Origin: Antedon mediterranea
Lineage: Eukaryota > Echinodermata > Crinoidea > Comatulida > Antedonidae
Assembly (NCBI RefSeq): GCF_964355755.1
Contig: NC_092676.1
Coordinates: 16,102,288 to 16,166,287, forward strand
Length of the DNA: 64,000 bases
Direction of reading: 5' to 3'
The notes under the pieces were generated by a model. That model saw only the letters and a program-made list of their open reading frames with translations. It was not told the origin of the DNA and searched no databases. Of this stretch, positions 1-64,000 are shown one piece after another (within the stretch, counting starts at the first letter, position 1; every line of letters begins with the position of its first letter). Position numbers and translations under genes: made by a program.

Positions 1-38
1 AGGGTACACACCTATTATGGGGAGACTTTCCCATGAAA

Positions 39-169
39 CAAATGTGGGGAGGCAAGCCATGGTTCAACATTTTGATCTTTATTTGATCATCAGGAATGAT
101 GATGATTCCTGATGATGATGATCAAATAAAGATTGAAACATTGAATCATGAATTGCCTCTTGTTATTTG
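39..169. mobile_element. Short hairpin MITE, family 1 copy 1
   Basis: An imperfect inverted repeat with ends GAGGCAAGCCATG and CATGAATTGCCTC, and inner arms TTGATCTTTATTTGATCATC and GATGATCAAATAAAGATTGA. A second copy with the same arms lies at 25283-25400. No coding capacity. The rest of 170-747 shows nothing recognisable. Confidence 0.75.
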
Positions 170-747
170 GAGTCTGTTTTATACTATGTTATTTAAACAT
201 AATCAGTACATCTATTGGAATGTAGGGAAGTATATGTTTTAACACTACAATAGGGTTTCTACTGTATACACATAAATGCCCAAATAAGGCATCATATTTC
301 ACACTGAAATTGGTTAGTGCAAAGGTTTGTGCATTTGATGCTATTGTGATTCAAGTTCAATTCAATGCAAGTCATGCATCAATGATCACAAAGCCAAATT
401 ATTGTTTCGACATCAAAGAACAATCCCATTCTTTAGCCCCTCTAGTTTAACATGTGGGATAATTTCATGCAATAAAAATTGGCCTACATGTGCTGTAGAC
501 ACAGCAAAATACATAAATGATGGGTTATATTGAAAATTTTAAAAGAGACGGTTAGTTGGCCAGGGTTTTTTGAAATGCAAGATCAGGGTAGAGTGCATTA
601 GAAACTAAATGAACAATTTATTAGATTCTATACTACAGTAGCAATTATACTTCAAAGGAATACCAGTCAAAATAAATATAAATATCACAAACATTTGACT
701 GTGAATATACAAATGATCAAGAGTGTCATTTTAATGTAGCAACTTAC

Positions 748-775
748 TCATGTTTGCAGCTGGAGTGGTTGACCT
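748..775 (-). CDS. ITSN1: Intersectin 28 nt linker micro-exon (last in window)
   Basis: A micro-exon between TTTCAG and GTAAGT encodes RSTTPAANM and ends in phase 1. It fits the SH3D-SH3E linker, and SH3E would follow outside the window. Support comes from splice signals and phase; the length is small enough that chance cannot be excluded. Confidence 0.6.
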
Positions 776-3700
776 CTGAAATATAAAAACAATACAATCA
801 GTACAGTGCATTAAAAAAATAAAACATTTCTAAACTACAAACAAAAAGAAGACAAGTATATTCAATCTTATTTAGATCAAAGTATATTGATTGAAAACTT
901 TATATCAACATATATTCAATCAAATTTTTTATTATAAAGCCAATTGTCTACACTATCAAACTTTATGTGACAAAAAATGTGATGTGCCCATATATGGACA
1001 TGATGATGTCATATCACTACCATATTTTGGTATATCACTACCATATTGGGGTGCATCACACTTTTTTTGTCAAACTAATTTGATAGTGTAGACAAAGCTT
1101 TAATATTGTTATTATGTAATAGTACTGTAATGTGTTTTTTTAGTAGTATGTAAGAGAATGCACCTTCATGTTGAAGTGTGCAGATGTTTGTTCAATAAAT
1201 TATTATCATGATAGAATCAAGATAATGAAATAGTTGTATGTTGATAAGATGAATAAATTTAACTGAATTGATTGATAAAAAAGTTAGGTTAAAACTCACC
1301 ACATCAAGGGTTAAAGGTGAGGGTGCACCCAATGGAGTTGTCTTTCCACTACCACCACTTGAGGTTAATAAGGTAACATAATTTGCTGGGAACCAACCAA
1401 TCTGCTTCTTTTGGCCTCGTATCTATTGAAAACACAAAACAAAAATGAAATGAGGAGTATATGAAATATATTGAGACATTGCAACAAAGAGAATATTAAT
1501 AGAACGAACACACACATCATCAAAACATGGAAAAGAGGTCTTTAGAGATCGATATGGATGTGCAGAAGGAACAGCTTCCAAATATAGTGTAACAGGATTG
1601 TTTTGAATCTAGTCATATAAGTTTTGGGAAATGTACAGTAAGTGAATGAACGAATCAGATTATCCTTACAAATGAATTAAGGCAGCCCTGAATTGATTGT
1701 TTGCTAGTTATGAGAATAGCAAGGATGCCATACTTTAGGTCTGTTTTTAAATTTATAATGGAAATAGGAAAAAGGGTGTAATGAGATTTGTAGCGTACAA
1801 TGTATGATGTAAAACAAACATCCAAATTAACAATAATATTTTAATACAAACAAATATTAAAGTCAATAAATTTACACAAATTGATAGTTTTGATAGTGTA
1901 ACAGTAACAGTAAGCGGTAAACAAAAAAAACAGAATCTATGTTATTGCTTATGACCATTTACACAAAATGCGGAGCAGTAACCCGCTCAAATTGTACGTG
2001 TGAACTCGTCTGTGTAAATTGGCCTTTAGTAGTACAAGATGAACCAGCTTACCTGTTGTTCACCTTCCCACCAGCCACTTGCATTCTTCTTACGTATCTG
2101 TATCATTTGGCCAACACCAAGCGTAAGCTGCTCAGGTCCAGTACCCTGGTATGCTGCTATAACTCTTGCAATTTCTACACAACAATCACAAAGTTTGTTG
2201 ATTATTTTTTGTTTCCAGAAAGTAATTTATTATAAATGTTATAACACACCTGAGTGTCTGGTTGAATTCTTTATACTGTATGTGCCATTCATTACTTGTA
2301 CTGTGAAAGGTCTATTGAACATTCACATGACAAAAATTGGAATATGGTGCCTCAAGAGGCTGCTGATTGTTGGGTATTCAAAACCTGTAGTGTGCAGCCT
2401 CTATAAATCGGTAGTAAAAATAAGAGATCTGCTTTTTTTTTATGGCCTTAGCCTCCTAGCCTTTGACTTTAGGATGGACATGGTGGATTAAATAAATTAG
2501 TTTTAAAAAATAGTGAATGTTTTGTATTTGTTGAATGTGGTGAATATTTCATGACCCATGATGGAATATTTGTACCATTCAACTTATAAACATTCATTAT
2601 TTTTTAATTGTTACTACATTTTCCAGACAAGTCATGTACTTGCAGTTGATGAATGTTGTATTAAAAAAAAAATAAATACACAATGCGATCTTTATCATAT
2701 GCACGATGCACTTAAATGTTAAAATCTATTAATCAAAACATATTAGGAATATGAATGCAACATGCCTTTCTTTGGTAACGTTCCTCCTTTTGCACTGAAA
2801 TCAGGCATTGACAATGTCAGTTTTTGCTTACCGCCCTCTACCTTCTGAACGTAGTTTGATGGGAATGTACCTGTCTGCTGTCCTATTCTACCGGTCCACC
2901 ACTCACCCTCAGTACTCGTAACATAAATAATTTCATTCGCTTCAAAATGAAGATCTCCAGGTTCCTCAGAAGAAAATGTATAGAGTGTCACATACTCTAC
3001 AAATGATAATAAATCAATAAAAATGATTTGTTAATTAAATATGTTTATAAAACACCTGACACACCATTCTTGCGATTTGATTGGTTAATTACGCATCACA
3101 AGTCATTTGGAATTCACTGTAATTAACAGAAATGTGATATCTAATGGTGATAAATAACGCACTCTTATGCAGGTTCAGCTTTGTGTAAAAAGTTTCAGAA
3201 TTTTTGTTGACTGATCGTGTTCGAAAATCAACATTTGCCTGTCAAAGTTGGAGAACTGCTATTCGATGAAAAATTGACTGCTCTTTCAACGCGGTTCTGC
3301 CTCATTCAACATAGAGCAGTCAATTATTAAACTCATGAAATATTTTCACCATCCAACTCTTAAAATTCATAATTTATATATTATAAATAGATCCATTTAG
3401 AAACTTGAATCTGTATTTGTATTTTTGCTGTTTTAAAGCCGAGTAATGTAATTTCCCTTGATGAAAACATAGAAATGGATTTATACATTGTACTAACCAA
3501 CTTCAGTGGTTGCTGCTACTTCTGTTGCTATCTTATCAACATTTATTTCTGGAGCATTCGTTTTTCTGCAAAATATATAAATATACAATTATTAACATTT
3601 GATTTGATTTGATTATTTGAGGAATGGAGTCAATGACTGAGGATACTAGGGTTAGGCATGTGGCATTACAAAACCTACCACATTTACTCATGATAATACT

Positions 3701-6700
3701 AGATTAGCATTCTGCAAACTTTTTATTTCGCAATTTATCCCAGTTAAAAAAACTTCTTTATCGAGTGGGGGATCGGAACAATATGGCGGATGTCGACCAT
3801 TTGATGATGTGTTGATATTATCATTAAAAAATATTGGTATTTATTACTGTATTTAATATTTTGTATTTATTTGTATTTATTTATTTAATCACAATCTTGT
3901 TTGAATTACAAGACCAGCCAATTCTGGCTTATGAGTGAAAAAATATATAAAATAACAACAATTAAAATAGACACGGATAAAAACATCAAATAAAATAATA
4001 ACTTTAAACAGTCTTATAATATTAAACCTCAATTTTTTTTTTTAGAGGGATAAACTAAACAAGGATGAGGGTGTTCCAGACGGTGTTCTAGGTGGAACTT
4101 ATTCAAGAGGGGATGTATTCAAAGCAGAGAATTTATTTGAATTAAATAGAGTAGTTCATTTGAATTGTGACTAATTATAGGTCAATATGGTACTTACGTT
4201 TTACTTGGTGCAGCAATTAACTTGACATTAGATTTTGGAAACCAGCCTTCTTGACCATTCACATTACCATACCACCACATATCCTGTTGCTCTATGACCT
4301 TAATGACGTCACCCTTCTCAAATGATAGATGATTGTCAGTCTTGGCCTTCCATACAAACACTGCTTGCGCGTATAATGCGTCTGAATTCATGGTTTGAAT
4401 CTACATAGATAGCAACATAATAGTAAATTAGTACTAGTACAATAAATAATCAATATGGCAACAAAATATATATACATTGCATAACTACGTTTACAGTATT
4501 ACGATTTTTTTATAAAAAATAGTGGAAAAAAAAAACAAATTTTAAGCTGTTTTATTTTATATATAAAACAAATGAATATTGAGAAAACATCATCCCCATT
4601 TTTGCAAATCGATGTCAATGTTTAATGGTAATATTCTTCATAAAATGTCACTTACATTCTTTTTTATTGTATATGATACTAAATAAATCAAATATAACAA
4701 TAATTCTTACCTCTGTTGGTGTTGTTTCTGATGGTACAACTTGTTTGAAAGGTGATGAGCTCATTGGAGCTACTAAAGCAGTCTGTTTTGATTTATCTAT
4801 GGGTTTAGGAGCACCTTGCAAAGTATCATAAATGCTGCAAACAAATAAATATACCGCATTAAGTATAATGCTCTTCTGTTTCTACTTAAATTGTTAATTA
4901 TACTCTGTACCTACTAGGTGCCTATATTTTTTTTAATTTTCAATCTTTCATTAATACATTGGTGCCTATATTCATCATAATTGTTTAGTTTGGTGTTTTT
5001 TTTTTCTATCATGCATATGCATTTATGTACGTAGGAAGGTTTCCATAGAGGAGTAGAAAGTTGTGGTATGTGTCGTTCACACAATTCAGCCCAGTAGGCT
5101 GCAAAGTCGCAGGTTATTCCTCCATTTACATTTACAAAGAAAGCAAGATGAAATATGAATCAAATTAAAACCCATATTTGAATTCAGTCTCACCTTTCTT
5201 GCACTGGTTGAGACTGGTCACCAAAGCTAGCCCAAGCACCATCAGTGCTATCCCCAAAGTTGTTATCGTTACTCAATTTATCATTGTCTCCAAAGTTACT
5301 ATTATCTCCAAAATTACTATTATCAGCAGCAAATTTACTGTCGGTTCTAAAAATAGAATCTGTTCCAAATTTACTACTGCTTCCAAAGTTATCGCTTCCA
5401 AATGTATCGCCTCCAAAATGGCTATCACTTCCAAAATTGCTATCACTTCCAAATTTACTGTCTCCAAAATTGCTATCAGCTGCAAAAGTATTTGATGTGC
5501 TGTTGGAAGAAGAAAATGCATTTTGGAAGGATTGCGCAATAGATTTGACAGACGATGTCGTTGAGACTGTTGGTTCTGGCGTTACTGTGCCTGATGGTAG
5601 TTTCTCTGCATAATTTTCTGGGAACCAGCCGCTTCTACCATTAATTTCTCCTCCAAGCCAACCTGGTTCTGCTGCCTGATCTTTTGCAACCTGTGAGGAA
5701 CATGATATGATATTATTTTATACTTATCAACAATATTATTTAATATAAAACTGAATAACTAAACAACATAGCTAAGTTTAATGTGCTCTAGAATACTTAA
5801 CAAAAACGGTCACAACAGTTTTTGTGGTCTACATTACAAAACTTTTTGAAATGACTTAGACTCTGAAGTCTGCCATTTTGTTCATGTGCAGGATCACATG
5901 ACTACAACCTGTCATTTAATTTGCCAAGTTCACAAAGCTTTTAAATATAGTACACTAGGTGCATGGTCAACTTCTGTCAATTAGTTGGAACATTAGGGAC
6001 TTTAAGAAACATAACAGGAAGCCACAGGACAGTGCTCATAAATAATTTATGTATGAGCTTTTAAGTGGACGGAGCTTAGCGTGAAATTCCGTTTAGAGGA
6101 TGATGAAGTTGCCATTTTCCCGTTTATGGAGATTTACTAGAAATAGTGTACATATAACCTTAAATATACAGTTCAAATTAATTAATTAAACGTGAAATTT
6201 TTAAACTCTAAATGATATTTGAACTTCTTATTTATTTGTTTAATGAAATAACATTTTTATTAGGTTAAAATGGCTGTGTTAAAAGCGGCGTTTGAATGCA
6301 AGGCCCCTAGCTAGGAAGGCCTATGCTGTATCAACAGAGCCAAGCGATTAAGAAGGGCCCTGCGCCACAAGACAGGAGAGGGATCGGAGAGAGAAATACA
6401 GCCGGCCGACGTCTTTGCGCAAAGTGCATAACTAATAAAACAGCTATGTTGACTGTATATGATTTTACGCTCTATTGAACACAGGATAATCGTCTTCCTC
6501 CCCTAACCGTTCTTCTATTGTTCTACACTGGCAAACCTTTGAAACATGTAAGTAACTAACAACAATGTTCTTACCAATATAATATCACCCGGTTTCATCT
6601 CCAAGTCTTCAGCGTTCTCACCACCAAACTGGAATAGTGCCTTATACCGCGAGTATTCCGAACTAGGCTTGTCTTCTGAAATCTTTGGCGATGCTGAAGT

Positions 6701-9700
6701 AGTTGGTGATTTGACTGGTGATGTCCTAGCTGCTGGAATAGGTTTAGTTTTTGCCGCCTTTTCATTTTTCCCAAAATCAAAGTTTGACGAACTGAAATCT
6801 AAAAAAAAAACCAGTTAAACTTCTTTGCATTTAAAAAAAATACAATGGGGAGTAGACAAGCCAAAATAATGGACGATAGACCAGATTAAATTACTAGGCC
6901 ATGTTAAGGTCAGCTGTGCTGCAGATGGGAGGATTTGGTTAGGGAAAAACAAAAATCTTACCAGAAAAATTTGCGAATCCCTCTGATTTGTTGTCAGTTT
7001 TGGTTGATGACTGATTAGCTATAAATAAAATTAAAAACATTCTTAACACTATTAACTTAACACTATACCCTGTGTTGGTTTGGACCTTTATGAATAAATC
7101 AAGTTGAAATTGTTATTCCCTGGGGCTGTGCACAATGTGGAATGTGACTTTGGAGTATTCTATTTGAAATAATTTTGGATTTTATATTAATGAAATCATT
7201 AAACCATGGAGGTTTTTTATACCTCCATGATTAAACTAATAATTTTAGAGAAAATATATTGAGAATTCAACTACTCTACTTGATTACCTAATTTCAATTT
7301 TGAAATACTGGACAAAAAAGTTTATCAAAAATGTATTATTTGCTTACCACCAAAAGATGAGAATGCATCATTGTTTGTTTCTTTACTGAACATCGACTGA
7401 TCTATTAAAATAAAAAAATGGATTGTAAAGATACTATAGATTTCATGTGTTCATTCATTCATTATTATCAAGCAAATGCTTAAAATGAATTATAGAGAAA
7501 AAAATATGATTTCAAAACACAGTGTGTTCTGTCATGCATTTAGTGAATGTACTATTGCTTGGTCAGCTTTTTAAAATTATTGTGCAACAAATTGGGCCTA
7601 GACATGGCTCAACTGTAGTGTTAGAGGCCTATAATTTCTCCTTCGTCAAAAAATCTGTGAGCTAAATTGTTTAATGGCCTAGCCTTTGACCTTCTATTTA
7701 AGATGATAGCGACTAATTATTTGAATAAAAGTATTGTATAACAGTAGGTATGTTATCATACAAATAATGAATGTTTATGCATTGTATGGCGAGAATATTT
7801 TTTGAGTTGAAAGATTGACTGCTTTCATATAATAATTCATAATAGCTACCTCCAAAGACATTCACAAATGGATCATTGGAATTTGTTGAATTTTGAGACT
7901 TGGTTGAAACATCTACAAAAAAAAAAATGTTATAAGAATTAAAACTTTTTTTTTTATTATAATTTAAATTAAGGATCAAATCTATACTTAGTTTTTAGTT
8001 GAACGATAACATTAAAATGTTCAAAATATTGTCTTGAAATGTTTTATTTATAGGTATAATACTAACAGCCTATTGATTATGTTGTTAAACATACCTTGTT
8101 GTGTATCTGAAAATGGATCTTTTCCAAAAGCATCTGTAAAAATAAAATATAAAAATGATATAACCAGTAATGTCAGGCACTATAATATGCCAGAAAATAA
8201 CATTCTGATATGTACACATTAATTATTTAGGCTCTTCTACTACTTGTTGTTTAAAGACGAAAAATAAATTACCCTAAACAAATATTCAACCCTATCTTGT
8301 TTGGCTATGATTTCATAAATTCTGACTGGGACTCACCAAAATTAGCAAATGACTCAAAATTACTCTTTTGTGGCAATGTATTCTGCAATTTTAATTCCAT
8401 TTCCTTTTTTTGTTTGTCAACTTCTTGTAATTTCCTAATTGCTTCTAATTTATCATTCTTTTCTTGTTCTTCCTTTTTCCGCCTCTCTTGCTCTGCTTTC
8501 TCTCTATCCTTTTTATCCTCATCTTCTCTTCGCTTTCTCTCAGCCTGTGCAGCCATTTCACCATCTCTGTAAAACAACAATAGAATTATGTAATTTTATT
8601 TATTAACATGTTTAACATAAACTCAAAATCATTTAACAATAGTTTGTCCATTTTTCAGTGAAACAAAAACTAGAATAAAAAAGAAAAATTAGAATATTAT
8701 TGATAAACTTGATAAAACCAGGAATTTCTGAACATAATAAAACCAAAAAAATCAAATGGGTAATAAAACTCACTGTTTTCTGGTTTTTTCTATTTGCTTT
8801 GCAGCATCTATCCTGATATTGTAATTTCGTCGTAGATTTTCTAACTCAGATTGTTCTTTGGTTAGCTGAGCCTGAAGTTCCTAAAAAGAGAGCATCATTG
8901 GAAATGTGATTAGTTAAGAATAGTAAGCCCTTTCTTCAACAAAAAATAAAAAATACTTGTTATTTTTGGTTTCTTTTTCTCTTCCCCGGAAAAAGTAAAA
9001 ATTCAAGTTCTCAAATCAAGTATTCTTACATCTGGTCAGTAATATATCCAGAGTGAATATCCAAGTACCCAACTCATCAATATAGTTTTGCTATTGTTCT
9101 TGTGTAATAATAAGAGCTATATACTGTTTATTTTATAGTGTACCAAATTTGCAGTTGTCTATCCTTAAAAATCACAGATAATAGATCGTAGATAATATCC
9201 GTAATTCATTATTTAATACATATAATACTAGATATAAAAATCTCTTTATCGAATATACAAAAAGATAATAAAAAAAAACAACAGCTTTGAGTAAACATTG
9301 CTGAGCCATAAAAGGCATTTCTCATAATGCACTAAATTCAATTAGTGAAAAACCGTAATAGATTTTCTAAAATCTTTTTTTCTAAAAGATAACAATTAAC
9401 CAGTGCTAATAAATATACTGCTGATTCATTAAAATGGACCTGAAATGGATTTTCGATTTTTTTTTATTTTAGAATGATGTTTTGGGGGCTATTAGGTGTT
9501 GCTAGAATGTATATTGTTACAAAATATAAATTGGCCCTTTTGGGGAAAGCCCCATTTGAAAATCAAAAAAATTTGCGGGTGACGTCACTTTGCGAATATA
9601 TTCCTATCCCTCCAATGGACAATTTGCAGTTTTTTGGCTATAACTCTTGAAATCTATGGAGTATTTTCTAAAAAATGCTTGTGCATTTGCAGAAACGTAT

Positions 9701-12700
9701 TTAGAATTTTTTTAGATAAAATTATTACCGTATAAGCGGTTATTCATCGAGTAAATGACGATTTAAAATCTTAAAATCAACGGGTTTTTTCTGGCAATAC
9801 CGAAGTTGGCCTGGCAACGTTGTCCGGGATACAGCTCCGTGCGCAATGATGCGTATCCATATTTTCCGTTCGTGTATTTTGTATCGTTCGTAATTTATAC
9901 TGCTAAAATGTGTTAGTTTTTTTAGTTTTTAGTTTAGCAGAATTAAATTAGTAATATGAGATGATAATTTATTTGTCACGAATCAGGCAGTTCGAAAACG
10001 AATTTTATTCATATTTTACTTTGGCTTGACAATGAGCACAGCAAGTTGTTGATATCGCTTTGGTCCTTGGATGCACATGAAACGGAGCCTCGCCGCATGA
10101 TGTGGGTGGTGGATCGACTCCACGCACTGGATTGGGGGCCTAGGCCTAGTAAAGGTTTGGGAATTAGGCCTTCTAAATTCGGGTTTTAGAACAAACGAAG
10201 TACATTTTAGGGACCTATATTTCAACAACATTAGATATTGAATAAATTAGTATTAGTGTCAACGCTTCGCGTATCTTTCCAGGCCGTCGATCATTCACTG
10301 ACTATCGGGCGGCATGCATACACGCTCTCGATATCATCGTGTGTATATGTGACGTCGTGAATATAGAGGCTTCCGACGGCCGTTGAAATAGAATATTGCA
10401 ATGGCGTGAGTAATTTTCGCTAATTTACCATGGTATCTTAAAATTTCGTTTTTACTCAAAATACTATACATTTTGTTTTTATTTGTATGGGTTTGTGTTA
10501 ATTTGATACATTTAAATAACATGTGTGAATTTCTTGAAAATCGAAATTCCATTTCAGGTCCATTTTAATGACTGCTGGAGATAACAGGAAAAAAGTTTAA
10601 TCTCTAGGCCAACTGCGCCTTTTATCATTTATTGTTTTGATTATTCTTATTTTATAAGATGTAAATCAAAATGACTTACTTTTAATGATTTATTTGTATG
10701 ATCAATGGTTTCCAATGCTGTAGCTGTATCTTTCTCTACTTGCTTCACATTCACTTTTAATTTTTCTAAAGTAGATTTCTTGTTATTTAGGCTATGCATC
10801 ACTGTTGCGTGTGTGTCAGCTAAAAAAAACAATTATATATCAAAGAATTTGTATTCATTTGAAATAAACTTGCTGTTAGTATTTGCTCAGATCCATGACA
10901 TTAGGTTATGTCACCTCTATTAATACTTTTAAAACCATTGAAAAACATTTTAAAAATACAGTAGAATTCCTATTAAAGGGGAACCTTTAGGACCCAACAA
11001 AAGCATGTCCCCTGAATAGGGGTTAGTAATAATGTATTACTATCATTATTACCTCTCCTTCAGTTCATTAGAAAGTGTCCTCATAATAGAGCTGTCCCCT
11101 GAATAGGGGTTAGTAATATTACTATCATTACTACCTCTGCTTCAGTTCATTAGAAAGTGTCCTCATAATAGAGCTGTCCCCTGAATAGGGGTTAGTAATA
11201 TTACTATCATTACTACCTCTGCTTCAGTTCATTAGAAAGTGTCCTCATAATAGAGCTGTCCCCTGTATAGGGGTTAGTAATAATGTATTACTATCATTCT
11301 CCTTCAGTTCATTAGAAAGTGTCCTCATAATAGAGCTGTCCCCTGTATAGGGGTTAGTAATAATGTATTACTATCATTCTCCTTCAGTTCATTAGAAAGT
11401 GTCCTCATAATAGAGCTGTCCCCTGTATAGGGGTTAGTAATAATGTATTACTATCATTCTCCTTCAGAGCTGTCCCCTGTATAGGGGTTAGTAATAATGT
11501 ATTACTATCATTCTCCTTCAGTTCATTAGAAAGTGTCCTCATAATAGAGCTGTCCCCTGTATAGGGGTTAGTAATAATGTATTACTATCATTCTCCTTCA
11601 GAGCTGTCCCCTGTATAGGGGTTAGTAATAATGTATTACTATCATTCTCCTTCAGTTCATTAGAAAGTGTCCTCATAATAGAGCTGTCCCCTGTATAGGG
11701 GTTAGTAATAATGTATTACTATCATTCTCCTTCAGAGCTGTCCCCTGTATAGGGGTTAGTAATAATGTATTACTATCATTCTCCTTCAGAGCTGTCCCCT
11801 GTATAGGGGTTAGTAATAATGTATTACTATCATTCTCCTTCAGAGCTGTCCCCTGTATAGGGGTTAGTAATAATGTATTACTATCATTCTCCTTCAGAGC
11901 TGTCCCCTGTATAGGGGTTAGTAATAATGTATTACTATCATTCTCCTTCAGAGCTGTCCCCTGTATAGGGGTTAGTAATAATGTATTACTATCATTCTCC
12001 TTCAGAGCTGTCCCCTGTATAGGGGTGTCCCAAAGGATGGGTTCTACTGTATGATAATGAAAATAAAACTGTAATGACCATAAATTGGTTTAAATTTGTG
12101 ATAGTTTGATGACACTTACATATACCACTCTCTCTAATAGGTTGCTTGGAAGAACTGTGTACTTGATCTTTCTCTTGATCTGCCAACTGCTTTCGATTTC
12201 GAATTTCCTTACAAAATAGCATAATATAATCAATTAAAAGCTCAGATTTTTCTGCCAAGCATAACTCACTGTATTTAACAGTAGATTTTATCAACTTCTC
12301 AGAGGTTGATGGGATAGCTACCGGAGTATGGGTTTTATTTTTTTATGAAAAATTGAAACATATTGCAAAGAGGCCGACATATTTGTTGATTATACATTTA
12401 ACATGACTCAACTCTATGCAGCTTGTGGTGAGGAAACTACAACTTTGGATGGGATTAGATTGAGGATGAGGGTATTTGCCAGCTTTTAGTATTTAATAGA
12501 TTTGATTACAAATAATATTACATTTGTTTGAATAGGCAAACCACTGAAAATGTATGTACAGCAAAAAAACTATTTAATTCTGCTGTCCTGTCATAGTTTT
12601 ATGTCAGAAATGTAGTATTAAGTATTGATTATTATAACACACCTGATTGTATTCTTGCAATTTGATTGGTTAATTACAAATCATGTGTCATTTGAAAGTG

Positions 12701-15700
12701 ATATCTAATGGCGATAATTAACACGCTCTAATGCACGTTCAAATGTTGAGAATTTCAGCCATGTGATGTTCTAATTGTGCGCGCCATCTATATCAGTTCT
12801 ACTACACGTCTAAAGTTGGAGCACTGCCTTTTTTTAATTGCTTAGCTTCAGGCCTAGCATTCGTCAATGATTTATGATGGATAAATTGAATAAAAGTAGG
12901 TGAAAAATTGACTGCTCTATTTTCCACTCACCTCTGTCTCATAAACATTATTTGTATTAGTAGAGCAGTTAACGCCATAAAAATAGCCAAGTTGTGCACT
13001 TTATTACCAAAGCATGAAACTTTCCACAAAGTTTCTTTGATGTATATAGATTCAAAATATCGGGGGGTGCCAAGTGTCCAACGTCCGGTATGGCGGCCAT
13101 CTTGATTTCAAAATGGCCACCATAAAAACAAAAAGTGTTCATATCTTGGCAACTATAAAGAGTAGAGACTTGATTCTGGTGTTAAATTGTTCACAAACCA
13201 CATATTTCTATTTGCTCTAATGAAAAGTTTCGTCCAAAAATGACCGGAAATGACGTTTCTTCCAGTTTGACCTTTGACCTCTTATCTGTATATCTCAGTA
13301 ACTACTGATCATTTTCAATCGATTTTGGTGTCATTTTGTTCAGAATAAAAACATTTATATTTGTAGTAATGAAACATTTTCACATAAAATGACTGGAAAT
13401 ACAATTTATAACCTTTGACATATATAATTATGTGAACATACTGTATGTGGTTAAATTGGTATAAATGCACCTAATTTTTTTACCGAAATAAATGACACGG
13501 AATTATTATTCTGAATTTTTAACTTTTGATGTGATAGGATAGGCATAAAGTATGACAGATCACTGAGCTCATCTATGCCGACATGTTTGCTAAACTGTGA
13601 TGTGTCAATTGTTTTTTCGTTGCATCTAAAAAAATGTACTCCATTTTTATGGTAATGGGCCTTTGCTGTAAACCTTTCATCTGAATCCTTTTCCTCGATT
13701 TTCTCTAGTCATTGATTTTTTAGCAAAATCCGAACTAAATCAATTCGTAAAAGACATCTCAATATAATTATTCAAGTAATCCTCAAATTAGTGACATGGA
13801 CCTACAATATACTGTTCTGTACAAGACCTGTTTAAGCATCCACCTGTGGACTTTCACTTTAAAGGTCTTGGTTTCCTAATCATACAAGAAACCATGTCTA
13901 ATTTCAAATCAATCAAAGTAGTGGGTCCTGACAAAGAAGGGGGTGTAAGACCATCCACAGACAAAGAAGGGGTTGTAAGACCATCCACATACAAAGAAGA
14001 GGGTATAAGACCATCCACAGACAAAAAAGGGGGTGTAAGACCATCCACAGACAAAGAAGGGGGTGTAAGACCATCCACACACAAAGAAAGAGGTATAAGA
14101 CCATCCACAGACAACGAAAGGGGTGTAAGGCCATCTACAGACAAAGAAGGGGATGTAGGACCGTCCACAGACAAAGAAGGGGGTATAAGACCATCCACTG
14201 ACAAAAAAAAAAGGGTATAGGACCATCCACAGACAAAGAAGGGGGCGTAGGACCGTCCACAGACAAAGAAGGGGGTGCAAGACCATCCACTGACAAAGAA
14301 AGGGGTATAGGACCACTTACAGACAAAGAAGAGGGTATAAGACCATCCCCAGACAAATAAGGGGTGTAGGACCATCCACAGACAAAGAAGGGGTGTAGGA
14401 CCATCCACAGACAAAGAAGGGGAGAAGACCATCCACAGACAAAGAAGGGGATATAAGACCATCCACAGACAAAGAAATAAGACCATCCACAGACAAATTA
14501 AAGGAGTGCAAGACCATCCATACACAAAGGGGTGTATAAGACCATCCACATACAAAAAAGTGGTGTAACACCATCAACGGACAAAGAAAGGGGTGTAATA
14601 CCATCAGACAAAGAACAACAGACAAAGAAGGGGGTATAAGATCACCCACATGTACAGAAGGGGTATAAAACCGTCCACAGAAAAAGAAAGGGGTGTAAGA
14701 CCATCCACAGACAAAGACGGGGGTGTAGAACCGTCCACAGACAAAGAAGGGGGTGTAAGACCATCCACCACTGACAAAGAAAGGGATATAGGACCACTTA
14801 CAGACAAAGAAGGGGTATAAGACCATCCACAGACAAATTAAAGAAGTGGAAGACCAGCCATACATAAAGAAAGGGGTGTATAAGACCATCCACATACAAA
14901 AAAGGGGTGTAATACCATCAACGGACAAAGAAAGGGGTGTAATACCATCAACAGACAAAGAAGGGGGTATAAGATCACCCACAGGCACAGAAGGGGGTAT
15001 AAGACCGTCCACAGAAAAAGAAAGGGGTGTAAGACCATCCACAGACAAAGAAGGGGGTGTAGAACCGTCCACTGACAAAGAAAGGGGTATAGGACCACTT
15101 ACAGACAAAGAAGGGGTATAAGACCATTCACAGACAAAAAAGGAGGTGTATGACCATCGGACCATCCACAGACAAAAAAGGGGATGTAAGACCACCCACA
15201 GACAAAGAAGGGTGTAAGACCATCCACAGACAAAGACAGGGGTGTAAGTCCATCCACACACAAAGAAAGGGGTTTAATACCATCAACAGACAAAGAAAGG
15301 GGTGTAATACCATCAACAGACACAGAAGGGGGTATAAGACCATCCACAGACAAAGAAAGGGGTATAAGACCGTCCACAGACAAAGAAAGGGGTCTAAGAC
15401 CATCCACAGACAAAGAAGGGTGCATAAGACTATCCACAGACAAAGAAGGGGGTGTAGGACCATCCACAGAAAAAGAAGGGGTGTAGGACCATCCACAGAC
15501 AAAGAAGGGAGTGTAGGACCATCCACAGACAAAGAATGGGTGTAAGACCATCTACAGACAAAGAAATGGGTGTAAGACCATCCACACATAAATAAAGGGG
15601 TGTAATAATACCATCAACAGACACAGAAGGGGGTATAAGACCATCCACAGACAAAGAAAGGGGTATAAGACCGTCCACAGACAAAGAAAGGGGTCTAAGA

Positions 15701-18700
15701 CCATCCACAGACAAAGAAGGGTGCATAAGACTATCCACAGACAAAGAAGGGGGTGTAGGACCATCCACAGAAAAAGAAGGGGTGTAGGACCATCCACAGA
15801 CAAAGAAGGGAGTGTAGGACCATCCACAGACAAAGAATGGGTGTAATACCATCTACAGACAAAGAAATGGGTGTAAGACCATCCACACATAAAGAAAGGG
15901 GTGTAATAATACCATCAACAGACACAGAAGCGGGTAAAGACCATCCACAGACAAAGAATGGGGTATAAGATCATGTACAGACAAAGAAGGAGGGTTAGGA
16001 CCATATTAACCGAGGAAGCATACAAAAATAAGATGCAATCAAAATAGGCCTACCACTTGGAAAACAATAAATTGTAGAATAACTATGGCTTAATTGTTGA
16101 AATAGAAAGGGTTCTTTGTAAGGTCATTAATAATATATTGATATAAACACGATCATCGTACTATATTCATTTGACAATCAATTACAGTCTGTCTCGAAAA
16201 GAAGCTCATACTATCACCTTTTCGATAACATGTATGTTATTTCCTCTGTCAAACTATTAAAACTTTTAGCGAATCAGAAGGTGCCAACATCATTGAACTA
16301 ATGGTACCACCAAGCACAATGTTTACCAATTTTATGTACTATATACAATTTAAGTCCATTAATCATTTAATATAATTACGCCTATCAGGTTAAAGTTCAA
16401 AATTAGGTGCACTTTAGACCAACAAAAACCACCTACAGTATATTCACATAATTAAAAATCAATAAATTAATGTCAAAGGTCATAAATTGTATTTCCGGTC
16501 ATTTTATGTGAAAACGTTTTATTACTACAAATATAAATGTATTTATTCTGAACAAAATGACACCAAAATCGATTGAAAATGACCAGTAGTTACAGAGATA
16601 TACAAATACGAGGTCAAAGGTCAAACTGTAAGAAACGTCATTTCCGGTCATTTTTGGACGAAACTTTTCATTAGAGCAAATAGAAATATATAGTTTGTGA
16701 ACAATTTGAGACCAGAATTAAGTCTCTAATGTGTATAGTTGCCAAGATATGAACATTTTTTGTTTTTATGGTGGCCATTTTGAAATCAAGATGGCCGCCA
16801 TACCGGACGTTGGACACTTGGCACCCCCCGATATTTTGAATCTATATACATCAAAGAAACTTTGTGCCAAGTTTCATGCTTTGGTAATAAAATGCACAGC
16901 TCATGTCATTAACTGCTCTACTATATATCATTCCAGTTATATTGAATGTCTTACCTGAATTTCCTGCTGTAGCCTATCTATATCAGTAACTTTGACATCT
17001 CTACTCTGTGACATCAGAATGATTGATGTATGCTGGCCTGTTACACTATTCTTTTTTTCTTCTAACAACCTATTTAATTCATTCTTTTTATCTTCCTAAA
17101 ATAAAAAAAAATAGCTAGCATTACATAAATTTTAGTAAGAGAACAACAATGAAAATATATTGCTTCTTTATTCTTCATTCAATATTGATGGAAGGGTTTA
17201 ATAAATGTCGAGTTGATGTTAAAGAAGCAGATGTAACAAAGAGAAAACAATTTAAGGAAATATCAATTAATATCTAATAATCAATAGTGATTGATTTTGA
17301 TAATTTTATGACGATAATGATGACAATGACCCTGACGATGATACAGTAAAGATTTTGCTAATGGCAATGGAATTTTTTTCAGTTAATGGTGATTATTATA
17401 TATAATTATATTTCAAGATATATTTATTTCATACAATTAAAATCTTAGAAGGTAGCTTAAAGCTGAAATACAATAAATTTTTTTAGATAAAGAACATTAC
17501 AATGATGATATTATGAGCGACTTACCAACGTTCCCAGTTCGCATTGTAGTGTTTTTGCCTTTCCCTTTAAATGTCTAATTTCTTCTTGCTCTCTCATTCT
17601 GATAGAATCTAACTCCTGTTTTTTATTTTTTATTAGTTCAAGTTGTCTTTGTCTCTCCATCTCCCTTCTAGCAGCCTACAGATATAATAATAATTGTATT
17701 AGTTTAATTAAAACATACAATACAATACTATTTATTGTCATTTTAACAACAATGCTGTGGGTATCAGAGGCTGGATCAATGGAGATCCAAATAAAATCTG
17801 CAAAATGCTAATTCAAAAGGATAAAGTAAAACAGCCAGAAAGAAATTGCAAAGCTTTCGGGTAGCACAAACCCTTCAAAATATGAAATATTATATTTGAA
17901 TAAAACTGAAATTGAATATTAAAATAATAGCATTACATGGTATATACTGATGATAGAAAGAAGATGGGCAAATAAGCATAGTAAAAAACATGTAATACCA
18001 ACAAAGGGTTATAAAACATATACTAAAATACAATGAAACATTGGAAAATATTTATAAAATTAAATATACTGAGGATACTTGTAGTAAATATGTAAATAAT
18101 CTTCTGATGACGGTGATAAACAAGTATCCACAAACCTCTCTTTGCTCCATTATTTTTCTCCTTTGTTCTTCTTGTTCTGCTTCTATTTCTCTTTGCCTTG
18201 CAAGCTGTTTCTCTAATTCCATTTGTCTTCTCCTCTCTTGTTCCATTCTTATTCTTTCCTTTCTTTCATGCTCCTGTTTTTCCAAGTACTCTTGCCGATC
18301 CTGAAAATAAAACGTAATTGTTAATGTATAAACCTATCTATCCTAATCTATGTTTAAAAATGAAACGCTGTCACTAACTTTTGTACCCAATAACAAAAAC
18401 TGAACAAATTAATAAAGTGACAACTTAAAATCTAAGACATTATTTTATATCATACACCTCTGTTTACTGGCTTGAGGCTTTGTTTTTGTGTGAATAAACT
18501 GAATAAAAATTAAATATTCATGATTGTTCTTTATGGTTTCATTTATCTAATTTACAAACTTACTCTTTCTTTCTTCTGTTCTTCCTGCAGCATTGCTCTA
18601 CGTCGTTCAAGTTCAATTTATCTAATTTACAAACTTACTCTTTCGTTCTTCTGTTCTTCCTGCAGCATTGCTCTACGTCGTTCAAGTTCCATTTATCAAA

Positions 18701-21700
18701 TTTACAAACTTACTCTTTCTTTCTTCTGTTCTTCCTGTAGCATTGCTCTACGTCGTTCAAGTTATTTATCTAATTTACAAACTTACTCTTTCTTTCTTCT
18801 GTTCTTCCTGCAGCATTGCTCTACGTCGTTCAAGTTATTTATCTAATTTACAAACTTACTCTTTCTTTCTTCTGTTCTTCCTGCAGCATTGCTCTACGTC
18901 GTTCAAGTTCAATTTATCTAATTTACAAACTTACTCTTTCTTTCTTCTGTTCTTCCTGCAGCATTGCTCTACGTCGTTCAAGTTCCATTTATCTAATTTA
19001 CAAACTTACTCTTTCTTTCTTCTGTTCTTCCTGCAGCATTGCTCTACGTCGTTCAAATTCCATTTATCTAATTTACAAACTTACTCTTTCTTTCTTCTGT
19101 TCTTCCTGCAGCATTGCTCTACGTCGTTCAAGTTCAATTTATCTAATTTACAAACTTACTCTTTCTTTCTTCTGTTCTTCCTGCAGCATTGCTCTACGTC
19201 GTTCAAGTTCCATTTATCTAATTTACAAACTTACTCTTTCTTTCTTCTGTTCTTCCTGCAGCATTGCTCTACGTCGTTCAAGTTCCATTTATCTAATTTA
19301 CAAACTTACTCTTTTTTTCTTCTGTTCTTCCTGCAGCATTGCTCTACGTCGTTCAAGTTCCATTTATCTAATTTACAAACTTACTCTTTCTTTCTTCTGT
19401 TCTTCCTGCAGCATTGCTCTACGTCGTTCAAGTTATTTATCTAATTTACAAACTTACTCTTTCTTTCTTCTGTTCTTCCTGCAGCATTGCTCTACGTCGT
19501 TCAAGTTCCATTTATCTAATTTACAAACTTACTCTTTCTTTCTTCTGTTCTTCCTGCAGCATTGCTCTACGTCGTTCAAGTTCCATTTATCTAATTTACA
19601 AACTTACTCTTTCTTTCTTCTGTTCTTCCTGCAGCATTGCTCTACATCGTTCAAGTTCCATTTATCTAATTTACAAACTTACTCTTTCTTTCTTCTGTTC
19701 TTCCTGTAGCATTGCTCTACGTCGTTCAAGTTATTTATCTAATTTATAAACTTACTCTTTCTTTCTTCTGTTCTTCCTGCAGCATTGCTCTACGTTGTTC
19801 AAGTTATTTATCTAATTTACAAACTTACTCTTTCTTTCTTCTGTTCTTCCTGCAGCATTGCTCTACGTCGTTCAAGTTCAATTTATCTAATTTACAAACT
19901 TACTCTTTCTTTCTTCTGTTCTTCCTGCAGCATTGCTCTACGTCGTTCAAGTTCAATTTATCTAATTTACAAACTTACTCTTTCTTTCTTCTGTTCTTCC
20001 TGCAGCATTGCTCTACGTCGTTCAAGTTATTTATCTAATTTACAAACTTACTCTTTCTTTCTTCTGTTCTTCCTGCAGCATTGCTCTACGTCGTTCAAGT
20101 TCAATTTATCTAATTTACAAACTTACTCTTTCTTTCTTCTGTTCTTCCTGCAGCATTGCTCTACGTCGTTCAAGTTCCATTTGTCCTCGATCAAAGTTTA
20201 GTTTCTTCTTTTCTTCTAAACTAACTAATAAAGCAATAAAAACATGGTTATTCAGGTAATTCTATTTAAAATAAAAATTCATACAAGCAGAATATACAAA
20301 ATAATTCAACATTAAAGAATAACAATGCTTTCTTAAATTTATTTTAACATAAAATTAAAACATAGTGAAATACAAAAGAAATTAGATTAGAAAAGTATAA
20401 AAGTAAAATTAATACCACTTACAAATTTTTGGTTTATCTTCCATGGCATCCGATTCTACACTGCCCTGCTTGACAATAGTTGGTGAAAGTGGCGGAGGAG
20501 CACCAACAGCATTGCCTATAGGGGCCATGCCTCTCCTGTACGATGGAGGAATGAGTTCTTGCGGTAAGGTTTTGGGCAAGGGTTGGCCTGACTTGGCAAC
20601 ATCGACTAGATGCATAGCAAGACAGAACTCTTCTGAGGTAAGCTTTCCATCATTATCAATGTCAGATAATCCCCTAGAAAAGAAAATATAGAGTTCTAAA
20701 TTAAATTAATTACAATCCAAAGAAGGGGGAAAAAAATAATTTCATGTTTTTTTTGGTGTTTCCATTGTTTTGAATTGAAGGGCCATTTTTAAGGTTTATT
20801 TTAGCTTATAACATAACACAATGTCTTTGAGAACAACATACAGTGGTATACTATAGTGTGTTTATCTCAATAGATAAAGGTTTATGAGGTTGAAAATAGA
20901 ACAATAGGCCTTTTCTATGTAATTTCGAAATATACAGAAATTACAACTAAAACCCCATTTACACTTATGATTTGGGTTGACCTGGGCTTATGCAGTGACT
21001 TGAGAGCATGTATCATCAGGGCCGTCATTTGCAATGCAAGTGTAAACATGAACCAGGCCCAAACTAATAAATCTTGATCCACCCTGGACTGGCCCAGGGC
21101 CCAATTGTAAGTGTAAAAGATGGGGCCATAGACAAGTAAATTTATACTCATACTACAACCAAGGCAAACTAACAACAGAGGGCACTGAGCTCGCCTTGCC
21201 AAAATAGGAACTTGTAACAGTCCTTTGATCTTATGTCTGGCTGCAACAAATATCAACAGGACTGTACTATGTACATATTATCAGTGGCGCATGGTGCCTA
21301 ATAAGGAGCATGAAACTGATCGTGTTGCATAAACTCTTTGATCTCCGGAGCTCAGCATCCTGTTGTTAGATTGGCTTGCTACAACTTACCATATTTCTGC
21401 TAATGCTGTATTAGATAGGAAAGACTTCTGTAGGATTGCTCTTGCTTCAACGCCAGTCAGAAATCCTTTTCTTTGTCTATCGTTCTGGTTAAACATCTGC
21501 TTGTACTTCAGTTTCATTGGATGAGGAATCGCCCAATCAGCACCTAGAGAACCACTTCTAGATCTATGAACAGACACATGAGTGAGTGAGTGGCCGAGCG
21601 GTTTATGAGCGAGTGGCCGGCCGAGAGGTTAGGACAGTGGAACCGTAATTACGTCCAGTGTACACAACTAGCTTGTGTGCACTTTAAAAGAACCTAGTAC

Positions 21701-24700
21701 ATCTTCCAAAACGAGTACGGGGTTACCCCGGTGTATTAGTACATCACAGCCACTTATCACCAACTGGGCCCTCTGGGAGACCAGGCTTTGACTGAAGAGG
21801 TCACCCAGTATAAAAAAAAAAAAACTAATTTAATTGATTCTAAACAAGACTTTCCAATAATTATTTTAATTTCTTTAATTTTAATTTTTGGTTTTCTTTT
21901 AGGTAGATGACTTAAAACAAAATTATGGTTAAGTGTTTTCCTTAGCTTAGCTTGGTGGATGGCCACCGATATTGTAAATAACTTTTACATACCTACTATC
22001 TGGTGATCCTACAATGGGTGCAACTCCTACTGGCTGCATGCCTACAGGCATCTGTGAACCCATGATAGGTACACTCTTAGTAGCCTTGGGTCCAGGTTGC
22101 ATGATAGAGCCTGGCATATGCATACCACTAGATTGCAAGCCTGTAAATGATGCACTAGACATGTTCATTCCTTGCTGCATGTTGCCTAGGCCTTGCATAC
22201 CCATACCTGGCATTGGACCCATGTCTGTCAAAAACAACGGCATTTAGTTAAGCTTATCGTGGGTCCATCGTGTATGGCGCAATACATTTAAAGGAATTTT
22301 AGGGATGAAAATATGATACTGTCGGACAAACCAAAAATAACTTGTTGCACCTAAATTCAAAGCTCATTTAAGTATGTCTAATTTGAATGCCTTCTTTGTT
22401 TAAGGGTCTAAAAAATGGTTAAAATTTGAAACATAAACTTAAATCATTTAACAAATTATGAACATGATTGGTTTGGGAAATATTTAAGTTCTACATTTTT
22501 TTTAATTTCATACATTTACAGTAATCTATTATGGAAAACTGGTATCTAGGATTATTGGGCTATCCTGAATCTACTTGAGCATATTTGCAAATATATTTTT
22601 TTTTTACTCTGCTTCAACAGATTTAGTCTATATGTATTGAACATACAAAAATTGGAAGTAATATATATTTTCTTTTCACAAACAAAATCTTATCAATTTT
22701 GAAACATACAATTTTATTATGCAAGTTTGGTTGATGCTACTGTAGTTCAAATATAAATACAATTTTTATGTTAATCATCATTGCATTTCCATGGAAATGC
22801 ATCTGTAAAACAGATTATCTATAAATGGGCTCGATACACATTTAAAACAGATTCATATTGTATATCCACTATTATGATCACTAACCAAGAATAACCCTTA
22901 TGGCAGTAATTTAAAATCAATTATTTGACTATTGTCAATGTTGAGTATTGAATGAATGATGCATTTTATATATTTAATTCTATCCAAAATGTAAGTTTTG
23001 GTTCAATGTTTCAGTACATTATAAAAAAATTATAATGACCTTTAATGACTACATACTATTTTGATTAGTGTAACTAGACTGTTTTTGAGTAGGTATGTTT
23101 TATAAACGTTTTAGAGTAGGTATGTTTTATAATACTTTTGTATGTTCTCTTGCGAAAAACAGCTTTCTATAACTAAAAATATGACCCGCTGTATTAAAAT
23201 AATAACATTTCCTGATTTCTCGTTTTGACTTTTACAACAAGTCAAACTGACTCTCATTTATTTATGCAGCTAAATTTTACCGAACCATTTGGTATTAAAC
23301 ATTGGGAGTGAAAACAATCAGGAAGAGGAGGGCTATATTTCGTTCGAAAATCATTATGATTACCATTACATTTAAATAGACATTTTTCCACATGAATTAC
23401 TTACTAAAAGAGCCCATGGACATTGCTGGCTGCAATTTCAATGATGGTGGAAGGGCATTTGGTAATTCAATTCCCTGCAATTTCTTTTTGATCAAGAACA
23501 TTGCAATTGAGAACTCTAGTTTGTCCATTTTACCATCTTGGTTGAAATCTGCTAACATCCTACAATCACAAAATAAACATTTGTACACATTGTTATTTCC
23601 TTGTTTTGTTTTTGTGCAATTTAAAGATAAATTGTCCTACAAAACATGAAAAATAACTTTTGAATAAGTTTCAGTATTTAGTTATTTACTTTCTTAGAGC
23701 AAAAAACAAACAAAATAATGATTTACACACAATAAACATTCAATTTGACCAATAATTATATGTTTTTGTTTTTTTTCTTAAATTGAATATTGTTTTTGTT
23801 TCTGATCCAATTTTTGGTCAAAGTGAATAATTATTATACCCTATGGCCTATTAAACAAATAAAAAATTATGAAAAATAAAAAAAAAACCTTTTTCAGCTA
23901 CACAGTATTACCACATAGATTGAAATCCTTTCAAAGCTGAGTATTTTATACTACCAAGCTATTCAATTTTTACATTTTTTCCATTAAAATAAGGTTATAA
24001 CAGCAGTATAATTTTGGTGTACTGTGTTACTTTAGCTTTTTCTGAGAGGTATAAATAAAAAATTGCAAATTATTGGCATTGTTGCCAAACAGTAAATTGA
24101 ACATGAAAAAGTACTCATTTTGGATATCAACAACTAGGAAAAAGGGTCAAGACCTGTTTCCACGGGAACAATTGACATCCTTCCTAAGTATTTTGGAAGC
24201 TTATAATAACAAACGTTTAATTTAAAACAGGTACTGTATAGTAGTATCACATTGCTTCCTGACATTATAACAAACTTATATTAGAGTCATTAACGGATCA
24301 CTCACTTCCTGAAATATGTAAACTTAGACTGATGTTAAAACAATAAGCCTTTAATATGGATTTTGAATATATTTATATGCTCATGTCATAGTGTGTAAAA
24401 TACAGTAGGCAGGGCAGCTAATCCGATAGAAATCTATGCCACACAGTTTAAAGCATAGTTATGATTTCTTTTCAACAGGGTCCTTTTTTGCTGCCAGCAA
24501 ATAAACCAGATTAAATAGTGTACTGTATATAGTAATCTAAGTTTTTTTGGCAGAACATCACCCATTATTAGTTAATTGACCAATTCAGTCTAAAATCTAG
24601 TTATTTCTAGAATCAGGTCCATCAACAACAAACAAATTAAAAAACCTGCTTACCAAATTTGACCCAATACTTGATTAGGTAAATTAGACTTCAGAAAAAA

Positions 24701-27700
24701 CTCCCTTGCTTGATCACCTTAAACGAAAAAGATTTTAGGAAAATAGTATACAGTGGTCATATTCACTAATCCCAAATTAGATGAAATATTTCCCGTAAAT
24801 ATAAGTGTTTCACTTAAGTCAACATTTGAGGATTTCCTTTAATAGATAAGTGATTTTGAAGATCTGTATACATTTTAAGAGTGCGCCTAGTGTTTTCCTT
24901 TAGTCCTGTAAGTTGTAAATATGACCGTTGATATTTAAATTACTATATACAGTATGTATAGGTCAGAACAATTTCAAAACAATTAATTAGCATACTGTAT
25001 AACATTTTCACTGTAAATTTTCTTTACTGAAGTATGTTTTTATAACCCTTTAATTAGCTTATATCATAATACAGAGTATTACATAATAATCAGACTATCT
25101 ATATTAATTAATATCACTAATAGGGTGTAATTAATGTAGAGCATTCTATTGTATTATGTAGCCTTATATTTCAAAATATTTTTCCCATTCATCTGAGTGA
25201 AAAAATAAGCCTCCACAATAAAAAGGTTCATACAATAACTCTTATGTCCCCTCATGCTGATAACATGGTATAAAACTGACTTCAAATAATGAGAGGCAAG
25301 CCATGATTTGATCTTTATTTGATCATCATCATGAATGAACAATAATAAATGATCAAATAAAGATTGAACCTTTGAATCATGGCTTGCCTCTCGTTATTTG
25401 TTATTCATGCTGATAATATGTGAACAATACTTACAACCTCTGCATGAATTATTATGTTTATTTGTAATATTGCCATATTATTCAGTTCTTTCTTATGCAT
25501 CAATGGTTTGCAAAGTTAATCATTTCCTTTTTTCCCTCATTAATTTTCTTGTATTATAAAAGAGTGGATCAAAAATGTATACACTTACCGGTAATAAATC
25601 CATTTATTGGTTTCAATTCATAGAAATTTGTATCATGCTTTGCACGATCTTCTGGCAAGATTCGCCAATCTAAAAAATAAATTCAAACCAATTCAAAAGT
25701 CATAATGCTACCCCAATGTCGACTGAAATGTCACTTATTACTTTCTGCTACAAAGATTGTGTGAAATAATTTCGTTGTTAAAGTGAAAATGTCAAAGAAA
25801 TATAATTGTTATAATTTGAAAATCATGATCGAGATGTGAATGCACTTGCATACAAGCTGACACTTTTGATTTGGAGCCTTCTTTTAAAGATGTATTGTCC
25901 CCCAAAAACATGAAAAATGAAGATTAATTAAATCAGATTTTGAATAGGTTATTTTGTAGTTTGGATAAAGTTAATTACTTCCATTGAAGTTTTCACTTAT
26001 AAAATAACATGATAAATGTTTAAATTCAACCAAAAATCCATTGACTGGCAGGCAGCCAATTTGACTACTTGTTGCTTTAAATTCCAGTTTTTTTAAAATA
26101 AATTTGTTTTGATCCAATTTTTGGTTGAAGTCAATAACTATTATGTGACATTAAAATGGCATATTTAAAAAAAAAAATTGTAAAAAATTATTTTTCAGGG
26201 AGAAAATACATTTTTAAAGTCAGTCTCTGCAAAAGTGCATTTAAATTAACTGTAGTGTAAATATGTTCTACAGTAATAGAAATGGAAATTGTAATTTAAC
26301 CTATATATATTTAAGGGAAAATGTTGATGGGAAAAATTCTGATATAGTATATTGACATTGTATCAAAACCAGAATGATATATTTAAGTACTGTACTGTAC
26401 AAATTAAACACGGTAAAGGTCGCCCTCGAGCTTAACTAGAAACTGAGAAAACTCGGATAGGTTCTCCACAGCAGCCAGTAGTTTCAGCACCTATTATCAG
26501 CACACATAGTGTAGTTATTAGTGTTATAAGTGTACTATATGTATGACAGTAAAACCATCTTGCCTACAGTTCTGTCTACACTATCAAACTAGTTTGACAA
26601 TATATGGGCACATCACATTTTTTTAGTCACATAAAGTGCACAGTAGACAGAGCTTAAGGATGCTCAGCATGGAACAGTTATCCACGAACCAATGCCTAAC
26701 ACATGCTAGTCTGATATTCTCATTACACCATCACTTTCCTAACTGTGTATTGAATCATGAGTACTGACATTAGTTACTAAAAGGAAGTTTGACAGTTCAT
26801 GGAAATTACTACTGTAGTAAAAGGCTAATGATAACGCCATATTTTAAGCTCTGTTTACACTACCAAACTTTATGTGACAACAAAATGTGATGTGCCCATA
26901 TGGACATGATGATGTCATATCACTACCATATTTGGGAATATCACTACCATATTTGGGCACAGCTCTTTTTTGTCAAACTACTTTGATAGTGTACACAGAG
27001 CTTTACAAAAAAGCTTAAACACTATTCATAAAACGCCCGAATGTATTGATACTAAATAGGCCTAATGTATAATATGGTCGAACAGTTAAGACAGGGTAAC
27101 CATTTTAAAGTTCTGCACATATACTATCATCAGCTACCTAACCCCAAAACACATCATTTTTAATTATTAAAGTTCATATTGTAACTTTTCAGTAATTTTC
27201 TCTAAAGAAAATTAGATAAAACTGGATTAAAAGAATAATAATAATACGCCAATAGATTCTTTAAAAATTGTATTGATGGAATGCAACAGTGTATTTTAAT
27301 GTTTAAGGTGGAAAGTCCAGTAATAATACTGTTACTGAAAGTAAAAGAAGAGAGGAAGAGAAAATGCTGCGAAATACTACAAACTTACCATCAGATTCGT
27401 GAAATTGAAATGGCCAGTTGAAGTTAGAGGGTCCTAAATATCCGTTATTCATTATTTTAACAACTCGTTGTAAGTTATGTGTTAAACATGAGTGCTAGCT
27501 ATCGCAGTTAAAACTTGAAATACAGAGGTGAATAAATGGTTGCATTTTTTACATGAATCAGCGCAGGAAATGCTAATAAAATATTCATCAGTTTAAATAA
27601 TGAATCAAGTCCGTTCATTGACACAGTCACACGTTATACAAAGGATAGTACATAATTTAAAATAATTAGGAACAAAGAAAATAATAAGACAAACAAGGTC

Positions 27701-28868
27701 ACTTGCTCATTTTGAACATTTTACTTTTTAAATTTGGTGTAAATTGGGACATACTGTACATCGTAGAGTAAAGTATTCAAATGTTCTATAGTGAGAATTA
27801 AACATGATTTCCAAAGTACTACAGTTTTAGGTACACATACAACCATAGAGGTATTTTAGTGAAATAATTTATGGTGCAACTTAATCCTCTGAAACCCATG
27901 CATGTAATCATGTTCATTATAATATCTCTATGATTTAATTAATTATTTTCTGTCAGTGTCAGAATAACAGTGCATGATCGACCTTGATGCTAAAAAAAAG
28001 TAGGCCTACAACAAAAAAGCCACTCAAAAATACAGTGGACTGAGATAAGCAATAGTAAACAATTCAAAATCTCAGCAGAGCTACAGTTAGAGTACTAAGT
28101 ACTGTACTATACCATGGTGCTACAGTACAAATCCTTCAGCACTACAGAACAGTGTGTGGAATAAAGAGTTCAGATAAAAGTACAAAGCTAAGCTACTTTA
28201 AATGTATGATACAGTAGTAATTTATTTCAATAACAAGTGCCAATAATTCTGAATGATGATGCCGCTAAAACTAGTATAAAAATAATAAAACACAAGTATG
28301 TTCTTGATTTTTATGCACCTTATTTTTATGTACCCCCATTTTTATGTACCCCCATTTTTATGTACCCCATTTTTATGTACCCCCATTTTTATGTACCCCC
28401 ATTTTTATGTACCCCCATTTTTATGTACCCCCATTTTTATGTACCCCCATTTTTATGTACCCCATTTTTATGTACCCCATTTTTATGTACCCCCCTTTTT
28501 AAAAGATATTTTAGTCTACTCCGTAGCATTGTTATTATGACACGGGGGTCACGACTTAAAGTTCAATGAACTTACTGATACTGATGTAAAATAATTACAA
28601 CAAATGACAATAAAATGGAGTTAAAAGTACATTTTCATTTATTTTCCTCTCATATTATACTCTGTACATGTATGTTTGTTTAAATGCATTTAAATGAGTG
28701 GAAAATAAACGAAAATGTACTTTTAACTCCATTTTATTGTCATTTGTTGTAATTATTTTACTCCTTCCTAGGCAGATGAGACTTACCTGAAGCAGAAGCC
28801 TGCATCATGTTGATAAATTTTAAAGCTGGGTTATCAAAAGCACAATGATTATATAAGTCATCACATTT
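748..28868 (-). CDS. ITSN1: Intersectin (endocytic EH/SH3 scaffold), 3' end outside window
   Basis: Intersectin links clathrin-coated pits to dynamin, synaptojanin and actin regulators through its EH and SH3 domains at the plasma membrane. Coding exons on the minus strand, in transcript order: 28868-28787 (provisional), 27452-27389, 25669-25589, 24717-24654, 23559-23405, 22224-21993, 21563-21390, 20673-20423, 20224-20127, 18300-18136, 17675-17526, 17095-16955, 12297-12120, 10819-10680, 8880-8774, 8566-8337, 8133-8095, 7912-7850, 7401-7348, 7018-6962, 6798-6575, 5690-5194, 4834-4711, 4400-4198, 3565-3498, 2996-2766, 2174-2053, 1422-1300, 775-748. All junctions join in phase, giving about 1354 codons from the ATG at 27452. 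Domain order (EH1, EH2, coiled coil, SH3A-D) and linker spacing match vertebrate ITSN1. SH3E, and DH-PH-C2 if a long form exists, would lie beyond position 1. All introns are GT-AG except one GC-AG. Identity is very secure; the first exon and exact start are not. Confidence 0.93.
936..1101. mobile_element. Hairpin MITE, family 2 copy 1
   Basis: Ends read GTCTACACTATCAAACTTTA on the left and the matching inverse, TTTGATAGTGTAGACAAAG, on the right; the interior contains TGTGATGTGCCCATA and a repeated ATATCACTACCATATT. Related copies are at 26569-26656 and 26845-27004, all in intersectin introns or flanks. Confidence 0.75.
1300..2174 (-). CDS. ITSN1: Intersectin SH3D domain exons (two exons)
   Basis: Exons 2174-2053 and 1422-1300 encode [19 protein letters not shown], then [16 protein letters not shown] and, after the intron, [19 protein letters not shown], followed by a Ser/Gly/Thr/Pro linker. 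The [12 protein letters not shown] block is characteristic of ITSN SH3D. Both exons are in phase 0 at their shared junction. Confidence 0.93.
2766..2996 (-). CDS. ITSN1: Intersectin SH3C domain exon, ending at a GC donor
   Basis: The exon encodes SH3[19 protein letters not shown], then [21 protein letters not shown]. The family residues (ALYxF-like start, WW, FPSNYV) are present. No GT donor lies at its expected end. The reading frame runs on to a TAA at 2745-2743, but AAAG|GCATGT at 2766/2765 is a credible GC donor, and it joins in phase to the SH3D exon, giving [11 protein letters not shown] as in the family. Read-through would give a protein ending 21 nt later in HSYS, without SH3D and SH3E. 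Confidence 0.9.
3045..3335. repeat. Dispersed repeat, copy 1
   Basis: Shares long stretches with 12630-12972, including TTGATTGGTTAATTAC, GTGATATCTAATGG and AAAAATTGACTGCTCT. It ends in a short hairpin, TTGACTGCTCT against AGAGCAGTCAA. Lies in the intron between SH3B-side and SH3C exons. Confidence 0.65.
3498..3565 (-). CDS. ITSN1: Intersectin short linker exon between SH3B and SH3C
   Basis: A 68 nt exon encodes [18 protein letters not shown] followed by TTEV. It starts after GCAG and ends at a GTTAGT donor, phase 2 to phase 1, consistent with both neighbours. It is recognised from splice signals and phase only; there is no domain. Confidence 0.75.
4198..4400 (-). CDS. ITSN1: Intersectin SH3B domain exon
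   Basis: A single exon holds a complete SH3 domain: [20 protein letters not shown], then [18 protein letters not shown] and [14 protein letters not shown]. The tandem Trp and the WFPKS-VKLI ending closely match ITSN SH3B. One groove position, usually Tyr in the ANY/SYV motif, is Asn (KSNV), which may affect proline-ligand affinity. Exon ends are ATTCAAACC at the acceptor side and AAAAC|GTAAGT. Confidence 0.94.
4711..4834 (-). CDS. ITSN1: Intersectin linker exon before SH3B
   Basis: A 124 nt exon encodes a Ser/Thr/Pro-rich linker ([16 protein letters not shown], then PSETTPTE). It begins after a GCAG acceptor, completes an AG|C serine codon from the SH3A-linker exon, and ends in phase 0 at GTAAGA. 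No domain is seen. The position between SH3A and SH3B agrees with the family layout. Confidence 0.82.
5194..6798 (-). CDS. ITSN1: Intersectin SH3A domain and repeat-rich linker
   Basis: Exons 6798-6575 and 5690-5194 encode about residues 815-1054. SH3A starts at [20 protein letters not shown] and continues across the intron with [20 protein letters not shown]; the Trp pair, the Pro of WFP and the final Tyr of the ligand groove are all present, while the usual ALYDF reads ALFQF. After SH3A the exon encodes a long Asn/Ser/Asp/Phe/Gly repeat, with units such as DSNFG and DSKFG, and ends in [12 protein letters not shown]. Vertebrate ITSN1 has a Trp-rich linker of similar length here; the repeat is specific to this sequence. 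Confidence 0.92.
6962..8133 (-). CDS. ITSN1: Intersectin DPF/FG micro-exon cluster
   Basis: Four short exons (8133-8095, 7912-7850, 7401-7348, 7018-6962; 39, 63, 54 and 57 nt) encode a Ser/Asn-rich linker with two DPF tripeptides (GKDPFSD, NDPFVN) and phenylalanine-glycine endings (VFG, SSFG, ANFS). DPF and FxxF-type motifs bind the AP-2 appendage domains in endocytic adaptors, so this block probably contacts AP-2; that role is inferred from the motifs. Every exon starts and ends in phase 1, so each can be skipped without a frameshift. Confidence 0.88.
8337..20224 (-). CDS. ITSN1: Intersectin central coiled-coil exons
   Basis: Eight exons (20224-20127, 18300-18136, 17675-17526, 17095-16955, 12297-12120, 10819-10680, 8880-8774, 8566-8337) encode about residues 341-743. 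Composition is Lys/Glu/Gln/Arg-rich with heptad spacing, as in [33 protein letters not shown] and [12 protein letters not shown]. This is the family's coiled coil, which mediates oligomerisation and Eps15 binding. The last exon ends in SFANFG, starting the FG/DPF linker. The 12297-12120 exon is the least conserved and its acceptor is a choice made by phase; the others have clear signals. Two of the introns are occupied by large minisatellite elements and one by a multiplied splice-donor array. Confidence 0.9.
9427..10570. mobile_element. 1.1 kb DNA transposon with TIRs beginning CATTAAAATGGACC
   Basis: The left end CATTAAAATGGACCTGAAAT is mirrored by ATTTCAGGTCCATTTTAATG on the right, and the match continues inward to TTTCGAT. 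ACTGCTG occurs just outside both ends (9417-9423 and 10571-10577) and may be a target-site duplication, with three extra bases on the left. The interior is more GC-rich than its surroundings but holds no recognisable transposase; a 71-codon minus-strand frame at 10016-10231 is unassigned. Sits in a coiled-coil intron of intersectin. Confidence 0.7.
10959..12049. mobile_element. TA-flanked TIR element filled with a 54/80 bp minisatellite
   Basis: Ends CAGTAGAA and TTCTACTG are flanked by TA on both sides, the pattern of mariner/Tc1-type insertion. The interior from about 11030 to 12020 is a tandem array of roughly fifteen units built on GAGCTGTCCCCTG, AGGGGTTAGTAATAATG and TATTACTATCATTCTCCTT. 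Units of 80 bp contain TTCATTAGAAAGTGTCC; units of 54 bp lack this 26 bp block. The element occupies an intersectin intron between exons 12297-12120 and 10819-10680. Confidence 0.65.
12630..12972. repeat. Dispersed repeat, copy 2
   Basis: Homologous to 3045-3335 (shared TTGATTGGTTAATTAC, GATATCTAATGG, AAAAATTGACTGCTCT). Its end, TAGAGCAGTTAA, coincides with the start of the large inverted-repeat element that follows, so the two may be parts of one family or nested insertions. Confidence 0.6.
12958..16923. mobile_element. 4 kb foldback element with ~510 bp TIRs around a 30 bp minisatellite
   Basis: Positions about 12958-13480 and 16390-16923 are inverted copies of one another. Shared landmarks include TATCGGGGGGTGCC against GGCACCCCCCGATA, GGCGGCCATCTTGATTTC against GAAATCAAGATGGCCGCC, and GACCGGAAATGACGTTTCTT against its inverse. 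Ends read TAGTAGAGCAGTTAA and TTAACTGCTCTACTA, compatible with a TA target. No transposase was found; the core is the minisatellite at 13917-16010. The element fills most of one intersectin intron, ending 31 bp from an exon. Confidence 0.8.
13917..16010. repeat. 30 bp minisatellite, about 68 units
   Basis: The consensus unit is GACCATCCACAGACAAAGAA followed by GGGGGTGTAA. Because 30 is divisible by three, several frames stay open for hundreds of codons on both strands, for example a minus-strand frame at 14317-15261. A block of several units at about 15240-15590 is repeated nearly unchanged at about 15600-15930, showing higher-order duplication. Confidence 0.95.
17745..17890 (+). repeat. Retroelement fragment shared with 52170-52290
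   Basis: Contains CAACAATGCTGTGGGTATCA, GGCTGGAT, CAATGGAGATCC and AAGTAAAACAGCCAGAAAG, all of which recur in inverse orientation at about 52170-52290, next to a hammerhead ribozyme motif. A GCAAAGCTTTCGGGTAGCAC segment follows here. Probably part of a Penelope-like or related retroelement; the family is inferred. Confidence 0.5.
18536..20190 (-). repeat. 22-copy tandem array of a coiled-coil exon end plus its 5' splice site
   Basis: Read on the minus strand, each 75 bp (sometimes 70 bp) unit contains 54 nt identical or nearly so to the 3' end of the intersectin exon 20224-20127 ([18 protein letters not shown]), then the donor GTAAGTTTG and about 12 nt of intron. The unit nearest the exon is the real one; the other 21 lie in the intron toward exon 18300-18136. 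All copies keep a strong GTAAGT donor. Using any distal donor reads GTA AGT TTG TAA, a stop. Long plus-strand frames in this region are by-products of the 75 bp period. Confidence 0.93.
20423..21563 (-). CDS. ITSN1: Intersectin EH2 domain exons (two exons)
   Basis: Exons 21563-21390 and 20673-20423 encode about residues 199-340. They begin with [18 protein letters not shown], matching the start of EH2 in the family, and include the EF-hand loop [13 protein letters not shown] followed by [14 protein letters not shown] and the conserved LIPPSYRR. The exon boundary splits the Trp codon of AEIW|GLSD, as expected for this domain. The second exon runs into a Pro-rich stretch and reaches the coiled coil with DKPKI. 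Confidence 0.94.
20953..21125. mobile_element. Hairpin MITE with CCCCAT...TTTACACTTA ends
   Basis: The left end CCCCATTTACACTTATGATT is matched in inverse by AATTGTAAGTGTAAAAGATG plus GGG on the right. Inner arms continue with GACCTGGGC against CCAGGGCCC. Lies in an intersectin intron; no coding content. Confidence 0.65.
21581..21824 (+). mobile_element. Probable tRNA-derived SINE with poly(A) tail
   Basis: The head contains two A-box-like segments (GTGGCCGAGCGGTT and GGCCGAGAGGTTAGGACAG) typical of Leu/Ser tRNA-derived SINEs. The body ends in GGTCACCCAGTATAAAAAAA, giving an A-rich tail at about 21810-21824. A clear B box (GGTTCGANTCC) was not found, so promoter function is doubtful. Oriented opposite to intersectin, in an intron. 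Confidence 0.55.
21993..22224 (-). CDS. ITSN1: Intersectin Met/Gly/Pro-rich linker between EH1 and EH2
   Basis: One 232 nt exon encodes a low-complexity linker rich in Met, Gly, Pro and Ser (for example [18 protein letters not shown]). Such linkers between EH1 and EH2 are flexible and poorly conserved in the family; no motif with known function is evident. Acceptor GACAG and donor GTATGT flank it, and phases fit both neighbours. Confidence 0.88.
22225..23404. other. Intersectin intron without recognised features
   Basis: AT-rich intron between the linker exon and EH1. No exon, hairpin or tandem repeat of note was seen on either strand. Confidence 0.6.
23405..25669 (-). CDS. ITSN1: Intersectin EH1 domain exons (three exons)
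   Basis: Exons 25669-25589, 24717-24654 and 23559-23405 encode about residues 22-121. They carry [12 protein letters not shown], the conserved lead-in to EH1, then [12 protein letters not shown] and the EF-hand loop [13 protein letters not shown] with its acidic ligand positions, and close with [14 protein letters not shown] domains bind NPF tripeptides in epsin, stonin and related endocytic partners. The 155 nt exon holds the complete calcium loop. Junction phases are 1, 2 and 1, all consistent. The match to ITSN EH1 is close along its whole length. Confidence 0.94.
23622..23885 (+). mobile_element. MITE, family 3 copy 1 (diverged)
   Basis: Starts TTTAAAGATAAATTGTCC and contains AAAACATGAAAAATAA, GATCCAATTTTTGGTCAAAG and TGAATAATTATTAT, all shared with the copies at 25883-26219 and, inverted, 59806-60108. 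Located in an EH1 intron. Confidence 0.6.
25283..25400. mobile_element. Short hairpin MITE, family 1 copy 2
   Basis: Near-perfect ends CAAATAATGAGAGGCAAGCC and GGCTTGCCTCTCGTTATTTG flank arms TTGATCTTTATTTGATCATC and GATCAAATAAAGATTGAACC. Better preserved than the copy at 39-169. Confidence 0.8.
25883..26219 (+). mobile_element. MITE, family 3 copy 2
   Basis: Begins TTTAAAGATGTATTGTCCCC and continues with AAAAACATGAAAAATGAAG and TTAATTAAATCAGA; it ends in an A-rich region with ACATTTTTAAAG. The copy at 59806-60108 matches almost end to end in the opposite orientation. Confidence 0.7.
26569..26656. mobile_element. Hairpin MITE, family 2 copy 2 (internally deleted)
   Basis: Ends CTGTCTACACTATCAAACTA and CACAGTAGACAGAGCTTAA flank a short core with GGGCACATCACATTTT. 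Shorter than copies 1 and 3, suggesting loss of the internal part. Confidence 0.65.
26845..27004. mobile_element. Hairpin MITE, family 2 copy 3
   Basis: Ends AAGCTCTGTTTACACTACCA and TTTGATAGTGTACACAGAGC; the core has GATGTGCCCATATGGACATG and a doubled ATATCACTACCATATTTGGG. Only about 190 bp from copy 2. Confidence 0.75.
27389..27452 (-). CDS. ITSN1: Intersectin N-terminal exon before EH1
   Basis: This exon encodes a short N-terminal tail beginning [15 protein letters not shown] if the ATG at 27452-27450 is used, and ends in phase 1 at a GTAAG donor. The upstream frame is closed by a TAG about 48 nt before that ATG, so the ATG is a credible start if no upstream coding exon is spliced in. Vertebrate intersectin has a similarly short tail before EH1. 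The competing model is splicing from the exon at 28787-28868. Confidence 0.7.
28310..28502. repeat. 15-16 bp minisatellite, about 12 units
   Basis: The unit is CCCCATTTTTATGTAC with one-base length variation in the C run. Lies just outside the first intersectin coding exon. Open frames reading [12 protein letters not shown] are by-products. Confidence 0.92.
28587..28760. repeat. Near-perfect 61 bp inverted repeat (long hairpin)
   Basis: The left arm starts TAAAATAATTACAACAAATG and the right arm ends CATTTGTTGTAATTATTTTA. The 61 bp arms differ at a single position and are separated by about 51 bp. Such near-identity points to a recent MITE insertion or a young palindrome. It ends 26 bp before the candidate first exon of intersectin. 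Confidence 0.9.
28787..28868 (-). CDS. ITSN1: Candidate 5' coding exon of intersectin
   Basis: An 82 nt stretch has a strong acceptor (TTCCTTTTTCTTCTAG) and a perfect donor (CAG|GTAAGT) on the minus strand. It is open throughout if it starts in phase 0, ends in phase 1, and contains two adjacent ATG codons followed by QASASG. Two acceptors ahead of the next exon (after 27436 and upstream near 27465) both keep the frame, joining this exon to the residues GPSNFNWPF before EH1. Either the ATGs here or the ATG at 27452 could be the start; a further upstream exon is also possible. Splice signals are seen directly; membership in the gene is inferred. Confidence 0.5.
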
Positions 28869-29149
28869 CTAGAAGAAAAAGGAATTATAATGCGTGTGAA
28901 ATCAATTTTCAGTAATGAAAAATAAAATAAAGAGTAGAAGCTTTTACAAAACACTTAATCTAGTTCTGATTGGTCAGTTAAAATGCTTACGTAGGCCTAT
29001 ACATAATATATTTTTTGTCCATTCATATATACAGTAACAAAGTAAATACAGATTCGAGGTAGATGGCTCAGTGGTGTATGTAATGATGAGGCTGTATGGT
29101 CCCAGCCAGCGGTTGTTCAGGGACGATTCTCTATCTCTGCTGCACAATG

Positions 29150-32100
29150 GTGAACAGACGATCAGGGCCAAGGACGATCGGGCCACAGACGATAGTGGCC
29201 ATCATAGAGACGATCAGGCCCATTTTTTTATGTGCCCGATAATCTTATAAGTTTGGCCTGACCGTCTTATGCATTGGGTTCGATAGTCTTAACCGTTGGG
29301 CCCGATAGTGTTAACATTGGGCCAGATAGCCAAGTGTATCGTTTGTAAATCCGTTCCATTATACTGTAGTTTATAATTGAGTTTTCGACAAACAAAAGAT
29401 TAATGGTAGCCATTACGTACGATTAAAAAAGATATGATGAAAAAATATGAGATTAATAAAGGTGGCGTAACCTAAAAAACACCACATTTTGCCAAATGTC
29501 ATTTGGTAACTGTATATTTGTGCCTATTATATTGCTATTGGTTTGGGGAGAGCCTGATTGATTTTTTATTTTTATTTCATTGTGTCTGGTATAGAAAAAA
29601 TAGTAGGCCCCAATGTCTCCTTAAAATAGGGTAATCAAAATAGGTCACAGTGCATATCGGCCGCCGGTTATGGAACGCCCAAAATCATGAAACGCCAAAA
29701 AGACAAAACATGTATTGTTCATTTCGGCCGCCAGAATCGTCAATAATGTTGTTGCCTTAATGGTCAAAAGGGTGTATAAATGTGTCTATTGCCTACAGTA
29801 AATAGACGTGCATATTTAAAAAGCAAGCAATCAACAAAAACAATCGTACTTTTTGATTTGCATGGAGTTGCGCTATCTATATTTTACTATCATTCGCCGG
29901 CTTCTTCCTGAGCCCCACAACAACCACTGTGAAATAAAGTAAGTCGTGTAGAAATACTTTAGTTAAAACTACTAAACTAGGCCTAATCCCTTCATAAGTC
30001 ATACATCGGCTGTGTGATTTACACACCTACGCTCGCGCTAAGGTCAAATTTTCGTTCGCCAAAATGGCGAAAGGTTTTGAAAAACATTAGCCAAATTGAA
30101 AATCCTTTAGCCAAATTTAAAAAACCATAAAAATTCGCAAAAATGTTTATTAAATAAATAATGCATGTATTTGTTTGTTATTTTACTTCTTTTACATTTA
30201 TATTATTATTATTTATCCCAATGAAGCTGATTTTCGTTACCGCGATTTTAACACGTTCGTGAAATTTCAAAAAGTGACGTGTCTTTGAAGTTAAAAATAT
30301 ACTATTTCTTATGAACCCATGAGAATAAAAATTATATGCCTGGAAAGATCTTGTTTAAGGGATTATTTTTATATATTTTTAATCTATGTTTATTAAATAT
30401 TTTAATAGAAAACACGAGTTAAAAATGAGGTACAAAAGCCGGCGAGCCGAAATCTGCGCGCTAAAAATAACTTTGGAAAACACCTACCCATTTTCGCACC
30501 TGATCGCACGAGGTCCATAATAGGTGGTGGAGTAATTTTTGTTGCATGTTATTAGGCTTTAAATACTCTTTATTTTGATATGTAAATCGGTTATTATTAT
30601 TATGTACATCCGCCTCATATGTCAATTTTAACGATAACAATTTTTTAGCCTTTCTCATTATCAAAATCTGGCTAATTTAGTAATGAATTAAAGCTAATTT
30701 ATATTTCTGTTTGATAAACCACATCGTTTTATTTGACTTTGCGTGGACCTGGTGCGAAGAAGCCAACAAGACCAACCACTGAAAAAAATAATCCCTACCA
30801 TAAATATCAGTGTTTACCATTTTCCTTACGGGGGATTCAGTTCTCCGCTTATTACTAAATTACCGTCGCCTAGGTATTAGCGCGTTAATTAATGATTGGA
30901 TAAACCCCGCACAGTGGACTGTTCCATTTTCTGAACTAGTATTCGCCGCACACGAGGCATGTCGAAAAATGTCGCCTCTCATCATGGAATACTTGCTTCG
31001 AAACGTCAATTTTACCGATTTATTAAATTATTTAATAAGTGGAATATTTATCAATCTATTATATAAAACAAGTACGTTAGGAAGAAATGTACCACTGAAA
31101 TTTAAGAAGCTTTGAATTTGCTATGCAGCGGCCGTAACCCATTCTATGTAGGCGGCCGAAACGCGCTTTGGCCAGGGTTGCCGTTGTAGTATACGTTGTT
31201 TCTTAGCTATTAAGCGCAAATTTCGGTTAGAATAATCGAAAGGGAAATAAAATTAAACATGTTAACATTATACTATTGAGGTAATTACTTTGTTAAATTT
31301 AAAATTCCCCTTTTTAAATAACAGAACAGCCTCGTTTACGGAAGTATTCGTCCACATGTTTCTGTTTACATTTTCTTCTCGAAGTTCATTTTCTACGTCG
31401 AAGAATAGGGACTTCCCCTTTTATTCGCTCATCATCACGTCGACGACGACCGGCCACGAACCAATCACATTAACTGTGTGTCATTAAAACGTCATCGAGG
31501 CACGCTCTGCGCATGTTTAAACAGAACTAAAAAAATGAACACGGCGATCGTGACGTCGTCACATAAAATGCTGTTGTGGTAAAAAGTGTACCCGAGTCAG
31601 AAAGTACCGAAGTGTGGCGAATTCTCGCTCCCATAAGAAGTCACGCCGACCAGGCTAGGCCTAGGCTTGGAAATGTATTTTCGCCAATTTGGCGAACGAG
31701 GCAATAATTATTTTCGCCAAATGGAGACTCCAGTCGCCATTGGCGAATTGGCGAGCGGTTAGCGCGAGCCTAGCACACGTCTATTTATTGGCACATGTAT
31801 ACACCCTCTTTGACAATTAAGGCGTGCCATACGTTACTAACAATTTTGACGATTCTCACGGCCGAAATGAACAATACATATTTTGTCTTTTTTGGCGTTT
31901 CATGATTTTGGGCGTTCCATAACCGGCGGCCGAAATGACTGGCGGCCGAAATGATCAGACACCATCGTAATATATAATGATATTTTATGGTGAACAATCC
32001 AATTCATTTTCGTGTACCCGATCGTCTTCCTTTTATTTTTAAAATAATAAGCCCGATCGTCTAGTTATATTAATTATTATTGGGCCCGAACATCCACACA

Positions 32101-32215
32101 GTTTTGAGTCCGAACGTCAACAAAGTGGGGCCCGAATGTCTGCACACGTTGTTAGTACCTGATCGTCTTTTAAAAAAAGCCTGATCGTCCATGCATGGCC
32201 CCGATTGTCTGTCAA
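29150..32215. mobile_element. 3 kb DNA transposon-like unit with long inverted arms and subterminal motif arrays
   Basis: The arm at about 29640-29860 (GGCCGCCGGTTATGGAACGC, then CCCAAAATCATGAAACGCC and TTCATTTCGGCCG) is repeated in inverse at about 31780-31945. Outside these arms both ends carry arrays of a degenerate GACGATCGGGCC motif, in both orientations, at about 29155-29340 and 31995-32215. Inner arms share TTCGCCAAAATGGCGAA-like palindromes. A 101-codon plus-strand frame at 30810-31115 (containing DWINPAQWTVPFSELVFAAH) is the only sizeable ORF and is not recognised. Superfamily unknown. Confidence 0.65.
30810..31115 (+). CDS. Unrecognised ORF inside the 3 kb inverted-repeat element
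   Basis: A 101-codon frame lies in the middle of the transposon-like unit. It includes NDWINPAQWTVPFSEL and HEACRKMSPLIMEYLLR, which read more like protein than the surrounding DNA, but no catalytic motif or known family is apparent. It could be a transposase remnant, an exon of an unseen gene, or chance. Confidence 0.2.
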   Translation: MFTIFLTGDSVLRLLLNYRRLGISALINDWINPAQWTVPFSELVFAAHEACRKMSPLIMEYLLRNVNFTDLLNYLISGIFINLLYKTSTLGRNVPLKFKKL

Positions 32216-32229
32216 TCTTCACAATCACT

Positions 32230-34045
32230 CTACTACTAGTACTAGCCTAGAGTAGGGATAGGCCTAGCTACCTAGCCTAGGTCAGTGAGTTTAGTCAGTT
32301 GCCTAAAAGCGGTAGGACTACCTATAGGCCTACTACTAGCCTAGCTAGCTAGGCCTACTATTAGTATTACTAGCCTACTAGCTAGCCTATAGGCCCAGCT
32401 AGCTAGCCTCCTAGCCTAGCCTAGGCCTACTAGACCCAACTAAATAAAGCAAATTATACACTAAACGTGTGTGTAATACAATTCATGGATCGATCTCAAT
32501 TCATATATACTAATAATGCGATTAATAATTTACCCTAAAAACGGTAATCAGTCCAGTACTACCACCAACCAGCGGTGCGTAGACGCCCTTCGTAAAGGTT
32601 AAATTTCATGCCCACCACCACCACCAGTCGGCGCTCACACTTGTTGTCCACTCTTTAGAAAATATAGATTAAGGCCCATGATTGGTTGAACCAAACAGGA
32701 TAAAAATACTAAATGACTTAGATGTATTTTGTTTTAAAATCAATGTAAATGCCAAAAACCTATAAAGATATCCTTATTGTTGAAAAATTATGTTTTTTGA
32801 TAAAACTGATCTTTTATATCTATTAATACTTTGTTTTGATTAATGCAAGGGTAAAACTTTCCTAAATATTTTGACCAATGAAATTCTCGGTACATAAGCA
32901 TTTGATAGAGAAGGCCATGTCAATATTACGCATGAGCAGTTTTGTAGAAAACATTGGATACTGCTAGGCCTAGAGTAGTGACAGGTATAGTATGTAGTTG
33001 TTTTTTGATAACAGAGAACTATCACTTATGCCATCCTCGTATATAATTAATTTCGTACGGAAAATACATTTAATTGATTTTATCATTAGATAGAGTATCA
33101 TTCTTAGAATTAATTATCAGTAATATATATAATTTTTTAAATGTTAGGGATATATTTTAAAATAACTATAAATAGATATATAATTACACAAACTCAAGAT
33201 GTTCTTTTCTGCCTGAAACCTAGGCCGAGGAGGAGGCCTCCTCCTCCTCAGCTCTCTGCTCTCACTTCGTTCGTTTCGCTACCTGATCCGTGCAGGCCTA
33301 GGCCTAGGCTAGACTGGATATTATGATTGCAAGCCAAAAAGGTAGATTTAGAAGCATATTTTATTGATTACCCATCATCAGTGTCACCCTTAAACAGATA
33401 GTTAAGCTATATTTGTAGGTCATAGCTTATTTCAGACAATATTTTAGCCTCCAAAAAGGGCAGATTAGGCCTAGAGGGCAGGCCTATATTATAGCCTATA
33501 GGCTAGCCTAGTCTAGGCCTAGCTAGCTAGCTAGGGCCTAGGCCTAGTTAGGCTAGCATCTCTCTACTCTAGCTAATAGTTTAGGCCTAAAAACTAGGTA
33601 GGCCTAGTACTACTAGGCCTACTATGGCTAGCCTTGTCTAGCTAGGCCTAGAAATAGAAAGATCTAGCCTAGCTAGAGTAGTAGGCTAGGCTAGTAGGCC
33701 CACCTGGTTAGGCCCTACTAGGGAACTGGTAGGCTAGCTAGCTAGGCCTACTTACTAGCTAATAAGTAGCTAGGCCTAGGCTGCCTAACTAGCTAGCTCT
33801 ATGTATTCTAGTTAGGGCCTAGACTAGTTTATTAGGCCTTAGTTTAGGCTGATTAGGCCTGTCTAGTCCTAGTTAAATAAATAGGCATATAACCAGGCTC
33901 AGTCTAAACACTCTAGCTAGGCCTATCTATATGAGACCTGTGCTATTAATTATAGGACTAGGCCTAGGGCCTTGCTAGCTAGCCAGCAGAATGGTCTAGA
34001 GAGGCATAGGCCTAGCTAGGGATAGGCTGGGGGGTCATAGACAGC
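32230..34045. repeat. Low-complexity DNA rich in TAGGCCTA and CTAGCTAG
   Basis: Two patches, about 32230-32440 and 33440-34045, consist almost wholly of TAGGCCTA, CTAGCCTAG and CTAGCTAGG words. Between them lie ordinary AT-rich DNA, a GC-richer stretch at 32540-32640 (possible promoter region, unproven) and a 20 bp perfect palindrome, GAGGAGGAGGCCTCCTCCTC, centred at 33236. No gene seen. Confidence 0.8.
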
Positions 34046-34429
34046 CTATCTATATAAAATATTAGATAGGTAGGTAGGAGTATTAAGATTCATCAGTGTG
34101 TAAGTTGATTTCATTGCTAATGCCAAGGTATTAGGCCTGTTTATTTTCAGGTTGAAAGCAATGGATAAACAGAGATTCAATTCTACAACAAAAGAGACAA
34201 AAGTCAAACTCAAACTGATAATTAACAATGTTTCCAGTTAAATTAATGTTAATTATTTTAATAGATTGTAGTGACCCTAACTACCTTACTGTTTGTGTAT
34301 GGCTGTAATATTATATTAAATGTCATCACAATTAGTAAGGTTGTGAGGCTTCACAATTTCAAACAACTCTTCTTGTGTCTCTTCTTCATGTGGATGGATT
34401 AAAAAATACTGTGAGTATTGTACACTCTT

Positions 34430-37000
34430 TATATGAATATATCATCAATCACAATATCAAATATGATCCGTGTAGTAACAATTTGATAACTTAGCATGCA
34501 TCTTATAATATCTACATCATCAATAATTAATATTAATATAAATCTACATCACAATGTTGGATATGATCTTTGTAGTCAAAATTTGATAACTGAGCACACA
34601 TCTTTTAATAACTACCTTATCAATAACTATTAATAATGTCCTATATCACAATGTAGGATATGATCAGTGTTAGTCATAATTTGATAACTGAGCACGCATC
34701 TTTTAATATCTACCTCATCAATAATTAATATTAATATCATAATATATCACATTGTTCGATATGATCAGTGTAGTCAGAATTTGATAACTGAGCACGCATC
34801 TTTTAATAAATACCTTATCAATGACTATTAATAATATCCTATATCACAATGTTGGATATGATTAGTGTAGTCATAATTTGATAACTGAGCACACATCTTT
34901 CAATATCTATTTCCTTCATCAATAATTATTATTAATAATTTATATCACATTGTTGGATATGATCATTGTAGTCATAATTTGATAACTGAGCACGCATCTT
35001 TTAATATCTACCTCATCAATAATTAATATTAATAATCTATATCACATTGTTCGATATGATCAGTGTAGTCATAATTTAATAACAGCACGCATCTTTTAAT
35101 ATACCTTATCAATAACTATTAATAATATCCTATATCACAATGTTGGATATGATCAGTGTAGTCATAATTTTATAACTGAGCACCCATCTTTCAATATCTA
35201 TTTCATCAATAATTATTATTAATAATCTATATCACATTGTTGGTTATGATCAGTGTAGTCATAATTTGATAACTGAGCAATAATCTTTTAATATCTACAT
35301 CATCATTAATTAATATTAATAACCTATATCACATTGTTGGATATGATCTGTTTAGTTTTTTTAATATATACCTTATCAATAACTATTAATAATATATTAT
35401 ATCACGTTGGATATGATCAGTGTAGTCAGAATTTGATAACTGAGCACGCATCTTTTAATATCTACCTCATCAATAATTATTATTAATATCTTAGATCACA
35501 TTGTTCGATAATGATCAGTGTAGTCAGAATTTGATAACTGAGCACGCATCTTTTAATATCTACATCATCAATAATTAATATTAATAATCTATATCACATT
35601 GTTCGATATGATCAGTGTAGTCATAATTTGATAACTGAGCACGCATCTTTTAATATCTACCTTTCAATAATTATTATTAATAATCTATATCACATTGTTG
35701 GATATGATCAGTGTAGTCAGAATTTGATAACTGAGCATGCATCTTTTAATATCTACCTCATCAATAATTAATATTAATAATCTATATTGCATTGTTCAAT
35801 ATGATCAGTGTAGTCATAATATGATAACTGAGCATGCATCTTTTAATATCTACCTTATCAATGACTATTAATAATATCCTATATCACAATGTTGGATATG
35901 ATCAGTGTAGTCATAATTTGATAACTGAGCACGCATCTTTCAATATCTATTTCATCAATAATTATTATTAATAATTTATATCACATTGTTGGATATGATC
36001 ATTGTAGTCATAATTTGATAACTGAGCATACATCTTTAGAATTACTTTTATTTAAGTATATAAAAGAATAATCTATAATTTACAATGTTTTATATATTGT
36101 GAATTCATCAGATATTATCTATTGAACTGATATGGTTTTGTTTATTACAGCATAGTACATACAGCACTTTATGTTATGTTATTTATTTATTATTCAACAT
36201 TTTTTGTTTGGTTTTTGACGTTAGCAAATTTTTATTTTCTTTTAAGTTCTGTTATTCATTTGTTAATTTCGTAGCTTAAGTTAGTTTAAGATAAAAGGTA
36301 CCAAGCTTGATTAGCTTCGGCTATACCTTGGCTACCTTTTGTATTGAAATTGTTTTTGTTTGATACAATAAAGAAGAAGAATATCTACCTCATTAATAAT
36401 TAATATTAATAATCTATATTACACTGTTGGATATGATCTGTTTGGTTTTTTAATATCTACCTTATCAATAACTATTAATAATATCCTATATCACAATGTT
36501 GGATATGATCAGTGTAGTCATAGTTTGATAACTGAGCATGCATCTTTTAATATCTACCTCATCAATAATTATTATTAATAATCTATATCACAATGTTGGA
36601 TATGATTAGTGTAGTCATAATTTGATAACTGAGCATGCATCTTTCAATATCTATTTCATCAATAATTATTATTAATAATCTATATCACATAGTTGGATAT
36701 GATCAGTGTAGTCATAAATTGATAACTGAGCAAAAATCTTTTAATATCTGCATCATCATTAATTAATATTAATAATCTATATCAAACTGTTGGATATGAT
36801 CTGTTTAGTTTTTTAATATCTATCTTTTCCATAACTATTAATAATATTCTATATCACAATTTTGGATATGATCAGTGTAATCATAGTTTGAACTACCTCA
36901 ACAATAATTAATATTAATTGTCTATATACCAATATCAAATATGATCAGTGTAGGCCTAGTCATTTGATAACTGAGCATGCATCATTTTATATCTGCTTCA
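34430..37000 (+). repeat. ~97 bp satellite, forward array (about 23 units)
   Basis: The unit contains GATATGATCAGTGTAGTCAT, AATTTGATAACTGAGCACGC, ATCTTTTAATATCTACCTCA and TCAATAATTATTATTAATAA. In the left part, two subtypes (CTCATCAATAATTAATATT and CTTATCAATAACTATTAATA) tend to alternate. The array is interrupted by a LINE-tail-like insertion at 36036-36382. The same satellite occurs inverted at 41050-44735. Confidence 0.95.
36036..36382 (+). mobile_element. Retroelement 3' tail inserted in the satellite
   Basis: Non-satellite DNA splits the array. It contains GTACCAAGCTTGATTAGC, GGCTATACCTTGGCTACC and ends in ACAATAAAGAAGAAGAA, a polyadenylation-like signal plus short GAA tail, as seen at LINE 3' ends. 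Satellite units resume immediately after. Confidence 0.55.
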
Positions 37001-37019
37001 AATATTAATATTGTCTTAA

Positions 37020-40000
37020 TATAATAAGTGGTTTGAAGGATGATTGCAGATGGCCTTTTTTGCATTGTAAAGTTCAATTTATCCAAAAGGTCAAACTTTG
37101 ACCTATTTCAATAAAATCATTTCATAAGTTGTCTTCTTTTATAGTTTTAGTGATAATCAATATTAAGTGGTTTTTTACCCCAAAAATGTCAAACCTAGAG
37201 CTATTTAATAATAAAATGATTTTATAAATTGTCTTCTTTTATATTTCTAGTAATGGTATAATCAGTATTCAATTGTTTGAATGATGTTTGTGGGGTATTT
37301 TTTAATTAAGTTTACGCAGTTTAGATGGTAAAATCTGTCAATTATCCAAAATTGACATTTTTCACTCCTAAAAAAATCTTTGAGCCATTTCAATACAATT
37401 ATTTCATAAATTGTCCTCTTTTTATGGTTCTAATAATGATATAATCAAAGTGGTTTGGATGATGTTTGTGGGGTGTTTTTTAAAAGTTTGCACAGTTTAC
37501 ATGGTAAAATGTGTCAATTTATTCCTAGAACTATTTCAATAAAATTATTTCATAATCACCCCAAAAATGTCAAACCTAGAACTATTTTAATAAAATGATT
37601 TCATAAATTGTCTTCTTTTATAGTTCTAGTAGTGGTATAATCAGTATTCAATTGTTTGAATGATGTTTGTGGGGTATTTTTTAATTAAGTTTACGCAGTT
37701 TACATGGTAAAATCTGTCAATTATCCAAAATTGACATTTTTCACTCCTAAAAAAATCTTAGAGCCATTTCAATAAAATTATTTCATAAATTGTCCTCTTT
37801 TATAGTTCTAATAATGATATAATCAATATTAAGTGGTTTGGATGATGTTTGTGGGGTGTTTTTTAAAAGTTTGCACAGTTTACATGGTAAAATGTGTCAA
37901 TTTATACCTAGAACTATTTTAATAAAATGATTTCATAAATTGTCCTCTTTTATAGTTCTAGTAGTGGTATAATCAATATTAAGTTGTTTGGATGATGTTT
38001 GTGGGGTGTTTTTTTTAAAGTTTGCACAGTTTACATGGTAAAATCTGTCAATTTATCCAAAATTGACATTTTTCACCCTAAAAAGTCAAACTTCAGAGCT
38101 ATTTCAATAAATTGATTTCAAAAATTCTCTTTTTTTACAGTTCTAGTAGTGATATAATCAATATTAAGTTGTTTGAATGATGTTTGTGGGGTTTTTTGTT
38201 AAGTTAGCATTAAGTTTACGCAGTTTACATGGCAAAATCTGTAAATTTATCCAAAATTGACATTTTTTACCCTAAAAATTCAAACCAGAGCTATTTCAAT
38301 AAAATTATTTCATAAATTGTCCTCTTTTATAGTTCTAGTAGTGGTATAATCAATATTAAGTTGTTTGGATGATGTTTGTAGGTGTTTTTTAAAAGTTTGC
38401 ATTAAGTTTACGCAGTTTACATGGTAAAATCTGTAAATTTATCCAAAATTGACATTTTTTACCCTAAAAATTCAAACCTAGAGCTATTTCAATAAAATTA
38501 TTTCATAAATTGTCCTCTTTTATAGTTCTAGTAGTGGTATACTCAATATTAAGTGGTTTGGATGATGTTTGTGGGGTGTTTTTTTAAAGTTTGCACAGTT
38601 TACATGGCAAAATCTGTAAATTTATCCAAAATTGACATCTTTTACCCTAAAAATTCAAACCTAGAGCTATTTCAATAAAATTATTTCATAGATTGTCCTC
38701 TTTTATAGTTCTTGTAGTGGTATAATCAATATTAAGTGGTTTGGATGATGTTTGTGGGTGTTTTTTTAAAGTTTGCATTAAGTTTACGCTGTTTAAATGG
38801 TAAAATCTGTAAATTTATCCAAAATTGACATTTTTCACCCTAAAAAGTCAAACTTAGAGCTATTTCAATAAATTGATTTCATAAATTGTCCTCTTTTATA
38901 GTTCTAGTAGTGGTATAATCAATATTAAGTTGTTTGGGTGATGTTTGTGGGGTGTTTTTGTTAAGTTAGCATTAAGTTTACGCAGTTTACATGGTAAAAT
39001 CTGTAAATTTATCCAAAATTGACATTTTTCACCCTAAAAAGTCAAACTTAGAGCTATTTCAATAAATTTATTTCAAAAATTCTCTTCTTTTACAGTTCTA
39101 GTAGTGATATAATCAATATTAAGTTGTTTGAATGATGTTTGTGGGGTGTTTTTGTTAAGTTAGCATTAAGTTTACGCAGTTTACATGGCAAAATCTGTAA
39201 ATTTATCCAAAATTGACATTTTTTACCCTAAAAATTCAAACCAGAGCTATTTCAATAAAATTATTTCATAAATTGTCCTCTTTTATAGTTCTAGTAGTGG
39301 TATAATCAATATTAAGTTGTTTGGATGATGTTTGTGGGTGTTTTTTAAAAGTTTGCATTAAGTTTACGCAGTTTACATGGTAAAATCTGTAAATTTATCC
39401 AAAATTGACATTTTTTACCCTAAAAATTCAAACCTAGAGCTATTTCAATAAAATTATTTCATAAATTGTCCTCTTTTATAGTTCTAGTAGTGGTATACTC
39501 AATATTAAGTGGTTTGGATGATGTTTGTGGGGTGTTTTTTTAAAGTTTGCACAGTTTACATGGCAAAATCTGTAAATTTATCCAAAATTGACATCTTTTA
39601 CCCTAAAAATTCAAACCTAGAGCTATTTCAATAAAATTATTTCATAAATTGTCCTCTTTTATAGTTCTTGTAGTGGTATAATCAATATTAAGTGGTTTGG
39701 ATGATGTTTGTGGGTGTTTTTTTAAAGTTTGCATTAAGTTTACGCTGTTTAAATGGTAAAATCTGTAAATTTATCCAAAATTGACATTTTTCACCCTAAA
39801 ACGTCAAACTTAGAGCTATTTCAATAAATTGATTTCATAAATTGTCCTCTTTTATAGTTCTAGTAGTGGTATAATCAATATTAAGTTGTTTGGATGATGT
39901 TTGTGGGGTGTTTTTGTTAAGTTAGCATTAAGTTTACGCAGTTTACATGGTAAAATCTGTAAATTTATCCAAAGTTGACATTTTTCACCCTAAAAAGTCA

Positions 40001-40375
40001 AACTTAGAGCTATTTCAATAAATTGATTTCAAAAATTCTCTTCTTTTACAGTTCTAGTAGTGATATAATCAATATTAAGTTGTTTGAATGATGTTTGTGG
40101 GGTGTTTTTGTTAAGTTAGCATTAAGTTTACGCAGTTTACATGGCAAAATCTGTAAATTTATCCAAAATTAACATTTTTTACCCTAAAAATTCAAACCAG
40201 AGCTATTTCAATAAAATTATTTCATAGATTGTCCTCTTTTATAGTTCTAGTAGTGGTATAATCAATATTAAGTTGTTTGGATGATGTTTGTGGGTGTTTT
40301 TTTAAAGTTAGCATTAAGTTTACGCAGTTTAAATAGTAAAATCTGTAAATTTATCCAAAATTGACATTTTAAAAC
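37020..40375 (+). repeat. ~190 bp satellite with ~955 bp higher-order repeat
   Basis: About 17 units, each with TTGGATGATGTTTGTGGGGT, TACGCAGTTTACATGGTAAA, TTTATCCAAAATTGACATTT and TTCATAAATTGTCCTCTTTT. Unit length varies from about 140 to 208 bp. A diagnostic variant, TTGTTTGAATGATGTTTG, recurs near 38169, 39124 and 40081, giving a higher-order period of about 955 bp (five units). It lies between the two inverted 97 bp arrays. Confidence 0.93.
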
Positions 40376-41049
40376 ACAAACTAGGTTGTAAAAAGTGAAG
40401 GAAATCATTAAATTTTAATATTGTTTGGTAATAAAGATGCCTATCATAGTCAAATGGCAATAACTGATTAGCCGAGACCAATGACATTTAAAACAACTCC
40501 TACTTAAAATTCCCTACTTATACAGTACAGCAGCTTTTTGATTGGCTGCAAGTTTAGTTTTCTGTTCGTTCATCAGAAATGGTATAAATAATTATTAATC
40601 AATAAGATTACTGGATTTCTTTAGTATTTCTGACACATTTCAAATCTTAATTGAATTATTAATGTAATGGAAATTTGTCATAGGCCTATTATAGCAACAT
40701 ATCATTTCTGGAAGAGTATTACGGTCTGAATAGATCAATGTTAAAACACACGTCCTCATTTATGAAATTATTCATTCACTGCACATTTATTCTGTTAAGA
40801 AGAACTGGGACCCTCAATAGAAGCCAAAGCATGTCTCATGATGGCCCCTACAATACATATCAAACATAAAAAGATATGGAATATTTTTATTTTTACAACG
40901 GCACACGTTCATCATAAACGATGCGTTCTTAAAAGTATAAATTTAAACAGCAAACGGATACAAATCAATAGGGTAATTAGGAACAAAAGAATAACACATT
41001 TTCAAAATCCATCGACTCGATCTCTTGTATACAGTAAATCTAACAAAAT
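40376..41049. other. Spacer between satellite arrays
   Basis: Single-copy-looking AT-rich DNA between the 190 bp and the inverted 97 bp arrays. An 80-codon frame at 40838-41080 runs into the satellite and has no recognisable similarity. Nothing else seen. Confidence 0.5.
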
Positions 41050-44000
41050 CACACTGATCATATCCAACATTAAGTATTAATAATTATTATTGATTAGGTA
41101 GATATTAAAAGATGCGTTATAACAAATTATGAATATACAGATCATATCCAACAATGTGACATAGATTATTAATAATAATTATTGATGAGGTAGATATTTA
41201 AAGATGCGTGCTCAGTTATCAAATTATGACTACACTGATCATATCCAACAATGTGATATAAGATATTAATAACAATTATTGATGAGGTAGATATTGAAAG
41301 ATGCGTGCTCAGTTATCAAATTCTGACTACACTGATCATATCCAACAATGTGATATAAGATATTAATAATAATTATTGATGAGGTAGATATTAAAAGATG
41401 CGTGCTCAGTTATCAAATTATGACTACACTGATCATATCCCACAATGTGATATAGATTATTATTAATAATTATTGATGATGTAGATATTTAAAGATGCGT
41501 GCTCAGTTATCAAATTCTGACTACACTAATCGTATCCAACATTGTGATATAAGATCTTAATAATAATTATTGATGAGGTAGATATTTAAAGATGCGTGCT
41601 CAGTTATCAAATTATGACTACACTGATCATATCCCACAATGTGATATAGATTATTATTAATAATTATTGATGATGTAGATATTTAAAGATGCGTGCTCAG
41701 TTATCAAATTATGACTACACTGATCATATCAAACAATGTGATATAAGATATTAATAATAATTATTGATGATGTAGATATTGAAAGATGCGTGCTCAGTTA
41801 TCAAATTATGACTACACTAATCATATCCCAAAATGTGATATAGATTATTATTAATAATTATTGATGATGTAGATATTTAAAGATGCGTGCTCAGTTATCA
41901 AATTATGACTACACTGATTATATCCAACATTGTGATATAGATTATTAATAATAATTATTGATGAGGTAGATATTTAAAGATGCGTGCTCAGTTATCAAAT
42001 TATGACTACACTGATCATATCCAACAATGTGATTTAAATTATTAACATTAATTATTGATGAGGTAGATATTAAAAGATGCGTGCTCAGTTATCAAATTAT
42101 GACTACACTGATCATATCAAACAATGTGCTATAGATTATTAATAATAATTATTGATGAGGTAGATATTAAAAGATGCGTGCTCAGTTATCAAATTCTGAC
42201 TACACTGATCATATCAAACAATGTGATATAGATTATTAATAATAATTATTGATGAGGTAGATATTTAAAGATGCGTGCTCAGTTATCAAATTATGACTAC
42301 ACTGATCATATCAAGCAATGTGCTATAGATTATTAATAATAATTATTGATGAGGTAGATATTAAAAGATGCGTGCTCAGTTATCAAATTCTGACTACACT
42401 GATCATATCCAACAATGTGATATAAGATATTAATAATAATTATTGATGAGGTAGATATTAAAAGATGCGTGCTCAGTTATCAAATTCTGACTACACTGAT
42501 CATATCAAACAATGTGATATAAGATATTAATAATAATTATTGATGATGTAGATATTGAAAGATGCGTGCTCAGTTATCAAATTATGACTACACTAATCAT
42601 ATCCCAAAATGTGATATAGATTATTATTAATAATTATTGATGATGTAGATATTTAAAGATGCGTGCTCAGTTATCAAATTATGACTACACTGATTATATC
42701 CAACAATGTGATATAGATTATTAATAATAATTATTGATGAGGTAGATATTTAAAGATGCGTGCTCAGTTATCAAATTATGACTACACTGATCATATCCAA
42801 CAATGTGATTTAGATTATTAACATTAATTATTGATGAGGTAGATATTAAAAGATGCGTGCTCAGTTATCAAATTCTGACTACACTGATCATATCAAACAA
42901 TGTGCTATAGATTATTAATAATAATTATTGATGAGGTAGATATTTAAAGATGCGTGCTCAGTTATCAAATTCTGACTACACTGATCATATCAAACAATGT
43001 GCTATAGATTATTAATAATAATTATTGATGAGGTAGATATTTAAAGATGCGTGCTCAGTTATCAAATTATGACTACACTGATCATATCAAACAATGTGCT
43101 ATAGATTATTAATAATAATTATTGATGAGGTAGATATTAAAAGATGCGTGCTCAGTTATCAAATTCTGACTACACTGATCATATCCAACAATGTGATATA
43201 AGATATTAATAATAATTATTGATGAGGTAGATATTAAAAGATGCGTGCTCAGTTATCAAATTCTGATTACACTGATCATATCGAACAATGTGATTGATGA
43301 TATTATTAATAATTATTGATTAGGTGGATATTTAAAGATGCGTGCTCAGTTATCAAATTATGACTACACTGATCATATCCAAAAATGTGATATAGATTAT
43401 TATTAATAATTATTGATGATGTAGATATTTAAAGATGCGTGCTCAGTTATCAAATTATGACTACACTGATCATATCAAACAATGTGCTATAGATTATTAA
43501 TAATAATTATTGATGAGGTAGATATTAAACGATGCGTGCTCAGTTATCAAATTATGACTACACTGATTATATCCAACAATGTGATATAGATTATTAATAA
43601 TAATTATTGATGAGGTAAGATATTTAAAGATGCGTGCTCAGTTATCAAATTCTGACTACACTGATCATATCCAACAATGTGATATAAGATATTAATAATA
43701 ATTATTGATGAGGTAGATATTAAAAGATGCGTGCTCAGTTATCAAATTATGACTACACTGATCATATCCCAAAATGTGATATAGATTATTATTAATAATT
43801 ATTGATGAGGTAGATATTAAAAGATGCGTGCTCAGTAATCAAATTATGACTACACTGATCATATCCAACAATGTGATTTAGATTATTAACATTAATTATT
43901 GATGAGGTAGATATTAAAAGGTGCGTGCTCAGTTATCAAATTATGACTACAATGATCATATCAAACAATGTGCTATAGATTATTAATAATAATTATTGAT

Positions 44001-44735
44001 GAGGTAAACATTTAAAGATGCGTGCTCAGTTATCAAATTATGACTACACTGATCATATCCAACAATGTGATATAAGATATTAATAATAATTATTGATGAG
44101 GTAGATATTAAAAGATGCGTGCTCAGTTATCAAATTCTGACTACACTGATCATATCGCACAATGTGATATATTAGTAATAATTATTGATGAGGTAGATAT
44201 TAAAAGATGCGTGCTCAGTTATCAAATTTTGACTACACTGATTATATCGAACAATGTGATATAGATTATTAATAATAATTATTGATGAGGTAGATATTAA
44301 AAGATGCGTGCTCAGTTATCAAATTCTGACTACACTGATCATATCGCACAATGTGATATAGATTATTAGTAATAATTATTGATGAGGTAGATATTAAAAG
44401 ATGCGTGCTCAGTTATCAAATTTTGACTACACTGATTATATCGAACAATGTGATATAGATTATTAATAATAATTATTGATGAGGTAGATATTAAAAGATG
44501 CGTGCTCAGTTATCAAATTATGACTACACTGATCATATCCAACAATCTGATATATGATATCAATGCTAATTATTGATGAGGTAGATATTAAAAGATGCGT
44601 GCTCAGTTATCAAATTGTAACTACACTGATCATATCCAACAATCTGATATATGATATCAATGCTGATTATTGATGAGGTAGATATTAAAAGATGCGTGCT
44701 CAGTTATCAAATTGTAACTACACTGATCATAATAC
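41050..44735 (-). repeat. ~97 bp satellite, inverted array (about 38 units)
   Basis: The reverse complement of the 34430-37000 unit: GATGAGGTAGATATTAAAAG, ATGCGTGCTCAGTTATCAAA, TTATGACTACACTGATCATA and TCCAACAATGTGATATAGAT. Copies are more uniform than in the forward array. A remnant (CTCAGTTATCAAAAAACGAC) persists at about 44972-45000, close to the CRYZL1 5' exon. Confidence 0.95.
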
Positions 44736-45057
44736 TGTACATAGTCCTTTATGCATTAGACATTGATTTAGTAGTACTACATATCATTTGTTATATTAAG
44801 AATGTTGTTTTAGTGTTATTAAAATACTTATCGAATTTTTTTGAAAATAAAAATATTAGTATTGGTACCTCTAAATTTATATACTATAAAACATGCTAGA
44901 TTTTATAATAATATGATCTTTATTACAACTAAGAAACAGTTATGTACGAGGATGATACACACTGATAGTTCTCAGTTATCAAAAAACGACTACACAATAT
45001 AGCTCGTAGTGAGTAATACTGTGTGTAGTTTATTTTTTTCATCTTTTTGCTGTTTAG

Positions 45058-45081
45058 ATACCAGATCTAAGTGTTATCAGA
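45058..45081 (+). promoter_or_regulatory. CRYZL1: 5' UTR part of CRYZL1 start-codon exon
   Basis: TTTTTTTCATCTTTTTGCTG followed by TTTAG at 45053-45057 is a strong acceptor. The exon then carries 24 nt before the ATG. The real promoter must therefore lie upstream, possibly across the satellite block near the intersectin 5' end; no first exon was identified. Confidence 0.5.
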
Positions 45082-48000
45082 ATGAAATCTCTATATTTGA
45101 GGAAAGACATGGAAGCTTCAGATTCCAGAATAGCCATAATGAAAGAAAATGTAAGTAAGAAAAGTAAATTAAGCGCCTTAATTTGTGTGTGAGTATGCCT
45201 GACTCACTGACTGAACTTTACTTTCTAGCCCAGCCTTACAGTACCTCTACTCACGCATCATTCCCTTAGATTTACTACTAGCCTAGGGTAGGCCTATATA
45301 TAGGCCTAGCTTAGTTATTAATTAGTATCAGGGTTATAATAACAACTTTGTATAATAATTAATAAGGCCATATTATCATATAGGCCTAGGCCTAATATAT
45401 ACGTGTTAACTTGAGCGTCTCCTTTTGATTTTTTGAGCCGCTGTTGTTTTTAACAAAACTTGTTTCAAATGACGTAACAAAAAAAATTTTTAATAAAATC
45501 ATAATATTCGATATTATCCTAAGCGTACAGAAATAATTGTTTATTGCATTAATAAAATGGTTTTCTTGAAATTGTATGTTGTAGTGATTCATTTGTTCAT
45601 GTTTTAAAGTCAGTTTTTAAAAAATGGTAGCGAAAATCAATGTCAATGACTTTACATAGTAAATTTTTAAAAATAAATAAATAATGAAAAAAATCCGCCC
45701 TCCCTGAAATTTATTTAGAGGTTCAGGCTCTTAAAATCCATTTTTTGGCCTATATAATAAGGCCTTTCTTTAAAAAAACCCACACACATTGGATCAATCT
45801 TTCTATCCACATACAGGATCTCTACAAACATACAGTATTCTAGACTACACATAATAAATTGTTCAATCTTTAATATTTCAGCCAGAAATTGTTTTATCTG
45901 AAGTGGGAGATGAAAGCTCTGTTTTAGTGAAGATTAAAGCATGTGCTCTATCTACAACTGATGTTCAGGTTTGTATGGCATTGTCAACCAACCAGGTTAT
46001 TCATTGAATGTGAAAATGTAATCAATTTGAAATTGTATTTATATGAAGGTAAAAAAAAATTACAGATTATATTTATTATGAAGAGGAGGATGGACTTCAA
46101 GGATGAATTTGCCAAAGTTGCAATAAAAGTTTTATCATCTTATATAAAAATACCAAGAATAATATGACACAAATATCAACTGTATACAATAAAAGGAAGG
46201 AATACTGTTTTTCAGACAATACAGGAACTTAATTTAGCATCATCTGATATTGCAATTGGGCGTGCAATTGCTGGTATCGTAAAAGATGTTGGAAACTGTG
46301 TCACATCTTTCAAACCTGGTGATGAAGTAGTGGCTCTTTTACCTCTTGACTCCCAGTTCTCTGGCTGTGCTGAATTGTGTACCGTTAATGAATTTGACCT
46401 CAGTAAGAATTATGTTTTTATTTTTCTTTAGTATCTATACTATCTATCTAACTATATCTATTATTTAGTTTTAGTATAGATATATACAGGATATCCAACT
46501 TATAATTTAATGCAATTAAATATTGTAAATTTAACTTATACTTCTGTGTTTTCCAGAAATTCTCATATTCCAAATGTGTTTTTATGGTAAAAATAATTTT
46601 TAGACCTTTTAGTCTAGTTTTTGGTAGAGTTTTCAGTTTTTTGATAAAATCAAGTATTGTAACGCCTCAGTGGAGGAAAGTGGTACAGATCATCATGGTC
46701 AAAAGACTGCTCAATTAAAAAATCACCAAAACATTATTTTCATATTATTTTAGTTATGAAACCAAAAAGAGTAGAATTTGATGAGGCAGTGGCTTGCCTG
46801 TATGAAGGTGTGAGAGCTTACACTGCATTGCAGATACAAGCAAGGATGTGTGCTGGAGAAACTCTACTAGTCATTGATGGGGCAACAGTAAGAAACATTA
46901 TTACATTTCCTAAAGATTTACATTTTTACTCTACAGTATTTGACTGTTTATGTGTCATTATTAGTCAAAATTAAACTCACTGTTCCTGTTTTCCATGTTC
47001 AAAGTAATTATATACAAAAAATAACAAAACATAAAAATGTTGTCTTTTAAACTGAAAGGAAAAGTTCAGACTTTTTTGTTAATTTCTGTCTGTCCCACCT
47101 CGTTAATATGAAGTCAATCTTTCAACTTATAAACATTCATTATCTTTTTATTATTACCTACATGATATGCTCTATTTTATAGCCAAATGGATCAACTTTA
47201 ATACAACTGGCACAGAATTGGGGTGCAAAGGTCATTGCTACGGTCAACTCGCAAGAAGAGAAGCTTTTTTTGGAAACATTTAAACCTCCACTAAGTATGA
47301 TGTTTTTCTTTGTGGATACTTTAAATCTTTGAACTATTATTGTTTATGCATTATATTGACATTTTGTCTCCTATTGAACTTTTACTAGCCTTTTAATAAT
47401 AACATTATAAAACTATAGTATACAAATGTTCTTTGGATGTATGGTTAAAAATATGGGTGCCACATTTTTAACCAGACACTCGAAAATGGCAAAAAATCTT
47501 TGTTTTATCTTATAGCTCAAACATTTACTGTTCTAAAGTAAAATTGCATTCAATTTATTTGTCGATTCCATCCTCCAATGTTGAAATATTTGTTTAAAGT
47601 TGTAAAAGTTGATGATGTTTTTTGCAGCTTCTATTGTGGATGTTAGCAATGGAAAAACTAACACAATACGCAGTGTGTGTTTAGAGGAAACAGGTGGACT
47701 AGGCATGGATATTATTGTTGATAGTGGAGGTACAGTATGTTAATTTTAATGTAAATTATCTTACCTTGTTATACCTACCCTTATTCAAAACACACAAACC
47801 AAATATCTAGTATATCCATAAAAGATTTTAAACATTTATTAAGTTCAGAAAATAAATTAAATGGTACCACTGTTTTAAAAATTTCTATTGCATTATTGTA
47901 AAATATCTTTGCAACAATATTTATTACTAGATGGTATGCTCGTTTCGCTCGCGTACCATCTAGGTCATGTCCACAGATGGTTCTCGAATACACAGTCATT

Positions 48001-51000
48001 TCAGCGTAAAAAAACTGGCAATTTCAAATGTACGTACCGCAGGACTCTATAAATACATTGTCGTTTTCAGAAATGAATAAATAGACACGATGATTAATGT
48101 AGTCAACTAAAATTAGCACCTTGGGAATTAGGCCTACTTCCAAAGGAGAAACTTGTCTTAAAAATGAGTCCAAATTTTGTATTCGAACTTTAAACAAACC
48201 CAATTTGTGTTTTGTATAATAACATTAGTGTTGAGGGATGGGAAGAGGATGGGAAGAACAATTTTTAAAGATATTATTTATCCACTTAGTAACGAAATAT
48301 TGTTTTAAATGTTTTATAGGCCTATCAATAATATACCACTAAACACAGTAAAACATTTACAATTTAATACGCCGCCAGGCCATTACTTGCAAACAATTTA
48401 TTTAGTTATGCAGGTATAAACATTTTACAAAAAGCAGACATTTGACCAATTACAAACATTATGTTAAGTTCAACACTTACATTTTTGTTTTCACTCTTGT
48501 AAATGTATATAGTACTTCATTTCTTCGTGAAGCTGATTTATTGTTGTTCTCAATAACTTAACATTTGTGTCTTAGTTAACATGTTTCCAGATCAAGATGA
48601 TGATGTGGCACAAAAACTCAATCTTCCAACTAAACATGAACTTATATCATCATTAGCAGTTTGTGGAAGATGGGTTACATCACAAAGGGATCTCCAAGTA
48701 AGTAAACATAAAACTTCTATTTGATAAGCACCAGTTTCTATTTTTATGATTAGTTTCTTTGTTTGCCATTATCCCATCTCCCGCTTTGCTGCAGTTTCTC
48801 CCTATTGTTTGGGATATAGAAAAAATCTCTAATGATAAAGCATAAATTATGAATACTACTACAAGATCTTAGTTTTTAAAGTAAAAAATATGTTTCCCCC
48901 AATGCACTTCTTCCTTTTCTGCGTCTGGTGAGTCCCATTGTTTTTCTTTTGTACAAGTGCTCTTGATGAATTTTGATGTATATTTTTAATTTGTAGAGCA
49001 CCATTTGCCAAGTCCAGTGCTAATAAGCCTTAATAATTATTTTTTTTTTTAAAGTATTGATTTAAGTTAATACCTCTATTATTTCAGATCGATCCACCAA
49101 ATTCACAGTTACTATTTTTAAAGAATGGCTCTGTTAGTTATTTGTTCCCTTCGGCGTGGACTTTATCATCAAATCAACAAGGAAGATACCTACGTATCCT
49201 TTAAAACTGTACGATCATAGGGAAAAATAGGTTCATATTTAAATGCCCTTTTTACATTGACAACTGCCTAAAGCGCTGTGAACTAGATGTTTCAACTCTC
49301 CTAAGAGTTCTTTTGTGTGACACCTGCCACCAAACAACGCTCATTCATGCTTTAATCAGAGGCAGGAGAATCTACCATCAATAATCGGACACTATTTTGA
49401 TCTATTTTGAACATTTTTAACATTATTTCGGTAATCATTATCAAATTTTGATAAATTTTACACATTATTTGTTCAATTTTGTATATAGATTATATAGCGT
49501 CAATTTTTATTAATATAATGCCATAATATATTATACATACATTACATTATACTATGTCCCTGTGTGGTAAAAACTCTCAAAATGGTGGGGGGGGGGGGGG
49601 AGGGGTGGATTTATTTTTTTTGTGAGGGAGGCAGCTGCAGAGGGACCCCACCCAGAGCCATATATAGAGAGAGTTTCGACATTGAATGGATTAGAAGCCG
49701 TGTTTGTGTCCAACTATGCCTATGTAGCGTATGGAGTTGAGTCTTTTGTTTTGAAAATGTATAACATCAAAAGGCCTTAACTATCGAATTTAATATCAAA
49801 CAATCAATTTGTTTGAAGGTTTTTCAATAGAACAATAAAGAAAGAATAATAACGAAGTTATAAAGTTACTGCGAACATGATTTTAAACAACAACTCTTTC
49901 CAATAAATGGATTTGTGCGCTCCATGCACGCTCTACGCGTGCGCGTTTAGTTTGTACAGCGATTCTCTATAGTAATGCATTGTTTTTACATTTTATTGTT
50001 TAAAATCATGTTCGCAGTAACTTTATGATTTCGTTATTATCTTAACAAAAACCTTTAAAAAAATTGATTGTTTTGATATTAAATTCAATATTTAAAGCCT
50101 TGTGAATGTTATACATTTTTTAAGCAAATGACTCGACTCCATACGCTACATAGGCATAGTTGGACACAAATATGGCCGGCGTGCACACCACGTGACTTTC
50201 TAAAATTCGTGAACGCAATGCCGTAACTCTCTCTATATATGGCTCTGACCCCACCTAGCCCATGGACTACATAATACCATCACTGCACTCTGTACTATAT
50301 GAATAATGTGTCATTTGTTATTCTTTCTTTTATCTAGTCTAATCTTATTTAATCCCTTCAAGTTGTTCAAGTTGCCTTGTACTTTCTTTTATAAAAAAGT
50401 TTTTATTTACTGTCCTTAAAATGTTTCTTAAAGATATTATGAGGGATGTATTGAACAAGCTTGCAAGTGGTGTTATAAAGTAAGTATTTGTAAGGTATCT
50501 TTTATTTCTTGAAATTATTTTATTCTAAATAACAAAAGAAGTATGTTGTTTGGATATTATTAAATTAAAATGAATATAACAATATCAAAGTAAAACCTAT
50601 TTATCAATTTGAGATCTTCAAAATTTGTTTCAGAGAATTTCATTTAGCTTCAAAGTTTTATGGAAGATACAATTTATTTTTTTAATAAGTAAAACAGCGT
50701 ACTAATACCGAGTTCTAAATACCTGTAATTACTTTGTTTTAGCTTATTCAAAAAAAATGTTATCATCCACTAATTACAACAGCTGGCATCCAATTTGTAA
50801 ATCAATAAAACAAATTGAAAACAATATTTGTTAGTATGTTTTATTATCAGTGACAGTGCATCTTATCTTTATAACTGAATTTAAAAATAGAGCAACAAAG
50901 CTCCATGATTAATAAAAGTAGTGATGTTGGACGTATTTTTGAATGAAAAAAAAAATTTAAAAACAGAATAAATATCATTTTATAAACATTTATTATTTTT

Positions 51001-51167
51001 ACTATCTATTTTGAATTGTATATATAAAATAGGTGTAATTAAATATGTTTATTTTATCATTTAGGCCTTCTATATCAGGAAAAATTTCTTTGGATGAAGC
51101 ACCTTCTGTTTATCAGATGATAAAATCAAGAAGAATAGGAACAGTGGTAGTGGTAATGGATCAGTAG
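45082..51167 (+). CDS. CRYZL1: Quinone oxidoreductase-like protein 1 (CRYZL1), complete
   Basis: A member of the zinc-independent medium-chain dehydrogenase/reductase (zeta-crystallin-like) family, presumed NADPH-binding and cytosolic; its physiological substrate is not established. Ten coding exons: 45082-45150, 45882-45968, 46216-46402, 46754-46887, 47183-47294, 47628-47729, 48576-48697, 49088-49193, 50434-50479, 51065-51167. They join in phase to 355 codons plus TAG, close to the ~349 residues of the human protein. Matching landmarks are MKSLYL at the start, [80 protein letters not shown] and the closing [11 protein letters not shown]. The nucleotide-binding loop reads [14 protein letters not shown], not a canonical GxGxxG, as also in vertebrate CRYZL1. 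A strong pyrimidine-tract acceptor ends at 45057, so an upstream non-coding exon is likely. Confidence 0.95.
49653..50247. mobile_element. hAT-type MITE with 8 bp target duplication
   Basis: The element begins CAGAGCCATATATAGAGAGA and ends TCTCTCTATATATGGCTCTG. ACCCCACC occurs at 49645-49652 and again at 50248-50255, a perfect 8 bp duplication as made by hAT transposases. Arms of roughly 230 bp are mirrored, including AACTATGCCTATGTAGCGTA with its inverse and the AAAGTTACTGCGAACATGAT block. No transposase, so non-autonomous. Lies in a CRYZL1 intron. Confidence 0.9.
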
Positions 51168-51990
51168 ATAATAGAATTACTATATACAGTATATATATAT
51201 ATATATAAATTGCTATCATTGTGTAATACTGTATATCATAAAAATCATGAATTTTTATGAGTGCAATTGTACAAATATTTGCATGGTGTTTCATCTTTCA
51301 CCAAACAAAATTATTTTTGAATTGCACAAATAAAAACATTCAGAATTTGTTTTTTTATAACAAAGCTACTTTTATACAATTATTTGCTGCTGAAATGAGA
51401 GGCCAGGCCAAGGCCTGAACCATTAACAACGGCAGCACTCCAATGTTGGACGCAGATTAAAACAATTATAGACGCCACACACAACAGGTTGATTGAACCT
51501 CAACAGCCTTGTGTTGTACCATAGACTAAACAATACTTAAATGCTAATTGTAACAAGAATGAACATGCTATAACAAAATTGCACTTGCATGTAATGATAT
51601 CTTGATGACGTAAGGGTTCATTGGTTTAGTATTGAATATTATGTGACTGTTCAATTATTCAATCAAATAACAAGAATCTACTCAGGTGTATTCATTGGAT
51701 TGTATATTCAGTTTCAGTTTTATTTCACACAACATACTACACTATAATAATATATAATATATATATATATAAATAAATGATAAAGATGCTAGTAAATTAC
51801 CAACTAAACATTTTATTGCACTACAGGCTGTTTCATGAGAATGAACTCAATCTTCAGGTGCTTGGCTCTGAATGATAGTCACAAGTGAATACAAAAAGGT
51901 ATAATAAAGTTGTAAGGCAAAACTGTTTATGTGATATAATATAAACACAACAGGCATAGAAATAAATTCCAAATATATATATATATATCC
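51168..51990. other. CRYZL1 3' UTR and intergenic DNA
   Basis: AATAAA-like signals follow the stop (for example AAATAAAAACATTC near 51327). (TA)n microsatellites occur at about 51188-51208, 51750-51768 and 51972-51988. No further coding signal was recognised. Confidence 0.5.
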
Positions 51991-52136
51991 AATCTGCAGA
52001 CAGTACTGTTTCAATCTTATTAGATCTCGTCAGTGCAGCTCAGGTTTCGAAATGAAATGTACCGCAGAACTGGCACAATATATAGGCTGAGCCAGGTATG
52101 CGGGACATGGTACACTGATTATGAACACAAAGAGTG

Positions 52137-52175
<39 letters not shown>

Positions 52176-52300
52176 TTTTCTGGCTGTTTACTTTATCGTT
52201 TTGATTTAGCTTTTCGCTTTTTTTTTGTATCTCCATTGAGATCCAGCCACTGATACCCACAGCATTGTCATTTTTTTCAGTAATTTGCCTTTGGATTTGT
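51840..52300 (-). mobile_element. Retroelement fragment carrying the hammerhead motif
   Basis: The minus-strand segment contains CAATGCTGTGGGTATCAGTG, GGCTGGATCTCAATGGAG and AAAGTAAACAGCCAGAAAAG, shared with 17745-17890, then a (TA)n run at 52141-52174, then the hammerhead. This suggests a degenerate Penelope-like long terminal region or a related non-autonomous element; family assignment is inferred. Borders are approximate. Confidence 0.5.
51994..52038 (-). ncRNA. Type I hammerhead ribozyme motif
   Basis: The minus strand reads, in order: CTGCA (helix I, 5' side), CTGACGA (core C3-A9), GATCT/AATA/AGATT (helix II, five pairs with one G-U, four-base loop), GAAA (core 12-15.1), CAG/TA/CTG (short helix III), T, C (position 17, at 51999), then TGCAG (helix I, 3' side, five perfect pairs). 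All invariant hammerhead positions are present, with the cleavage site predicted 3' of C17. A very short helix III is typical of hammerheads in Penelope-like elements and retrozymes. Activity is not shown by sequence alone. Confidence 0.8.
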
Positions 52301-53488
52301 CATATAATATATATATAATAATAAGAAAGCATTTGATTGTGTGTGGAAATTACAATAAGCCATGGTGGCTTTAAGTATGAACCTCCAAATAAAACAAACA
52401 ATAAATATGCTAATGACTGAAATAAGGAGAAAAACAATACAAAAATGCACTTCTATGAATTAATAATTGTTTATATTTTCCTTTAAAAATACTAATTTAT
52501 TTGACAATTTGAGATTTAAAGGTATGATAAATTATGTCCATAATAAATAAAAAATGTCCTGTGAAGTGAAATAGAATATTTTTCGTAAATGATATTTTTA
52601 GAATTCGAAGACCCTATTATAAGAATGCAATTGACAAAATTTGAAAAGAAAATATTAAATTGTGAAGGAAGCTGGTTATTACTGAAGCGAAATATTACCA
52701 TGGTTGTTTGGAATTTGTTAATAAAAAATTATATTTGATGTATCTAATTGAATATACAACAATCTACTTGGGTGCGTTAATTGTATTGAATTCTTGTGAC
52801 ACACTCAAATTTACTAGGGTGTTTTATAATGTTATGTTAAATTTAAATACAGAATCACAGACAATGCATTTCACTTGTTGTTCATAGCAATAGTAGGCCT
52901 ATGTATACATTAATATTCTATAATAGATTCTGTGATTATTATTCAAGACATAGTAAACGCATAAACCGTATAAAGCTATTCTGTGTACGTTTTTATTTAA
53001 GCTTCCAACTTCTATCTACCAACTAGACTCTAGCTGGCCAGAGCGCTCTTACAATTTAAAAGATAACGCTTACAAATAAGGGACCATGTCAATTTTATAG
53101 TACGGCATTTACTTCAGTAACCATATATTGTTTGCTCTTTGATCTGTTATACATTCAATTACCATATTTACTCAGAATTTTTTGAATAATTGTACATATT
53201 GTTTATTGCAATCACTGCCTTTGATTGAAACAAATTAAAAGTATACATTATGGATATTTAGTGACTGAAAGTGAAATAATATTTGAATATATAATTATAT
53301 TACATATAATATATTATACTTTATAAGATTAGATGATAGGTATGAAATTTATGATATTGAAGACTTAAAATGTAAGGAAATATAGAGGCTGTAGGGAGGA
53401 AAAGATTTTTTTGATTGAAATTTATGTAGGCCTACCTGATGCATTTTGTTGACAGTACCGCCATATACTTCATATTGTCTGGCCTACA
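52301..53488. other. Intergenic DNA without recognised genes
   Basis: AT-rich with short TA runs. Open frames are short and unremarkable. No transposon ends were noticed. Confidence 0.5.
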
Positions 53489-54757
53489 ATGGCATACTTT
53501 ATCATTATTCCTGATCCCCGTACTTTAACCTAGAAATGAATAGAATAGTAATTAATTATATAACAATGAACTCTTATAAAGGTTATTTCGTTCTAAAATA
53601 AATGGTGCAAAGTACGCGTAACTACGGAGATAACATGTCTGTGGCATTGGTATGACCTATTTAATAAAATATTTCATTAGAAGCAAATTATTATGATGAT
53701 AATATTAATAATGTATGCTTTATCATTACATGAAAACTTTGAAGTGAATTATCTTTAAGGCCGTGATCGAAAATAAACGGTACCATATGTCATGTTACTA
53801 TCGAAACCTCTACATTATAGCTATTTAATGAATAGAATAAAACAATAGATTTAAATATTCTTCTCACGCTGATTTTTTTTATTTATTCATTTAGGCCTGC
53901 ATTCAAACATAATTTGGGAGCAACATCCGAATCGGCTTGCTATATAACTATATAGTTAGTCTATTTAGGCTTATACTTATACACGATGATAAGCTTATAA
54001 TTTAGTAGAAACAAACATCCTTCACATTGAGGATTGAAATTGTTTTATGTTTTACTTTAGAAAATACAAAGTGAATCAACGTGAGAAGAATATGTCTCTC
54101 GATATTGATATGGCATACTTTATCATTATTCCTGATCCCCGTACTTTAACCTAGAAATGAATAGAATAGTAGGCCTATTTGGTAAATCTGAAAAAACATA
54201 ATTAATTATATAACAATGAACTCTTATAAAGGTTATTTCGTTCTGAAATAAATGGTACAAAGTACGCGTAATTACGGAGATAACATGTCTGTGGCATTGG
54301 TATGACCTATTTAATAAAATATTTCATTAGAAGCAAATTATTATGATGATAATATTAATAATGTATGGTTTATCATTACATGAAAACTTTGAAGTGAATT
54401 ATCTTTAAGGCCGTGATCGAAAATAAACGGTACCATATGTCATGTTACTATCGAAACCTCTATATTACAGCTATTTAATGAATTGAACAAAACAATAGAT
54501 TTAAATATTCTTCTCATGTTGATTTTGTTATTTATTCATTTAGGCCTGCAATCAAACATAATTTGGGAGCAACATCCGAATCGGCTTGCTATATAACTAT
54601 ATAGTTAGTCTATTTAGGCTTATACTTATACACGATGATAAGCTTATAATTTAGTAGAAACAAACATCCTTCACATTGAGGATTGAAATTGTTTTATGTT
54701 TTACTTTAGAAAATACAAAGTGAATCAACGTGAGAAGAATATGTCTCTCGATGTTGT
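53489..54757. repeat. ~620 bp tandem duplication
   Basis: Copy A starts at 53489 and copy B at 54110, both with ATGGCATACTTTATCATTAT, and both end in CAACGTGAGAAGAATATGTC. They differ by few substitutions, and copy B has an extra ~31 bp (AGGCCTATTTGGTAAATCTG and onward) that copy A lacks. No coding frame. The copies lie about 1-2 kb upstream of the deiodinase-like gene's candidate promoter. Confidence 0.92.
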
Positions 54758-55525
54758 AACAAAACATAATTAGAATTTTTCGTTCTATAATTTCAAATCC
54801 AATCAAATATGGACATAAAACAATAGGAAGAAAGATTGTTTGGGCCTACATTGGTATGTTTTTTAGTCTCTACAGCTCACTATGTCGGTTGGTCGGTCGG
54901 TCTGTAAGCACTAATTCAAATTTTCGCACGCGACTGCAGCAATGTATATGGCCTTGTTTCTTTAAAACTAGCGATGTTTGTTGTCAATTGAGATACAGGC
55001 GCGCGACAGAATATCATTTAATCGCAGGGCATAATTTGTCAGTAATACAAATTATCACGTATTACATATTTTGTTACGTTCATCCCAAGTTTATTTACAA
55101 TAATTGCAACCTTACGTCGACTGTCTTTATCAGTCCCTAATGTGAATCGGTGATTGTGCTGCTTTGATAACAGCGACTCATTGTAATAGCAGTTAACTAG
55201 CGTGTCATAATGTAGACCTGGATTATCAACGTAGTAGGACGTCTCTTTCGTTCAATCCTGTTCGTGTGGGTTTGCCCGAATCATAAGCTGTTTGATTTTA
55301 TATTAGGAACTTACAAACAAGTTAATATAAATAAATATACCATAATAATCATTAATAATAGTAAACAATGTTTAAATAATGTTTGATATATTAATCATCA
55401 AACAACATGTATTATATATTATATCTGTTAACTAGACTAAATTAAGTTGCATTAAAAAAATGTAATAACTGAAACCATAAAATGGACTATTCCAGCATAT
55501 TATTCCTTACCTGGGGATATTGCTC

Positions 55526-55591
55526 TATATAAAGTCTTGTTTAAGTTCAGTTGATACAATCCGTAAGTGCTGGATTGCATCTCAATAACCC
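55526..55591 (+). promoter_or_regulatory. Candidate TATA promoter and 5' leader of the deiodinase-like gene
   Basis: TATATAAAG at 55526-55534 is followed by an initiator-like TTCAGTT (A at 55549) and a short leader that runs into CCCATGAG|GTAAGT at 55590-55602. The distance from TATA to the initiator (about 23 bp) is slightly short. Support comes mainly from the next exon, with which the ATG AG joins in frame. Confidence 0.4.
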
Positions 55592-58500
55592 ATGAGGTAA
55601 GTCTTTTCCCCATTTATATACATTATATATTTGTCTGTATCAGGGTAAACATTATTTTAAATATTATATGTTGTTAACTGTAATTATTATTTCATACAGG
55701 AAATAAATTAAATAGTTAAGTAGGCCTAAATAAAAACTACAGTATTATGGTTAGGGTTAGTTTTTCGTTCACTTGATATTAAAGGCCAGGTGCGGGCAAA
55801 AAATGTCTATTGATCAGACATTCTAATAATTATCGATCTATAGTTTCCCCTATGTTTCATAATTTTTGGGATTTTATTTGTTTTACACGAGCTTGTTGAA
55901 AATAAGCCCTTTCTTATCAGTGGGGGGATAGTTCAAATTACACAGTAAAATCCCTATTCTTTTGTACACAAATTTTGTAAATAGAGAGGCATTTTAAAAA
56001 GCTATGAAAAATAAATGGTGTTGTAAAAAATGTTATCAGATTACTAAATATAGGTAATATAACTTGAATATTACATTTCTTCTTTCAACTTCAGATTTTT
56101 ATTTTCATGCTATAGCAAAAATTATCCACCGTTATCCACCATCTTTTTTCACCGTCTAGGGAGTCACCAGACATGTTATTACATTAGGTTAACTACCTAA
56201 CTACTGAAAAAAGTCTTCCTGGTTTTTATGGTAGAATTTTGCCAAATTTTGTATTTGACTATATTAAGGGAAATTCATGTTTTTTCGTCTCGATTTCTGT
56301 TACAAATATTTGATTTATGTACAATTAACCAAATATTATATTTAAAATTCATGCCTGAACCTGAGCTTTAAAGGGAGATACTAGCATATATATTTATAGT
56401 GATAATAAGCCTAATACTTCATTAAAATGCACATGTCGTAATTAATGGAGTCAACCATCTTTTTCAACCATACCGAATTAAATGCAACCTTAACTAACCT
56501 ATAACTTACAAATCATGTAAGGGATAGTAGCATATAATATAACCTAGTTAAAACATCAGAGATAAAACAATGTTACCGTTCTATTGATACGAACCATCGA
56601 ATATTGTACCAACATGCATATGAGAAGAATCTGATCATTTGAAGTTACATAATGTCATTATAAAACTAAAAAGACATTAACATTAATGTATTCACTATCA
56701 CCACGTTTCAAATAGTTTTTAGCTGTGTTCTATATTTTATAATTATAATATAACAGATATCGCCTTTTATATCGATAAAATATGAGATATAACATCCCAT
56801 TGAGAATAATATCTAGCTCTTATCGGGAATATATTTCACTCAGCTTGCGCTTCGGAAAATATTAATTCCAAAAATATCATTCCCTCGGGGAAGTCAAATT
56901 TTATATTTTACCTTTAAGCAAGGCAATATCTGTATTATATATTATCCTTTTGAAACTGTACTGTATTTGGAAAAGAACACCTCGCTTACGCGAAATTTAG
57001 TATATGTCGTCGAACGCGAACATGGTGATGGACACGACGTCGGATTTTGGTGAATATATTTTACCAGTTTGAAATAAGTCGTAGGCCTATTGATTTAATA
57101 TGAGTAGAATTGATTACATTGCAGTCTGTGACTGAAGAACATTGGCCTTAGTACTAATCAATTTCGTTTGTTTAGCAACATTTCTATGTATATTTCTTTG
57201 TATATTTCTTTTTTACCAACCTATGCTCTCTGGACAATATACAAATCACTCATTGAACCAGTATTAAATTATTGCAACATAATATGGTGTAGTACATTTC
57301 CAAGTTATCTAGATGAGTTATTTAAACTCCAGAAAAGGGCATTACGAGCTATAACATGGTCAAAGTTTAATGATTCCATGACTGAATGTTTCTATAAATT
57401 TAAACTTCTTAAAATTGCGGATATCAATAGGTACCAAATTGGGCTCTTCAGGTATAATGTTACTACTAATCAGGACGTGCGTTTTTCATCGCTCTTTATT
57501 AAAAATGGTTCTTACCATTATTATAATACAATATCTAAAGACAAAATGAGACTCAGAAAACGTAATCGTACTTCTACCAGTTTTACTGTGTCATGCATGG
57601 GACCTAAATTGTGGAATGACTTGAATTACGAACTACAAAGTACCAAATCAATATATATATTTAAATCATTGTTTAAAGAACATTTATTATCCTTTTACAA
57701 ATAATTTTGAAATAATACTTGTTGCAGGATTTAGCTTTTTTTTTTATTATTTATGTTTTAGTTTTTAGGCTAGTTAGGGACGTAAGGGGACACAATTAAT
57801 CAAGCTCTTTTGAGTTTTTATGTGTTTCCTTTTCATCTTTATTTTATGTTCTCATATATTGTTGTATATTTTCATGATTGATGATGAATAAAGAATATTT
57901 GAATTGAATATGTTAACAATGAAATAATTTGGCCTATACTCGCGCTTTGTTTGATAATCAAAATTATGTATAGAGAGAGAGGAAAAGATACATTCAAAGT
58001 AGAAAACGATGCGCAAGTAAATCATGAGCAATGTGTTTTAACTAAATTGTGTACACCCGATACAAAATTACAATGTACATAATATGTGAAGCAAATTATA
58101 TATTTTATGGCGATTCTGTATTGGTGTTTTGAATCAATAAATAAATGTTTTTGGAAGCATCAGACGGTTCTGGGCGATTCACTCCACTCCACTCATCATC
58201 ATTATTCAGCTATTACATATAGTTACATACTTTTAACTCCATTCTTGAACTTTAGAGGCCTAGGTATCGTAATTAATAATGTTATTCGTGTGTTAATTTA
58301 CATAATTTATAACAGCAATATGGAGGACCTTGGCTGGGATGCCGAGTTGGCCATCAATATTGTCCAACGACAGAAAGAACTTTTGCTTGCACCTGACACA
58401 ATGGAATCGTATAAAGAACGTCTTGATTTTAAAGAAAGTGACGTGATAGTGAATATAAAGGTGACGTATTATGACAAAAACATTTTGATTATGCGTTATT

Positions 58501-61500
58501 CATATTTCAAAAGTTTCAGAGTTTTCTCTACATACAAACCTTTTTAGTTATACAGGTTTAACAATGAATTTTATGAAACTATCTAATTATTATTATCTTA
58601 TTGTGACTTTTAGGATATTTGGAAAGAGATTGATTATCGAGTATTAAACGAATTTGACATCAAGGTACCGCCTGGTTTCCCTGGTATTTTAGCTTACATT
58701 CACACTAAATTTTCCGGGAATCAACAGGTAGGTAGTTTTGAACATAATGCGTCACAAATCGACTTCGTCAACACCAATTTCACATTTCCACATTCTCGTT
58801 CCTCCTAATATTTTCATATTAACATGAAAATTAATCATCATCATTATCATCTGTAGTCATCTTTTATCAATGATTTCATTGTTATCACTCGTACACAATG
58901 TCATTGTTTGAAATGATTATCGTCATAATCATTTTTGTTATCTTCATCAAACCATCAGTGATATTTATCATGTCATTTCCACTTGTAAGTTGAACCAATA
59001 GACGTTAAAGAATAGTTTATTATACATATTGAAAGTATTCAAAATATTTGTTTATTTTAGGTCTTAAAGGAACTTAATTACGTGCTTCACAGTGGACCTG
59101 GCAAAGATGTTTTAACAATTGGATCATCCTACCCGGATGTTCAATTGGTCTCAGTTGAAACGCAAGAAAAATACCCCCTTTCAATACTCCATCTCCACAA
59201 GGAACGCCCTCTTCTCATTGTTACGTCTTCAGCATCCTGACCTCCGTTTCAGGTAATTGTAGTTATTAGCCGTTTTTTAACTTAAAATGATACTGATACT
59301 GATATTATTTTATTGTCCATAGTAATATAAAATAAAAATACATTTAAAACTTGCATGAAAAAATGAAAAAATATATACTTTACAAATTCAGAAGATTAAA
59401 AATACACAAAAATACATTAAAAGATAGGTTATATATAATACATACAGATTAACAAAAATTAAGGATGGAAATTTGAAGAGGAATTCGAAACTCAATAAAT
59501 GGTGCAATAAAACATAATTAATATGATTTGTAATTGATATTAACATGTTCACATCCGATCTCTCACAACTAAACGCTAACATTATAAACACATAAACCGT
59601 ATTTTCATATATGTAGGAAATATTCACTATAATTTAGACTTCAATTCAATAACATTTATACAATAATAGTAAGACAAATAATACAGGAATAATAAACAAT
59701 AAGAAACAGTAATACAATACAAAAACAAGAAGAGGCAAATAAGAGAAAGGAATGCCATCATTGCGGTCATGATTAGAAGTAACCTCAGATATTAACAAAT
59801 TGTCCCCCTGAAAAATAAATGTTTACAATTTTTTTTGTTGAATATGGAATTTTAATGTCACACAATAGTTATCCACTTTGACCAAAAATCGGATCTAAAA
59901 AAAATTGTATTTACCTAAAAAAAATTTAAAGCAAAAAATTGTCAAATTGGCTGCCAGCCAAAGGAGTTTTGGTTGAATTTAAGTGAAAAAAATTTTTTTT
60001 TATACGGAAGTTATTAACTTTATTAAAACTACAAAATAACCTATTCAAAGTCTGATTTAATTAATCTTCATTTTTCATGTTTTTGAGGGACAATACATCT
60101 TTAAATAAATAATAATATGAAACAATTAAATGTTATAACTTGAATTATGACAACAAGATTTGTCATTTTTGAAATTCTTATCGATATACTTTGAACCATT
60201 TCGTCGACAACAAGTCATTTGACCTATGGTCGGTAGACAAAATAAACTTAAAAGATAAACGAAAACGATCAAATCAAATAGTTATGAAAGAACCTCTTTT
60301 CGTTAACAACAAGTGGCAACATGACTCTGAAAGATCGTAATGTTTTTTTTGTCTAATATAGGAACTTGACATATTATGAGCAACAGTTGTTTTCAGTTAC
60401 TATGAGAGCTTGTTGATGCCGATATAGTTGAATTGTTTCAAGTTACACGAGTCTGTCTAGACAAACCCATTTTAATAGTTTTCAAAACAAGCAGACAGCA
60501 AAAAGTTGATTCTCGATTCACTCGATTCTTAAGACTTAATACTTATTATATTCTAAATGTACTTGTCACAAATATGCGACCATAAAACATGGTACATCTA
60601 TCATAACATATAGCGATTGAATGATGAATTGAAAATCAGATAAATATTGTATCCCTCTCGTAACAATAAGGCCTCTCGTAACAATAGGGAGTTTTCACAT
60701 CGGGACGGTCAATTAACAGGTTAGCAACGGTATTAAACTAAAAATCACATTTTACAACTAGATTACTTTAAAAAAACATGTTATCTTGATACCGGTAGGC
60801 CTATAGATTGTTAAACTGGTAATTAATTTAGTCATTTCCTATTAGGCCTATATTGTTTCATTGTAAACAACAACGCAAACAAATCCACCAATACGTGTTT
60901 TTAATTCATGATAATTGTTATCACTAATTTTATACTTATACTAACAATAACATACTTTGTTTTACTATGCAGGCCATCGTATTAGGTGGCGGTCTTTCTA
61001 GATTATTCGATGACTATAAAGAGAAGGTAGACTTTTTGTGTATATACCAAACAGAAGCACATCCTAAAGAACTATGGAACTTGGGCCCCGTACTTAGTAG
61101 TATCACTCAACATGCTACGATGGATGACAGAAAACAAGCAGCTATGTAGGTTTCTCCTGTCATTTTACCAATAATATAATAAAAATAGGGTTGGTAACAC
61201 ATTATATTTTGAGAAAGATGAGGACCTCTTTGAACACGCATCTTCTCTCTTAATACTATTCAAACGACAACATTTCTAACAAGTATTTTAAAGTTCAGAA
61301 TATTTTAAAAGTGTCAAATTTATAATGCTTTAAATTCTTTTTTTTTCTACTGGTGACTGCTAAATCTAACAGAACCAATGTAGGCCTACTGACCCTAACC
61401 TCTGAAAACCTGATACTTAATCGAGTAATTTGTTTAATTTTCTTCTTTTAACAAAGGAACTTGATCAAAGTTGATGAACAACATTACTCCGTTTTTACAA

Positions 61501-61712
61501 GTGATCCCTTCTCTAATACACAACTTCGTCTGGTGTGTGATACTATGGATAATCAATTCAGACTTTCCTTCAATGCTCATCCAGACAGAATATTTTTAAT
61601 AAAAGGAGATAAGATCATGTATATCGGTAGAAACATAATATCACAGATGGACGAACCGATGAGATTAATGACAGATGAGGCCCGCCAAGTACTTGAGAAG
61701 TTTTTTGAATAA
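55592..61712 (+). CDS. DIO: Iodothyronine-deiodinase-like selenoprotein
   Basis: Deiodinases are thioredoxin-fold selenoenzymes that remove iodine from iodothyronines; the substrate of this invertebrate relative is unknown. Exons: 55592-55596 (tentative ATGAG), 58316-58460, 58614-58727, 59061-59252, 60973-61145, 61457-61712. They join in phase to 294 residues if the TGA at 59238-59240 is read as selenocysteine (residue 148). The active site reads SSAS-Sec-PPFQ, with Ala two positions before Sec as in type 2 deiodinase. Other family marks are VDFLCIYQTEAHPKELW, QHATMDDRKQAA, CDTMDN and HPDRIFLIKGDKIMYIG. Unlike vertebrate enzymes there is no N-terminal membrane segment in this model; instead about 100 residues of unassigned sequence precede the thioredoxin-like part. 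ATG at 58320 is an alternative start. A SECIS element is required but was not found by eye. Confidence 0.85.
55783..56367. mobile_element. TTAA-flanked non-autonomous DNA element
   Basis: TTAA at 55779-55782 is followed by AGGCCAGGTGCGGGCA; at the other end the inverse of AGCTCAGGTTCAGGCA is followed by TTAA (56368-56371). Twelve of 16 terminal bases match. TTAA targets are used by piggyBac and Kolobok elements. No ORF. It lies in the first intron of the deiodinase-like gene. Confidence 0.5.
57168..57910 (+). mobile_element. 5'-truncated LINE (reverse transcriptase C-terminus and 3' tail)
   Basis: A 178-codon frame at 57168-57704 reads YKSLIEPVLNYCNIIWCS, LFKLQKRALRAIT and MGPKLWNDL, the C-terminal segment common to jockey/CR1-group non-LTR reverse transcriptases. 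It is followed by a 3' UTR ending GATGATGAATAAAGAATATT and a TTGAATTGAAT tail. The element is truncated upstream, as usual for LINEs. Same strand as the host gene, inside its first intron. Confidence 0.85.
59238..59240 (+). other. DIO: In-frame TGA, predicted selenocysteine codon
   Basis: The TGA is codon 60 of exon 59061-59252, followed by CCT CCG TTT CAG and a GTAATT donor. The frame is open on both sides, the downstream exons are conserved in the same frame, and the position equals the catalytic Sec of deiodinases. A nonsense mutation is the alternative, but it would have to fall exactly on the Sec site. Confidence 0.88.
59806..60108 (-). mobile_element. MITE, family 3 copy 3
   Basis: On the minus strand it begins TTTAAAGATGTATTGTCCCT and continues with AAAAACATGAAAAATGAAG and TTAATTAAATCAGACTTTG, then the TTTTGGTTGAATTTAAG-type block read in the same order as 25883-26219; it ends near GTCCCCCTGAAAAAT. 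Lies in the deiodinase-like intron after the Sec exon. Confidence 0.7.
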
Positions 61713-62300
61713 ATCGTCTTGTTTTGTATTCGTAGGCCTACTCGTTTTGAATACACACAAACTTAAAATAACAAAACTCAAATCAACATGGCAGTTAACG
61801 TGAACGTTTTAACAGAAAAGCAACACTTTTTAACTCTATAATTGCAATGAAACTAAGAATCTATTAGTAAAGGTGACGGTTAATTAACGATATTTACACT
61901 ACTTCTCCTGTGTAAATGACATCCTGATGAATATATTGTGTTTATATTAGAGATTCGAATAAAAAAAAAAACAAGAATAAACGCAATAAAAAATGAAGTA
62001 TTTTGATTAAGACAGATGATACCTACTGTAGGGTATAGTTAAGAGGTTATTGAAAAATTGTTTAAAAAAGAAATATGTCAATACGTTTATTGACGCAACC
62101 AAACATTCCTGGTTTAATGTAAAATAGTATACGCTTTATAACATTTATATTCCAAACTCAACAATAACGCAGAAGAACCCTATGACGACGATTATGAAAA
62201 TGTATTATTGTACAAATTAACCGTTCGATGTTTATTGTCTTGATGCGCTACTGTTCTATTTTGAAAATAAATGTTTTATCAATTTGATAGTGCGGTATGT
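61713..62300 (+). other. DIO: Deiodinase-like 3' UTR region (SECIS search zone)
   Basis: AATAAA occurs near 61959, 61976 and 62263. Several ATGA words and a perfect small hairpin, GTCAATA/CGTT/TATTGAC near 62077-62094, are present, but none has the ATGA...AA...GA quartet with a 10-13 bp stem expected of SECIS. The true 3' UTR may be longer. Confidence 0.4.
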
Positions 62301-64000
62301 GTTGTCTGTCACATATGGCGCGCCTAGGTGTTCATAAGTTAGATGTTTTTATTTATTAACACTTTGTCAATTTAATAGTGCGGTGTGTGACGTTGTATTG
62401 AAACACATCCAGAACACATCAGCAAGACTTATCACGAAATCACACCAATTCTAATGTTAATGTTAAATGTATTAATCTGGTCCTTATGCTCAACTGAAAA
62501 CTAAGGGAATTCGGATTAGGGCCTCCACGAACCCACGAGCTTCATTGACTTCTAGTTCCGCTTCGTATAAATCATAAAATAGCTATGCTCACGTTCAAGT
62601 CTATCAATAGTGTAGGTACATTTCCCGTATGCTTAAACCTTATGTACCATTTCGTATCTTGCGTGCATCTGATCATCTAATAGTGTAGTTGTAGACCCTG
62701 TTTAGTATCTGTTGGAACCGTAACATGTGCAAAACGTCACATTTGTGCAAGCAACAACATTATGTGCACACAGGGCAGCTTCATATATTTATTTTAAAAT
62801 CCACTACCCACTGATTACAAATGTGATAAATGTAAATATAAAGTGATCCATTTTGAACTTAAATATACTGTCATAGAATATTATTTCTGATAAACTTTTG
62901 TTTTTACTTGGAAATAGAATTTTGTCAAGTATAGTACTTGCTTTGTTTGTTAGCACAATAGCTACAATTTTTAAGTTATCATTTCAGAACATTGCCTATC
63001 TACTTCCACCTTCTCATTTTTCGGTGATTATTTTAACTTTAGTTTTGGTAATTATTTCTGCGTTTGACATAACGTATGGCCATCTGATTTTTAAGATTCG
63101 TCTTTAGCATTTGAATTGAAAGATATCCAATTTCTTCTTGTCTTCCCCCTCATTGATTTTCCATTACAGATTTGACTAGTAGTCCGGTGACAAGAGCGGG
63201 GAATCACCACCCGAATAGGTACAAATTACCATCCAACTTTTCTACAGTAGACCGGAATTTAAGATAAACGATCAGGATAGGAAGCGTTTTCGAGATATAA
63301 GGGGTCAAATTTAAAAATTGACTAATTACAACAATGTATTATGCACAATTTGGTCTTTTATTACAGTTTTATGATTATAGGTGTCTATTCAATCACCTTA
63401 TGAAAACAAATCCTTTGTGATTAAGGGTCAAATGTAAATATCGACCAATTATAGAACGTACCTATATATAACCAAATAAAAACTAATATTTAACAAAAAT
63501 TGAATGTTTTCTCATCCTGTCTCATCAATCATACGCAATGTAAGAGAGAGCGAATACATCATTTCATCAGTTGACATAAGGTCAATTTCACCAGTTGACA
63601 TAAGGTCAAAGGTCAACATTTTGATATGTTATTTTTAGATCACAATGGTTTGATCCTTATAAATTCATGAATATGTATGATTTGTTTAAACATGTATGTG
63701 TTAATCATCGAAATCATAGTATAATTAACATAAGCGTATTGTTTGATAATTATTGTCACTGTTTTTTTGTGAAATTAATATTTATTGCGGTTAAATAAGA
63801 TCATCAGTGTTCGTCAGGTTTAATAGTAATATCTCATCGGTGGTTTCTTCGCTACAATGTACAGTACTTCGTGCGTTGCGAGTATTGTGCTGTTCTTCCT
63901 AACGTTATTTACATAGCGTTTGGAGAAGAGCATTGGGTAACGAAGTAACTGCTAAAAGGTGAGAAACCTTCTTTTTCATTTTTTAATCTCTGATTCTGTA
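62301..64000. other. Intergenic DNA; possible 5' exon at the right edge
   Basis: No confident gene. A 19-codon reading frame (MYSTSCVASIVLFFLTLFT) at about 63858-63917 is followed 40 bp later by an AAAAG|GTGAGA donor at 63959, which could be the 5' leader of a gene lying beyond the window. GGTCAAAGGTCAA-type direct repeats at 63580-63615 resemble nuclear-receptor half-sites but are unsupported. Confidence 0.25.

Follow-up and report, generated by a model that had tools for sequence, protein, structure and literature searches.

A tandem family of three intact deiodinase-type genes with a predicted selenocysteine codon in the crinoid Antedon mediterranea

The in-frame TGA at 59238-59240 of the window (the whole stretch of 64,000 nucleotides that was analysed, C7:16102288-16166287) most probably encodes the selenocysteine (Sec) of a member of the deiodinase superfamily. 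The exon carrying it would be the third of an intact selenoprotein gene, gene A, one of three intact tandem copies (genes A, B and C) accompanied by the relic of a fourth (relic D); we put the probability of the Sec reading and of membership in the superfamily, leaving the substrate aside, at roughly 0.93. The Sec reading is well supported by the constraint on the codons after the TGA, by a 3' block common to the copies, and by the presence in the genome of tRNA-Sec, SepSecS and Sec-type glutathione peroxidases (GPx). The features of the locus are as follows.

58320-61712, + strand: gene A as a whole, five exons, 291-residue product, TAA stop
58320-58460, + strand: exon 1, residues 1-47, with the start ATG; placed by splice sites and frame
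58614-58727, + strand: exon 2, residues 48-85; same length in genes B and C
59061-59252, + strand: exon 3, residues 86-149, with the active site; AG before, GT after
59238-59240, + strand: in-frame TGA, codon 145, predicted Sec; aligned with the catalytic position in DIO3 and DIO2
60973-61145, + strand: exon 4, residues 150-206 plus the first two bases of codon 207
61457-61712, + strand: exon 5, from the third base of codon 207 to residue 291, and the TAA
62150-62275, + strand: conserved 3' block of 126 bases, common to A, B, C and relic D
62160-62255, + strand: SECIS-like element, with helix I arms at 62160-62170 and 62245-62255
62182-62185, + strand: 5' ATGA of the element
62197-62200, + strand: unpaired AAAA of the element
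62201-62214, + strand: helix III of the element
62226-62229, + strand: 3' CGAT of the element
62266-62271, + strand: AATAAA poly(A) signal in the last bases of the conserved block, kept in A, B, C and D

The translation of exon 3 runs ...LLIVTSSAS-TGA-PPFQ, and past the TGA the frame remains open through exon 4, which contains IYQTEAHPKELW, into exon 5, with intron borders that are AG/GT throughout. The loop encoded by exon 4 supplies Tyr174, Glu177, His179, Pro180, Trp184 and His196, as aligned to DIO2 and DIO3. The original prediction of an exon at 59061-59252 with a TGA at a deiodinase active site proved exact in its borders and agrees with both the Pfam and the DIO core alignments described below; exons 1 and 2 lie outside the interval first noted. 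The DNA of exon 1 is 82% identical to that of B and 81% identical to that of C over 135 bases, and in blastn the alignable sequence of the copies starts no more than about 30 bases from the gene A ATG. Read upstream of this ATG, the frames of B and C soon meet stops; that of A is open for 79 codons, which include a second ATG, in a stretch that is not common to the copies. There may also be an extra exon 5' of the annotated ATG.

The gene A protein matches Pfam T4_deiodinase (PF00837) over residues 104-289 with 87.2 bits (E 1.3e-24; cut-off 27 bits), and it matches the solved cores of DIO3 (4tr3) at 1.6e-12 and DIO2 (9h48) at 3.7e-11, so the resemblance to deiodinases is far above chance. Codon 145 aligns with the catalytic residue in both structures and is followed by PPF. 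The Ala at -2 that had been likened to DIO2 is likewise seen in the alignment with the solved DIO2 core, next to a -1 residue that is Ser here and Thr in DIO2. The Pfam match covers the profile only from position 74 of 237 onwards, and residues 1-103 have no family match in Pfam or NCBIfam. Hydropathy gives no membrane anchor in this part of the protein, the best 19-residue mean being 0.58-0.61 in A, B and C for windows starting at residues 1-99. The product is therefore predicted to be soluble, with some 100 N-terminal residues of its own in place of the membrane anchor. Non-vertebrate chordate deiodinases apparently also do without the membrane, hinge and linker parts, according to an excerpt of one study (PMC8699336). 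The bacterial family deiodinase_rel (NCBIfam NF038285; cut-off 250 bits) matches the same core with 44.8 bits (residues 105-256, 1.1e-11) and leaves the N-terminal part of gene A unmatched. Searches with two short peptide patterns each, in viral contigs and in prokaryote genomes, gave no confirmed relatives. Weak PDB matches to laminin, ribosomal L20, rRNA N-glycosidase and PH1918 were dismissed as chance, as was a sub-threshold Pfam match to AAA_35.

A protein search of the genome (354 Mb, 18 contigs; E<=1) returned 17 matches, all on contig C7, of which 15 are the five exons each of genes A, B (L006) and C (L007) and two are fragments. Genes B and C are intact tandem copies on the same strand, 50-60 kb downstream of A, and encode proteins 72% and 75% identical to that of A, respectively. 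All three have the same exon lengths (141, 114, 192, 173 and 256), all three carry the TGA at codon 145, and frame damage is found in none. The Pfam model found six matches in the genome (E<=10), all within these genes; because this search proceeded exon by exon and scored the best candidates only, a divergent deiodinase may exist elsewhere.

The cluster also holds debris. Relic D (L008:4374-4487 and L008:5635-5761, at about 16192373 and 16193638 of C7) is a fourth copy whose exon 1 has an in-frame deletion of three codons and whose inner exons were found by neither tblastn nor blastn. A lone fragment of exon 4, 66 bases long and with 94% identity to gene C, lies at L005:4389-4454 (about 16170585 of C7).

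Selection on the intact copies continues past the TGA. Over codons 146-291, dN/dS is 0.20 for the pair AB, 0.28 for AC and 0.22 for BC, and for the stretch 146-206 the values are 0.17, 0.22 and 0.18 in the same order (Fisher p 1.2e-5, 1.9e-3 and 9.6e-5). Constraint is weaker over codons 1-85, where dN/dS is 0.44-0.46; codons 86-144 give 0.25-0.50, with 0.49-0.50 in two of the three pairs (p 0.06-0.09). The first in-frame ATG after the TGA is codon 199 in A and codon 207 in B and C, so re-initiation would not account for the constraint on the EAHP loop. Together with the intact exons 4 and 5, these values uphold the earlier statement that the frame stays open and conserved from the TGA through EAHP to the C-terminal block.

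Outside the exons, one segment is shared by all copies. Pairwise comparison of the loci with 1-kb flanks yields six aligned blocks per pair, namely the five exons, complete or partial, and a single 3' block; some of the exon blocks include adjoining bases, and the flanks are otherwise unaligned. Longer flanks add seven short matches between A and B and one between A and C, none of them at a place common to all three genes. Searched against the whole genome, the 3' block has four matches, in A, B, C and D, all in the cluster, with identities to A of 92% (C), 89% (B) and 97% (D). The SECIS-like element within it has its AAAA 11 bases after the ATGA, and the motif at 62226 reads CGAT in A and TGAT in B, C and D. 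A seven-pair stem between ATGA/AAAA and the GA motif is kept in four of four rows and is accompanied by a small apical stem, an anatomy which we take to be that of a form-2 SECIS. Such anatomy at matching columns in A, B and C arose in one of 4000 column shuffles, under a criterion that was fixed after the candidate had been seen.

The element is best described as a SECIS candidate that is sub-threshold in Rfam and is suggested by its conservation and anatomy. A custom scan of the flanks of A, B and C (6000, 3468 and 6000 bases) produced 6, 3 and 8 candidates, so a lone candidate carries little weight; the one retained is that inside the block conserved in all three genes. In element-only scans (E<=10), the Rfam model SECIS_1, whose gathering score is 35, was listed for C alone of the three genes, with 17.3 bits (E 0.73 over all 4227 families). 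A gathering-score Rfam scan of the whole window gave no match, and SECIS_1 was absent from the matches of a 7-kb scan at E<=5; the five sub-threshold matches to other families in that scan were treated as chance. A genome-wide SECIS_1 search, in which 150 of 6422 candidates were scored, gave no match and missed the GPx elements as well. Compensatory changes in the element were not found. A fold in which the 5' ATGA pairs with the outer TGAT (62241-62244) is possible, and RNAalifold, given the three sequences, proposes another arrangement, also without compensatory changes. A Sec-redefinition hairpin right after the TGA was considered and dropped, its folds differing among the three copies. The original prediction had named a Cys codon in orthologues, with no SECIS downstream, as evidence against it; within this genome, none of the three intact copies has Cys at codon 145 and each has the SECIS-like block, an answer that extends to these copies only.

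The host decodes Sec. Among the 46 matches listed for the tRNA-Sec model, two exceed the cut-off of 47 (79.2 and 77.8 bits), both with anticodon TCA, at C10:7998743-7998828 (L010) and C1:4969541-4969626 (L011); the weaker matches say little, since the model also finds matches in 14 of 14 control genomes, above the cut-off in five. The contig of the deiodinase cluster also carries a SepSecS gene (three matches, the best at 2.2e-105, with one TAA within it). Three GPx genes (L019, L020, L021) have a TGA in the active site, in the contexts NVASQ-TGA-G, NTATY-TGA-G and NTASL-TGA-G, and SECIS_1 matches downstream of them at 34.0, 23.1 and 20.6 bits (E 0.0017, 1.6 and 7.8). These genes serve as a positive control: all three scores exceed the 17.3 bits of gene C, and they indicate that a likely real SECIS of this genome can miss the Rfam gathering score. 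SECIS_1 was not matched downstream of a fourth GPx locus (L022), which is no true negative control because the active-site exon lies outside its match.

Could the TGA nevertheless be what the standard code makes of it, a stop? It would then close a 144-residue protein, or mark a recent pseudogene in which a Cys codon has mutated, and the two relics, one with exon 1 and the 3' block and the other with a piece of exon 4, do show that copies die in this cluster. Yet a dying gene is hard to reconcile with a TGA common to three copies whose frames are otherwise undamaged, with a dN/dS that is lower after the TGA than before it in three of three pairs, and with the conservation of a 3' block of SECIS anatomy; we consider termination at this codon very improbable. 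Little speaks for translation through the UGA with insertion of an ordinary amino acid and no SECIS. TGAC stop contexts are leaky, and the TGA-C context is indeed conserved in the three copies, but the position of the codon is precisely that of the catalytic chalcogen residue, in a genome that decodes Sec, which leaves this explanation scarcely any credit.

On the Sec reading, the mRNA would carry an in-frame UGA at codon 145, and a SECIS hairpin some 450-540 bases past the stop, just 5' of the poly(A) signal, would recruit the Sec machinery. The UGA would be decoded as Sec and translation would proceed to codon 291, a step backed by codon-level selection after the UGA. By homology with DIO2 and DIO3, the Sec selenolate in SASU-PPF would strip the halogen reductively from an aryl-iodide substrate, with a proton relay through Tyr174, Glu177, His179 and His196. 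Deiodinase half-reactions pass through a Sec-I intermediate, and the enzyme would presumably follow this usual course. An excerpt of a study of mouse Dio2 proposes a relay of Glu160, His162, His182, Ser127, Thr129 and Tyr157, plus Pro163 and Trp167 (PMC11592359). By alignment and spacing, the gene A counterparts of these six relay residues are Glu177, His179, His196, Ser142, Ser144 and Tyr174, and those of the further two are Pro180 and Trp184; relative to the relay as given in that excerpt, five of the six residues are identical and one is changed from Thr to Ser, and all six are invariant in A, B and C. The same excerpt notes that Dio2 has Ala for the proximal Cys and that Pro at Sec+2 accompanies insensitivity to propylthiouracil. 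The gene A protein has both the Ala at -2 and the Pro at +2, which would suggest DIO2/3-like behaviour such as propylthiouracil insensitivity. Deiodinase-type chemistry is likely, judging by the conserved residues.

What the substrate would be is less clear. A selenoenzyme of the same fold might act on iodinated or brominated aromatics outside the thyroid pathway, or as a peroxiredoxin-like reductase; this alternative competes with the reading above over the substrate only, and we regard it as a serious possibility of somewhat less than even odds. The similarity to DIO2 and DIO3 is confined to the core, the first 103 residues have neither a Pfam or NCBIfam match nor a hydrophobic anchor by hydropathy, and Pro occupies the position that presumably corresponds to DIO3 Phe258. 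Against this stands the retention, with one Thr-to-Ser change, of the relay residues proposed for deiodinases, as far as the excerpt describes them. A thyroid receptor search (zinc finger, E<=1e-10) gave 15 matches, among which no receptor orthologue was identified; the closest has 69% identity over 54 residues. A more specific proposal takes the small tandem family to be all the deiodinases detectable in this animal: soluble selenoenzymes without an anchor, which carry a new N-terminal domain instead of membrane anchor and linker and naturally act on some halogenated aromatic, not on thyroxine. We think this rather unlikely; if true, vertebrate thyroid-hormone deiodination would be a later, membrane-bound specialisation.

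The deiodinase-type selenoprotein that we favour for gene A shares with vertebrate DIO2 and DIO3 the signature S-(A/C)-(T/S)-Sec-PPF, the Y-x-x-E-A-H-P loop with its Trp, and the second His; its D-x-MDN-type block is that of DIO2, whereas DIO3 has MAN. It differs from them in the anchor, absent by hydropathy, in the unmatched N-terminal 103 residues, in Ser for Thr at -1, in 11-14 additional residues ahead of DTMDN, and in the Pro at the mapped Phe258. Compared by description, the clusters of Trichoplax, Lottia and amphioxus resemble A-C in their adjacent selenoprotein-type deiodinase genes, but the available part of their description has mixed strands and some members without SECIS, whereas A-C lie on one strand with a 3' block each (PMC3473315).

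The retention of Sec in an invertebrate is not in itself supported as a novelty. Selenoprotein deiodinases number 11 in Trichoplax, 4 in Lottia, 12 in Capitella and 9 in amphioxus, with tandem clusters among them, in an extract of one survey (PMC3473315); an extract on a mussel gives two deiodinase genes with TGA and SECIS elements (PMC8481496), and one on sea urchin mentions several deiodinase genes (PMC9856734). A search of one open-access library found no paper on an echinoderm selenocysteine deiodinase. The suggested bearing on the origin of thyroid-hormone signalling was overstated, since Sec deiodinases, clustered ones included, are already published for several invertebrates, at least in the portion of the survey available (PMC3473315), and the locus alone does not support such a claim.

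For a pipeline that knows TGA only as a stop, each of the three copies would end up truncated or divided, with the consequence that the genome's set of deiodinases would look absent or broken. The three copies, together with a relic deprived of its inner exons but not of its 3' block, form a compact natural experiment in SECIS conservation. The absent anchor, moreover, makes the thyroid-hormone activity of non-vertebrate deiodinase-type selenoenzymes a testable matter.

Several other features of the window deserve mention. With 42 occurrences where triplet frequencies predict 1.0, the palindrome TAGGCCTA is over-represented; palindromes of this kind are common in echinoderm-like genomes. Shortly upstream of gene A, an open frame at 57108-57704 (+ strand), with a TGA read through, resembles by eye the C-terminal part of a non-LTR retrotransposon reverse transcriptase. 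Exon-like frames at 45928-46974 (+ strand) resemble, also by eye, a quinone oxidoreductase or zeta-crystallin-like gene.
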